From the NCBI GenBank assembly GCA_024195585.1, contig SWBL01000055.1, positions 62,001-126,000 on the forward strand: a stretch of 64,000 nucleotides of DNA, in the 5' to 3' direction. Every line of letters starts with the position of its first letter. The stretch's first letter is position 1. Shown here in pieces: positions 1 through 64,000 of this stretch. A program made the position numbers and the translations under genes. A model generated the notes under the pieces. The model did not search any database. It worked only from the letters and a program-made list of their open reading frames with translations, and was not told where the DNA came from. This DNA is from Aureobasidium sp. EXF-3400. Taxonomy: Eukaryota > Ascomycota > Dothideomycetes > Dothideales > Saccotheciaceae.

Positions 1-582
1 TGAGGTGATGGGGGTTGAACGTGTAGGAGGTGTAGTGTCCATAGAGGTATAAGGGCTGTACCGAAGAGGCAGTTGTGCGTTGGGGATAGGTTCTGGCTCT
101 GATATGGGTGGGAGTAATGGAGGCAGAGAATTTAGGATATTGGCGTTCGAGGGCAAGTGACCGGATGGAGCTCGCCATGTGTAGGGTTGCTGAGCAGGAA
201 AGGCCGTAGCAACAGGCGCCGCTTGGTTTGAGTGATACTGACGCACCCATGTGTATGCAGCACGACCGGAAGGAGACTGTGGACTCGAAGGCTGGTTCAC
301 TTGTGGGGTTGTTGGATGGGGAGTCGTTCGACGAGGACGCGAGTCTGCAGCAGGCGGCTGACCGATGGTAGTATTTAGGTCCAGTCGAATTTGAACCGTG
401 TTACCTCCGAAGTTAATGTTGGAGAACGACTCGGGCGAGATTGCCACGAGAATAAACATGACGAACAGGACTGGGATGGCGGCGATCGCAGTGCAGATTG
501 TGATGCAGGTTGCAACAAAGACGAGAGCACTACGGGAGAAAATGTTCCACCAGATGGACAGTCGACCAGGATTATCAGCCAT
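1..582 (-). CDS. Membrane protein, N-terminal part (runs off the left edge)
   Basis: From an ATG at 582 the minus strand stays open for 194 codons to the first base of the window, so the gene is incomplete at its 3' end. Residues 1-19 are polar (MADNPGRLSIWWN), residues about 20-49 are one long hydrophobic stretch that could be one or two membrane helices, and the remainder is rich in Pro, Ser and Thr (TTPHPTTPQ, SLPPLLPP). This looks like a membrane anchor followed by a disordered tail. I do not recognise the family. It lies downstream of the RNase H2 gene on the same strand, 279 bp away. The unbroken frame and membrane segment support a real gene; an intron further on cannot be judged. Confidence 0.6.
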   Translation of the reverse strand, partial: MADNPGRLSIWWNIFSRSALVFVATCITICTAIAAIPVLFVMFILVAISPESFSNINFGGNTVQIRLDLNTTIGQPPAADSRPRRTTPHPTTPQVNQPSSPQSPSGRAAYTWVRQYHSNQAAPVATAFPAQQPYTWRAPSGHLPSNANILNSLPPLLPPISEPEPIPNAQLPLRYSPYTSMDTTPPTRSTPITS

Positions 583-861
583 TGTTGCAGATTTGATCGA
601 TAGATGTAGATGGATCGTTCGTACAAGTACTCGAATGTGCGCTGTCAATCGAGTGCGTATGTCAAGACATGCTTGCCACGACAGGCTTTGAGATAGGCTA
701 TGACAAGCTTCGAGGAGGTCTCGATGCAAGCTATAACGGGATCGTGAAAGCACATGTCGGCCACGACGACACTCAACGATCCTATCTCAGGCTCGACGAA
801 AGCCATGTGACAGGGTGACGATTCTGGTGGTTGACAGCGGATGGTATGAAAGTGTCATAGT

Positions 862-1899
862 TTAGAAGACGTCCTCGGTGACACGTCTGCCATACCAGGT
901 AGAAAGTTGGTCTTCTCCCTGAGCGTGCTCTTCAGCAGAGTACATGAAGAAGTTTGTCAGCTTAGTCGAGTCTTCGTCTTCGGCGACAGGCCAGTTGACC
1001 TTTGCAGCAGGCTTGACATCGAGCAAGTCTTTGGCTGTCGACCAGCTGAAACGACACTCATTGCCCCAGCCGAATAAGGGATCCATATTCTTCTTCAGCC
1101 AAGTAGAGCAGCGTGCATCACTGGGGTATCCTGAGCCCCAGCCCTCAGCAGGTTGTTCAGGCACATTCTTCTCGTTGGAAACAGCATGCTTGAAGACGTC
1201 GTAGCAGACTTCGAGAGCAGCATCTCTCGTGACCTTTGCGCAGACACTGGCAGCGGATACACAGGGGTAGAGCGAGTCGGCCTTTTTGGCAACGATGATT
1301 TTGACGGTAGGGAAGATGCGCTCGAGCTTCTTCTGGTATGCGGCTGGCTGGCCGATGGTATCGATGTAGATCTCCTTCAAGTTGACTCCAAGGGCGAAGA
1401 CGGCATGGATCAAGTCGATAGTGGCATCCATAGCTTGGGCGTTGAGGTTGTAGGTAGCTGTGGGCCTCATCTGGGCAGAAGAGATGTCTTTGGCTGACAT
1501 GACACGAGTGGCCCATCCAGAAGACTCGTACAAATCAGTACCAGGAGTACAGATGGCCTGCATCAAGGAAGATCGGACAGCGGGCGACAAGACCTTGGAG
1601 TCGTCAAAGTGGTGGGTATCGGCCAGTAGAGAGCGGTGCATTGCTAGGGGTAGGTAGTACAGGCCGTAGACCATGGGACCAAGTACGGGACCTCTGCCGG
1701 CTTCGTCGACTCCCAAGACACACTCGATCGACATGTCCTCCTGAAGCATTTTGGGTACAGGCGAGATGTAAGAATATGAGTCTCCTGTAGCGATGTTGGC
1801 CTTGTCGATTGAGGGGGCCATAAAGACATCATCAGGGGGTGTTTCAAGGGCAATATCTTGCTCCTGAGAGTCTGTAGACTGTTCAATTGGGTCGTCCAT
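862..1899 (-). CDS. RNH201: Ribonuclease H2 catalytic subunit A
   Basis: Single-exon gene of 345 codons for the nuclear enzyme that cuts RNA in RNA-DNA hybrids and starts removal of single ribonucleotides from DNA. The type II RNase H signature GVDEAGRGPVLGPM lies at residues 63-76. The likely metal-binding acids are D65, E66, D180 (in EIYIDTIGQP) and D208 (in AKKADSLYP); the 28-residue gap between the last two equals that of human RNASEH2A. AASVCAKVTRD and the SGYPSD motif also fit the family. I chose the ATG at 1899 because upstream in-frame codons add only an unconserved leader. The C-terminal tail is acidic and variable, as usual. The B and C subunits are not in the window. Divergent from Mif2, sharing a short promoter. 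Confidence 0.95.
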   Translation of the reverse strand: MDDPIEQSTDSQEQDIALETPPDDVFMAPSIDKANIATGDSYSYISPVPKMLQEDMSIECVLGVDEAGRGPVLGPMVYGLYYLPLAMHRSLLADTHHFDDSKVLSPAVRSSLMQAICTPGTDLYESSGWATRVMSAKDISSAQMRPTATYNLNAQAMDATIDLIHAVFALGVNLKEIYIDTIGQPAAYQKKLERIFPTVKIIVAKKADSLYPCVSAASVCAKVTRDAALEVCYDVFKHAVSNEKNVPEQPAEGWGSGYPSDARCSTWLKKNMDPLFGWGNECRFSWSTAKDLLDVKPAAKVNWPVAEDEDSTKLTNFFMYSAEEHAQGEDQLSTWYGRRVTEDVF

Positions 1900-2175
1900 G
1901 ATATTGTATGCTTTTGGTAAGAAATGTATGATTTCGAAGAAGAGGGTATTGTTCAGAAAACAGAGAGTTGGTGGGAGACGCGAAGACACGCGACGTGAAA
2001 TTGTGGGGAAGTGAGACTAACCGCAAGCAGAAATCATGAGGCTTGGCGTCTTGTTTACTGTCACAAAGCTTCGAGCAGCCCAAAACAAAGCGACAATCCA
2101 CCCAGCGACCACCCATCGACCTTGTTATTCTACCCGGCGCATTTGTCGCATCCACCTACGACCACCTGCGACGAC
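1900..2175. promoter_or_regulatory. Shared divergent promoter of RNase H2A and Mif2
   Basis: These 276 bp separate the start codons of two divergently transcribed genes and must hold both promoters and 5' leaders. The side facing Mif2 is C-rich and pyrimidine-rich, which is common before fungal start codons. No TATA box is evident. Inference from layout. Confidence 0.5.
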
Positions 2176-5175
2176 ATGTCTGCTCAGCCCCCAACCTCAC
2201 ACACGCCGCAACGGCAATCGCGACGACACAACAACTTCAAGGAAAACATCAACTTCTTCGAGCCCGGCAAGCAAGGCCGTCGCACTGGTCTGGTTCTGAA
2301 GGATACCGGTGTTCGCGATGAACACGGTTTCGAGCCCGTCAGTGGTATCTTCTCGTCACCTCAGCCTTCACCGCAAGCGCCATCACCGCAACGCTCTCCC
2401 CTTCGCTCACCTCAGCGCGTCCAAGCAAATGGTAACGACACTGCGCTAGGATCCTCGTCTATGGTTCTGCAAGACAGTACACGACGGTCCATCTTTTCGA
2501 GGCTTCAAGAATCTCATGCTGATGAACTCCAGGCTCTATTCCAGAAATCTCCGAAACACTCAACCTACGCAAGACTCCCCATCTACCGCCCAAGGCTCAA
2601 ACCCCGCGCCGTTCAAACATCCAGGGCTCGCCCATTCGTCACTCAGCAATCAAGCCCGTAGACACTCAATCATCACCACAAGTCCCATCAACCACCCGCA
2701 CAAGCAGGCGCCTCGACTTTGCGAACAAGCACCAGCAGACAGTCGCTCCTAGCCCGAGCCCCTTCAAGCCGCGTTTCGGAAAGTCGCGTAAGAGCGTCTT
2801 CGATTTGCAACAATCTCCCGACAGGCCACAGCACAACCAGCAAGACGACGACGACCTCGACAATTCCGTCCAGCAAGTCCAGGATGCTGTCAATGAATTG
2901 TTCCAGGACGACGTTCAAGAAAATCATGTTCTCTCTTCGGCACGCAGCACCAGATCGCAAAAACGCAAACTTTCGAATCCTTCCTCGCCTGTCGCAATTC
3001 AGTCGCAATCAGTCCCCAAGTCCAACAAGCGTCCGAGAGCGAGCCTTGACCACAAGGAAGATCAGACAGTTGTAGATCACACCATCGCGGACCAGACGAC
3101 GGTAGATTACATAACCGTAGATCAGACAGTCATGGACCAAACCGAATTGCCCGATCAGACCGACGCCGAGTACACGTATATCACCGTGGATCAGACAGAA
3201 ATGCCCGATCAGACCGAGTTGCCAGACCAAACAGAACTCCCAGAACAGACCGAGTTGCCCGATCAAACAGAATTGGTCAATCAGACCGAAGTCATGGACC
3301 AGACTGAAGCGCCAGAAGAGACGGGAATTGAATATACTTGGGTTGATCAGACGGTTCTCGACCCTACGACATACGATCAAACGGTGGCAGACGAGACAGA
3401 CATAGAGCCGACGGTGGCAGATGAAACAGTCATGGACAAGACGGATGCGACACATTTCTACGACCACACAATGGCAGATATTGCCGAGGAAGATATCGCT
3501 GAAACAACAGAGCTTCCCGATGAACTTATTGTTGAAGCGTCCGCCCCTCTCTCAATCAAGAAGAAACGACCCTTCGAAGTACGAAAAGACGCCCAACCTC
3601 ACGAGGACGATGCGAGCGATCACGATCCAGAAGCCGATTTATCCTCACCTTCACATGCCGCCCAAGACTTTATTCCTCCACCCGAGGATGATGTACAAGA
3701 CGAATCTGAACACGAGCCTCAGCCAGAACCAGCAAAAAAGCGTGGTCGTGGTAAAGCCGCTGCAAAGACGAAAGGAAAGAAAAAACAACCATCCGCCAGC
3801 GTCGAGCCACGTCCAAGAGCATCAAGAGACAGCGAGTCTGTTGGTCCTGATGGTCTTAAGAAACCTGGTCCCAAATCTATTGTGAACTTGCGCGCCGGTA
3901 CTCCGGCTGAAGATGAAGGTGCCAAAACTACAAGATCTGGCCGTACATCCATCAAGCCTTTGAAATACTGGTGCAATGAGACATATATCTGGAATCAGGG
4001 TGAGGTCGAGGGTATCGTCCGTGCTGAGCCTGTTGAACAACCAAAACCGAAGCGCGCAGCTCCATCGAGAAAGAAGGGGACGCGCTTAGGCCCCATCAAA
4101 GAGGATGAAGAGGAGGACGAAGACTTATTGCCAGAAGTCTGGGAGCAGGAACTTGGTGTTATCAACAGCACAGTTCGAGCTTGGGATCCCAGGACTGGCA
4201 CCGGTAGTACTGATGTAGAAGGAGTAAATGAGGGTATGATACTCTTCCGCTTCTTCTCTAACATACACTAACGAGGTTCTAGATATTGCATTTGCTTCTA
4301 CGGCGATCAAAACACAAGACGTCCACGGCTCGTCATTCCGTTATGCGAAGGTTATGACCCTTCCATTCTTTGGATCCGGCATGGTCGAGATTCCGCCAGA
4401 CGGCTACAAGCGCATGAAGAACTCTCGCAAGATGCAAATGGTCTTCTTCGTACACGAAGGCAAAGTCACAGTTGATATTGAAGACGTCCAATTTGGTATG
4501 ACCAAAGGTGGTGTCTGGCAGGTACCGAGGGGTGAGTTTTTTCCCGTTTCCTTTCCTCTTTCCTCTTTCTGTTTGCATCATTCCACTTCATCTTGTTTTT
4601 GCATTTTGCGAAGGAACAGCGGTCAGAGATGTCTCCTTCACCGCAACAATGCATCAACAAGTAGATCATGCAAGATTCAACACACACCGACTTATGCTTT
4701 CGAGTGTAACAACCGGGACCACCTGCCCTGTTTACACCAGCAGATGTCAAAATAGAGTCTGTCTTGTGGCACAGTTGACGGCATTTCACCCCTGAATTCC
4801 GTGCCACGGCAGATGGCACAAACCTGGGGAACTGCAATATATGCGATCCATGGTATTGGGACTTGCTATCCTTGAAGATCTGTTGCAAACGTCTTGTGTC
4901 ACGACATCTTGACTCGAGGGATTTTGTTGTTTTCTGTGTTACCATGTTGACCGCTTGACCATCGCTACTCACACTTCCATCCTTGAACCATTGTTTATTT
5001 TGAGATGTATGAGAGAATAAGAAGCTGACCGTGACGGAATATAGGAAACAACTACGCCATTATGAATGAAAGTAACACCCACCCGGCCAAAATCTTCTTT
5101 GCTCAAGGTTGCGAGATGCAGAGTTCGGTCAATCAATTTGAGGATATGGAGAGGGAGAGGGAGTCACAATCTTGA
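2176..5175 (+). CDS. MIF2: Inner kinetochore protein Mif2 / CENP-C
   Basis: CENP-C homologue that links centromeric CENP-A nucleosomes to the outer kinetochore. My exon map is 2176-2476, 2533-4233, 4283-4531 and 5045-5175, giving 793 aa. The N terminus has the Mif2_N pattern (INFFEPGKQGRRTGL, then DEHGFEP). Residues about 277-415 are an acidic DQT-rich repeat. The CENP-C motif is at about 568-581 (RSGRTSIKPLKYW), the part that contacts the nucleosome. After it comes the C-terminal cupin dimerisation domain (MVFFVHEGKVTV, GGVWQVPRGNNYAI, KIFFAQGCE). Intron 1 (56 nt) has a GTACAC donor; intron 2 (49 nt) has a clear ACTAAC branch site; intron 3 is unusually long (513 nt). The last acceptor is set by GNNYAI and FFAQGC, both expected in the cupin fold. 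Family call is firm; intron 1 is the least certain boundary. Confidence 0.92.
3061..3475 (+). repeat. Degenerate DQT-x(2-3) coding repeat inside Mif2
   Basis: The coding sequence repeats a 5-8 codon unit around Asp-Gln-Thr (DQTVVD, DQTTVD, DQTELP, EQTELP), with about twenty recognisable copies. Many share the DNA word gatcagac or gaccagac. The result is a strongly acidic, Thr-rich linker between the Mif2_N region and the CENP-C motif. Confidence 0.85.
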
Positions 5176-5433
5176 GCTCTTTCCTTCCTCTTTCTTGATC
5201 TGGGTTAAAGGCTTTGCAGTACTTGCCTCTTCTGCCCTATCAATTCTTGGGCTGGGTGTTCCTGCCTTGTGATCTGGAGTTTGAAGCCTTTCTTGCCTGT
5301 TTTGCACGAGAGATGAGATGTCTCAATTTTTCGTATCGGTCGTTGAATGATCTTGGTGGTTTTTGGTTGGTGTTGGAGTTGGAGTCGGCTTTGATACCTT
5401 TGACATTGTTTTTTCTGCTGGGAGGGTGGATTC

Positions 5434-5462
5434 TCTTTTCTTTTCTTTTCTTTTCTTTTCTT
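5434..5462. repeat. CTTTT pentanucleotide microsatellite
   Basis: About five and a half uninterrupted copies of CTTTT lie in the probable 3' flank of Mif2. This is a simple sequence repeat with no other signal attached. Confidence 0.85.
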
Positions 5463-5783
5463 ACCTTCCCTTCTTGTCGATATCACGATTTTCTTGTCCT
5501 TGACGAAACGGTATGAGAACCCTTTTATCTTGCACTTCTTCCTTGCGGTCATTGTGATCTGTGTCGTGCGTTGTGTTCTGCGGTGGTGCTTTTATGGTTG
5601 TGGTGATTCTTGTACTGCTTGATGAATATGGCTGATACAGTGGATCCTTGCTCTGGTACTGTCAACAGATCGGTAATCGAGTCTTGGGGTCTAGCGGTGT
5701 TGCAGTTCAAGCAACGTACGAAGTCTTTTTTACTATGGGCTTGGAGTCTGTGATGAGTGTGGTGGAATAGACGGATAGTAGAG

Positions 5784-5843
5784 GATGAGTGGAAATACGA
5801 GTGGAAAGGTGAGTGGAAAGATGAGTGGGAAGGTGAGTGGGAA
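5784..5843. repeat. 12-bp minisatellite, five tandem copies
   Basis: Five consecutive 12-nt units fit the consensus (g/t)(a/g)(t/c)GAGTGG(a/g)AA with exact period: gatgagtggaaa, tacgagtggaaa, ggtgagtggaaa, gatgagtgggaa, ggtgagtgggaa. The unit is a multiple of three, but no convincing gene overlaps it. Confidence 0.9.
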
Positions 5844-8800
5844 CCCTCACTCCAAGGGCTGCACCCCGTGCAAAGATACTGCGGACAGAGCATAGAAAGA
5901 ACACCGACGAAGTAAAGACCATCAATTCTCTAGCAGGTTTTGGAATAACTCTTTCGTGTGGAAAGGGCTGATGTTATGTTGCTGTACTGCTGTACTGCTG
6001 TAGCATGAAGATATGAAAGCAGAGACGGATGGTACCCGTCTTTGCTCTCTTCTTGGCTCGGGGACACACCGATACACATTCTTCTGAGCAGAGGTACAAT
6101 CTTTCATGAATCAATTCCAAGGGAACTGGATTGGAGATCGAGTATTTACACAAAGATTGGATGCTTAAGCAGTGTTACGAGAGACAAGAAAGAAGTAGAT
6201 ATACTCCAATTTGCTCCCTTGCAGGAGATTGAAGCGTACAGATTCAGAAACGGGGAATAATGTACTTGTGTCTACTTCCATGGAAATTACAAGGAATGAC
6301 TGCAGAAAAAGCAGTATACGTACATGGCGCGGGAAGTGTTGGTAATAATGACGGTCACCCTTCTCGGTCGAAGATGTGGGTTGGCAGGAACGATCAGATA
6401 TTCCTCTTGCCGGATGTGCCGGCAAGAACCACAGGTATCCGGTATCCCTCGAATATGGATACTGTTGAAAGCGACTTTCTTTCTTCAGGTTGGGACTTTT
6501 CAAGTTCGTAGGTACTTAGATACTTAATGTGCAAGTTCACTTCCGAAGGGAGAAAGATATTCAAACGAAAACTAGGCAGTCAAGCAGCGTTGGGAGAGAG
6601 ATAGAAGCAGGCATATCCTGACTCGCTCTTTTGCGGTAGAGCGGTTGACACAGATCCAGAGGAAAGTGTTGAACTTTTCTCGACTTCCATAAGCGGATCG
6701 TTCATCTGTACCTCGACTTCTGGCTGAGAGTTCTTGTCTTCTTGAGCAAGGGGTTTGTGTCATGGGTTCCTGAGAGTCATGGTTTCGTTGGTTCTCCTCG
6801 TGTGAAACAGAACGTTAGTGGGGAAGTATGGTTGTTCGTACTGATTCCGAGGACTGCTGGAGGAGAAGATGACTAGGCGGTTCTTTGGGACGGGTCTGGA
6901 TGGGACGGTATGAACGGCTGTTGTCCTTGTCAATGGCACGTGGGTATTGGCAAGAACGAATATTGCTCTTCCCAATTGGATATAGGTATTGGCAACAACA
7001 ACCGTTGTTTTTTTCGTTGAACACGAAGATGCTTGTAGGTACTTGGAGACTTGATGTGGAGGTCCACTTGCGAAGTCACTGGCTCTGTCTCGGTCAATTG
7101 TGTGTCGACGATCCTTGGTATTGGTGACTGACTAGAGCAGTGATCCAGACCACAATCTGTCGAGGAGCACCCCATTCGAAACCAGAGTCATCAAGGTCCT
7201 TTGGTGCCATCAAGAGATCCGTTCTTCGGACCGCCCCCGAGCTGAAATGCCGATAATCCTGGCACGTGGTCGGTGTTCGTGTTGCTCATCCAGATCATCG
7301 TTGGTGTTTTGCATGCACTTGCCTGTTTGGACAGAATGGCGAAATTGCCAATCTCCATGGTCTGTTCACCCATCTTGCTTTTGCCGATGAGCATCCTTTG
7401 TGGGTGCATACCAATGGGCGTGCTTCCGGAGCAAAGGGATAGACATCGAATCTGCGACTCGAGGAGGAAAGTATCAGGGAGCACGTCTTCCCTCGCGGCT
7501 GCTCCTTCGTGATAGTGGAATCGCGAGGTGCTGTGTAGGCTTTCGAACCTTCGTACGAAGTCGCGAAGTCATGGAAACCCAGATCATGCCTCTCAGAGTT
7601 ATAACTTTAATGTGAAGGATCGATGTAGACCGCGCAAAGGCCATTCCCTTGCTCCTGATTGGCAACTCTATGTTGTAGTGTTTTGGAGGGTGGAGGTGTG
7701 CCCACGCAGAGGTGTGGCTGATCATTCCTCATAAAAGGTGCTGAGTCAAGCATCATACGGCAGCGAAGTCGCTGACCTCGAATATTCGATGTCAGTCCCT
7801 CCTCCCGTTCGCCGCCATGAGATAGTTTATTTTCATGTCAAACGCTAGTTCGGCGATCTGTGGGCAGAAAGCAACAAGTGAACATGCTTCAAGAACTTTC
7901 CTCCACAAAACTTTACAAAAGCCCTCACTCGCCCCTGTTCCCGTAGGTCCGCGGATGGGAAATTCTAGACGACGTAAAAGTATACGAGGACATGCAGCGG
8001 AAAGCCAATCTACGTACTTACTGGTCATAGGGCGAAAAGGACACAACCATCACGGCCAAGTTCCGATGGCCAAGCAACTCTCACGGCCTTGCCCCGGAAA
8101 GTGTAAACATGTGCTGATCTTCGTGAACATACGCTTTTCGCATGACCGGTGAAGCACGCCGATCGCAAACACGAGCGATTCAGAACAAAAAATGAAAGCA
8201 CAAAGCTTGCGAGTCAAGTTTGCTTCATTCACCAAAGTTCAAGGTTAAGAGGATAAGATCGACAGACGCTTCCCGGAGCGAGATCGTCGTCTCAGACTAC
8301 CAAACATGGATGAAGCAGCTTTAGCGATCGGTGGTTCCGTCACCGCGTGATGAGGCTGAGATTCTCGTTTGGCCTTGTACAGCGATGGGGCTGCTCATTG
8401 GTTGAGCAGCGCAAACGAGCGGTTCGCGCGAACTGATCGCCCCTGGGGCTCTAGGCCCGAATTTAAACCCAAAAACCACTACACGTCCGTAACTCTTGAG
8501 ATACATGACAGCCCTAACTGCAAGATAAGTGATAAAGTAAAATCAAAGTAACGTGATCAAGTTCTGTAGATCCAGTCAGAGAGGCATAATACGCGATGGA
8601 GGAATCTATGGCGAAGTTTCAAAGGATCTTTGAGAGAAGTTGGGAAAGAATTGCGAGACTCTTGAGTAGGAACGTTGTATTGACTGGTGGAGGCAGAACC
8701 CCGCAAATTTACAGCTTTGCCGTGTAAGAGGAAGATAAAACGTACTGCGTTAACGTTTCGCGACGACGTGATAAAACGATCGCCAGCAGGCATGTTGGCA

Positions 8801-11800
8801 TGTTGGCAGTTCAGAACAGTTCATCGCGTGAACGATCCGTGGAAGTCTGTGGACATCCTCACAATCGCTGTTCGGGTGAGGCATGACGGATGTGCCGAAG
8901 GACATTCGTGCCGACGGAATACTTTTGAGTCCGTCGGTCTGTACTGCGAGTCCCCGAAAGGACTGCACCTGACGGAAGACAGGTCCTCTACATTGCTTTG
9001 GTCCATGACGAGTTTCCTGGTAGCAGCATGTGTGCTCCGTACGTATCGTGACTGATGGAAGGTTAGGCTCCTGCGAAAAGTAACCCGGATCTCATCCATC
9101 ATGCAAAGAAGATAGCCGGATGCTCAGCCGCGTTCGATACTGGCATGGCTAGCAGATGAGCTGAAAGTAGGTGAGCTCCTCCAAGATCACCATATACTGC
9201 CATGCTGTTGTCGTCTGGTTCGGATGGGACGTGGGACCTTTAACTCCTCTTGTCCAACAAGAAGCCATCACAGTTGCTGAGCTGGACAAAACGTCCGGAT
9301 GTCGACGACAAGGAGAAACGTCTGATTGTTGTTTGGAAGGGTGTGGAACTCTGCAGGTACATCTAGCCAACTTCAATCTGTCCTCAATCCAGGATGTTGT
9401 TCTCTAGTGCAGGGCAGCCGGTACGCCCCAGGAGTTTGCGATCTAAGATAGGAAGTATCGGGGACGGTTCAGTCTCGCCCGAGGTCGACCGCTCCGAGCA
9501 GCCATTCACGATGAGTTCGTAGGAACAGACCGGTATGATTAGTGAAACAAGCAACCGGTTATTGTTGTGGTCATCGTAGGTGCACCGCCACGACACGTAA
9601 TCGAACGATGGTGGTGGGAAATGTGTGGGTGTTAAAAAGGGGTATACGGACAGAAGTCCGGAAAGCCATAAGCAGCGGACGATTCGAGGGAGCCGACGAC
9701 TGTTTTTCAACTCCCGCAAGATTGCGCGATCAACGATCAAATCGACCAGCTCGAAGCCTGTCAACGGATTCGATCGTTTCGATGTACGCGATAGACGATG
9801 GAAGATGTCGACGGTAGTGATTAATATGATCAGGCGGGATTCCATGTCGGGCCTAGGATAAAGACGACCTCAGCGTGAGGTTCCGCATTCGCCGTTCGAG
9901 GTCGATAGGAGCTGACAGGACGTACCTAGCCCTCGGTGCCATTTCCGAGCCTATTATCGTCAATCTTGGCTAACCAAAGCGCCATAATTCCAAAGCCTGG
10001 AACGTATGATCTCGAGAAGCACGTCCAACAAATCTCCAGCTGATGATGGGAGGTAATGTGGCGTTGTGAACACAACTCACGATGATTCATGGACCACTGA
10101 GATCGAGTATGGAAAACAACCGGCGAGTCACTCCGGATGCTTGTGCCCAGACGACGGTCTCGAACAGTGCCTCAATAAACGGGGAGGTAAACTTGGCGTA
10201 ATTGCAAGATTGGTCTTTGCTGCTACTGATGCACTGTTGCAGACTGCGTAGTCATTGAATCATGACCAAATCACTCCAAGTTTGTAGCCGCAGCTTGCCC
10301 TGACCTCACGTCTACATTCAGGTCTGATAGTAAGCGAAGCGACCGAGAATCCCGTGTTTCCCACTTTAAGGTTGACCTGGGTGGCTTCCACGTGTAGGGC
10401 TGTGATTACCAAGCCGAACCGCCAAGGCTTCAAAGAGCACAGCGCTATTGCTGCAAAGACGAACCACCTGTGAAAGTATTTGAGTTGTCCAGCGGCCCAA
10501 AACGTAACGGAATCAGTTGCAAACGAACAGAAGGTCTGAGAGGCAGTAGATGAGAAAAGCCTAAAACTTACTTTGGAAGGTCTGATACACCTGAGTTCAT
10601 GGGGTCGTGTCAGACAGGGTAGAGTTTGACTTGCAAACTGTGAACAGACGCTGTATCATATGGCGACATTCGAGAGCCAAGTTCGAGCGGGAGCTGCTTG
10701 ACCATGATCCAATGCCGTGAGCCTTGGCAGGAAAGCCATGAGCACATCAAAGTGTTCTGTTAGTCAACGGTGCGAAATTGCAAGAATGAGTTTAGCGAAT
10801 TGAACCCCTTTACCCGGCAGTTTGGCGTTCGTCGGCCGAGGGCGGGTAGGGCGTCTGCTTTTCTGGAGCTTCGCTTTCGCGAAGAGCGTCTCCACTTCGA
10901 GATTTTGTGTGCGGAAAACAAGTCCTCCGAAGACTGAAGAATGAGTAGAAGTGGACGTTGCCCTGAGGGTGTGTGTACATCAGGAGGTGTCAGGACGGCA
11001 CATGAGTCGACAAAGTTAGATGCTGTACGTCCACGGAGAGCGCTCACCCATGGACATCAATGCCCGAGGGTCGGGACGAGTCAAGACTCAAGACTTGTTG
11101 CAAACAAATAATCCTAACAACCACGTGTGTAGCATGACACGAGGCGTGAACTTACTTCAGCCCCGCTGACCGTGACTCGCAACACACGAACGAGACTTTA
11201 CTCGCAAATGTCTTCCAATATTTCCATGATGACAGCGGCATGGCGGTTCTGCTCCGAGGATCTGTTTTTGGTATGGTTTCATGAGAACGCCCACACATTT
11301 GTCTCAGCCCGCTGCCAGATTTCAGCTCTCCCACGCGATTCCCACGTGCGGCGTGGAAAATGTATTTGGAACTCAGCTCTATTGTTGAGAGACACAATTC
11401 TCCATTGTAATATACCGACGTCTCACGGGTCTTGATCAGTAACCACGAAAAGCCACGAAGATGAAACGCTCGCGTCATTGAAAGTTCTCATCTTCGTCTG
11501 CACTTGCTCGTACCTGATTTGCAACTCATGAAGTACCCGAGTAGGAGCCATCTCGTTGTCAGTCCGGTGCCTTGGACCCACAAAGATCCCTTCGCATCAG
11601 CGCCCAATGGACCACATTGTAACATCGCTCCCTGTGAAGATGTTTGAGTGAATATACTCTGACATCAGAAGATGTGTGGTCTAGTTGTATTGCGCCCTAT
11701 CTTCATCTGATCTAGACATCAATCGCAGCTAGTCGCACTGGTCCAATATCTTGTATAAGTTAGACTCCCTGATTGAGATGATCGGCCGGACGATCGAGGG

Positions 11801-11942
11801 TATCAAATCTCAATTCCTATGAACTGCCGTCCTGAATCTCGTCGAATGCGGAGTCATGGTCTGAATCAGGTTCAAGGCCTGTAAACTATCATGGCGATCC
11901 ATGGAGTCCATCTTAGACCTCTGGCTGTCGGGGAGTCGGGGC

Positions 11943-13207
11943 TTAGAACTCTTCGTCGCTGCCGAACTCGTCAATGACGTCAAAATCGCCGACCTCAACT
12001 CTTCCAGGGCGTACAATGACACCGCAATTGGCACTGCACTGAAAGTAGCGGGTACCCTTCACAGTACCATCGCTCTTGCCAGTAGGTTCATCCAGTGCAA
12101 CACCAACCCAAGCACCGATACCAGGTATCTCAGGAACAGGACCAACGAATTTGATGGTTCCGCGACGTTCAAGTGAGCTCTCGCTTTGGTTCGCGGCCAG
12201 GAGGCGGCAACGTGCATCCAGTTTGATTCCTGAAGTTAAACGTGAGCAAGTCTTTGTACAAGTACAACAAGTCAATACTCAAGTGAATGAATTACCTCTC
12301 TCTTCGATCTCCCTGTCAACACCGGCAACCTTTTGCTGCTCTATGCTTGGGGCATTGGGGTCAAAACGGCCTAGCTGATGTGTCTTCTTCCAATGGAGTA
12401 CGCTGTCGGTCCGGCTCTCGTACTCGTCCGGTGGCATCTCGTATTTTTCGACGGCCGACACATCTGTGTAGTTGGCGCGTAGTCCTGCTGGACGGCTGTC
12501 CGCTACCTTGACAAATCATCAGTAAAGATCGACATTATTGTTGGCAAATGTTAGTGTATGGTCCTCTCCATCTCTCACTCCACCAGCTTCACCCCTCTCT
12601 GGCGATTGTATCCAATGAAGCAACATACGGACGAGGTCCGGAGTCGAGACCGTCTTGGTGCCTATGGCAGCAGCGGCTGAATTCCATTGAACCGGTTCAG
12701 TGACATGTTATCGTGCGAGCAAGTGGATCCACACAACCCCTATGCAGAACACATGAAGGCGTGGTTATCTAGCTCATTCATCTTGACGGGCAAGTAACTG
12801 GCCGTTCTAGAGCATTCTGAACTGTCGGTGCAAGGCTACGCACGACGGGGCCCACCGGGTTTTAGGAGCGCACGGTCGAGTGCCCGGAAGAGAGGATACC
12901 ATGTAGCTGTCATGACAGGACCTTTTGGTACATATGGTGGGAAACTGAGATGAGAACTTACGTGGAGTTCTGCATAGCTTTGCAGAGTGAATGCGCCGAG
13001 TTGCGTATTTTCTTCATCAACAGTCTGCAAATTTTGGTCGGGCCAAGAAGCAACTTTCAGGGTCAATCTCTGCGAGGAGGCAGGGACGCCCGTGATGGGT
13101 TCCAAGCGTCCTTTCAACTGGGCTATGGTCCAAGCAGGCGAAATGCGTCGCTCAGATCGGGCATTTTCTGAAACGATCAGAAGAGGTACATCCGCCGTTG
13201 TTGCCAT
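11943..13207 (-). CDS. ALF1: Tubulin-folding cofactor B (Ubl plus CAP-Gly)
   Basis: Cytosolic chaperone that takes alpha-tubulin from the CCT/prefoldin route towards the heterodimer-assembling cofactors. Exons on the minus strand are 13207-12962, 12506-12296 and 12229-11943, giving 247 aa. The N terminus is a ubiquitin-like domain (WTIAQLKGRLEPITG, SYAELHV). The middle has SAVEKYEMPPDEY and LGRFDPNAPSIE, both characteristic of the family. The C-terminal CAP-Gly domain reads GIGAWVGVALDEPTGKSDG; the usual GKNDG is GKSDG here. The protein ends in DEEF, an acidic tail like those CAP-Gly proteins bind. Intron 1 is 455 nt, long for this genome; intron 2 is 66 nt. The junction ELH/VADSRPAG is fixed by the conserved start of the linker. 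Confidence 0.92.
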
Positions 13208-15628
13208 CTTTTCCGAGCTAGATTGGCTTCTTAGGCTCGAACCGACGTGAACAGGTCCCAGTTGTGGTGCTGACAGTGGACCAGGGAGTAGAGTCCGATG
13301 GCGATGTTGCTGCGGAAGAGACTGCCGAAATGCAATAAGCGAAGCTGTGAAAACGAGACACCAACGATGGAGAATGAGCTGCGCACTAAGTAGCTAACGG
13401 ACGCTGGGAGAATCAAGTCGATCGGATTCAGCAACGAGTCTCGACTGACTCTGCTTTGAATTGCGCTGTGTTGATTCTTGATGCAGCAGCAGTTTCTCGG
13501 CTTTGACCGCTTAGGCGACACTCAGCCTTGGCGGCCTCGAGACGGCACTATTCCCGTCCATGTTGATTCATCAACACATGTCGATGCTCCGCGCGAGCAG
13601 AGCGTCAGGCCGATCGGAAGCTCCTCGATCATGCTGGCTGCTGGCAGCTCTCTTTTTTTCCTTGAAAGAGTCTAGCCGGAAGAGTTTGAGTTACTCATAA
13701 GGGATCCCGCTGTCTATTGACAAGCATGGCTAGACCAATTGTTTGTCTGACTAGGAACTACAGCCTTGCATGTAACCTCTACACGCATTCGATGGCTCTG
13801 CAATTCACTATCAAGGCCAATGTCCAGACGTGGTAGAAAAGTGATGCTGAGCTGGCTTGCTGTGTTTGATCCTGTTTACGAAGGAGCTATCACGAGCCGA
13901 AACATCTCGGAAGTCTGTGCCAAGGCAGGTGCACTGAACAGCGGCCCCGTGCTTTTGAATCCAGGTCGTATGCCAGTCATGACTTGCATCGAACACATGC
14001 AGTTCTATATTAGTTGAGGTCTGCAAGGCTGCAAGCGCTTCACACCGCTAGAAAACCTGCATCAAGTATCTAGCAGCCAAACAGCTTTAATCAACACGCT
14101 CGCCTGCCACAGGTACACTTTGTTTCCCTTGTCATTTGGCTTGAGCGTTCATCACGGACTGCTTTCCATCCGAGCCGGGGACAAGATCGGTGCATCACAT
14201 CAGGAAGTTGAGTAAGCATCGAATTCTTTTCCTTTTGTGAACTTGTCTACAGCTGCCATCGACCGCTACAAACGCTTGCAATGTCGTCGGATACAAGCTC
14301 TTGACGTTGGGGTGAGACCATAATGGGACATGGCTCGGCTACAATTGTCTCTGGTCTGACATGCAGAATGACAAAGCCCCGCAGATCATGGTTCGTCTTG
14401 AACCTCGACCCCTGTGTTTTTGTGTGGCTTCATGCGGCTCCATCACACTGCGCTCACCGCACATGGGCAACCGCATGAATCTCAACAACGTGAGGACAAT
14501 ACAACACTCGTGAGCATCATGTTGACACGGCGCACATATGTTTAGATTGCCGGCAACAAGGTAACAGATGTAGAAAAGACGTTGAGGCGGGTGCGCAGAT
14601 TATCCACTTGCACGAACGTTTCGTCGCATCGCATGCACGATTCAGAGGAGCCTCAAGGGCCGCAGGAAAGGAAAAGCAAATCACCTCTCGTCTCGGCGCA
14701 TGAGCTGGAGTGTATCTTCGGTCAGCCGTTCGCCAGTGGCTCCAGCGCTAAGCCCTGGCTCCCAATCCTACACTCGAGTGCATGTCGTGGCGCAACTGTC
14801 CTGTCACGACTCGTGCGTTCAATAGTCGCCAATGACCACCGGTCCGTACGCCCATGCCGAGTGGGATCCGCATGTTCGCAACGCCCGCTCCTGTTGATGT
14901 TCTTCCTTGCCTTAGTGCACCGGTTTTCGCCATTGGTTGACAGTTGTTTCATCCCTTGCTCTGGATCGCATGTACATCTTACAGCCGGGCCATTGGTCGT
15001 ATCGTCATATAAGCTTGTCATCCTGCGCAATCTGTCGGGGTACCTTCATGTCTGGCGTCGAATTCTGCGGACGAAGAAAAACTCTATCCTTCTCTGTTCT
15101 TTTCCAAGCACACTAAAAAACTCCTACTCGAAACTTCCCCACTCAAGGCGACAGACGGCTTCTGATGTCAGCAGAGTCACGCCCATAACTCTATTACAGC
15201 CCTTTAGGCGATCTCGTGGAGTCATTCCAAGCCATCCCGTCTCTTGTCCTGATAAACTCCTCCGTGCCCCAACCTCTTCTTGTCTCGCACCACAAACGCC
15301 CCTACCTGCCGATCAAAACCAAGCTCAGGACCGATCTGCCGGGCACGCGACTCGCAAGATTTGGTAGCACTGAACTCGTTTTTCGGAACCGTTCCCTAGT
15401 ACCACCTCTGGCCATTCAGTTATATAACAGGGTCGCACAACTCACCGCAAAGCATTTACTTCACTTCACTCTCCTATAAACACCACATCCTTCCTCGCAC
15501 AAGTTTTCACATTACACTCTCTCCACTTCCATCCGACATCCTTATATTACAACATCACAACATCATCTCGGACCTTCCTCACTACTCCATCCTCTATGCT
15601 CGCCTTGAAACCCTCAAGTGCTTTCAAA
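13208..15628. other. Intergenic region between divergent cofactor B and Myb genes
   Basis: This 2.4-kb stretch separates divergent genes and should contain both promoters. A 261-codon frame at 14582-15367 starts only at TTG and shows no domain, so I do not call it. The last 150 bp are pyrimidine-rich, as expected of a fungal 5' leader. Nothing else is recognisable. Confidence 0.5.
15421..15427 (+). promoter_or_regulatory. Possible TATA box of the Myb-like gene
   Basis: TATATAA lies 202 bp upstream of the chosen start codon, followed by a CT-rich leader. The position fits a fungal promoter with a long leader. Sequence match only. Confidence 0.3.
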
Positions 15629-16834
15629 ATGGATATCTCTTCCCTGCTAGAGGGATCTAGAGACCCTCCTGCTCCTTCGCCAGGCTCTGTCTCACGCTAC
15701 CCCACCAACAACTCTCTACCCAGACTTGAACTCGACTCGAGTTACCCTCACAGCACACAGCAACCTAGCCTGATGCCTCTCCAACCAAGCGTTCAGCAGT
15801 CTTTGCCTACTCGGTTCCAACCATCTACCTTCTCATCCCAAAGCTTCAACCCTCAACTACCACCCTACCACCAACAACAAAGCTTTGGCCAACTACCTCC
15901 TATCACAGCCCGGGATCAAAGGCTACCACCACCACCACCTGTCAATGGCTACACTGCTAACGGTCCCGTTAACAAGCGATTGGCACCCTCTGGACCTCAT
16001 CCCTCTGAGACTCCTGCCAAGAAGAAGCAGTCTAAGTGGAGTCCCGAGGAGGATGCTGCCATCATCGAGCTCCGTGGAAACGGCATGAAGTGGGAAGACA
16101 TCTCCAAGCATTTGCCTGGTCGCAGCGCCATCAGCTGCAGACTTCGCTTCCAAAACTACCTCGAGCGTCGTTCAGAGTGGGATGACGAGAAGAAGAACAA
16201 GCTTGCTCGTCTTTACGAAAGGTGTGTAATTGATGCCGATAACCATCGAAAATTCCCATGTATACTGACAGATGTATTCAGGTTCAAGAAGGATATGTGG
16301 GAGAAGATCGCTAAGGAGATGGCTCTGCCATGGCGGGCTGCTGAGGCTATGCACTGGCAGATCGGTGAAGTCGAGATGGCCAGTCGTGCCAATGTTCCCG
16401 TCTTCCATCTTGCCGGTTCTGCTTCGCAATCCCAGTCCCAATCACAAACAAACGCATCCAGAGCACAGCACTACTACTCGGCGTCAAGCTCCACTTCCGC
16501 TTCTGCCGGCCCTGGTGAGCCCCGCAGCAATACCACCTCGCCTACGACCTCGGCCCACGGCCATTACCAGCTCCCTTACACTTTCGCCCAACAAACTCAC
16601 AGCCACACTCTGCCGCAAATGATCCAGTCACATCCTCTTTCACCTGGGAGTGCAAGATCACGCAGGAACAGTGCGACCTCACTCAACGGTGCAGACATCA
16701 GAACGCGTGCGGACAACGCACGCGATTCTGTGATTCCTCAGCCGCGAACAACACTTGAACCAAACCGACAGCACATGCACAAACGCTACGTTAGCCCCTT
16801 CGCCGATAAGGTATCGGACAGCGAAATGAACTGA
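15629..16834 (+). CDS. Myb/SANT-like DNA-binding protein
   Basis: Probable nuclear transcription regulator. Two exons, 15629-16221 and 16282-16834, encode 381 aa. The 60-nt intron is a multiple of three without a stop, so unspliced reading inserts 20 foreign residues. Its ends are GTGTGT and TTCAG, with a CTGAC branch site. The N-terminal 135 residues are Pro/Gln/Ser-rich. A Myb repeat follows at about 137-182 (KWSPEEDAAIIELR, WEDISKHLPGRSA), then a second, weaker helical unit (KDMWEKIAKEM, LPWRAAEAMHW). The tail is Ser/Gln/His-rich low complexity. I prefer the ATG at 15629 (context caaaATGG) to the one at 15596, which has a poor context. Fungi have many uncharacterised paralogues, so the target is unknown. 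Confidence 0.85.
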   Translation: MDISSLLEGSRDPPAPSPGSVSRYPTNNSLPRLELDSSYPHSTQQPSLMPLQPSVQQSLPTRFQPSTFSSQSFNPQLPPYHQQQSFGQLPPITARDQRLPPPPPVNGYTANGPVNKRLAPSGPHPSETPAKKKQSKWSPEEDAAIIELRGNGMKWEDISKHLPGRSAISCRLRFQNYLERRSEWDDEKKNKLARLYERCVIDADNHRKFPCILTDVFRFKKDMWEKIAKEMALPWRAAEAMHWQIGEVEMASRANVPVFHLAGSASQSQSQSQTNASRAQHYYSASSSTSASAGPGEPRSNTTSPTTSAHGHYQLPYTFAQQTHSHTLPQMIQSHPLSPGSARSRRNSATSLNGADIRTRADNARDSVIPQPRTTLEPNRQHMHKRYVSPFADKVSDSEMN

Positions 16835-17551
16835 GAGATAGCCGATTGGCTCTTCATCTTCTCACAGGAGAAAACAGTATCCTGTAGCAGACTCTTGTAC
16901 TCTTTTTAATAGCACAGATGGGCATAAAGGCATTGCTCGAAACACACGACCGGCGCTTCTCTTTTCTTGGGGTTTTTTCTTTCTTTCTGTTGTCAAAGCA
17001 TACACAATTCTGGGCGCGGCATTTTCGAGGTGCATTGCATGGCCCTGTATAACCATCGGGATGGGCTTGGAGTATTCGAACAATGGTTTTTCTTCTTCAG
17101 ATGAACGGGTTCCGCATTCATATCACAAAATGAATTCCATCATGTCTCAATTGATTTTCCATTTACACAACGGGTTGTTGTCGAGTATCGTGCAGACACA
17201 CTAGACAAGGGTGTCCTCGGGCTCCCACATATTAACGGCCACGCCAAACGATGCTCGGTGTACACGAGTACACGGCTAGCAAGGCTTAGTATGCATTCAG
17301 CTTGCTCAATAATCCATCGGTCAAAGACCGAAAAGTCAATGAACTCGAGAGGGATGCCTTATAGCGCATGTATGCTTTTCACTCGGTTATCGTACCTTCG
17401 GAGCCCCGTGTCCGTGCCTTGGCGTCATAACGAGCCGTCCACTTTCGCCGCCTGCTCTGTCACAACGACGACACACATGCTCCTTCTGCATCCTTGGACT
17501 TTTCGAACTCACACCTGATATTGCCTAGACGCGTATCGGAACCAGTAAAGG
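16835..17551. other. Intergenic region between Myb gene and antiporter
   Basis: About 0.7 kb holding the 3' flank of the Myb gene, including a poly-pyrimidine run near 16970, and the promoter of the antiporter. No gene or repeat is recognised. Confidence 0.5.
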
Positions 17552-19597
17552 ATGCCTACACTCTCGGTGGTCAACTTTAACATTGTCTGCGCTACACTCG
17601 GAGGCTTCATCACACTCTTTGGCTTGGTGTCGTACCTGCTCAAAGAAAAGTACTACTTGTCCGAAGCTCGTGAGTTTCCAGTACATTGTCACTCTGCACA
17701 TCTCGTGTTGACCACCTCTTAGTGATTTCCCTGGTTGGAGGCGTCATATTCTCACCTCATGCGGCCAATCTTGTCCGTCCACTTGATTATGCTCAAGGAA
17801 ACGAAGAAGACCTCGAGACAATAACCCTCTACTTCACTAGACTTGTGTTGGGTGTACAACTGGTTTTGGCCGGCGTTCAGCTACCTAGCAAATATCTCAA
17901 GCAAGAATGGAGACCTTTGTCTTTGCTTTTAGTATGTTGACTGCAATCTCTAATCGTATGACAGACTGTGCGCTAAGTAAACAACAGGGCCCAGGCATGT
18001 GTGTCATGTGGATAGTGACCAGCCTGCTTGTTTGGGCCTTGGTACCTGATATCGATTTTCTGTTCGCGCTTGCCGTAGGAGCTTGTGTTACTCCAACCGA
18101 TCCAGTGCTGAGTAACAGTATTGTCAAAGGCAAGTTCGCCGACACCAATATACCCAGGGACCTTCAAAGGATCATTATTGCCGAGTCTGGGGCCAACGAT
18201 GGCCTTGGCTATCCCTTCTTGTTTCTACCTTTGTATCTGATTAAATATGTCGGTCATCCTGAACTGGCAGGTGACCACGGCGCTTCTAAAGCCATAGGCC
18301 TGTGGTTTGGTGAGACCTGGGGATACACCATCATCCTCAGCGTTGTCTATGGAGCAGTCGTTGGATATCTCGCAAAAGAATTACTTCACTGGGCAGAGGA
18401 AAAGAAGTACGTGGACAGAGAAAGCTTCCTTGTCTTCGCCATCACACTCGCCGCAAGTACATCTCACCATTGATCTCTGCTCATGACTGACTTTGACAGC
18501 TATTCATCGTTGGAACTGTAGGTATGATTGGCTCTGACGACGTGCTCGCTTGCTTCATCGCTGGAAACGTCTTTACCTGGGAGTAGGTCTTCTCGTTTGA
18601 CATAACGACACTCGATACTGACTAATCGCAGCGATTGGTTCCGCTTGGAGACACTTGATGACTCTTTACAGCCAACCATTGACATGTTGCTCAACGTCTC
18701 AATTTTCATATGGTTCGGTGCAGTCACGCCATGGTACAAGTTTGTGCACAACGATGTTATTCCGATTTACCGACTTATCCCACTGGGTATATTGGTATTG
18801 CTTCTTCGTCGACTTCCCATCGTTTATGCTATGCACAAGAAGATTCACCAGATCGAAGAGCCTCGTCAGGCTCTCGTCGTCGGCTTCTTTGGCCCCATTG
18901 GAGTTAGTGCAGTCTTCTACCTGTACATCAGTCGTGAATTTCTCCGCGGCATCAAGCAAGATGGCGTGGTACGAGACGATGCAGAACACTTGTCGGAAAT
19001 TATGCTGGTTGTGATTTGGTTCTTGGCCATCTGCAGTATCGTAAGTGCCACACAAGCCTTCTTTCGATGCCTGACACTGATACCTTGCAGGTCGTTCACG
19101 GTATCAGTATCCCCCTTGGAAAGCTCGGATTCTATCTTCCAAGGACTATCTCGGCCGCGGTTTCAACTGAACGCATCTCTCGTAGATCGACGGACGACTC
19201 TACACCAATCGGTGAAGAGACCTTAACAGGTTCCTCAGCTCTGGCCAGTCGATTCCGTCGCTACAGAGCGGAAACCTCGGGCAGTAGTTCATCTCTACCC
19301 CGTTCGTTCTATCGCGTAGGCAGAAGTCTGGTTTCGGACATGCACCGAGGACATCAGCAGACCAGGAACGTCTCAGCACCGACAAACGACATTACTAACA
19401 GGAACATCTCTGAGCCCTTGAACCCTCGCCCACTTGGTAAAACACTTGTCAAAGACACAAACCGCGATTCTCCACTTGGTGCTACCCCTACAGCAGACCG
19501 TTCCGGCGCCGTCACTCCCGGATCACACTCACCTGCGCCTCTAAACAGGACCATCCGTTTCCCAGATGAGAACCCAAGTGTTGCCAACCTATCCTGA
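17552..19597 (+). CDS. NHA1: Plasma-membrane Na+/H+ antiporter, Nha1 type
   Basis: Monovalent cation/proton antiporter (CPA family) that exports Na+ and K+ in exchange for H+. Six exons (17552-17669, 17723-17931, 17988-18452, 18500-18582, 18632-19040, 19091-19597) encode 596 aa. Hallmarks are CVTPTDPVLSNSIVKGKFAD and IAESGANDGLGYPFLFLP; the Asp in the AND motif is essential in the family. About twelve hydrophobic helices precede a hydrophilic Ser/Thr-rich tail of about 165 residues, shorter than the tail of budding-yeast Nha1. Introns are 53, 56, 47, 49 and 50 nt. The third appears to use a GC donor (GCAAGT), since only that junction restores LALFIVGTVGMIGSDD. The start MPTLSVVNFNIVCATLGG matches the family N terminus. 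Confidence 0.9.
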
Positions 19598-21630
19598 TCA
19601 GAGCTGATCCCATCTGGCCACTCTTCGGTCTGGCCAACCTCACCTAGATTGAACGTCTCTCATTACTCGAATACACTAACCCCTTGATACTAGGATTTCT
19701 TTGTACATAACAACAGGATTCGTAACTAGACGATCTCGTCCGATCTATTTTGCGATCATCCGAACATCGACTATCCACTACCCGTGCATACTCACCCGTG
19801 ACCAGCACGAGTCATGTTTCTCTCATAGTGACATTTTCTCCGCCTGCTCGCGCAATGTACCTCATAGGGGATATGACAGCGAGAACACGCTTGACACCAT
19901 CTTCCTACAGTAGCTTGAAAGTCGTTCGTGCGGTGTGCGCTCTAGCGAGAAGTCAGAATCCCATGTTGCGGACCCAGGACCGCCAAACATCTCGTGGACC
20001 CTTTTCTCAGCCGAACTCATCCGCATTCTTCTGGTTCATCGGATCATCCCCGTTCGCGTTTGCACTTGACTTGTTCGCTTGTACTTTTTGTTAGAAAGTG
20101 GTTTAAACAACAATCGTGCGCCGAACGGATACATGGTTCGTTGTCTTTTTATGGCTACTGCCCATCTACGGAGTCTACGCTGCCTTATTATCCCTTGCAA
20201 CGGGTTTGTATTTCGCCGTCTGTCTTGCATATCGGTGATCCGAGGACCTGGTCACCGCGCTGGCTTGTGTTGTGTACTGCGATCTCTGGATTCTCATGGA
20301 ACTGTCATGGCCGTTCACCTTCCTGCCCAGGAATAGTTCACAGTTCGCTTGTGCGAGTAATGCTCCCGGTCCGACAATTGCTACAGTCGTTGGAAACGCT
20401 CATCAGAGTGGCTGTCTCTCCCACATCGTTTCTTCGAGACTTGAAAATAATAGCGTTGGCGTAAGAGGAATGGCTGCGCAGCGCTCCTTCCTCGGTTTCG
20501 GGTCAGCTTTCCCAATGGACTGGGTGGAATTGCTTGATTCCAAGATTCCCAAGACTCCTAAGACGTTAGCGGTATAAGCGGCGACGGTGCGATCCGCCGT
20601 AGTCTGGTCATAATTGTCCTCGTGTCTTGTCTAAAGGGTGAATCTGGGGTATGATCTTTGTGCCATGTGGAGCTGTCACGTAAGCCTCAGTCAGCCTCGT
20701 GGTCTTGGTACCAAACTTTGTTTTTGTCGTTTCCCGTCGTCCCTTGTTCTTGAAGGAGTCACTTTTCGAGACAGCTCAACTGATTTGGGAAGGCGCATGC
20801 TTTGAGTAACAAAAGCCGTTTGATCATGTGGTATACGGTATACCTCAATTTATACGGAGTAATCTAGTTGAGAAGAGATGGTCTAACGTCTAGTCTATAA
20901 TAATCTATACAATAATCTTTTATGAATGGGGTATCATGGGGTACTCGAGAGTAAGAGAATCGTGCAAGCGCCTAGAACATGCAAAAATCAACAAAACTGG
21001 GAAGCAAAGACATTATCGTCATCTGTTCCCCGGGCGAAGTCCGAATATCAAAAATGAAATAGTGTGGGGTATCGCAGTGCGCGTCAGTCCACCATCATCT
21101 CAAAACGACAATCTCAACAGTCGTCCAAGAGCAAGATAGCAGATATTCTCGTAAGTCGTAAAATCCTGCTGACCGCTTCCGATGGTATGCGACAGTAACT
21201 GTTGAATCCTGAGAAGGATGCGTTGAAAATGGTTGCAGGCTTAGATCCGGACTGGAATGTTTGAGCGTCTGCAACACGGCTGGACGACCGGTGCTGAGAC
21301 GAGTTTGAAGTAGAGCGTCGCGCCGACGGACATCTCATATTGCAGTTGCAAATAGAGAGCTCGGATAGATCGGGCCATCGTCAACTCCACTGGTTGTTCG
21401 AGCCGAAGAAACACTCTGGGAAGAGGCGAGATCTCTTGCGTTGCGTTCATCGGCTATTGCGGGACGACTCCGCATTCTGAACATGACATCCGACTGAGCC
21501 GTAACTGTCGCAGGGTCGAATAAAGAGGTGAGAAGGTCTGTTCGCGTGCGCGGAGTGGCTCGTGGTCCATTGTCTACTGCCTTTGTTTGTTTTCGTCCAA
21601 TACGTCTCAAGGCGTCTGTTCGGTCCATTA
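19598..21630. other. Intergenic region between convergent antiporter and SSU1-type genes
   Basis: Two kilobases between two gene 3' ends. Frames here are short and featureless. A locally AT-rich patch near 20820-20930 has two GTATAC sites and runs of TAAT. On the far side, a frame on the minus strand at 21335-21661 could be an extra 3' exon of the transporter, but it has no conserved residues and is not called. Confidence 0.45.
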
Positions 21631-23193
21631 TCAGTACTTTGTACTCCTTGACTTGTAGCATCGGGCGATGGGCAGCCTTACCTTTGCTCCTGAATCCGGA
21701 CGAAGTTCACAGACGCCTGGCTTTGGAAATAGCTCGCCCGAGAAGGCACCTCTAACTGTTCTGGCAAAGCAAATGACCCAGACGAGAACAATAATGGCAG
21801 TGAGGACTTCTGCAACCACACGGAAGAACGCAGATTCCAGCTCCGCGCCCAGCGTGATGGTTGCTGAAGCTACGCCACCTGGAGAATTTCATGTCAGCAT
21901 GCTGGTTGCGAGTATGATTGCAAATACATTGAACATACCAACTGGATACAAGAAGGCCCACCAACCGATGTTGAAAGGGAACCTCATCTTCAAACGAAGG
22001 ACAGATCCTACAGCGAAGCACATCCATGGAATGGCCATGGCCCAGATGATCAGACCCATGATGATTCCCATAACGTAAAGTATGGTACCAGCCTCTGAAG
22101 GCAGGACGGTGAGTCTTGGGAAAATCATCTTTGCAGCTTTTCCACATTGCATAATTCTGGAAGGATGTCAGCGTCGGTTTTCACTCTATCGATGGCAGGA
22201 GCACTCACCCGAAGCTTCCTTGTCCAAGAGGACCCAAGGACAAGAACACGCTAACGACGACTTCCTGGGAAGGAAGCTTGAACAACAACAGTCTGTAAAA
22301 GTAGATGCATAGAATCATCAACCCGACGAAGAAACCAATTGCCCAGCAGCAATAACAGGTAAGTAATGTCCAGAGTGCCTCATGGGCTTGGAGAGCCTCC
22401 ATCTGTGCGACTTGGCCACCAGTCGATGCAGCAACGACACAGCTGACAGCAGGTAGTAAGCACGCGGCAGTCAGTTTCTCTGGTGATACATCATGCACAG
22501 AGATCCTAGAGACCAGCATGTCAGTTTGATAATTCTTTTCAATATGCATGTCAGAAGTGGCAACATACATTAGGAATGCGACTGAACAGCAGATGGTCAC
22601 CGCAAGAGCAGCATCAATCCACCACAGGGCCCAGGCCATGGTCGCCGCCCAAGGGCCCCATGCTGGAACGCAGACCAATACAATCAGGTTGACAATGGTT
22701 CCAAGTCCCATTGGAAAACATCCCAAGAACAGAGAATGAGTTGGGTGATGAATCATTGCCGGCCACAACTCAGGCCAAAGAGCATACCGTAAGATTGATA
22801 TTAATAGAGCGCTGATGAAGATCAGGACGTTGAGCCCGAACACGATATAGCAAGGATAATTCGTCCAGCTGCTGTTGTACGGCATCTGATGCAGCAAGAT
22901 TGCCACAACACCAGTGCCCATGGTTATAGAGAACATACTGCGGGAACGTAAGTCAGCACTAATCTCCTGGAAAGATTGGATCATATGCAAACATACGAAG
23001 GAGTAAAACCTCGGACAATCCGTCGCCAACCATGGTCATCTTGCCTAGGAAGATCAACCTGAGTCTTGTCTGACAGGCCCTTCTCGAGATCCCCGAACTG
23101 AGCATCTGGAAACTCTGACGGGTTGACCGGAGTCAAGACCCCAGAAGGAGGCTGCGTGACAGCAAGAGTAGTCTCGCTCAGGCTATTGGGCAT
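21631..23193 (-). CDS. SSU1: SSU1/TDT-type anion (sulfite) efflux transporter
   Basis: Ten-helix membrane carrier of the tellurite-resistance/dicarboxylate (TDT) family; the close fungal homologue Ssu1 exports sulfite. Exons on the minus strand are 23193-22997, 22937-22569, 22505-22209, 22156-21939 and 21878-21631, giving 442 aa. The block RRIVRGFTPSMFSITMGTG is the family signature after the cytosolic N terminus. Later blocks are FGLNVLIFISALL, FPMGLGTIVNLIV, SPEKLTAACLLPAV and IIWAMAIPWMCFAVGSV. Introns are 59, 63, 52 and 60 nt. The 63-nt one is in frame and stop-free, so without splicing it inserts 21 residues before KLTAA. The C-terminal end is less sure: a GTAAGG just before the tail could start another intron. 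Substrate (sulfite, malate, other) cannot be read from sequence. Confidence 0.88.
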
Positions 23194-25033
23194 GCCTAAT
23201 CGAAGTGTGCAAGAGGCGAAGCGGCCAGCACGTCCAAACGGGTTCTCTCTCGGCCAGAATGTGATAGGCATCCACGCTGGACAAGTCGAAGTTCTCTCGT
23301 TTCAACACCGACAATCGCCAGAGGACAAGGACGGGCAAAAACAGATATGTATGGTGAGCAGGTTGAATGCAATGAACAGCCATACCGTATCAGCGCGCCC
23401 TCGAATGGAGATTTTTGCCCATCGTTGTGTCAGAACTCCCTCCGGGTCGAGCTCGGGTTTCTCTCGTCTTCCTTTGGTATCCTCTTTGCCTGCTTCTTTT
23501 CGCAATCTAAACAAACGGCGCCTCCCATAGATAAAGTTGCTCCGAGATAGTACCGTCTATCTTGCACCATACATATATATTCTGCGGCATGTCGTCTTCT
23601 CGTAGTCCTTCAACACTGTGTCAATCTCTTGCTATACCTTTGCGAGCTCTTACTCTCTTAATCCTCTTCGAATAGTCATCGATCTATGGATACTGTCGAT
23701 TTGAGTATTGATCTCGCTTACTGAGAATCACTAGCCACCACACCGGGCCGGTTCGGAGCAGCTTTCTCGGGCTCGGAGGTCGACTTCGTCATTGTTTTCG
23801 GGATGTGGACATTCTGCTTGAGCCTCGCTATCAATCAACCAAGTCTTGCTGTGAACACCTGTTCGTCAAAGACCTCATCTAGTAGGCTCTCTCCTCTGTG
23901 CTGCTTCGAGACTGCTTGATTTCGTGGTTGGATTGCCTCATTCGGGGATTGAGTCCTGCAAGAACGTCGAAATGCTGCGGTGGGTCGCGACCACAAATGC
24001 CAAGTATTGCCGACTGTAAGCGCAGCTGCCGAGTCCGAGATATGTCCGCTGCATTCGACGATTCAATATGCTGCCTTTCTTCTATCTATTCCATGTAAGA
24101 TATGATAGAGAAACATTCTCTAGGATGACATGTCATCCTGTATACCGTCATAGAGCTTTGGAAACATATATCAAGTGTGGTTGTTGTGGATGTGAATGTT
24201 ACCACTTTGTTGTCGGACTTCGTGATAGCATCATTTGGATTTAACGTGAGATACACCAACTACAGGATTCACCACCACACACTCCAAGGATAGCCGAAAC
24301 AAGCCAGAGACAAACTTGAGATCCGAGGTATTGTGATCATATACCAACCGATAAGATCAGAAGACCATGTACCTGCGTGGAATCGATCATATGTTGATGC
24401 ATATACCATGACAGGGTGGTCCTCACAGCGAGATCGTCTTGGCGCCGCGAGATAATCAAAACGCGAGTATGCAAAAAAGTAACACAGCAGGGAATGATGA
24501 TGGCTAAGATAGTCTGTAATAGATGCAAGTGTTATTGGGTGGTAGTAATCCATAAACCACGAGAAGCAGGTGTAAACCCTCCCAGGACGCCGTTCCACTG
24601 TAAGATAACGCCACGACCCTTCGTCGTCCATTACTCTCTCTCGTTGATTAGAAGTCCGAAAGCAATAAGAAACATGCAAATGCTCATGGTCGAGCAAGCT
24701 GGTGTCTGGTGAAGGGAAAAAAGAGAAAAGAAAAAGCTTAGAGCCACACCGGTCGAGAGAGCGTAGCACTTTGATGAGATAGTCCAATAACTGAAATCAG
24801 ATAGTAGCAGCTGTGGCCTATCACGATCCGGAGTCTGCAGGATCATCGGCTTAAGCATGAGTTAGGTGAGTGATCCGATCATCAACAGCAGCAACCAGGT
24901 CTGTACATGAGGCATTGACACTAGCAGGCCCAGTGCCACTGTCACGCCTCCCCCTTTCCTTAGCCATGGTCGGCTGTGCTGATACGTTCTCTGGATGCAC
25001 TTGGGCGTGGACTTTGGCTTGCCATGCTGCATA
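23194..25033. other. Intergenic region between SSU1-type gene and Cbf1-like gene
   Basis: About 1.8 kb holding the promoter of the transporter and the 3' flank of the bHLH gene. It contains a perfect 18-bp palindrome at 24122. A minus-strand frame near 24269-24631 has 120 codons after its first ATG but an odd, Tyr/Trp/His-rich composition and no known motif; I leave it uncalled. Confidence 0.45.
24122..24139. repeat. Perfect 18-bp palindrome
   Basis: AGGATGACATGTCATCCT equals its own reverse complement over all 18 bases. A symmetric site of this length could bind a dimeric factor, but no partner or target gene is implied by sequence alone. Confidence 0.7.
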
Positions 25034-26049
25034 CTAAGCGTCGTCGTCGCCGCGGTTGCCAGCAGCGTTTGCGCGGTCTTCGTCCGAAGGCTCGAGTCCA
25101 GAACGTTGAGCACATCTTTTCCAAGCATCTTGTTCTTTGTAGGCTTGATGCAGTTCGGCCTTGAGTCTATCGCATGACCCACTAAGCTCAGCGATAGCCT
25201 GCTCAGTCAAAAGCTTCTCCAGCGTCCACTTCTCGATGTTTTGTGATTCATTTTCCTTGAGCTGGGTGATGAATTGGACTGCACGTTGGAGAATGCTTCC
25301 TTTGTTCTTTTCGCAACCAGGTACGATCTTAGCGAGCTCGTTAATGCCCTCATTGATCGTTTCACGGCGACGACGTTCGACTGTGTTCATTGTCAGAGGA
25401 TGATCGACAAAGAAGATGACACGACGATCTGGAACGATGGCTTACCTTCTTTGTGGTTGTCGCGACGCACCTTGTGCCATTCATCGGTACCCACGGCCGG
25501 TCTAAGACCAGAAGGAGTTGCTGATGGTGAGCCTTCGGTGGTACCCAAGACTGAGGTTTGTGGGGGAGCTTGTTGCTGCTGTTGTTGAGGCTGTGCATTC
25601 TCCTTCAGCTGCTCAAGACCAGAGAATTCGCCGTATGACTCGGGATTTGGTTGACCAGCACCGGCCTCGAGGGAGAAGGTAGCGCTTGACTCGCGGTGAC
25701 CATCGTTGTGGGTTAAGAAGGATTCGTCATGGTTCTGCGGTACGCCCATGGAGTAATGTAAAGCGGCATTAGCCGTCTCGCTGGCGCTTTGTCCGTTGGT
25801 CGGACCTTGTGGGTGGACGTTGTGGTCGTGTAGAGAGTGGTCGTGGACGCCGTGGTCGCCGGCATTGTGTTGAACCAAGGCATCGGCAAAGTGCGGCGGC
25901 ATGTCGTTCTCGTGGTTCAAGAAGGGCGTTTCGTACTCGACCTGGGCGTTTGGCGAGCCTCTGAACTCCTTGAAGTCATTGGGCGCAGGAGCATGGCCAA
26001 CATCGTGGTCCAGCGAGTCACGCTTACGCTTGTGAGCTAGGGATGCCAT
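25034..26049 (-). CDS. CBF1: Cbf1-like basic helix-loop-helix factor
   Basis: bHLH protein expected to bind the E-box CACGTG; in yeasts Cbf1 acts at centromeres and on sulfur (methionine) genes. Two exons, 26049-25446 and 25380-25034, encode 316 aa. The 65-nt intron cuts inside the basic region, and splicing restores NHKEVERRRRETINEG. H199, E203 and R207 have the spacing that reads CACGTG. The helix-loop-helix continues through LAKIVPGCEKNKGSILQRAV, followed by a coiled coil of about 40 residues. The first 180 residues are low complexity, with HDHSLHDHN and a Gln run (PQQQQQQAPP). A target-gene link to the SSU1-type sulfite transporter next door is tempting, because Cbf1 regulates sulfur metabolism in yeasts, but is not shown. 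Confidence 0.9.
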
Positions 26050-29000
26050 GTGCGGCGTTTGTGTCTATGTTATGCTTGGTGCAAGTTGTTCTGTCGTTGA
26101 GATCAACAGCGTCTGCTGCTTTGCTTTGCGATTTGTATTGATTTAGGATATCGGCGGTCACGTTCGAGTATGGAAGTAGGGAAGACTGTGCTGACAGACT
26201 CGGTCAGTAACGTTTATATCGCAAGGTAGTCACTGATGGTTCCGAGCAGTAGGCAAAACTGTCGAGGCGCGCTATAGGCGCAACTTCTTGCAACAACCGC
26301 GACGACGCGTCTGTGACATCTGTTCGGGCATCACTAGGTCGAGGTCGCGACGCGTGCGCAGACAAGCGGTCGCGCGGGCGCAGCGACGACGAGGAAGCGA
26401 TACCGCCCAAGAGTCATGCCGTGTTGGTTGTGCAGAGCACGTCTGTATAGATGCCCGATGGCCGGGACAGCGAGGCGGATATGGCACTCACCGAGTTCGA
26501 GAGTCGACGTCGTTTGTCGAAGATCCCGTGACAAGTCACGAGTTCGCAAGCCGGGCGCTTTAGGTAGTCTTGCAAGAACGCGACAACACCAGCAATTCGG
26601 GTATCAAAAAGTAGACGTGGAGAAGTGAATCCTTTAGCTCTGCGCGGCGCAGTTAGGCTTGGACAATTTGTGATATTAATCGTCGCGATAGTCAAAGACC
26701 AGGAGAGGGAGTATTCGAGGTCACGTTGAAAGATCACATGGGATGGGGAGGAGGAAGGTGGTCCAAGACCCTCCCCGACTTTGGCAGTCGCGCCCGGCAG
26801 ACCACGACCAGCTTCCGTGCCCCGACGCGACAAATCGACGCTCATCCTTCCTTCTACACCCGTCAACCTGCATTCGACCACCAGCTCTTGCTGTTTATTC
26901 TTAATCCTCAACCGCTCAGTCTCCAATCGTGTCCTGGACTGTTCAGAATGACCAGAATTGATGCCTTCTGTCTCTATCTTGCAAGCACCTGCAACAGTGT
27001 CTTATCTATCATGCTGCTGCCACACGCGCACTTCTGCAGCACTTCATTGGTCACGTCTATAACAGCCTAACGCGGTTGAAATGCTCGACTATCCCGACTC
27101 TTTTCATGCATCCACCCTGATTATCTTCGACGCCCGCCCAAGCCAGCATCCTCAGGTCATGTGCGCTTGCTACAATGACCTCGACCATCTCTTTGTTCAG
27201 GATCGGAACAGGTAGGGTTGTGTCACTTTTCACATTTTGTCCCGGTCTCGAACCCTAGGACCACGGTCTCATCAATCTTCCGTATGTTGATGGCATGCAC
27301 GATTGAGTATCTAACCGGTTTCGTGAATCACATATCACACATGTCTTGAACATCTCTCCTGCACGCCTGTCACGACCGCAAGATGAGGGGACGTGATCTG
27401 CAAAACCTCGTCCTGGGAGCTGCAGCACTTGAGCCGGATAAAAACCAGACATCTGCGTTTATTCCATGTCAGACGTCGCTCTGCACTACTGTATTTGTTT
27501 GATCAAACACTAGCGTGTCGCTATCACGAAGAAAGAAGATTCGAGTCTTTGTGTGTGCCTGTCTCACAAACGACATATTCTTACAATTCGTCGGTCGTCT
27601 AGGATTTCTTGACTGGATCGGAATCAGGGTCCACATCTTGTTGTGTACTTCGACAGTCTCAATATGCAACATGTTCAGGACAGATGACTACGAGCACTTA
27701 TCTTTGGTAGTACAAGTCGAAATAGAAGCAAACATGCGACTAGCGCAAGCGGCAAAAGCGAGGACTTTGAGCATCTGGATAAATCAAGTCTGCCTCGTCG
27801 GCAGGAAAGATTGGAGGACCTGAAGAGTCGATCGTTGCTGTCTCACATGCCTGTAATATGACAGGATCAGACCTTCAATCCAGATGACTCCTTGAATGCA
27901 AGGTTGCTCAACAACACAGTGCTGCGTATTCACACTCGGTAGATCGATTCAACAATCGTGGCAGTCAAGGCCTAGACGACAATCTCAGTGACATGTACTC
28001 GTAGTCAGTCGCGAACTTGTCAGATGCCATGCGTCGCCCCTTATACGCCTTGACCAGTTCACTGCCACACGTCGTACAGATCGTGGCGCCATGGCCATGA
28101 AGAACGCGCCATGCACCAAGTGGATCGAGCTCAGATATGTCGAATTGCTCCATGCTTCGCCTTAGATCTGCAGCCACGACTTCCACATGCAAGTGATCAC
28201 AAAAGCGATAGATTGTAGTTGTCGTAGGCGCCCAACCTGTTTCTTTGCAGAAAAGTTCGTGTCTTTTTAGAGTATCTGCAATATCAAGGAGCATCGACTA
28301 GGTTGTGGGGCTCTGCGCCAACCTAACGACTGATCCCGCCGCGCCTCTGGACAACGCGATTCTCCTAGGTCGCGACCTGACAGACCAATAGGATGGTTAG
28401 ATGCATGGCCAACCTGAACGGCCCGAGTGAGCGGTGGAGAAAGATAGAGCTGGCGGTGTTCTTCAGCACGGACGTCGTTTCACGATCTTTCTGAAACTTC
28501 CTCTTCCTCTTTCTGCCGCTGTCCAACACACAGCCGTGAGAATAGATCCACTGATAATATCTTTTTGAGATGATCAGGAAAAGCTTGAGCGTAAGGCTCT
28601 GCCCTCCCGTGGGTTATATGGAGAAGTTGAATGTGATCCGGACGCGCAGTCGCGGCTAACGGCATTCCTTACTGGTCAGCCAGGCGGCAACCACAGTTTC
28701 ACAACGGCCTTGAACAGTTGTCTGAGTCGGTAGGTGCTCTATCAGGGGGACCACCTACACAGGGGGCTGCATATACGGCCATGATAAGTGCGACCGCAAT
28801 CCTGTGTCTCTCTATTCTTTCTTTCAACATTCTGTTCGAGTTCTACACACCCTCCAGCCTAGTGCTGTCATTCTTTACTTGCGCTCTCTGTGAGAAGCCT
28901 TTACGCTACTTACGTCCTTTCTTTCGAGTTTATCACTCCTCACGATCACTACCGGCGAATTCAACGGTCTTTTCCAACTCTGCTACGTCTCCCAGGATAC

Positions 29001-29113
29001 AATCTGCTCAATAGATTTCCAATAGCCACAGCCGGAGCCACGTCACACAATCGACGAACTATATCAAGACATACCTCTCACACTCTTTTCGAAAAAGTAG
29101 CGCTGTAGCAGAA
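26050..29113. other. Gene-poor 3-kb interval upstream of the glucanase
   Basis: Holds the promoter of the Cbf1-like gene on the left and that of the glucanase on the right. Only one frame (27965-28294) looks protein-like and is listed separately. The 28718-29014 frame has no good start and overlaps the expected promoter. No repeats or RNAs are recognised. Confidence 0.45.
27965..28294 (-). CDS. Uncharacterised 109-aa ORF, possibly an exon
   Basis: An ATG frame of 109 codons has balanced amino-acid use, with regularly spaced acidic/basic residues and a CTTCGSELVKAY stretch whose CxxC could bind metal. The sequence just before the ATG is CAACCTAG, a plausible 3' splice site, so this could be the last exon of a longer gene. 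I found no convincing upstream exon. I do not recognise the family. Confidence 0.35.
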   Translation of the reverse strand: MLLDIADTLKRHELFCKETGWAPTTTTIYRFCDHLHVEVVAADLRRSMEQFDISELDPLGAWRVLHGHGATICTTCGSELVKAYKGRRMASDKFATDYEYMSLRLSSRP

Positions 29114-30757
29114 ATGTTCAGCTCAACCTCTTTTGCGTTTGCTTATTTTGCGTTCTCTTCTCTCGTTGTGGAAGCTTTGCCTGCACCTGCCCCTTCTGCA
29201 CCATCGTTTTCACTCAAATCTTATTTTCACGGACCGCCAGCCTGGAGCCCCTCGGCCACGTACGAATCGACTTCGACCTTCCCGACACTCTCTATTGGAA
29301 ACAAACATATCGTACCTACTGGAATTGTCCCCTCTGGATATCACGCCTCTGGATTTCTCCCAACTGCATCTGGATATGCTTGGCCTACTGGAACTGGATT
29401 CCCCTCTGGAGTAACTGGATACCCTCAACCTACTGGAACTGGACAAACCAACAACACCGCCTTCTCTTCATGGTGGACATCCTACCGTCAATCTTCCTCC
29501 TCATCTCTCTACTCTACCGCTTCATACAACAGCGCCGCCTCGGTTTCTGCCAACAGCACTATCGCTTCGTCAACTGCCTCTAGCACTGCACCTGCCTCTA
29601 CTGGATCTGTCGTCCTCCCTGATGTTCTTCGCGGTGTCAACATTGGTGGCTGGCTCATCCTTGAGTCATGGATGAACGGTGATGTCTTTGACAACACTGA
29701 CGCAAAAGACCAGTACTCTTTCGACAGCTCTGACGGTGCCCAAGACAAGCTGGAGCAACACTGGTCGAGCTACTTCACTGAGTCTGACGTCGTAGGACTA
29801 GCAGCCGCTGGGATCAACGCTGTGCGTATTCCTATCGGCTTCTGGTCCTACGTCGAGACTGCGCCCTACCTCATGGGTGCTGACGCTTACCTTGAGAAGG
29901 CCATTGGCTGGTGCCGCAACCACGGTATCAAGGTTCTTGTCGACTGCCACGGTTCGCCTGGCTCGCAGAATGGCTTTGACAACTCTGGTCGCTCGGGCAA
30001 CGTAGCATGGCAGCAAGACGACAACATGGCACAAAGCATCAGCATTCTCGAGACCATCGCCAAGAAGTACGGTGCCCAGGAGTACGCCGACGTAGTCTTT
30101 GGTATTCAGCTCGTCAATGAACCCATCTCGTGGGGTCAGAACAACATCGACATGACCAAGGAGTGGGCCCAGAAGGCTTACACCGCCGTCAAGTCCGCCT
30201 CTACCAACCAGAACCTTGCTGTCATCATGCACGACAGTTTCGTTGGACCTTCTGACTGGGAAGAGGTTGGCTCCGCCGTCAACGGAGATGCTTCTCTTTC
30301 TGATGCCAAGTTTTGGATCGACACTCATCTCTACCAGAACCAGGTTGCCGCCGACTCCAACCTCACTCAGGCTGAACACATCGAGAAGGCTTGCAATTGG
30401 CAATCAACTGAGTTGCTGTCTTCGTCTTCCAACCTGCCTGTGATTGTCGGCGAGTTCAGCGCTGCCACCAACATCTGCGCCAACCCTGATGGATCTACTG
30501 TCGCCGGCAACGTCTGCTGGGTCGACGGCTGCCAATGCTCTGCCAACGTCAACATCGAGGACTGGAACCAGCCTCTGATCCAAGCCACACGCAAGTTCCT
30601 CGAAGCTGAGCTCGACACATTCGAGGCACACGCTCGCGGCTACTTCATGTGGAACTTCAAGGGCCCCGGTGCCTGGGGCTACCAGAATGCCATGAAGTAT
30701 GGCTTGATTGGAGACAAGATCACAGACCGCAAGTACCCTGGTCAGTGCAGCTCATGA
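29114..30757 (+). CDS. Secreted exo-1,3-beta-glucanase, GH5
   Basis: Single-exon gene, 547 aa, for a cell-wall glucan 1,3-beta-glucosidase (GH5, Exg1/ExgA type) that releases glucose from beta-1,3-glucan ends. Residues 1-20 form a signal peptide ending near VEALPAPAP. Residues about 35-165 are a Ser/Thr/Gly/Pro-rich linker with loosely repeated PTGTG and SGY units, likely O-glycosylated. The catalytic domain starts at about 168 with VLRGVNIGGWLILESW. The acid/base is E336 (LVNEPI) and the nucleophile E447 (VIVGEFS). The region also has HGSPGSQNG and the C-terminal GYFMWNFKGPGAW. A long N-terminal linker is more than classical Exg1 has. No C-terminal GPI signal is visible, so the enzyme is probably released or wall-trapped through the linker. 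Confidence 0.95.
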   Translation: MFSSTSFAFAYFAFSSLVVEALPAPAPSAPSFSLKSYFHGPPAWSPSATYESTSTFPTLSIGNKHIVPTGIVPSGYHASGFLPTASGYAWPTGTGFPSGVTGYPQPTGTGQTNNTAFSSWWTSYRQSSSSSLYSTASYNSAASVSANSTIASSTASSTAPASTGSVVLPDVLRGVNIGGWLILESWMNGDVFDNTDAKDQYSFDSSDGAQDKLEQHWSSYFTESDVVGLAAAGINAVRIPIGFWSYVETAPYLMGADAYLEKAIGWCRNHGIKVLVDCHGSPGSQNGFDNSGRSGNVAWQQDDNMAQSISILETIAKKYGAQEYADVVFGIQLVNEPISWGQNNIDMTKEWAQKAYTAVKSASTNQNLAVIMHDSFVGPSDWEEVGSAVNGDASLSDAKFWIDTHLYQNQVAADSNLTQAEHIEKACNWQSTELLSSSSNLPVIVGEFSAATNICANPDGSTVAGNVCWVDGCQCSANVNIEDWNQPLIQATRKFLEAELDTFEAHARGYFMWNFKGPGAWGYQNAMKYGLIGDKITDRKYPGQCSS

Positions 30758-31190
30758 GTTTTGATGAGATGAAGAGAGAGAGAGGAGATAGAGAAGGCGC
30801 TGGACGCCTATGAAAAGCGATATATACCCCCTTCCATGATTTCAATGGACCATAGACTTCGATTCGATTTTTGTCGATTTTTTTGTAGATAGATAGATTT
30901 TTATAGTGCCATGCACTGAAACGAACATTTTTCCAACACCAAGCCTGTTTCCATGTACCAGCTCGCTGTGTTTTCTTACCTTCATTGTGTCCTTGGTTCA
31001 CTCAGAGCTGGATAGGTGGAATTTGTTCGAAGGGTCAAGAATCCAAGAACGCGGAGTGAGAGCTTGTGCACGGACGTCGTGACTGTTTAGTCGGAGCTTG
31101 GCTGGTTGTGTGACAATTCGGTACCCACAAGCACGCGACTTTGATTCTTTCTTGTATCCTCAGTTTTGAAGCATCTAGTCACCATACAAA
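30758..31190. other. Intergenic region, glucanase to RGG protein
   Basis: Tandem plus-strand genes separated by 433 bp. The first half is the glucanase 3' UTR, with a T-rich run near 30868-30903; the rest is the promoter and leader of the next gene. No further feature. Confidence 0.5.
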
Positions 31191-32757
31191 ATGTCAGCCG
31201 ACACAATCAGCAACCCCCAACCCGCCGGAGAGTCCAAGAGCGCTCGCAAGAAGCGCGAGAAGGCCGAAGCTGCTGCCGCAGCCGCTGCTGAAGCCGCCCA
31301 GCCTCAGCAGGACAGCGATGGTCAGAAGACTCCCGATGCCGCAGACACCAACGGTGATGCTTTCGAGAGCTCTTATGTCAAGGAGTTGCAAAAGTACATT
31401 ACGTCTCCGTCTGTTCCATAGATCGTCAATGCTGACGTTCTCGCAGGAACATTCGCAGTGTGAACAAGAAGCTCGTCAGTCACCCGCTTGCCTACTACCA
31501 CTACCACACCATGTTGACGCAGAACAGAATGCTATGACCAAGTTGGACTCGATCCTCGCCGAGAACCCTGGCAAGTCTCTGGACGAACTTCTTGCTTCCC
31601 GCAAGATCAACGCCGACCAAAAGGCCCAAGCCTCGAAGAAGCCCGCCCTCCAAGCCTCGCTCGCCCAGCTCGAAGAACAGATCGCCCAGTACAAGAAGGT
31701 CGATGCCGACTACCAGTCGCGCATGTCCGCTCAGCACTCGCACCTGACATCGTCTCACCAGGCCGAGATTGAGAAGATGAAGGCTGATCTCACTGGACAG
31801 CTCGAGGAACAACTCAACTCTGCCTTGCGCCAGAAGTTGCTCACCTTCAGCCAGTTCCTCAGAGCTGCCGCTGCCAAGCGTGTCATCGAAGAGGAGGCCG
31901 ACTCGGACGAGTCCAAGGCGTTCGAGGGTGCTCTGTTGCTGGTCTACGGAGGTGATGACAAGGCCGTTGATGCCGTTATGAACTTGATCACTGGTTCTGA
32001 CGAGCAGGTACCCTCGGTTGAGGGCGAGCTGTTGCCCGTCAAGTGTAAGGGAATTGAACCTCTGACTGATGGTCTTGATGCTAACATTGCTGTAGACTCA
32101 CAGATCAAGCAAGCCGCTGTCGGATTTGGCGCCTTCCCCGGCGAGGAGACTGCTCAAGAGGAGGCCCCTACCGAGTCTACTGACGCTCCCGCTGTCCAGC
32201 CCGAAGACCCTTCTAGCGACCCCACCATCGCCCACGCTGGTTTGACTGAGCTGAACCAGCCCGCAGAGGAGGAAAAGCCCATTGTCGCTGCCGAAGACCT
32301 GCCCATCGCCGAAGCATCCATTGATGACAGCTCAGCCAACAAGTCAGCCGAGACACAGTGGGACAATGCTGCTGCCACCGCCGGCAACGACGAGCAGCTT
32401 GATGATTCCTTCGAGATGGTCCCCCGTCCCGCCGATGAGACCGAGGCCGTCCACGAGCCCGCCCAGCCCCAGTCGACCAGCTCCTGGGCCGACCAGACTT
32501 CAGCAAACGCCACCGCTACCGAGGCTGCTGCCGAGAACAACAACATCACCAACGGTCTTGCTTCGACTGATGCCGAGGGCTACCAATCCGTCGAGAGACG
32601 CGGAGGAAGAGGTGGACAAGGCCGTGGAGGTCGCGGAGGCCATGGACGTGGCCGTGGCGGCCCTAGAGGCGGACCTCGTGGTAACTTCAGAGGCCGTGGT
32701 GACGGCCAAGGTCGTGGCCGTGGCGGCCGCGGTGGTGCCCCTCAGCCTCAGGCATAG
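31191..32757 (+). CDS. RGG-box coiled-coil protein, probably RNA-binding
   Basis: Four exons (31191-31393, 31447-31474, 31528-32044, 32096-32757) encode 469 aa. The N terminus has SARKKREKAEA, then Ala/Gln low complexity. A conserved-looking block follows: KNIRSVNKKLNAMTKLDSIL, then NPGKSLDELLASRKINADQK and a coiled coil up to about residue 180. The centre is acidic and disordered, with DDSFEMVPRP. The C terminus is a 50-residue RGG/GRGG box that probably binds RNA and is methylated on Arg. Exon 2 is only 28 nt, and the third intron (51 nt) is in frame. The layout resembles fungal proteins of the Vig1/Yag7 kind, but I am not sure enough to give a symbol. Ribosome or mRNP association is inference. 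Confidence 0.8.
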
Positions 32758-34646
32758 GAGCTCCCAGTCGCTTCGAGGTACAGCGTCAAGGACCTTTTGG
32801 CAGCGCCAACACTCATTGCGTTACAAAAAGAGACAGGCGAATGAAACGAACTAAACACGGACAGGGAAGGGGGGCGCTATCAATGGAGAAATGACTGACA
32901 TTTGATCACGACGGCGTTGTCTTGTTTCTGCATACCACACACACTTCTTTTTTACACACCTCTTTTCTTCTACCTTGTTCTTTCGGAAATGCTCTTTTCT
33001 TGTCATGTACACTGGAGCGTTGGTGTGTTTTCTATCTCTTTTATACCTTCACATCCTGCTTCTTTTCTCCCTTGCTGCTGCATAGCTTTCGGAGCTCTGG
33101 GGTGTGTATTTTCTTCTTCGGATACGATCATATGATTTCGCTTTCTGGTTTTCTGATAGTTGGAAACGGGAAAAGCGAAAGAAAATTGCATGAATTGCGT
33201 TTGAGCGTTGCGAGAATTCGAAGCGAAGAAAAGACTGATGACCTTCTATATCCTTCTTTTTCTCGATCACTTCGCCTGTACTACTATCAAACTTCTTTTT
33301 GAGTACTCCCCTCTCACACTTTTGGAAGAGGCATCGATGGCTGTGTTCTAACTTTGTAGTGGCTGCATATCCTCCCTGTGTGCAAAGCTATGTCACGCGG
33401 TAGCTACAAAAACGCAAGGTTCTTTTCGCAAACCCGAACCTTCCAACTGAGAGTCTTGATACTGTCGGCTCTCCATGGATCTGTTGAAAATCTGGAACCC
33501 ATTATGCCTTTCGATAGCATCCAAACCTCTATGGAACAAGGTTGAAGAATGAGTTGGCAGTCTATCCCATATCTTCCTCCTACGAGGACACCACGGAGTA
33601 ACCGCCATAAAGAGGCATGATAACTTCTAGATTAGATACGTACTCAAGGAAAGCCGAGATTTCGTCGCTTCTCGATGGATACTGTTACGTTTTTCGAAAC
33701 TCTTGTGCATTTCTATAGCCCGCAGTACCACTGCACACGAACGGGATGCATGTCGACCACAGCAGCAGCTGCTCATGTGCGCCAAACTATGGTTCGCCAA
33801 GGAAGGTGTGGATCTCAGGCGGCATTGTGGAAGAATCTGGAGGAGGAATCTTGGGTCATGTTGACGAGCTCTGGGACCTATGGGCTGAAGTGGTGCCTGC
33901 CTTAGTTGATGACTACTCGAGGGTAACCAGGTCCGCAAAGCTTGGACAGTGTCAGCCCTGTCAGATATACGAGTCCTAAGAGCCGGAGTTGATCAGGAGA
34001 CAGGGGGGCTTGTCCATCTCCGGCGGATCTTATCTGGAAGGAAGTGGCTCCGTGGTTGGACGTGCAGAAGATTTGCGTGTTGGCCGAATCATGCAGCCAG
34101 CAACGCTTTTCACGATCTCGTCAGATAAACCTTCTACATACACTTTGACGTTACAGTCTTGCATTTCTCAACTTCACCGTCTTCTTCCAGTTCACAACAA
34201 TGGCTATTTGCACGGGTTCTTCCGAACCGCGAAGTGAGGCTCTAAAGTGTCCGTGCACGACGGAGGTAAGCGCAAGCGCATGCCAAGGCGTAAAGCACCT
34301 GATCCATGGGGTGAGGGACGGCAGCGACGACTCTTTGGTTTTGCGGAACTGATCGCATTCCACGCACAACGACGGCTACGACAGCAAGAACGAAGTCTCC
34401 CTGACAGCGACTGCCTTGCGCATGCGACAACTATTCTCCGCTCTGCCGCGACGCCCGTGAGCAGTCGACCCAGGACTGTCTCCTCTTCTCTCTGCCGCCA
34501 TCTGCTGTCGCTTGCCGCACTGCCCACCCGGGTCACAGCAAGCCACCGACACAAGCAACCACCTCACTCCTCCCTCCTCGAGTTTGGTCGCCTTCGAAAA
34601 TTAGCCACGCCCTTTGTGGTAGTGAACGATCGTCCGAGGCACCATC
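32758..34646. other. Intergenic region upstream of the KDM4-type gene
   Basis: 1.9 kb with the RGG gene 3' UTR (T-rich, 32920-33300) and the promoter of the demethylase. It holds one copy of a short dispersed repeat at 33671-33712. A 166-codon plus-strand frame from 34247 overlaps the first demethylase exon in another frame and is a shadow. Confidence 0.45.
33671..33712 (+). repeat. Copy A of a short dispersed repeat
   Basis: Contains ctcgatggatact, a 19-nt spacer and ttgtgcattt. The same two words with the same 19-nt spacing recur at 53346-53387. The whole unit is about 42 nt. Confidence 0.5.
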
Positions 34647-37600
34647 ATGGACACGTCGATGCCACCGTCGACCGTCGCGAGCGAGCCCTCGAACGTCTCC
34701 TCCGACGCTGCCTTGCCCGAAGCTTCAAACTTGTCCAAGCACCCTGAACCCGCACATGCCTTGACTCCACCCACCTCCGAGGACAACAACGTTAGAGTCG
34801 ACGATGACGCCTCCTCTGATCTGTCTGAATTAGACCTCGACCTGGAAGACGAGGAGGAAGAGGTCGAGCCAGACCATTACTGGGGTGAGGGCAAAGTCCC
34901 CGTCTTCAAACCAGTACGTCACACGCTCACTGCCACAAACTACTTGTATCTCTAACACCTTTGCGACAGACAATGGCACAGTTCCGCGACTTCAAAAAGT
35001 ACATTGACAAAATCGACAAGTACGGCATGAAGTCAGGCATTGTAAAGGTTATTCCACCCCAAGAATGGAGAGACGACCAGCCTGCCCTCGACGAACTCGT
35101 CAAGACCATCAAGATCAAGAACCCTATCTCGCAAGAGTTTATGGGCACCCACGGAATTTACACCCAGGCCAACATCGAGAAGCAACGCTCCTACAATCTG
35201 CCTGAATGGAAGGCGCTCACCGAAGAAACTCAGTACCAACCTCCCGCCAGGAGAGGAGAACGTCGTAGGAATCAGGGACAAGTCGCCAGGGGTGCTGCGG
35301 CCAAGACCCGCACTTCGACCCGGACAGCGGCCCCAAAGGATGCTGGCACTAAGAGGAAGCCTGGCAGACCCCGCAAGAACCCTCTGAAGAACGAAGTCGA
35401 TGATGATGAAGATCAAAACTCGTCCAGAAACAGTCAAGTCCCACCAACGCCTACTTCTCCGGTACTCAAGTCCACCGAACCTTCTGAGCATACAACCCCA
35501 AGCAAGCCCAAGCCTAAACCGAGAGGTCGTCAACCCAAAGCTGGCCAACAGAAGTCCGTCTCATCTCGCAGAATGAACAACACTACCGAGACCAACGATG
35601 TTTACGACGAGGCTGCCTTCAAGGATTTCGACTACCACATGGACGACCTGGATGAGTTTACTCCTGAGCGATGTGCCGAACTAGAAACTGCATACTGGAA
35701 GAGTTTGACTTTTGCTCAACCTATGTATGCTGCCGATATGCCTGGTTCACTGTTCAAGGACGAGTGCGATGTCTGGAACGTCGCAAAATTGCCCAACTTG
35801 CTTGATGTGCTTGGAACAAAGGTCCCCGGTGTCAACACTGCTTATCTGTACATGGGAATGTGGAAAGCTACTTTTGCCTGGCATCTGGAGGATGTTGATC
35901 TTTACAGCATCAACTACATCCATTTCGGAGCACCCAAGCAGTGGTACAGTATTTCGCAAGAGGACGCCAGAAAGTTTGAGAAAGCCATGAGAAGCATCTG
36001 GCCTAACGACTCCAAGGGCTGCGATCAGTTCTTGCGCCACAAGACATACCTGATCTCTCCAGAAATCCTCCAGAAGCAATTTGGTATCAAGGTCAACAAG
36101 CTCGTCCATTACGAAGGTGAATTCGTCATCACTTACCCCTACGGATACCACTCTGGATACAACATCGGCTACAACTGTGCCGAATCTGTCAACTTCGCTA
36201 CCGAATCCTGGCTGGACTATGGACGTATTGCCAAGAAGTGCGAGTGCGAGGCCGACAGTGTCTGGGTTGATGTTGGTGAAATTGAGCGTAAACTCAGAGG
36301 TGAACCGACTCCTGAGTATTATGAGGAGACCGATGATGATGACGAGGACGAAATGGATCTGGATGTTGCGACTGATCTTCCTAGTCCTCCCGCAAGTGTT
36401 GCAGGCAAGCCGCAGTCGCAAGCTCGCAAGCGCAAGCGGGATCCCAAGGACAAGGACGCAGGCAAGAAGAAAAAGCGTATCAGAATCCTTATCAAGGGTC
36501 CTCATAGGGAGCCTTGCGTTCTCTGTCCAAACGATCCACCTAACGAGCCTCTACTGCCCACAGACAATGGCCAACAAGCGCATCGCTGCTGTGCACTCTA
36601 CACTCCCGAGACCTGGATTAATAGCGAGGACGGCGTTGAGAAGATCATCGGTGTTGCTGGTATCAACAAGGCACGTCTCGATCTCAAGTGCAACTTCTGT
36701 CGCTCTAAGCGAGGCGCTTGTTTCCAGTGTCAGGCCAAGAAGTGTACTAGAGCCTACCACGCAACTTGCGCGCTTGCTGCTGGTGTACAAATCGACGTTG
36801 GCCCGGTACCAACATTTGGCGAAGATGGGACTGAGTATTTCGAAGAGGGCATTGACTTGAGATGCCGCTTCCATCGACCCAAGCGTGCAAAGAATGTGGA
36901 TGTTGATGCTTTTGAAAACAGCAAGCTCATCAACACGTTTGCTAGATCTCTCAAGCAAGGTGATGCTATCCAGGCTCAGTACCCAGGTGGCGACATCTTC
37001 GCAGGCATTGTCACGGAGAACCGCTCAGGTGAAGCCACAATTCTCATCAACGTGCTTCCTTCTGGTGACCAGGTGGAGGTCGACTGGAAGTGGATTCTTG
37101 TGCTGGACCCTATCGATTCTGAGCGCCCTAAGCCATCGCCAACTGCTATTCCTATGCCCGAGGGTATGAGCAAGCAAGCTGTATCGATTGAGAACCGCCA
37201 AGACGGTGTCCCCATGATGGACACTCCCTTCCACGAAGACGCCGCTTGGAAGTGGGCTGATTTCCGTAACCTACAGAAACCTCCTCAAGGCTATAGCACA
37301 GCCGTCATCAAGAACCCTGATCAGGTTAAGATCGACTTGAACAAGCCTGATCAATTGTATTATTATCTGCCAAAGAAGTCAACAGAGGCCAAAGGCAGGT
37401 TTACTGACGACCCCAAGGGTCAAAATCATGTCTTCATGGGCGACTTTATGGAGCGCGTCAAGCCTGCTAAGTCCTTCAGACCTGTGGCTCCATCATACAC
37501 TGGTGGCTACACCGGCGGTTACACCATGCCGCAAGGTTCGCGACCTGTACAAGTGCAGAACAGTGAGCGGCCATACATGTACAAGCCTAAAACTCCCGCT

Positions 37601-38671
37601 TATCCTGCAGGGAGCTACAATCTGGATGCACGAGCGTTGGCTTCCCAGCAACAGTTCATCCAACAAGCTGATCCCCGAAGGGCCTCCTACGCGACTGGGT
37701 TATACTCTTCTCAGCCCACCCCCTCGCTTCGTCAGCAGCACAGCGAGCCAACGCGCCCATCACCGGCTCCGCTTCGTCCTTTCTCGGAAGGTTATTACTC
37801 GTCAAGAACTTTGCCCGCTGCTATTCCTGGTGAATACTCGCAGTTCCATCAGCAGGTGCGCCGTACATCAGGCGGTCCTTTGACAACTCAACCTTACCAG
37901 ACACAGCCTTTCGGAACCACCCCTCATATCTCCCAGCCAAGTGCAGGCAGCCCCCAGACAGGCGCTGGATATGCTCAGCCGCAAGCTGCGAGTCGTGCTC
38001 CTCTACAGCATTACAGTAACACAATCAACGACCTAGTCAACAAGAGTGGACCTGCTGCTCATCCTTCGATGGAGAACAGGCGAGATTCTGGTAGTAGACC
38101 TACAGCTCAGTCACCAACTACACCCGGTGCCCGCTCTGCCAACGGACAATGGACTCCACCTTCACAGGTCTACCATGCATACGATCGTGCCCACTCACAG
38201 TTCCCTCCTCATAACTCATATCGCCCACAGCCAACATACCAAACTCCACAAGAGTTTCAGCAGCAGATTGGTATACAAGCTCGTCAGCCAAGTGTCTCAA
38301 ACCGCTGGGGAGCATACGATCGCATGTTGAGAGATGCTGCCGGCGCACAATCAACACTACCGCATCCATCCAACCCTTATGGCATGTCGACAACAACAGC
38401 TGGTGGTGCACCAAATGGGTTCTCCATCCCCGCGACATATCCCAGTCCAAAGGCACCCACAGCTAGCCCCTTGAGTGATACCCAGACACCTCGCGCGCCT
38501 AGCCCTGGCACAACCTATCGCGCTCAGGGAATGGGATGGGGCGGACCACCACAGTATCCATCTGCGAACAACTCCATGTCGGGTCCAAACAACACTTTGC
38601 CGTCGCTGCAGTCCATGACTCAGGAAGGTCCATTTGCTGCAGTCTCTCATCCACCACCTCCTCAGCAGTAG
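34647..38671 (+). CDS. JmjN-JmjC-PHD histone demethylase, KDM4 type
   Basis: Nuclear Fe(II)/2-oxoglutarate oxygenase of the KDM4/JHDM3 group, expected to remove methyl groups from histone H3K36 and/or H3K9. Exons 34647-34913 and 34970-38671 encode 1322 aa. JmjN spans about 79-120, and the 56-nt intron cuts it between FKP and TMAQF. JmjC spans about 345-500, with metal ligands H394 and E396 (WHLEDVD) and H483 (GYHSGYN). An extended PHD finger follows (about 605-725, CVLCPNDPP to FQCQAKKCTRAYHATCA). Next is a Tudor-like strip at about 753-800 (GGDIFAGIVTENRS). The last 470 residues are Gln/Pro/Ser-rich and unstructured. Two basic AT-hook-like segments (KRKPGRPRKNP, KPRGRQPK) lie between JmjN and JmjC. 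Closest named relative I can suggest is Aspergillus KdmA. Confidence 0.93.
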
Positions 38672-41600
38672 TATTGGCGAGGGGTGTGAAGGGTGAATGG
38701 CATGATCATGACGGAAAGAGGGGACGAAGACACGACATTTTTCTTCTTCCTAATTTCTTCTTACTAGTACAAGGATGTCTACACAGAATGTGCAAGGGTA
38801 CCGATCGAATCAGGAGGGGGTACAAGGAAAATCGGGAAATTCGAGGAAGGACCTCTGGGACGGCGTTTTCTTTTTACAATTCTTTCTTCTTCGTTCTTTC
38901 TAGTTTGGGTTCTTCGTGGCCTGCCTCTTCTGTTTTACTACTATGGCTTCGAATGACTAGCCTCTACCTATTACCTTTTATTACTGCTTTCCTTTTCACT
39001 TGATGCTGTTCACCTTGCTTTGCCTTCATGAGATTACTCTTCACAGCTGGAACGATGACTTTGTGTTCGCTTTTCAATTCAAACTCGATCGTATAACAAT
39101 CACGACGAAGGGTATACAATCAGGCAAAACCCCCAAACGACTCTTCAATAACTCTGATATCGATGACTACGATGAGTGGGAGCAACAGAAGCTCGCTCGC
39201 TGAAGCAAGTTTCAGATCCAGGGTTGTGGAAAACCTCCTTCATAGACCAGGTCCGTGAATCGTTTGCTCTGTCGTCTATCTCCTGGCTACTTTTCTGTGA
39301 ACAGGCTACAAAGTAACTCATAGACTTCCGGCTGGGGAGTTAGAGGGTATGGAAAGCTTGATGGAGACCACTATGTATCTTACCATCGCCGCATTGTATC
39401 TTATATGCTTCTCACTCTATCACAAACAGAACGATACGTGTATTTCGCCGAAGATCCGATCAGAATCTAAGTCGCGAACGATACTGCGCATAACAAGATA
39501 TATTTTTCCAGTCTTGCTGTATCGAAACCAAGTTGTGCTTTTAAAAGGACACAACTATAAAGGAAGTCTTCTACAGAACATCTCGATGCTCTACTTACAG
39601 TAAGGTCTGTCGTCAGTGGCGTCGTCTAGCAAGAAGGAATACAGAGCCAAGATGGTCCGTCAGTCAGGCGAGAGTTACTTACTAGAGGACTAGAGCAGGA
39701 GAGCATCAACAGCCAGGTCTATGATTCAGCATATGATGTTGAAGCACTCGATCATATCTCAAGGACTCAATCTCCAAGACTGGAAGATACGAGAAAGAGT
39801 GAGGATCATTGACCTGATCTCTTTTTCTCCTGCTCATCCTTTCGCTGACTCTTGGGGTTTGGTTAATATGCAGAGCAGACCGACATGTTTCCCCATCCCG
39901 CGTATGGTTTGGATCGTGTACCGACGAGGTAAAACGTGAATATACTTCTGATGATGAGCGTAAAAGGCACTGAGATGTATACTAAGATTCTTATAATGTA
40001 TTGATATCTCTCTGCAGGGTCGGTTTTCGATGGAGATGCGGATTGTTTTTTCGTTGGCAAGACGTGATATTGGACGCTTCGCGAGAGTTAAAGGTATACC
40101 ATCTTGTTAGTCATCGATAAGATCATTCTTAGTGACTGAACGGGCATATTCCATTGGTGTCTTATCGTGTTCTATCGATGGGGGTCTCACCAAGGGATAC
40201 TATAGTGCTGTCAGTGTTTATCTGTTGGCGTTCAAGAAGGTGGTTCCATCGATACGCCTTCCACTCATCTCATAAAATTAGGACCCCTTACTGCAAATTG
40301 GAATCTGGCAACCCATCATCTCTTCAATGTCTTGAGAGAGTCAGAGAAGCAGCTCCGCGAATCAAGTGTCGTGTTGACGATGCGATTTCGCGTCTTGGGT
40401 GAGAATGCATACAGAGGTATACGGAAGGAGTAATCAGGTCTATGATCCCCCCTTGTTACTTCCTCAAACTCCTCTAAGCTACTCTTGCCTTGATTAATCT
40501 TCAGGAGTTGTTTATTCCGTTCCTTTTCTATAGGGGAAGTAGGCAGATTCACTGACCTGCCTCCCTCATCTTTACTTCACCTGAGTCTCAGCACTTTTAG
40601 TTGTAACATTCAAGTCTGCAACGGTCTTGTACTTGAACTCCTGCGGGTTTGATACACCTTGCATGTGCTGGTGAAGGCACAAGTGTGCTTAGCTTTGGAC
40701 TGCGTGAGATCTCGTTTTATATCCCTGCTACGTCTTTTAGATCAGAGACTAGTCTTTTCAATGAGAACGGAACCGTTGTTCTCAAGTTTCGTCTTAACTT
40801 ACTCCCTCGGTGGAGATGTTGTAGAGAGATTGATTGCATACTATTAGAATATATATATGTTAGCGTCAAAGAAGGTGGTTCCAACGCCATGACTCACACT
40901 ATGATTTGTGAACTTACGATCTTTCCGGCAACATCGAGCTGTTACCTGACTACTCGATGATCCTTTTATTTCGCTTCTTGAGTACCGATCTATACAGACG
41001 TAGAAAGAGTGATCAGGTCAATGAATCTGTATTTTCACTTCTTGAACCCCTCGAACCCCTTTTCCTTTGCTGGATCCAAGCTCTTGAGTATATTATAAGG
41101 ATCCAACACCCAAAGCCAAGAGATACGGAAAAATCGAAGGTGCAATGACCCGAGTTCTTTATCTCCTGGGTCTCGTCTTGCAAACCTTTAGAGCTCCTCC
41201 GCACGATCTTAGCTACCGCCAGGTGTCGCAGTATCTTCTTTTCCTCGTCTCTGGGCATGCTTCGATGCACTCTGATACTACTTTGGTCTCGGGCTATGCA
41301 TGAGTATTTATATCAACTTTGACAGTGGCACAAGCCGCTTGTTTGACTTAGTCTGCGGTCATGACTCCTTCGAGAGTTACAAAAACGTCAACTCTGAGGA
41401 TTTCTTTTGGTCTAAGTAATCATCTACTCTTCAAATGTCCAGTGCATATCAGGGATTGAATATGACAAGCAAAAAGATGACAAGGCGAATAGTTTTATGC
41501 AGCGATATACTCAGGATACCTGATGCACAATGGTCATGACCGACCCTCAAAAGACCGCTCACCCCCCCAATTCAAACCCTCCCCCTCCGATCTAGGCGTA

Positions 41601-42064
41601 TACATTCACTTCAAACCCTTTATCGATCGTAATAGGCTGAGTGGTGTAACGGCTTACACTCACGCCTTCTTTACCCGATTCGGTAATAAAACCACCGTTC
41701 AAATCCCGCCGTGTACGCCTTAATCCATGTTATTTAGCCAAGATGTCGGACATCTTGGTGGCTAAGATCAAGGGATGAGAATGGGAGTTTTTCCAAAGAG
41801 CTCCGGCTCTGGTTTTTTGCTAGTTGACTTGGAAGTCTTTGTTTGTATTGTGCTTGCGTCTCCGTCCGTGGTAGTCGTCGTGCAGGGATGATAGGGTAAC
41901 GACTATACTTCTCTACACGTGGCTTGTGCAAACACCTTCCCTGCTTGCTCTTTGCATGTCTTTCTTCCTTTACCACCCCGTGAACATATTGGAATTTCAC
42001 TTCGCTCTCTCTCTCTTCTCCCTCTTTGTGAAGACGCCGAAGGAGATGTCTTTATCCATTCCCC
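38672..42064. other. Gene-poor 3.4-kb interval with scrambled short repeats
   Basis: After the demethylase 3' UTR, no protein-like frame appears on either strand. Short words recur in both orientations: caggtctatgat at 39714 and 40435, aagaaggtggttcca at 40234 and 40869, and gatcaggtcaatga at 41011, inverted at 39806. Near the right end is a tRNA-like relic. The region looks like debris of decayed mobile DNA. Confidence 0.55.
41595..41718 (+). pseudogene. tRNA-like / SINE-like relic
   Basis: GGCGTAT at 41595 can pair with GTACGCC ending at 41718, like an acceptor stem. Inside lie an A-box-like word TAGGCTGAGTGG (41633), a B-box-like word GTTCAAATCCC (41697) and two hairpins: GTGTAA/TTACAC around CGGC (41644-41659), and TTACC/GGTAA around CGATTC (41671-41686). 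The length (124 nt) and the lack of a T-stem rule out a working tRNA. A tRNA-derived short element or decayed tRNA is the likeliest reading. Confidence 0.3.
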
Positions 42065-42889
42065 TCATCGCATATCCCTTAATCGAACCAGCCTAGCCAA
42101 CCTCTCCACCAACGCAGCGAATCTCTGCTCTCTAGCTGACTGTGCAGAAGTCATGAAAGCTAAATCATCTTCATCAAGGTATAGTTCTGCGTGTTTGTAA
42201 CGTTTGATATACGATGGAGTAATGGGTGGTGGAACGAAGCTTGGAGTGGTGTCTTGGAAGTCGGTCGGCAGTGGTCTCTTGCGTGGGTTACTCGCAGAAG
42301 CGGTAGCGGGGGTGTTTCTTGTCGCTGATTCAAGGAGTGCAGCCATAGATTGATTGTTGGTTCCCGCAGTGGCGCTTGGGGTGTCGAAACCTTCTGGTGG
42401 CTCGAAATCATCTAGTTCGGTACCTTCATGGCCATCGTTGTCGATGTGATGTGGCTGATAAGCCCTTTCGGCACCAGCAACACTTCTCGCGCCCATCATC
42501 GAACCCTCGCCCCTAAGGATGCGTTCAACGCGATCTTGAATGCCCTCCTGAAGGTCTGGTCCAACGTTGCCGTACGCTAGCACGGCGCCCAGTCTCCTGA
42601 GTTTCAGCATTTCCCTTTCCTCCGCTGACTTGTTCGAGTTGCCAGGTTTCGTGCGTCCGGCCCTTCTCGCTATGCTATCCTCCAACATGGTTCTGCCATT
42701 GGCGTCGCGTTGAGTAGCTAGAGGTGAGAGGGCATAACCAGCACAAGTGCGAAGATGCTCTTCCTTCCTGGCGAGGGAGTTCCGAGGGAGTTTGAAGGTT
42801 TGGCAATGGGAGCAGATCACCATTGGGGTATTGCCGGTGGCGGTAATGGGCGTGTATTGAGCAGAGACGAGGGATGGCGTGGGAGGCAT
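42065..42889 (-). CDS. Uncharacterised small zinc-finger protein
   Basis: Single-exon gene of 274 codons with a good start context (AAAAATG). Residues 26-49 form a C-x2-C-x15-H-x3-C pattern (VICSHCQTFKLP to HLRTC), likely one zinc finger. A basic, charged segment follows (KSAEEREMLKLRRLG), then acidic low complexity (DNDGHEGTELDDFEPPEGF). The C terminus is a predicted helix (SAQSAREQRFAALVERLARL). This looks like a nuclear protein, but I do not recognise the family. The preceding 788 bp separate it from eIF2D on the same strand. Confidence 0.7.
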   Translation of the reverse strand: MPPTPSLVSAQYTPITATGNTPMVICSHCQTFKLPRNSLARKEEHLRTCAGYALSPLATQRDANGRTMLEDSIARRAGRTKPGNSNKSAEEREMLKLRRLGAVLAYGNVGPDLQEGIQDRVERILRGEGSMMGARSVAGAERAYQPHHIDNDGHEGTELDDFEPPEGFDTPSATAGTNNQSMAALLESATRNTPATASASNPRKRPLPTDFQDTTPSFVPPPITPSYIKRYKHAELYLDEDDLAFMTSAQSAREQRFAALVERLARLVRLRDMR

Positions 42890-43677
42890 TTTTAGATCTT
42901 GGTCTTAACCTGTTTCCACAAGTTGTGTTGGAGTATGTGGTTTGAATTCCAAGGTCAGGGAAGTCTGTTGGGTTGGATATCTCCGTTGTCAAGACTTCTT
43001 TTGGTACAGAGGATCTCTCGACCAAGAGGTATTGCTGTTCGAATCGGCCTATAGCTCCAGCGTCTATCGCAGTATTGGTCCAGAGACGGCCGAAAACCAG
43101 TGAGGTTTCGTGATTGACGAACACAATAGTATCTAGCAGTGTAACCGCGATTGAGCGAGACGCGTCCAGGACAGGTGCAAGAAATTCTTGATTCACGGTT
43201 CGAGGCGATGAAGAAGCAATCTCGAGGCCGACTAAACTGCAGTATAACTCCAAAAGGATTGTATTGGTATTGGTATGTTGCTATCGTGTTGGTGATTTGT
43301 TAGTGTCGGTTGCTGTTGCTGACGATGGAAACAGTCGAAGTCGGACGTGCTGGAGACGCAAACAGAACAAACCTGCCAAGAGTTGGTATGTTACTGGTCC
43401 GACCCTGGCTATGTCCTGGACTCTACCTCTTAATGAGAGGGAGATGTCTAGAACCATACGCAAGAATTTTAAAGCTCGAGGCAAAGTATACATCTCCTCG
43501 TTGTACTCTTACTGTGTAACGTCGAGCGGTTCGTAGGGACCTGAGTGAGTTTGGAATAGATATCATGATTTCGTGAATTATGGGTATCACATGGTGCGAA
43601 TGTCAGAGTCCCTTTCAATCATTCCCCATAATCACCTTGTGAGGTTTGATAACAAGGCAGATATTGCCGATCTATGT
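42890..43677. other. Intergenic region between zinc-finger gene and eIF2D
   Basis: Promoter and leader of the zinc-finger gene plus the 3' flank of the eIF2D gene. Frames across it overlap in several phases with no motif. Nothing else is recognised. Confidence 0.45.
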
Positions 43678-45671
43678 CTACTTCTTCTTTCCCTTTGTCT
43701 TGTCCAGATACTCGACCCATGCAGGTCTCACACCCCTCTTCTCCAGGGCCTTCATGACAGCATCCTTCTGCGGACCCTGAATCATGATCTCCATGATAGG
43801 CGCTTTGGGACTACTTCCATGCAACTGCTCAACACTGGAGCTACCTGCGCACATCTTCCTCAACTCATCAGCCAATGGCTGAGGAGGAATGAAGTAAGCT
43901 TCCACACCAGAAACTTTGGTAACTGTTTTGTTGCCTGAGCGGGTCTCGAGAGTGACCTTGATCTTTGGGGCAGCGCCAGATTTTGGTTTCGAGGTCGAGA
44001 GAGGTGTGCCGTTACGGAGGATGGCGTAGTGTGTTGTACAAGCTTGGAGGATACGTTCGGTAAGTGCGTCTCTGGGGACAGAGCCTTTGGCCAGAACTTC
44101 CTTGTCCAACGGTGTTGTACCATCGAATACAGCGTTCGCAAGTGTTGGGTTGAGAGTAATGAGGCGTTTGTTCTTTGGGTTGACTAGGTTTTCGGATTCG
44201 ATGTAGGCGGTTATGATGGGTTTGATTTCTGCGGCCGTGAAGAGGGATTGGGAGGATGCGCCTGCAGATTCAAAGAGTGGGAGTAATCTATCCTTTAGTT
44301 TGTAATATTGCTGCTTTTCGAGTTTTTGGCCGATGGAGCTGTCGGCTGTGTCGATTTCGGCCGTTGCTTTGGTACCACGGCCGAGACTTGTGCCGTTTGC
44401 AGTCTCCTTCTTGGGCAGACGGTAAGGGGCAAAGTCGACGATAGAAGCGTCGTTGAAGTCGATGTCGAGAATGACAGTCTCGTGCTGGTCCCTCTCTTTT
44501 GTTTTGACTATCTTTGCCTTGTCCAGCGACTTAATGAACTTCTTGATATTCTTGTAGCTCGACTTTTTGATTTGTAGCGAGTTTGCTTGCTCGGGTGTGT
44601 AGGCGGGAAGGAAGGGTTGGACGAGATTCGACATGACGAACGACTGAGTCAAAGGGTATTCGAGGCCGAAGTTTGGCTGGTTGGGGTTGGTCTCCTTGTG
44701 GTGATAAGCACCGTAGAGGAAGGCTTTACGGAAGGCGTCATCGATTTCTGCTTGTTGTCAGTGTATGATCGATCAGACCCCAGGGAGACAAGGATACCTT
44801 TGGTAGTCATCTCTTTGATATCAACTTTCTCGACAAGGTCATCATATGCAGGAGCATCCTCTCCTAGACCTTCTGACGGGTCGGGTTGGTCAGACGGGGA
44901 CTTGTCCAGGTTCACACCGCCTTGCTCTTCCTCATCATCGTCGATATCCAGGTCAGCAGCCTGCTCGGCCAACTTTTCTTCATCATCTTTGCTTGAGAGC
45001 CAGCCCTGAAGAGACTCTGGAGGGTCGAGGCCAGGCTTGTTGGAATTGCTGTAGGACCAGATTTCGTCACCAGCCCAGTGCATGGTCTGGACAGCATGTC
45101 CACGGGAGCCTTGAACGGCACCGAGCGAGCTGACGGCAATCAGACAAGCACCAACAGCGATAGGCACTGAAGGCTGCTCCAGGCTTGCAATGGCGACAAC
45201 GGCACCTTTGGTAGCTCTGGGGTGGAAGGGAGGACCGTTGGCCAGGCCTGGAGTCATAAGATCTGCACCGCCTTGCAGCTTCTGGACGACAAAGCCAGGT
45301 GTGTGTAGTAGAGGCACAATGCCGGGCTGTTTCCAGAGGGTGTATACGGTGGGAAACATGCGATCCTCAATCTTGAACCACAGGACTCGGGCGTCATCTC
45401 CAGGGTATGCTCCGACATAGACGGTGCCGGAAATCTGCTTCAGGTCGGGTCCGTGGGTAGTGGTGAATCTCGCTGTCTGCACGCCATCAGGCAGTAGAGC
45501 ATTTCTCAAGGCTGTGGTTTCTGCGGTGGCGGCTGCTTTGTCGTCGATGTTGCTGTCGTCCTGTGCTTTGGGTTGCAGGCCATACTCGGCGATGATACTG
45601 TCGGCTGTCTTGCGGCGGTCCGACGACCGTAGAGGAGCCAAAGGCTTGACAGTCGGCTTCTTCTTGAACAT
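43678..45671 (-). CDS. TMA64: Translation factor eIF2D / Tma64
   Basis: Ribosome-associated factor that can deliver tRNA to the 40S P site independently of GTP and helps recycle post-termination 40S subunits. Two exons, 45671-44798 and 44747-43678, encode 647 aa; the 50-nt intron restores EMTTKEIDDAFRKAF. Order of domains: an N-terminal DUF1947-like part (MFKKKPTVKPLAPLRSSDRR), a PUA domain (QISGTVYVGAYPGDDARVLW, ATKGAVVAIAS), an acidic linker, a winged-helix/SWIB segment (NIKKFIKSLDKAKIVKTKER, PIITAYIESENLV) and a C-terminal SUI1 domain (KIKVTLETRSGNKTVTKVSG, QGPQKDAVMKALEKRGV). Length matches the family. The Lys-rich end (TKGKKK) is also typical. Confidence 0.95.
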
Positions 45672-46268
45672 GTTTGTGTATGTGTGTATGTGAGTTGCTG
45701 GGCAGAGTTTCGTTTGCTTGTGCTTGAGCTTTCGTCATGGCCACATGGCTTATCGATAAGCCTCGACGCGTCCCCAACTCCACCCAAGCATCTGCACCCA
45801 CTCTCCAATCATCTCATCACGTCGACCTAAGTACCAGACATGATTGTGGTCTTTGACAATCCGACGTCTTTGGGTGGCCCTAGTCTGAGGCAATTTAGAG
45901 ATACAGCTTCTACTGCAACCTCAGAAGGTCAAACAAGCATGACACCCTGGGTTGCTTACCAAAGCTGCCAGCATGTCTTGTGACGGCCTCACATATCGAT
46001 AGGTCGACATGAATCGCGTTCGATAAACAGGACCTCGACAGTGAGAGCCTCATCCGACTGCCGCTGCCATACGCAACGCTTGTGCATCCCGTGTATATCA
46101 ATGACGTTTCAAATGCGGGGAAACCATCCATATGCGAACGAAGAGGGGCAGAGACCGAGGGACATGGGTCAGCTTGACACAAAGCTCTCCTACTAGACTA
46201 TAAGTCATGCCGTGTCTGCTCTCGCAAGCTGGGTCCATTCCTCTCTATTCATCCTAAACCATATCATC
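45672..46268. other. Divergent promoter region of eIF2D and the cyclase-family gene
   Basis: 597 bp between divergent start codons. No clear TATA box; a TATAAG lies near 46199. No gene or repeat is recognised. Confidence 0.45.
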
Positions 46269-47487
46269 ATGGCCGCTCCCAAGAGCACAACAGGCACTCG
46301 CTTGACTCAAATCAAGGACTTCTTGACCATGAACAAGACTGCCACTCTATCCATGCCTTTTGATCCTGACTCGACCATCTTTCCTACTCGTAAAGAGCTG
46401 CCAACCATTCCAGGTGCTCCCGAAGGCGCTGCCTGGGTCTGGGGTGACAATGATAACATCGGCCGTCTCAACCTCCTGACTCCAACTCGAGTCGCTGCTG
46501 CCGGAAAGGAGATCAGAAGTGGAGAGATCGTGCCCGTCAATCTTCCTCTCAACACTCCAGAGGTTCCTGCATTCAATCGAGAGAGCTTCAAGCACGAAAT
46601 CAAGATTCTTGCAGAAGATGTCGCCTACGACGATGTTTACCACCTGAATACACAATCAGGTACTCAATTTGATGGCTTCCGTCACTTTGCGCACATTCCT
46701 TCTGGCACTTTCTATAACAACACAAAGGGCTCGGATATCGTGGGTCCAAACGCAAACCACAAGTGCTCGATTCATCATTGGGCTGTACACGGTATCGCCG
46801 GCCGTGGTATTCTCCTCGATTACCGCGGTTATGCCCACAAGAAAGGCATCAACTATGATCCCTACGAATACTATCCCATCTCCTTCGAAGAACTCAAGCA
46901 CTGTGCCGCAGACCAGGGTATCGACATCCGTCCGGCTGCTCAGGGCGGCGATATCAAGATTGGCGATATCCTTTTCGTCAGGACCGGTTGGGTGGAGGCC
47001 TATCACAGCAAATCGCCTGCCGAGCGAAATGAGTTGGCCGTTAGACCACACGCTCTGGGTAAGGACGATGGTCAAAGGTTTGCTGGTTTAAGTCAAGAAG
47101 AGCGCATGCTGGACTGGCTACATGACTCTTACTTCTCTGCCGTGGCTGGCGATGCCCCAGCATTCGAAGCGTGGCCAACACATGAAGGTCAGTCTTTCAA
47201 CCTCGCCCCAATCTGATCATAAGCAGAAATCTAACCACCACTGCAGAATACCATCTTCATGAATACATCTTGGCCCTCTGGGGAATGCCCCTCGGTGAGA
47301 TGCTGGATCTGGAAAAGCTGTCGCAAACATGTCGCGAGAAGAACAGATGGACTTTCTTCTTTACTGCTGCACCAGCGAATGTTCAAGGTAAATTCCCACG
47401 CTATGCATGATGCATATCTTGATCCTTCGCTAACTCTGAACTCTAGGTGGTGTAAGCACACATGTCAACGGTACTGCCATCTTCTAG
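46269..47487 (+). CDS. Cyclase-family hydrolase (kynurenine formamidase-like)
   Basis: Cytosolic metal-dependent enzyme of the family that includes bacterial kynurenine formamidase. Three exons (46269-47187, 47247-47387, 47447-47487) encode 366 aa; both introns are 59 nt. The family motif HxGTHxDxxxH appears in its fungal form NTQSGTQFDGFRHFAH (residues 127-142), where D135, H139 and H142 are likely ligands. Also present are GRGILLDYRG and GDILFVRTGW, and near the end EYILALWGMPLGEMLDLEKL and WTFFFTAAPAN, which fix the splice sites. The last exon codes 13 residues. The fungal branch usually has unknown substrate, so kynurenine should not be assumed. The next feature on the strand is a tRNA gene. 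Confidence 0.88.
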
Positions 47488-47652
47488 ACTCAATGTCACC
47501 ATGTGGAAGGGCACAATGCTTGGTTGACTTATGAAGGCGCTTCCCTTGGTAGGGTTGTTATCATTGACACGATGCTTGTTAGCTGTTGTGTGATCCGTAT
47601 GGAGTATTGGTCTGAGGAACATATTGAAATCCAAATTGATGCAGCTCATCAA

Positions 47653-47725
47653 GCCTCTTTAGCTCAGTTGGTAGAGCGCGGCACTAGTAATGCCGAGGTC
47701 ACCGGTTCGACTCCGTTAGGAGGCA
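47653..47725 (+). tRNA. tRNA-Thr (anticodon AGU)
   Basis: A 73-nt cloverleaf folds without an intron. The acceptor stem is GCCTCTT/AGGAGGC with one T-G pair, the D stem is GCTC/GAGC, and the anticodon stem is CGGCA/TGCCG with loop CTAGTAA, anticodon AGT. The T stem is ACCGG/CCGTT, with one C-T mismatch at positions 50-64 where CCGGT would pair fully. The discriminator base is A. The internal promoter boxes (TAGCTCAGTTGG and GGTTCGACTCC) are intact. A TTTT run follows 30 nt downstream. Most likely functional despite the mismatch. Confidence 0.93.
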
Positions 47726-47755
47726 GCAGCTTGATATGACCTTGTCACACATGTC

Positions 47756-47759
47756 TTTT
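47756..47759 (+). terminator. Possible Pol III terminator of tRNA-Thr
   Basis: First run of four T on the coding strand after the tRNA gene, 30 nt past its 3' end. A longer T run follows near 47792 and could serve as backup. Confidence 0.4.
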
Positions 47760-49604
47760 GACCTGAGTGGGTCCATTCTCAGGGGTAGAAGATTTTTTTT
47801 GGCGATGTTTTGTACGAGTCAAGATTACACATCGTGCATAAATGCTTAGCGTCAGAATTTATGCAACTACCAGAAATCTTGGCATAACTCGAAGCCACTC
47901 CCGCTCGCTCCATGCCTCGTTCTTGTCTCTTGTGATCACACTCAGCCATCAACAAAGAAGCCTCCGATCACGGTGAGACGAAAGACGGCCGGAGATTCAA
48001 ACCTCCGAATATGGAAGGCGAGCTGATGGAGAAGTCCGGTATTTGATAGCAGTCGATTCCAACAGGCAAACACTACCCGGATACCACTGTCTGGCGCTTC
48101 GCTCTTCTCGCCTTCCAGATCTTGCATGTAGTTGTTGCACAACATGCACTCAAGCAGGAAGATCTTCAAATAATGAGGCTCTTCTAACAAAGATGCCTTG
48201 CAAAGACAGCCACCAGCTCGTGGTCTTCATCTTACCCCCACGCCTTCGTCGCGGTAGGAAGTCCGAGTTGCAGGATTTCGCGAGACCAACACCATCGCTG
48301 ATTGACTTGACTTTCTCTGGAAAGACAGCGAGTGTCCCCAGGAAGTCCGTCCTGTCGATCACCTTGGCTAGGCGCGCCTGAAACTAACATGTCACCGCAC
48401 CCCTTGGCGACTTAGCAGACGTCAAGACAATTCGCCCATTCCAACCCTCCACTTCAACCTCGATGTTACGAGCACATACGATGGATGTCTTGGAAGTACA
48501 CAAACCTCGGATTCGAGTAATATACCGAGGCTGACCAGCTGAGTTCGAGAGGCGTCCGTTCCATCTGCACCTGAAGCTTGCTTCATCGCTGGGCGACGCC
48601 AAACCGTGGCTTTTCTCGGACATGTTCTTACCAACATCCTTGCATCACGCGACTATGCAAACTGTTTGAGAAGGGCTCAAAAACAAATCTCCATGTCAAG
48701 AAGCCTCGGTAGGAGTTCGAGAGGGCAAGAGACACCATTGGCAAGCATACGAAGAGCTGGATCGAGAGCACGCTAAGTCACGGCTTTTGACGCCTCTCGC
48801 AAGACCATTCATCGGTCTCTCCACTGTTGCAAGGCAGAAGGGTAATATAACTCGGAAGAGTGTTTCCGAAAGTGCTGCAGATGCAGCTGACATGACCTTC
48901 TTAGCGATGGAAAGGAACCATTTGCTCTTTGCATACCACTTTCGGTCAAATCAGAGCCTCAAGAACGTCGACTACACAGCCTCTCGTTTTGAGATCTAGG
49001 TTACTCCTGAGTTCTCAATCTCGATACAGAAAAGTCAACAAACCGCGACCGAGGCAACTATCCTTTGCCTGCATGCATTAACGAGTCGCCAAGGTACACT
49101 TTTCCAAGGCCAAGGCTCTTGGTATCAATAATTTGACCGGTACAAAGCAAAAAGACAACTCCAGCCGTCTCTTTTCTCAGCCAAACGGTAGAGCCAAGAT
49201 CTCCTCCACACCGGGCTACCCCGCTTCTCCACAGCCCCCAGCTATTTCGAAAGGACTGTGCGTCTCGGCGGACTCTTTCCTTCCACATCCTCGATGTTTG
49301 GTCATGCGGTCTGTGTCACTAGTGTAAAGGCACCGCGGAGAGGAACACCAATGCTCGATCTAGAGTCGTCAATGGTTGTTTCTATGAGGCCTGTGAATAT
49401 TGTGTATGGTAAGTCAAGGTGTCGTTGATGTACTCTCCGAAAGTATGGCCTAGGACGGTCTAATCTCTTGGACTAACGTCGGCGTGAGCGACATGCCACA
49501 CGTGGCGCTCGTCGCTCTCCCGAACCATTTTGAGACTGAAACTTTACTCTACCTGCAAGCCGCCTTCTTGCGGGGTAAAACGATAGCAGGCTTGGCCAGG
49601 GCCA

Positions 49605-49612
49605 TATATAAA
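49605..49612 (+). promoter_or_regulatory. Probable TATA box of the MFS gene
   Basis: TATATAAA lies 83 bp upstream of the start codon, a typical distance. Such boxes often mark regulated fungal genes, which would suit a nutrient carrier. Confidence 0.5.
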
Positions 49613-49694
49613 CACTTGATCGTTCTACAGAGATTAATCCTGCAACTCCTTATCAGTACCTTATACAACTCTTGGCTCGCCATATCAGCCCATC

Positions 49695-51296
49695 ATGGCA
49701 CACCGCACTGACGAGAAGGAGCTCGAAATCAACTACCTGGAGCAAGTGGACACTGTTGGAGATGCAGAGTCTGACAAGGTCAACGATGCACGAATCTCAG
49801 CATTCACACCAGAGGAACAGAAGAAGATCATCCGAAGAATCGATCGTCGATTGGTCTTGACTCTTGGTTTCCTCTACTGTGTCAGTTTGATGGACCGTAC
49901 CAACACTGGTATCGCCGTCGTAGCGGGCATGGGTGTCGACCTTCTTCTCATCAAAGACCGATACTCAATCATCGTGCTCGTCTTCTTTATCCCCTACATC
50001 TTCTTCCAGCCTCCGGCAACAGTCATCCTTCGCAAGATTGGTCCTCGCGCTTTCTTGCCTACAATCACCCTGCTTTGGGGAATCGCCATGATTGGCATGG
50101 CTTTCGTCAAGACTTGGACACAGTTGATCCCAATGAGAATCCTGTTGGGTATCTTCGAGGCTGGCTTCTTCCCTGGTTGTGCATACCTTTTGTCGACATG
50201 GTACCCCAGATACATGCTCCAGAAGCGTAATGCCGTATTCTACCTAATCGGCTCTCTTTCATCTGCCTTCTCGGGTATCCTCGCCTACGGATTCAGTCAG
50301 ATGGCTGGTCTGGGCGTTGGCGAAGGGCTTGGAGCTCACTACGGACCCACCAAGGCCCACCCTACCGCACCCAAGGGCATTGCACCTGGTCTCGCAGGCT
50401 GGCGCTGGATCTTTATCATGCAGTAAGTGTTAATTACTACATGTCATTGTTACTATCGATACTAACGAGGCTTCAGGGGTCTCATCACTTGCATTCTCGC
50501 CATCGGCGCATACTTCACCATTGTCAACTTCCCTGAGAAGGCAGCACACGTCAGCTTCGGCCCGAAGTTCCTCACCCAGAAGGAGGTTGACTTCGTCGTT
50601 GCAACCATCGAAAAGGATCGTCATGATGCCACTCTTGAGGAGTTCAAAATTGGCCAATATCTCAAGTGCGCCGCCGACCTCAAGGTATGGGCCTTTGCAG
50701 CCCTCTTCGGCCTCACGACGACAGTGACCTACGCCATCGCTTATTTCCTCCCGATTATCCTTGAAGTAGGCATGGGTTTCAACAAGCGTGATGCACAATG
50801 CTTGATTGCACCTCCCTACGTCCTCGCGGCGATGGTGACATTTTTGTTCGCCTGGTACGCCGACAAGTACCGCATTCGCTCTCCCTTCATCATCGCAAAC
50901 GCCTGCCTTATGATCATCGGCCTTGGATGTCTTGGCTTCGCAAAGTCTGTCGCTGTCCGCTACTTTGGAGTTTTCCTTGCCACCGCTGGCTGCAACGCCA
51001 ATGTCCCTGCTGTTCTCACCTGGCAAGCCAACAACATCCGTGGACAATGGAAGCGTGCTCTCACCTCCGCTACCCTTGTTGGTGCTGGCGGCATCGGTGG
51101 AATTATTGGCTCGACTGTGTTCCGCAAGCAGGACCAGCCCGGCTACCGTCCTGGTATCTATGCTACTCTTGGAGCCAGTGTGTTGATTATCATAATTTCT
51201 TTGCTGTTGGACCTCAAGTTCTACCGCGCCAACAAGAGAGCTGCTGCTGGTGGCAAGGTTATCGAGGGTCTTCACGGTTTCAGATACACTTTGTAA
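49695..51296 (+). CDS. MFS carrier, allantoate permease (ACS) family
   Basis: Twelve-helix plasma-membrane symporter of the anion:cation symporter group, which includes Dal5 (allantoate) and related nicotinate and vitamin carriers. Exons 49695-50422 and 50477-51296 encode 515 aa; the 54-nt intron has GTAAGT and ACTAAC signals. The hydrophilic N terminus leads into FLYCVSLMDRTNTGIAVVAG, the family's first helix. RILLGIFEAGFFPGCAYLLS and LSTWYPRYMLQKRNAVFY are the diagnostic helix-4 to loop segments. A central loop (PEKAAHVSFGPKFLTQKEV) separates the halves. The second half has NANVPAVLTWQANNIRGQWK, also typical. Substrate cannot be predicted from sequence. Confidence 0.93.
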
Positions 51297-52300
51297 ATTT
51301 CTGAAGCCTCTTGAGGCCTCGAGGTTTTGTTTATACAAGGGGTCACCCTGATGTCTATACTTGTATGTAATCACGAATTTCTTTGATTTTGCCAACACAC
51401 GCTGCTCATGCTCTCCAATACAAATTTGATGTGTCGAACTTATTGCACTGTCTGGAAACAAGTCTTGCAGGCAATCTATGTAAGCTAATGGCACGCCGGA
51501 TATACTTAATGCATACGAACCACAACAAAGCCAATAGTCAAGAGTGATCTGCCGATTCTGGATGCATAAGCATCGTACACCATACAGTGTCTATCAACCC
51601 GAACGCAAGAACTGGGAACAAAGCGTTGCATCTGCACGTTTGCACCTTCCTCTACATATATATCTATCTTCCTGCTCCCAAGTTACCGTCGACTGAAGCC
51701 TTCCACCTTCTTCCTACTTCCCGGTTGAAATTGATAATCTTCTTCGCACCTCTCCCCATTGTCCTTGACTTCAAGTGTCCCAGAGACTGATCCATTACTT
51801 TGCTGTGGAGTTGTAGAAAAATGATCAGTTGACTTCGCTTCGATGGCAGGGTTTGGCTTCTACTCACTAACAGATGACAAGATTAGAACTTATCGCTTTT
51901 CTGGTGTCTCATTCCCCTCTTCAGCGCATCGAGAAATTTCGATGCTTGTCGAAGAATAATGATGAAGACGACGAGAGGATTGATGTTGACAACAAACCGC
52001 GACTTTTGGCCAGTCCCGGCTGAATGTTGCTTTCCGATCGCTCTACCTTTCTCTTTTTCAACCCTTTTACTCGCGTTCAATAGCGATCACATAATTGGCA
52101 TGCATCACGTTCAAAGCACTTGCGTGACCTGAAATGGACATAGCATCAACAATAGAAACACGAATGTCCCAAGAATGGTTTCATCATCACCGCCTTGGCA
52201 CAACTTTGCCGACCTCGGAGGAACACCTTCCTCAACGCAACATATCAACTTTGTATACCACTTTCAAGCATAGACATCACATTTCAGCAAATCAACAAGA
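51297..52300. other. Intergenic region between MFS carrier and esterase
   Basis: One kilobase with the carrier 3' UTR and the esterase promoter. No frame carries recognisable features. Confidence 0.45.
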
Positions 52301-53170
52301 ATGTCCAATCCCACCGGAACACCTATCACCCTCCCAAACGCAATACAACACGACCTCACAAACCCCTCAACCGGCCTCAACTACCGCATCCAAATCTCCT
52401 GGCCCTTGAACTGGGACCGCACAAAACAGCTCCGAGACTCCAAGATCCCAGTCATCTATATCCTAGATGGCAATGCTCTATTCCTCACTGCAACTGAAAT
52501 CCTATGGCGAAGCTACAGCAATAGCTTCTATCAAGGTGGTGGCATTGTAGTGGGCATAGGATATCAAAATGTTCCTACGGAAAGTGGGAGTCTGTATAGC
52601 AGCCAGAGGAATATGGATCTGACGTTGAGTGAGCATGAGGTACATGCTGGATTGGGTGGTGCAGATACTTTTCTCGAATTCATTGGTCAGGAAGTGAGAC
52701 CTTTGGCGAGGAAGCAATTCGCGGACATCAGTATTGGCAAGGAAGCTATTTTCGGGCACTCGTTTGGAGGATTGTGTGTTTTGCATGCTTTGTTCAGCAA
52801 ACAGGGAGGTGCGTTCGATGCATACTTTGCAGCCAGTCCTTCGATATGGTGGGATTCGAAGATCGTCGAAGAAGGCAAGGAGTTCTGCAGCCGCGAAGGG
52901 TCAGAGATGGAGTGTTCTTTACAACTGTCCTATGGATCTCTGGAGGCCAAGCCGAAACAACATCACTCGGAATCGGATATCGAATTTGAGGAGAGAGGAA
53001 AGCTCTGTGCAGAACGCAAGATGGGAGAGAATGCTGTTGCGATGGAGAAGCTGCTGCAAGAAAGCAAGAAGCTGAAGAATTTGTCCATTGTCGAGTTCGA
53101 AGATGAGGATCATTGCACCGTCACGACTCCCGCGTTGCTCAGGGCCTTGAGCACGTTTCTGGACCACTGA
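52301..53170 (+). CDS. Alpha/beta-hydrolase esterase, IroE/Fes-like
   Basis: Single-exon gene, 289 aa, of the putative esterase family (PF00756 type) with members that cleave siderophore esters. The nucleophile elbow is GHSFGG with S154. YILDGNALF (about 53-61) precedes it, as in IroE-like enzymes. YFAASPSIWWD follows it, a block shared by this subgroup. The likely catalytic His is H271 in EDEDHCT. There is no signal peptide, so it is probably cytosolic. Fungal homologues include enzymes suspected to hydrolyse siderophores after uptake; that role is inference, and no siderophore gene lies nearby. It converges on the cysteine-rich gene with 285 bp between. Confidence 0.85.
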   Translation: MSNPTGTPITLPNAIQHDLTNPSTGLNYRIQISWPLNWDRTKQLRDSKIPVIYILDGNALFLTATEILWRSYSNSFYQGGGIVVGIGYQNVPTESGSLYSSQRNMDLTLSEHEVHAGLGGADTFLEFIGQEVRPLARKQFADISIGKEAIFGHSFGGLCVLHALFSKQGGAFDAYFAASPSIWWDSKIVEEGKEFCSREGSEMECSLQLSYGSLEAKPKQHHSESDIEFEERGKLCAERKMGENAVAMEKLLQESKKLKNLSIVEFEDEDHCTVTTPALLRALSTFLDH

Positions 53171-53345
53171 AAACTGTTGGATATCCTTCTGACTGCATTC
53201 CCTGTCAGAGGTCTCCTTCCCGTCTGCTAAGTCTACGACTCCTGCGCTTCTTTCACAAAGGTTCAGAGCGACGTCCTCGCTATGAAAATGCAGAAAAGTT
53301 TCCTGACCAGAGACGTATCCACAGAAGGTCCATGGGTTGTTGTCT

Positions 53346-53387
53346 CTCGATGGATACTATTCTATTTCCTAGAAGTATTGTGCATTT
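53346..53387 (+). repeat. Copy B of the short dispersed repeat
   Basis: Same paired words (ctcgatggatact, 19 nt, ttgtgcattt) as at 33671-33712. It sits between the esterase and the cysteine-rich gene. Confidence 0.5.
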
Positions 53388-53455
53388 TTATGGCTATATG
53401 CGTTATATACCTTGGCACGCAGAGGAGATGCCTTTGAGATGGCACAAGATCCCTT

Positions 53456-55027
53456 TTAGTCTCTCAACCATTGACCAGACGGATCCGCATCTTCACCTGA
53501 TCCGATGTCGAAGCACCCACATGAGCATACCTCATCATGAGATCGCATCAAGAAATCAATCATGTGCCTGGTTATCCTTTTGTTCAGATGATACCAGCTC
53601 ACTCGGCATCCACCTGGTCCTCCGGGTTTCCGCCAGGTCTGGAAGTCGCATGCGCATCTGTTGTAGTTTGTCGATCGATGACCCCTCATGACGGAAGTAA
53701 TTTCCATGCAAACCTCTCGGATGATTTGCTCGTTCCTTCCCTTGCGAGGCTTCATCTTGCAGGTAAAGAAGAAATCTGGTCGACCATCGGATTGTCGCTC
53801 GCTGACACCGTACTGATGCCAGATGTCGTCGCCATGCTTGACCATTCGCGTCCAGTAGGAATCTATTGAGCTGGCCCCTGCAGCAAATTCCCACGCTTGA
53901 TCCGGAGTGTCCCTTTGTATGTCGAGCTCCCGATGCCTGGCTTGCCTCTTTGTTCGTCTGCGAGGCTGTGGAGTTCCGGAAGTATCGTCGACGATGGGTG
54001 TTCCAAATGCGTCAATGTGAAAGCACCTGCACGAACAAGCCTCATCATGCCTCCTCATCTGATGGAGGAAGAGAGCGCGCGACGAACTGAATATGCTAGC
54101 CGGGCATCCGGTCCGCTTCCCTTCGACATGCCGGAAGTCACAGACACTGCATTCTGCATTTTTGGCAGTACGGTGCAATTTCAATGCCAAAGCCACGTAC
54201 TTGCAAATCTCTGTGACATCGTATTGAGCATAGCCTGCTCGCGGCATCATTTTGCAGGTGAACAAGAGATCTGGTACCTCGCCAGAGCGGCAACCTCCCG
54301 GATTCATGTTGATTCCACATTGGAGTTGGAATCCACCGCGTTTTTCGATTGTGCGAAACCAGTAGAACTGACCCTGTTGGACCTCCGACTTCCATGCTGG
54401 TTCGAATGAGCGGGATTGGGATACCCCAGTCCCCCGTGGAGTGCCTCCAAAGGTCGTAGGCGTGGAAAGTTCTGGGTGTGGTAGAAAGTGGACATCGAAG
54501 CATTTACACGAACAGGCCAAATCATGTCGGGCCATAGAATACCTGAGTTGATGGCCAGAAATGCTCGGTACGCAACTACGTCCACCGGTCTGTACGTGCT
54601 GTACCGCGCAATCTAGACAGTCGCAACGATGGACTTTCAGATCCATAACAGTACCTTCACAGAGTGTTCTGATGGCTTCCTCGTTATACCCCTCGCGAGG
54701 CTTCATACCGCAGGTGAAGAAGGCTCTCCCATTTCCAGCCCAAGGAATGGCGTTGTTTCTCTCGAAGCTGTATTGATACCAGATTTGACCGCGTCGTTTG
54801 ACGATACGGGACCAAGAACCTTGGTTGTGATTTGGTATCCATTCACCTACGTAGGATTCGGTATCTAGGGTGGAATATGGTGGCGGTAGTTGAGTGTTGG
54901 CGTTATCCTGAGATGGGATATCGCGCGAATGTGAATTGCTAGTTGGCTCGTATGCAGGAGGATTCCCTTGATGATTGCAACAGCATGGCTGAGATGCAGT
55001 AAAACCGGTATTGTTGTTGAGGTCCAT
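53456..55027 (-). CDS. Unrecognised protein with three copies of a Cys/His module
   Basis: Single-exon gene, 523 aa, starting at the ATG at 55027. Residues 1-65 are Asn/Pro/Ser-rich, with CCC near 15. Three copies of a module of about 110-120 residues follow, at about 71-179, 220-338 and 390-508. Each has a W-x-R start (SWSRIVKRRG, YWFRTIEKRG, YWTRMVKHGD). Each then has FTC-x-M-x-PR-x-G (FFTCGMKPREG, LFTCKMMPRAG, FFTCKMKPRKG), a lone Cys in a helix, a C-x(1-2)-C pair, another Cys, and an end block HD-x-x-CSC-x-CF (RHDLACSCKCF, RHDEACSCRCF, SHDEVCSCGCF). The eight conserved Cys plus His per module suggest a zinc-binding or disulfide-rich fold. I know no family with this pattern. No signal peptide or membrane helix is seen, so an intracellular metal-binding role is the better guess. 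Confidence 0.8.
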   Translation of the reverse strand: MDLNNNTGFTASQPCCCNHQGNPPAYEPTSNSHSRDIPSQDNANTQLPPPYSTLDTESYVGEWIPNHNQGSWSRIVKRRGQIWYQYSFERNNAIPWAGNGRAFFTCGMKPREGYNEEAIRTLCEGTVMDLKVHRCDCLDCAVQHVQTGGRSCVPSISGHQLRYSMARHDLACSCKCFDVHFLPHPELSTPTTFGGTPRGTGVSQSRSFEPAWKSEVQQGQFYWFRTIEKRGGFQLQCGINMNPGGCRSGEVPDLLFTCKMMPRAGYAQYDVTEICKYVALALKLHRTAKNAECSVCDFRHVEGKRTGCPASIFSSSRALFLHQMRRHDEACSCRCFHIDAFGTPIVDDTSGTPQPRRRTKRQARHRELDIQRDTPDQAWEFAAGASSIDSYWTRMVKHGDDIWHQYGVSERQSDGRPDFFFTCKMKPRKGRNEQIIREVCMEITSVMRGHRSTNYNRCACDFQTWRKPGGPGGCRVSWYHLNKRITRHMIDFLMRSHDEVCSCGCFDIGSGEDADPSGQWLRD

Positions 55028-55631
55028 ATCGTTGTGTTGCAAATGTTCACTTGGAAGAATGTGTTCGGGAAGAGGAGAAGTCGAGGTTTGGAAGATGCAG
55101 AAGATATGTCATGTATCTATGCAGTGAGCAAGTTTGAGTGTAGTAGTTCGGTTCAGTCGGGATTCAGAGTTTATGCCACGTGGGTAATGGTCACCAGAGG
55201 TTAGAGCTCCCAATAGCTTCCAGAGCAATAACAGATTGTGAACAGGCACCAGTGCTGCGAGAGTCTTGATCCATCCGCTGAGAGCCTTTGGATATGTCAA
55301 TCTCTAGATTATCTCACCGGAGGTAACGTTCCTGAACACACATTTGTGCATTGCGATGGCACCAGTCACACCATGTCAGTGCTGAGAGATCTAGTAGAGT
55401 ACTATACCAGGCAGAGGACGCTGCTTCCTCGTAGCAGACCCCGAGAGGAGATCAGCATCGCAATGCAAAAAGGTGTCCCAAAGTTGTTGCCATCCGCTGA
55501 GAGCCCCTTTTTTCCACCACGGATTTTGGGCTCTCACTGGAGGCATGCAGGAATAGAAAACATCGTGCATTTTTACAAGCACATTAACATGAGCAAGTGC
55601 AGAAGAGATGAAGCATACTACTGTCATACGG
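55028..55631. other. Promoter side of the cysteine-rich gene and 3' flank of Hus1
   Basis: About 600 bp between two minus-strand genes. A CACGTG E-box lies at 55178, some 150 bp upstream of the cysteine-rich start codon. A partial third copy of the dispersed repeat is at 55554-55576. No coding frame is convincing. Confidence 0.45.
55554..55576 (+). repeat. Partial copy C of the short dispersed repeat
   Basis: tagaaaacatcgtgcatttttac resembles the right half of copy B (tagaagtattgtgcattttta). Copies B and C lie on either side of the cysteine-rich gene. The match is short and may be chance. Confidence 0.3.
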
Positions 55632-56935
55632 CTATTGACTGTACGAACTGATATAGTATGTAATCACCGACTCTGGCCCAGCCGCATCCTCATTCGTGAG
55701 ATAGACGTATAATATCAGTGCATGCTCATCGCAAAAGCCTGAGAAGTGTCAACATAAAGCTTCATGAGCAATGAGGATGGAACTTACAGGCGATAACTCT
55801 TCCGCCCACTCTTCCGATACCCAATACCTTGCCCCAGTCCTTGCCATCCAATCTCACCACTGCCCAGCCTTCGTCACTGATACCCTCGGGATCACCTCGT
55901 GTCCGCATTCGAGTACTTGGGTGTCGTGCGATACCTTCTTCACCGCCTTCAATCGTCTGAGGATCCAACTCTGGGTTACTCAGCCCTGTCCACCTTGAGC
56001 TGATGTCCATGGCGTCAGTCTTCAGTCTCAGTCTCAAGCATCCATGCATGTTTGCGCTCAACTCCAGTTTTGGTGTCCGTGCTGTGTTACCTCGAAAGCC
56101 TGTTGAACCATTTGGCGTTTTTGTGCTCGAGACGGCGAGCTTGGTGAAGCGATCGGAGATGGATTTGAGCTGTAGTAGAGGTGGGAGCGCGATGTGAACG
56201 TCCGGCTCTCTAGACCGGGGTTCATTGAGGCCCGATACGACGGCCGGCGAAAGGACTTTGATGGGTATGTCTTGGGTAATGATGGTTTCTCTGTTCGGGC
56301 GATCGTAGGCAGGCTCGTCGACCTCGTCGGTGGGGAACAGGTTGCCGTACTCGTCGCCTGGAGGCAAGCCTGGGTTGTAACCATACTCGTCCTGTGCGGC
56401 GCTTTGCGTTACCGGTTTTGGTGCGCCGGCGAATATGGCTGTTGTGATTGTCAAGGAAAGAAGTGGGATGTTGTTTTTCTTGGTCAGGCGGATCGATGCA
56501 TGGCTGGCATTCTGAGCAGACTTCAGCGCTCGGTGGAGGTTCTGTAATGGCACTTCGAGGTTGATCGTATTGTTTTCTGCTGCAGACTGGATGGTGTATG
56601 TTTCGAATATTTGATCCTTCTCAGGATTAGTCTCATGCAACGCATGGTCACATCGCAGAGGATATACTGACAATCTCAAGTGCACTAGTTAGAGGTCAGA
56701 TTCAAAGGAGAAGACTTTTTGTGATCGCTAGACTTACGCCCATACTGATGAGCCTTGATCAGGGATTACAGTGAAACGGACATCTTCATTGCTCAATTTG
56801 ACCCATGCGACTGGACCCAATGATGCAAGTGAAGCTGTCAATTCTGGTAAAACATCAGCACTTGTTATTTCCTGCGCGTTGTCTAATCTTACTTGTAAAG
56901 ACATTATTGTTCTGTATATCTGCTCGGAAACGCAT
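55632..56935 (-). CDS. HUS1: Checkpoint clamp subunit Hus1
   Basis: Subunit of the Rad9-Rad1-Hus1 ring that is loaded at DNA damage and activates the checkpoint kinase. My exon map on the minus strand is 56935-56893, 56843-56738, 56684-56672, 56616-55788 and 55738-55632, giving 365 aa. Exon 1 (43 nt) gives MRFRADIQNNNVFT, the family N terminus. Exon 2 gives KLTASLASLGPVAWVKLS and FTVIPDQGSSVWA. Exon 3 is a 13-nt microexon supplying ALEI, so the join reads VWAALEIDQIFETYTIQSAA, close to other Hus1 proteins. Exon 4 has EVPLQNLHRALKSAQNAS and KNNIPLLSLTI. Exon 5 gives CFCDEHALILYVYLTNED and ends SYSQ, the usual last strands. Introns are 49, 53, 55 and 49 nt. Each junction is phase-consistent; the microexon is the one that most needs cDNA. 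Confidence 0.9.
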
Positions 56936-57134
56936 CTTGATTGTTCTGCTAAATTCAAGATGAAAGTGAACGCCACATTGATGGTCGAAGAATTGGAGCT
57001 TTGGCCGAGAGTGGGACGTGTCTCAGGCAGCGTCATCAAGCGCGAGATCACGTGCGTCAAATCCATATCGGGAAGGATCATAATCTTTCGTTCTATCTCC
57101 AAGTCGTGCATGTCTTTTCTATACATTAAATCAA

Positions 57135-58993
57135 TCATCGTCGTGTCCATCGTTCCCAGAACTTCCACTTCATTCCTTGCTGTCTCCCCTGCCCGTTTCT
57201 GCCCTTCATTCTCCACCAATACAGTGGGAACCCAGCCAAGATGAAAGCCACCACCAACAGCGTCTGTAGTGGTTGTGCAAAAACAGCTCTACTGAGCAAG
57301 AACAAGCTGACGCAACAGAAGATAATCGGTGTCGTGATCCAGCACTTGTACGGCCTTTCGAGGTCGGGTTCCTTGACACGGAGAACAATGAGACCGAGAA
57401 CCGTGAAGAAATAGAAAGTGTATCCAGCAACGCCGTAGAATGTTGTAAGAGTTCCGAAACTCCCCACGACGATATACACCATAGTCAAAGCTGCGTTGAG
57501 CATCATGGCATATGCTGGGGTGTAAAACAAGCCGACTCCATCATCGGCGATAAACCGAGTCAAGCGAGATACTCGAGAAGGGCGATAGGGAAGACGAACA
57601 GCGCTATCCTTACTGAAACCAATCTGGCCAAAGAAGGCGGGGAGCCATCCCTCTTTACCAGCGGCGTAGACCAGACGTCCGGATGTGAAAGTGGTAGCGT
57701 TCAGACTACCAAAGCATGACCCAGCTACAACCAGTGCAAGGACGAAAGAGCCCACTGGTCCAAGAACAAAGCGACCGAAAGCTACCGCAACTGTGTTGGA
57801 CGAATTGATGGTCGCCAAAGGCAGAACCAAAAAATAGGCGACATTGGCAAGTAAGTATGACAGGACCACCATGGAGAGCGAAGTGTGGATAGTTCGCGGC
57901 AGATCTTTCTGCGGGTTAATGAACTCTCCAGCAACATAGTTGACCTGCAAGGCGTTAGCATGATTCTTTTTGGAGTAAGGCGAGACTGCAAGCATACATT
58001 ATCCCATCCATCATATGCCCAAAGACCGGCGTAGATAGCAACCGCCCAATTACTGGCGTCGTGCTTGGTGCCATCGATCCAGAAAGAAGAGTGCTTCCAT
58101 TCTTTCGAAGCATTTCCTTCAAAACTCCAGCCAGTGATCGCTACGACAACGCCTGCGATAGTAACTCCAGCCAATGCGAAGAACTTGAGAAGCACAAATA
58201 CATCGGTGCTGCGTGTACCGACTTTGGTAGAGACACAATTGAGGGCAGTGACCAGAACAACTCCAGCGATAGCGACTGCTTTGTCGATCCAGATACTCGC
58301 ATCCATAGCATCCGCGCCGATAAAAGCTCTAACAGTATATTCACCGAAGATGATGGCGACAATGGCAGCCGAACCAGGCTTCAATACAACGACAGCGCAC
58401 CAGGTGAAGAGAAAACCGGCCCACTCGCCATAGATCTTGCTCAAGTAGATTTGCGCACCGCCATTGAGAGGCATAGCACTACCGAGCTCGGCATAGCTTG
58501 AGGCACCGGTCCAGGCAAGCAGACCAGCAATAACCCATACTATTAGGGCTGCGACGGGAGAGCCGGCGTTGATATTGACCTGAGCAGGAGACGAGAAGAT
58601 ACCAGAGCCAATGATGAGACCAACAACCAGCGACAGACCGCCTTTCCATAATGTCAATGTCTTGTTTCTTTCCAAGCTTCCTTCTCCTCCTGCTGGCACG
58701 CTCGGTGCGCCTATGGCAGTATACCCTGCTCCAGAATTTGACAAGGGAAACAGTGCGGGAGCAAAGTCGAAGGCGGAGGACACCGAGTAGGATCTGTTCA
58801 TGCGACCTCCATTGCCTCGGCTGGTAGGACCAGGAGTTCCAAGATGGTCATCGTCAAAGGAGAGATTGCGCGACGAAGGCACGCCCGAGGCCGAAGAGTC
58901 GATGCTGTCACGCGAGTTGTGGTCTGAGGAAGCGAGAGAAGCCAGTTCCAGCGAGTCGCGCTCGAACTGGCGAGGGGGTGCGAGTCCGGCCAT
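57135..58993 (-). CDS. LAT-family amino-acid permease (methionine permease-like)
   Basis: Twelve-helix plasma-membrane carrier of the L-type amino-acid transporter group in the APC superfamily; yeast Mup1 and Mup3 are relatives. Two exons, 58993-57998 and 57944-57135, encode 601 aa; the 53-nt intron restores AYDGWDNVNYVAGEFINP. A Ser-rich cytosolic N terminus of about 110 residues (SRDSIDSSASGVPSSRN) probably carries phosphorylation or ubiquitination control. The first helix has GLIIGSGIFSSPAQV, with the GSGIF substrate-binding bend. Other family blocks are SYAELGSAMPLNGGAQIYL and GSCFGSLNATTFTSGRLVYA. Methionine as substrate is a family-level suggestion. It lies just upstream of Hus1 on the same strand, 199 bp away. 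Confidence 0.92.
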
Positions 58994-59885
58994 GCGAACA
59001 AGCTAAATCAGCTATTCGTGTAACTGCTGTGTTATTGTATCATCACTCGAGTCGCTCGCAGCAAAACATTCGACTCGGCCGCAAAGACCGAAGTTTGTTC
59101 AGGAGACGATGCACCTCCGCATTGGGCAAGTTTCAGGGTCTCGCCATGACGTAGCGGTTTTTTGTCAGACCGCCCAACACCGCTGCAATTGTCCTTCAAT
59201 AACATCGAACAATAACAAACATGGCACTGTGCCCATCTCCATTGCGTGGAGCTTCCTGTGTCCAGTAGAGTGCACTTATAGCTGGGGCAGAATTCTCCTC
59301 CTGTTCCGGGAGGATCAGCCAATACCACGAAAGGATATAGCTCGATCCCCATGCAGCGACAACGCAAGCCTCCTGTCACGTCACAGCAAGACGGACCGGT
59401 TCATGGACGACCCTCCGAGATAACATCCAGATCGTGAGATATCACTCATGGCACTTTGTCCTTCACGACCGTCGTATGCATGTCACTTTGGACCGGCGTT
59501 AGTTTGGCTGCGACTCTGATGCATGCCACGTCTCCAATCTACAGCAGCGCCTTTACCGAGGGGAACAAACACAACCATACGTGGCATATGGACCTGGGCC
59601 GTTTTATTGATCTCCGGACGGCTATCATGCCTCTACTTCCTTTTGCGATGCTTATACGGCATGTCATGTACATCCACTCGTCGAGTTGCCATGCTGCCGT
59701 CATACGAGCTTCTCAGGTGAGTTGGGCATCAGAGACGTGTTATGCCTTTGATCGAACTATATGCGGATATGTAAGTCTCGTACGCGTATAAGCTTCTCAT
59801 CGGTCATCTTTCTCGTCTGCTTCCCCTCACAGACCTATAAGTTGTCGCTGTACAATCTCACTCTGTCTTTCACGCTCGATGCGCC
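58994..59885. other. Divergent promoter region, LAT permease and small protein gene
   Basis: About 0.9 kb between divergent genes. Plus-strand frames near 59456-59791 lack an ATG and motifs. No further feature is seen. Confidence 0.45.
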
Positions 59886-60320
59886 ATGGGGATATCGTCT
59901 TCCAAATCGAGTACTATCACCATACGACGGAGTGCTGCTGATGCTACACCTTCTGTTGCTGAAGAAGCCGCTGGAGAGGGAGAAGATGAGAATGACACGG
60001 TCATCATACTTGGGCCTCGATGGGTGCGTGACAGAAACACAGGTCAACAATATGTCGAAAAGAATCGACGAAGGATTGACATGCTTGAACGACGCGGTGA
60101 AGTAACTCATGCTCTACGCGAACAGGGCAAGAGGTTCTTCACAAGACACAAAGATGGGACCATGCAGATGGATCCCAAAAGAGCACCGGTTGGTAGGTGG
60201 AATTGCTTAATGGTCACGATGAAACACTACTGACGCCGACTAGATGAGGCTGTTATTGTCGAAGTACCAGCAGAGGCGCCTGCAGTCACAGTGGTTGCCC
60301 CAGTTGCTGTCGCTGCTTAA
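59886..60320 (+). CDS. Small, probably N-myristoylated protein
   Basis: Two exons, 59886-60192 and 60244-60320, encode 127 aa; the 51-nt intron starts GTAGGT and ends GACTAG. The protein begins MGISSSKSS, which fits the N-myristoylation rule (Gly2, Ser6) and would be expected to anchor it to membranes. An acidic stretch (EEAAGEGEDENDT) precedes a basic, charged helix (RNTGQQYVEKNRRRIDMLER). The second exon adds a Val/Ala/Pro tail (EVPAEAPAVTVVAPVAVAA). I do not recognise the family; the lipid-anchor call is from the N terminus alone. Confidence 0.65.
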
Positions 60321-60668
60321 GAGCAATTGTTTATGACTCACTGCACAGTTCTGGATGGTGAATATATGAGACCAGGTTCCAAGCACGAACTTTCTCTCTT
60401 TTGTGTGCTAAAGACCCTGACAGTGTAGCCGTAGAAATGTATGATACTCTCGAGAATGAAGCAATCTCCGAGGAGAGACGACACGGCGTGCGTATCTCCA
60501 TGGGCACACCTCTAATTTACGAAACAACTGCGCATTTTGGCACTCATGCAACTAGGGAAGGAGCTTTCGTGAAGCCTACCCTCTCTCAACAAAGTCGAGC
60601 AACCCCACGACCTCACAACAAGACTCATCTCCAATATCAATTTCTCTACTTCTATCCTGTAACGCCTA
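60321..60668. other. Short intergenic stretch
   Basis: 348 bp with the 3' flank of the small protein gene and the presumed promoter of the next gene. No motif recognised. Confidence 0.4.
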
Positions 60669-61258
60669 ATGCAGAGTTCATCAGATTCCGATACGCAATC
60701 TCATCGCTACAAGCCAAGGCCTTCACAAGCTGTCCGAGAGAGCAGGCCATCACTAGGCATCGAAGAACTATGGAACCTGACATCTGGTATGGCAGGACGA
60801 TGGCTTTGGTGATGGGTATAAACTGACGAGCAGCAGCAAACATACAAGTTCTGGACGACTACCTACTATCCATTCACCCGACTTTTCTGACACCGCCTGA
60901 TCGACAGCAACCGTGGGTACGCATGGCCGTGTCCAAGAACACAGACGACACCTTTCAAGCCATGCTCCTCGAACGGGGAACACTCTTTGCGCAAACAAAA
61001 TGCTGTCCCAGTCCGTACGAAGCAGTGTTGGAAATGTTTGAGCAGACAGGAACGCTGGTTGCCAAAACGCTCGCGGGAGATGTTCTAGCGTTGAGGACAG
61101 GAGGACAGAAGGATGACGAGACGGTCATGAGATTGGACTTGATGAGAAGAAAACCTGGAGAAAGCTTTGAGAATGCGTGTGAGCAGTGGACGGATGAAAA
61201 GGGACGGAGAAGATCCAGTGCGCAGGAGCTTGAAAAGGATGTCATGAGAGGTGTCTGA
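60669..61258 (+). CDS. Uncharacterised 179-aa protein, two exons
   Basis: The single frames here are broken, but one intron joins them. Exon 1 (60669-60786) reads MQSSSDSDTQSHRYKP up to IEELWNLTS. Exon 2 (about 60837-61258) reads ANIQVLDDYLLSIHP through KDVMRGV and stop. The donor is GTATGG, with an AACTGAC branch site. The acceptor lies in CGAGCAGCAG, where two or three AG choices differ by one codon each. Exon 2 has balanced composition and helix-like segments (SPYEAVLEMFEQTGTLVAKT, FENACEQWTDEKGRRR). I do not recognise a family. If the intron is wrong, a shorter 111-aa version starts at 60923. Confidence 0.6.
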
Positions 61259-61598
61259 CCTGGGATCGAATAGCGTGTGTTGACATGGAGCCCAGAGTCA
61301 CGATGTTCTCCTCATGAGGTTCAAGGCCTGGCAAGCGACCTTGCTGATTGTTACCTCAGCTCTCCCTGTGGAGCTTACCTAAGGTTCCATATTACATACT
61401 CGAGGTTCAGCTTTTTACGTGCAAAAGATACAAAAGTGTTCATAGTCGAGATGTCAAGGCGGAGATGACGGAGCCGAAGACCGACGAGTGGATTCATGTG
61501 GATGCTGACCAGACCATGACGTTGACTGTGTCTCGATCATAACTAAAAATCATGCCGCCAATTCGCTTTCTTTCTCGTTTTCACAACAATCACACGCT
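61259..61598. other. Promoter region of the Aim32-like gene
   Basis: 340 bp between tandem genes. Small frames here are not protein-like. No TATA box is obvious. Confidence 0.4.
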
Positions 61599-62818
61599 AT
61601 GGGACTAATACTCAGAGGAGCCAGGATCGCCTCGCGCGTGCCCAGAACATCACTATGGACGTCGCAATTCCGCAGCTCATCGCGAGCAACCTACACAGTG
61701 CCCATCGCCCAACCGCAATCCGAGGAAAAGCATTGGCACATCTCTACCCTCGACGAGTGTCCTTCACCGACTTGCCAATGCAGGGAGACACCCGAAGGGC
61801 TAGATATTGATCGCGAGAGCAAGCTCAACGGAACTATGCCGGCGTATGCTGAGCAGGTCATCATCTCGACGGGGCGAACGGATTGGAAGAGCAGAATACA
61901 AGAAGATGAGGACAGTGCGCTTGTCAATCAATTGGCCAAGTTCACTGGGCCCAAGGGCAAGTTCTCTGATGTGTGTCACTACTACAAGCACCTACGGTAT
62001 GCCCAACACGTCGCTGACTCGATTGCCTACAGCCATACCACAATGTGTCGGTCATCAACTCGTCCTTCCCACCTACTCCTTTCATAGACGCCGAACCCTC
62101 GACGCAGCCTGCACAAAAGGCAGACACAGTCCCTGCTGCCAAACCAGGCTCTGACCCAGACATCGTTCCCCAAGAAGTGCCCAACACAGCACCCGCATCG
62201 GCCTTCCTCTTCCCCAGCTTCCAATACGTTCCTGCCATTCCCACCGACGACAGCGGGGTCGAAGCATTTGTCAAGGGTTTTGTGCTACCTCCAACTCTAC
62301 ACGCATCACACGAACGCTTGACCAGGAAACAAAAGAACACGCTTCTCCATGAACCCGACATGCGCAAACAGTTCCCCGGCGCACGATCAGTGCACGAGAT
62401 TGTCGTCTTGATCTGCGGTCACGGTGGTCGCGATGAAAGATGTGGAAAGATGGGCCCAATCCTTGCGGCAGAGTTTGCGGATAAGCTGGCGAGACAGAAC
62501 ATTCCCGTCATCAGTGAGGCGCCTCCTCATGAGACGGTGGAACCCGATTACTCGATCGAAGAGTACCAACCTGCTGCCAGAATTGGACAGATCTCACATA
62601 TCGGTGGTCACAAGTGGGCTGGAAATGTTATTGTGTACATTCCTCCTAGCTTCAAGACCAATCCTTTGGCAGGCTGCGGTATCTGGTACGGCAGAGTGGA
62701 GCCTCAGCATGTCGAAGGCATTGTCGGAAAGACATTGATCGACGGAAAGGTCATCAAGCCGCTGTTTAGAGGTGGCATCCGCGAGGGCGGTGAGATCTTG
62801 AGACTCGACTTGGACTAG
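61599..62818 (+). CDS. AIM32: Mitochondrial thioredoxin-like ferredoxin Aim32
   Basis: Mitochondrial protein with a thioredoxin-like ferredoxin fold that binds a [2Fe-2S] cluster; in yeast Aim32 guards redox state of inner-membrane import components. Exons 61599-61970 and 62033-62818 encode 385 aa; the 62-nt intron restores KFSDPYHNVSVINSSFPPT. The first 35 residues are a basic presequence (RGARIASRVPRTSLWTSQFR). The cluster site is C252 and C261 (CGHGGRDERC, a C-x8-C) with H313 and H317 (SHIGGHKW), exactly the Cys2-His2 spacing known for Aim32. The end GGIREGGEILRLDLD is typical. It is followed after 153 bp by another mitochondrial redox gene on the same strand. Confidence 0.92.
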
Positions 62819-62971
62819 ATATAATATATACCTTGTATGATCGTGGATTATGATATGGACGGGAATGAAAATGACCATGTTGTCGTCATTGACATGTGAA
62901 GGCTTGGCGGACTTTTGACGGGTTTCGAGATTCGAGTAACCAACTTTTGATTTGTAGCACAATTGATCACC

Positions 62972-64000
62972 ATGTCTTGTACACTTCGACCTGGACTCCG
63001 CTTTACAGTCAAACCACGATACTCTACACTACATCAATCGCCGACCTTCTGTCGACAGTTTGCGCGTAGTCAACATACACCGACCAACATTCACAATGCT
63101 CCGGTCAAGGCGAAACGCAGCTCTCTCCGAGGCATTGCAGCATCTCTCGCCTTCTTTGCTACTGGATGGGCTCTGAACTCGCACTACAAACTCATATCCT
63201 TCTCGTCGCCGCAGCCTCTCAACAACCTGACTTTTACGCCCTTCGCCCTCAAAAATAAAGAGACCGTTTCGTCCACCAGCTCAATATTCACTCTGTCGCA
63301 ATCGCATATACCGAATGGCACCTTCGAAGATTGGTTGAAGAAAGGAGTCTGGAGTATAGAGATCAAACAACCTCAACTCCAGATTGCAAGAGCATATACT
63401 CCTTTGCCTCCGCTCGATGGCTCAGACCCCGATGCTTTGCGTCTGTTGGTGCGCCGTGAGAAGAGAGGAGAGGTTTCAGGATACCTGCATAGAAGACCAC
63501 AAGGCTCTGATGTCGAAATCAGAGGCCCTGCTGTCGAGTACGAGCTGCCAGAGCATGTCGACCAAGTCGTCTTCTTGGCTGGAGGCACTGGTGTGGCACC
63601 TGCTATCCAGATAGCACATGCTTTGGGCGACAAGGCTCGCATCGCTGTGCTGTGGGCCAACAGGGCAAGAGAAGATTGTCAAGGTGGTCAGAGTGATGAC
63701 CCAATCACACCCGGTTGGTATGCCACCTTCAGCAGTTTCTTTGCCAACACTCCACATCACCATCAAGTGTCCACTGGCGAGAAGAGCTTGATCGTGAAAC
63801 AATTGGATGCACTCAAGAAAACCAACAAAGCGCTTACCGTCGATTACTTTGTCGATGAAGAGAGCACCTACATTAAGCCTCAGAACGTGCGCAATGCTGT
63901 TGCTCAACCTTCAAATCAAGCCGTGGTTCCTAGTCAAGGCAAAAAGATCATTCTTGTTTCGGGACCCGAGGGCTTTATCAACTACTGGGCTGGACCCAAG
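62972..64000 (+). CDS. CYC2: Cyc2-like mitochondrial flavoprotein (cut by right edge)
   Basis: From the ATG at 62972 the frame is open for 343 codons to the last base, so the 3' end is missing. The protein fits the Cyc2 family, an inner-membrane FAD oxidoreductase involved in haem attachment to cytochrome c. Residues 1-50 are a basic presequence, and residues 54-68 (GIAASLAFFATGWAL) a membrane helix. The ferredoxin-reductase-type FAD motif R-x-Y-T is at 140-143 (RAYTPLPP), the NAD(P)H-binding GGTGVAP at 204-210, and VSGPEGF near 335 marks the nucleotide-site end. An insertion between these (DPITPGWYATFSSFF) is also seen in fungal homologues as far as I recall. Confidence 0.88.
   Translation, partial: MSCTLRPGLRFTVKPRYSTLHQSPTFCRQFARSQHTPTNIHNAPVKAKRSSLRGIAASLAFFATGWALNSHYKLISFSSPQPLNNLTFTPFALKNKETVSSTSSIFTLSQSHIPNGTFEDWLKKGVWSIEIKQPQLQIARAYTPLPPLDGSDPDALRLLVRREKRGEVSGYLHRRPQGSDVEIRGPAVEYELPEHVDQVVFLAGGTGVAPAIQIAHALGDKARIAVLWANRAREDCQGGQSDDPITPGWYATFSSFFANTPHHHQVSTGEKSLIVKQLDALKKTNKALTVDYFVDEESTYIKPQNVRNAVAQPSNQAVVPSQGKKIILVSGPEGFINYWAGPK

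Follow-up and report, generated by a model that had tools for sequence, protein, structure and literature searches.

PY-motif adaptors of both the arrestin and the non-arrestin type recruit Rsp5 in yeast; in an excerpt of PMC9105457 the alpha-arrestins (ART family) are described as PY-motif ligase adaptors, the non-arrestin proteins (Bsd2, Tre1/2, Ear1, Ssh4, Sna3 and others) as PY-motif linkers between Rsp5 and cargo, and Bsd2 as a membrane protein. LITAF binds the ITCH/NEDD4 ligases via PPxY motifs, and the recombinant protein contains roughly 0.8-1 zinc (excerpt of PMC5095921). LITAF and CDIP1 (SIMPLE; zf-LITAF-like, PF10601) combine an N-terminal PPxY tail with a Cys/His domain, and the Cys domain of LITAF encloses a hydrophobic segment of about 22 residues. 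Like Bsd2, other non-arrestin Rsp5 adaptors are membrane proteins. The protein described here likewise has an N-terminal PPxY tail and Cys/His modules, but it differs from LITAF in having no hydrophobic segment (maximum KD19 0.57) and in the size and number of its modules (126-138 aa, up to three copies). Pfam scans of the protein and of a set of 31 modules returned neither a PF10601 row nor an arrestin row; two LITAF-like (PF10601) loci lie elsewhere in the genome. We know of no non-arrestin Rsp5 adaptor with this Cys/His domain. The reading that we favour, tentatively, is that the gene encodes a lineage-specific intracellular PY-motif adaptor, whose undescribed Cys/His domain would bind cargo.

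The gene lies in a 64,000-nucleotide stretch of Aureobasidium sp. EXF-3400 DNA (contig SWBL01000055.1, positions 62,001 to 126,000), here called the window, as an open reading frame on the reverse strand (53456..55027) that encodes 523 aa and ends in a stop codon without any need for an intron. It had been predicted to be intron-free, which agrees with the uninterrupted frame and with a 90 % identical database protein of the same length. The N-terminal tail (aa 1-56; 54860..55027, reverse strand) contains two PPxY motifs, PPAY (aa 23-26; 54950..54961) and PPPY (aa 48-51; 54875..54886), and three modules were delimited by profiles on the same strand: module 1 (aa 57-182; 54482..54859), with C106, C123, H133, C137, C140, C152, H168, C172, C174 and C176; module 2 (aa 206-341; 54005..54412), with C258, C275, H285, C293, C296, C308, H327, C331, C333 and C335; and module 3 (aa 373-510; 53498..53911), with C423, C440, H450, C458, C460, C474, H497, C501, C503 and C505. 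Every anchor named in the original prediction was seen in all three copies, namely the W-x-R start (W72, W223, W392), the Cys of FTC-x-M-x-PR-x-G (C106, C258, C423), the lone Cys (C123, C275, C440), the C-x(1-2)-C pair (137/140, 293/296, 458/460) with the next Cys at 152, 308 and 474, and the HD-x-x-CSC-x-CF ending. Pairwise identity between the modules is 32-36 %. Profiles built from two modules recovered the third with 71.5, 79.6 and 83.1 bits (modules 1, 2 and 3), far above the best of 2,000 shuffles each (11.8, 8.4 and 9.3 bits). The three-module profile gave 34-160 bits for 10 of 10 tested paralogues from the same genome, which had originally been found by similarity (an eleventh, on contig C187, was left out), and 11.9 bits for the best of 5,000 shuffles; the repeat is therefore no accident.

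An alignment of 64 full modules gave ten ligand-type positions per module, eight Cys and two His; nine are retained by at least 63 modules and the tenth by 59. In module 3 numbering, C423, H450 and C474 were found in 64/64 modules, C440, C458 and C460 in 63/64, and H497, C501 and C503 in all 63 modules long enough to include them; C505 is Cys in 59 of these 63. The database protein P0028 is truncated: its module stops exactly at aligned C474, short of the last four positions, and that Cys may be aligned there by chance. Eight Cys and one His had been expected; the eight Cys were confirmed, whereas the His of 'HR' (for example, H450) had been overlooked, and the last Cys is not invariant. It is replaced by Ala in four of the 16 modules from the same genome, on contigs C65 and C208, which makes an obligatory ligand role unlikely. 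Conservation extends to the non-ligand anchors (W379 in 63/64, R451 in 59/64, D498 in 61/63 and F506 in 63/63 modules). Judged from the sequences, metal binding by the module is likely. With 30 conserved ligand-type residues in a single protein, the Cys/His clusters could instead form a metal buffer or redox switch, storing or sensing metal or oxidants, with the fold secondary; metallothioneins are unstructured, however, and the confident alpha/beta model given below, together with the conserved non-ligand anchors (W, HR, HD and F), makes this improbable.

AlphaFold, run on module 3 with the 31 modules, gave a confident mixed alpha/beta prediction (pLDDT 86.7, pTM 0.82) with strands at 8-10, 19-26, 29-36 and 47-51 and helices at 61-80, 90-94 and 105-128. 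A run on the full single-module paralogue on contig C294 with 17 single-module sequences (pLDDT 74.9, pTM 0.69) gave the identical element order, b-b-b-b-a-a-a; the two runs had different queries and overlapping data, 16 of the 17 sequences having their module in the first alignment. Each of the three modules would consist of four strands and then helices, with Cys/His residues, probably zinc ligands, holding it together. Two putative metal sites, placed from the element order alone, would lie at the two ends of the long-helix hairpin, one formed by H450, C458, C460 and C474 and the other by C423 and/or C440 with H497, C501 and C503.

The module had been said to match no known family, and it falls outside the described families searched (Pfam, NCBIfam and PDB). 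No Pfam model exceeded its cut-off with the whole protein (best zf-C2H2_ZN142, 20.6 bits against 27) or with its modules alone (best zf-C2H2_ZN142, module 2, 24.3 bits against 27); module 2 also gave a weak zf-CCCH_7 row (14 bits, cut-off 25). Scanning of the 31 modules gave five families with one member each, the best again zf-C2H2_ZN142 (E 2.8e-05) and the others with E 0.03 or more; the similarity to zf-C2H2_ZN142 (PF23612) is confined to 16 residues (aa 313-328) of module 2, in only 1 of 31 modules. NCBIfam, which holds bacterial and archaeal models, gave a best E of 0.082. A PDB sequence search gave no match, and a PDB fold search with both AlphaFold models gave no relative at E 0.001. 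Within these libraries, support for the novelty of the domain is good. The module might still be a far-diverged known zinc-binding or nucleic-acid-binding fold missed by these searches, for example, one of the PUR/PC4/whirly proteins, which have a b-b-b-b-a arrangement; Foldseek with the first model gave weak rows for PURA, MoSub1 and a guide-RNA-binding protein (E 3.1-7.6, TM by query 0.21-0.30), and the weak Pfam rows of module 2 are zinc fingers. We regard this as unlikely.

Searches of the genome (53,448,430 bases, 717 contigs) with three family members, each scoring the best candidates, gave 12 or more genes, which together carry 16 full modules: the window gene, those on C187, C272, C310, C294, C189, C442 and C232, and two each on C65 and C208. 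The gene on C272 also has three modules. Three database searches (12, 16 and 20 rows) gave 43 different homologous proteins; these searches need common 5-residue words, and the range of the family is therefore a lower bound. Homologues, including single-module ones, were thus found both in the genome and in the database; as to homologues in other fungi, which had been named as support for a new domain, Aureobasidium melanogenum is the only organism named among the hits (P0023 and P0038). P0038 is 98 % identical to the second gene on C208 (C208b) across 173 aa. Eight long database proteins (P0001-P0008; 55-90 % identity) have three modules, P0009 and P0010 have two, and P0020 and P0022 have one; P0011 presumably ends in a sequencing-adapter artefact, and its length carries no information. 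A tree built from 60 modules placed modules 1, 2 and 3 of the three-module proteins, along with those of related shorter proteins, in separate clades (10, 13 and 15 rows; supports 100/99, 100/99 and 99/97); several deeper forks were weak, and the three modules of C272 fell outside these clades. The separation of the supported clades indicates that the triplicate probably predates the sampled orthologues and that its positions have probably not been homogenised, each being maintained.

Contig C187 pairs with the window region at 78-87 % DNA identity on either side of the gene, and its homoeologous gene has one module, as against three in the window gene. In the tree this module is placed next to the module 3 clade, with a support of 99/79 that narrowly misses the star of the tree tool, and the tail of the gene product keeps both motifs, as LPEY and PPQY. 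Module 3 and the C187 module share 53 % aa identity, compared with 93 % over the first 180 aa of the neighbouring transporter-like ORF. Such fast evolution might be taken for that of a decaying or spurious gene; dN is 0.39, however, against a dS of 1.22 between module 3 and the homoeologue (NG86), in line with the purifying selection originally predicted, and the long three-module proteins P0001-P0008 also argue against decay, which we consider highly improbable. From the sequences, evolution of the module is fast but constrained. C310 and C294 form a second pair (77.5-87.3 % DNA identity), and the WW, HECT and LITAF-like matches fall on contig pairs of near-equal score (paired by score, not aligned). 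It looks as if the genome consists of two subgenomes, hybrid or duplicated. Highly heterozygous hybrid diploids are described for A. melanogenum, strains of over 46 Mbp being called diploid, with heterozygous SNP densities of 0.74-2.58 % (excerpt of PMC9535773); these densities are much lower than the subgenome divergence found here. An ORF that looks esterase-like (window 52301-53170) adjoins the gene; its only match on C187 covers roughly the final 73 bases, so the ORF may exist on just one of the two homoeologous sides.

Copies of a short dispersed repeat had been reported on both flanks of the gene. This was borne out on the 3′ side, where a repeat at about 53215..53430 (strand unassigned) is 70-81 % alike at 37 listed places; these make up 37 of the 43 listed genome matches, a minimum given that scoring covered 39 of 106 candidates. 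It was not borne out on the 5′ side, where the stretch 55060-55760, besides matching itself, matched the homoeologous contig and, over 102 bases, C245 (three genome matches in all). The 5′ flank also contains a 21-nt inverted repeat (55338-55358 and 55456-55476; 90 % complementary, 97 nt apart), the second arm of which lies within the stretch common to C245.

PPxY motifs were found in the tails of seven of the ten members from the same genome with an assignable start (the window gene, C187, C310, C294, C189, C208a and C65b), the start being the first plausible Met, chosen by the analyst, and C442 and C232 having none assignable; none were found in C272, C65a or C208b. Among the other window ORFs of at least 150 aa, PPxY occurred within the first 110 aa in 0 of 25 and anywhere in 1 of 25 (7/10 against 0/25, Fisher p 1.8e-5; the members share ancestry, and the ORFs may include some that are not genes). 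Shuffling of each PPxY-bearing tail from this genome gave the motif in 0.8-5.3 % of shuffles. Of nine three-module proteins (the window protein and P0001-P0008), seven keep both motifs and two keep one. Modelling of the corresponding tail of the paralogue on C294, rather than of the window protein itself, gave a block-mean pLDDT of 41-47. Contigs C104 and C223 each have HECT matches next to a group of three WW matches that fits into about 600 bases, the layout of Rsp5/HulA. The C189 paralogue (L009, C189:5500-8500) has a HECT ligase match (C189:8145-9176) within about 800 bases, which may be coincidence.

In the proposed mechanism the two PPxY (PY) motifs of the flexible tail would be recognised by WW domains, the likeliest being those of Rsp5/HulA, a NEDD4-type ubiquitin ligase, and the modules would bind cargo, so that the protein would bring cargo to the ligase. 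This adaptor role is a reasoned guess. The tail might instead serve another WW protein, or act as ligase bait controlling the turnover of the protein itself, the modules doing something else, such as protein-protein scaffolding: the genome has 22 WW matches, six in the C104/C223 pair and 16 outside it, on contigs without a listed HECT match, and two subfamilies keep the module without PPxY. Dual [PL]PxY motifs are typical of ligase adaptors, however, and both are kept even in the single-module homoeologue on C187, so we hold this alternative to be possible but doubtful.

These subfamilies have other candidate attachment features. An MG[QH]A[NI] start, which in our view resembles a myristoylation signal, is present in 10 of the 15 proteins P0029-P0043 (P0029, P0030, P0032-P0038 and P0040; preceded by an upstream Met in P0033 and P0036) and in C65a and C208b. 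A C-terminal hydrophobic stretch (KD19 2.39 or more), which looks like a tail anchor, is present in P0031, P0039, P0041, P0042 and the gene on C232. The MGQAN-type subfamily comprises L010, L013, P0029, P0030, P0032-P0038, P0040 and P0043 (a fragment without that start); a C-terminal NIF[KE]G-x-x-R motif was seen in eight of its 11 database proteins (not P0034, P0037 and P0040). That a single domain occurs with three candidate means of attachment suggests that it may work at membranes.

Returning to the adaptor reading, a wider and more speculative version, to which we give limited credence, is that a metal-stapled new fold would supply a group of black yeasts with rapidly diversifying, interchangeable cargo receptors, which would reach the NEDD4-type ligase or membranes by PY motif, myristoyl-like start or hydrophobic tail, module gain and loss tuning the range of cargo. 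If the proposals made here are true, the module would be a new fungal domain with a confident predicted fold for which no solved relative was found, and the protein would represent a new class of Rsp5/HulA adaptor. The homoeologous loci have diverged fast and differ in module number, three against one, and would offer a natural experiment on how modules are gained and lost.
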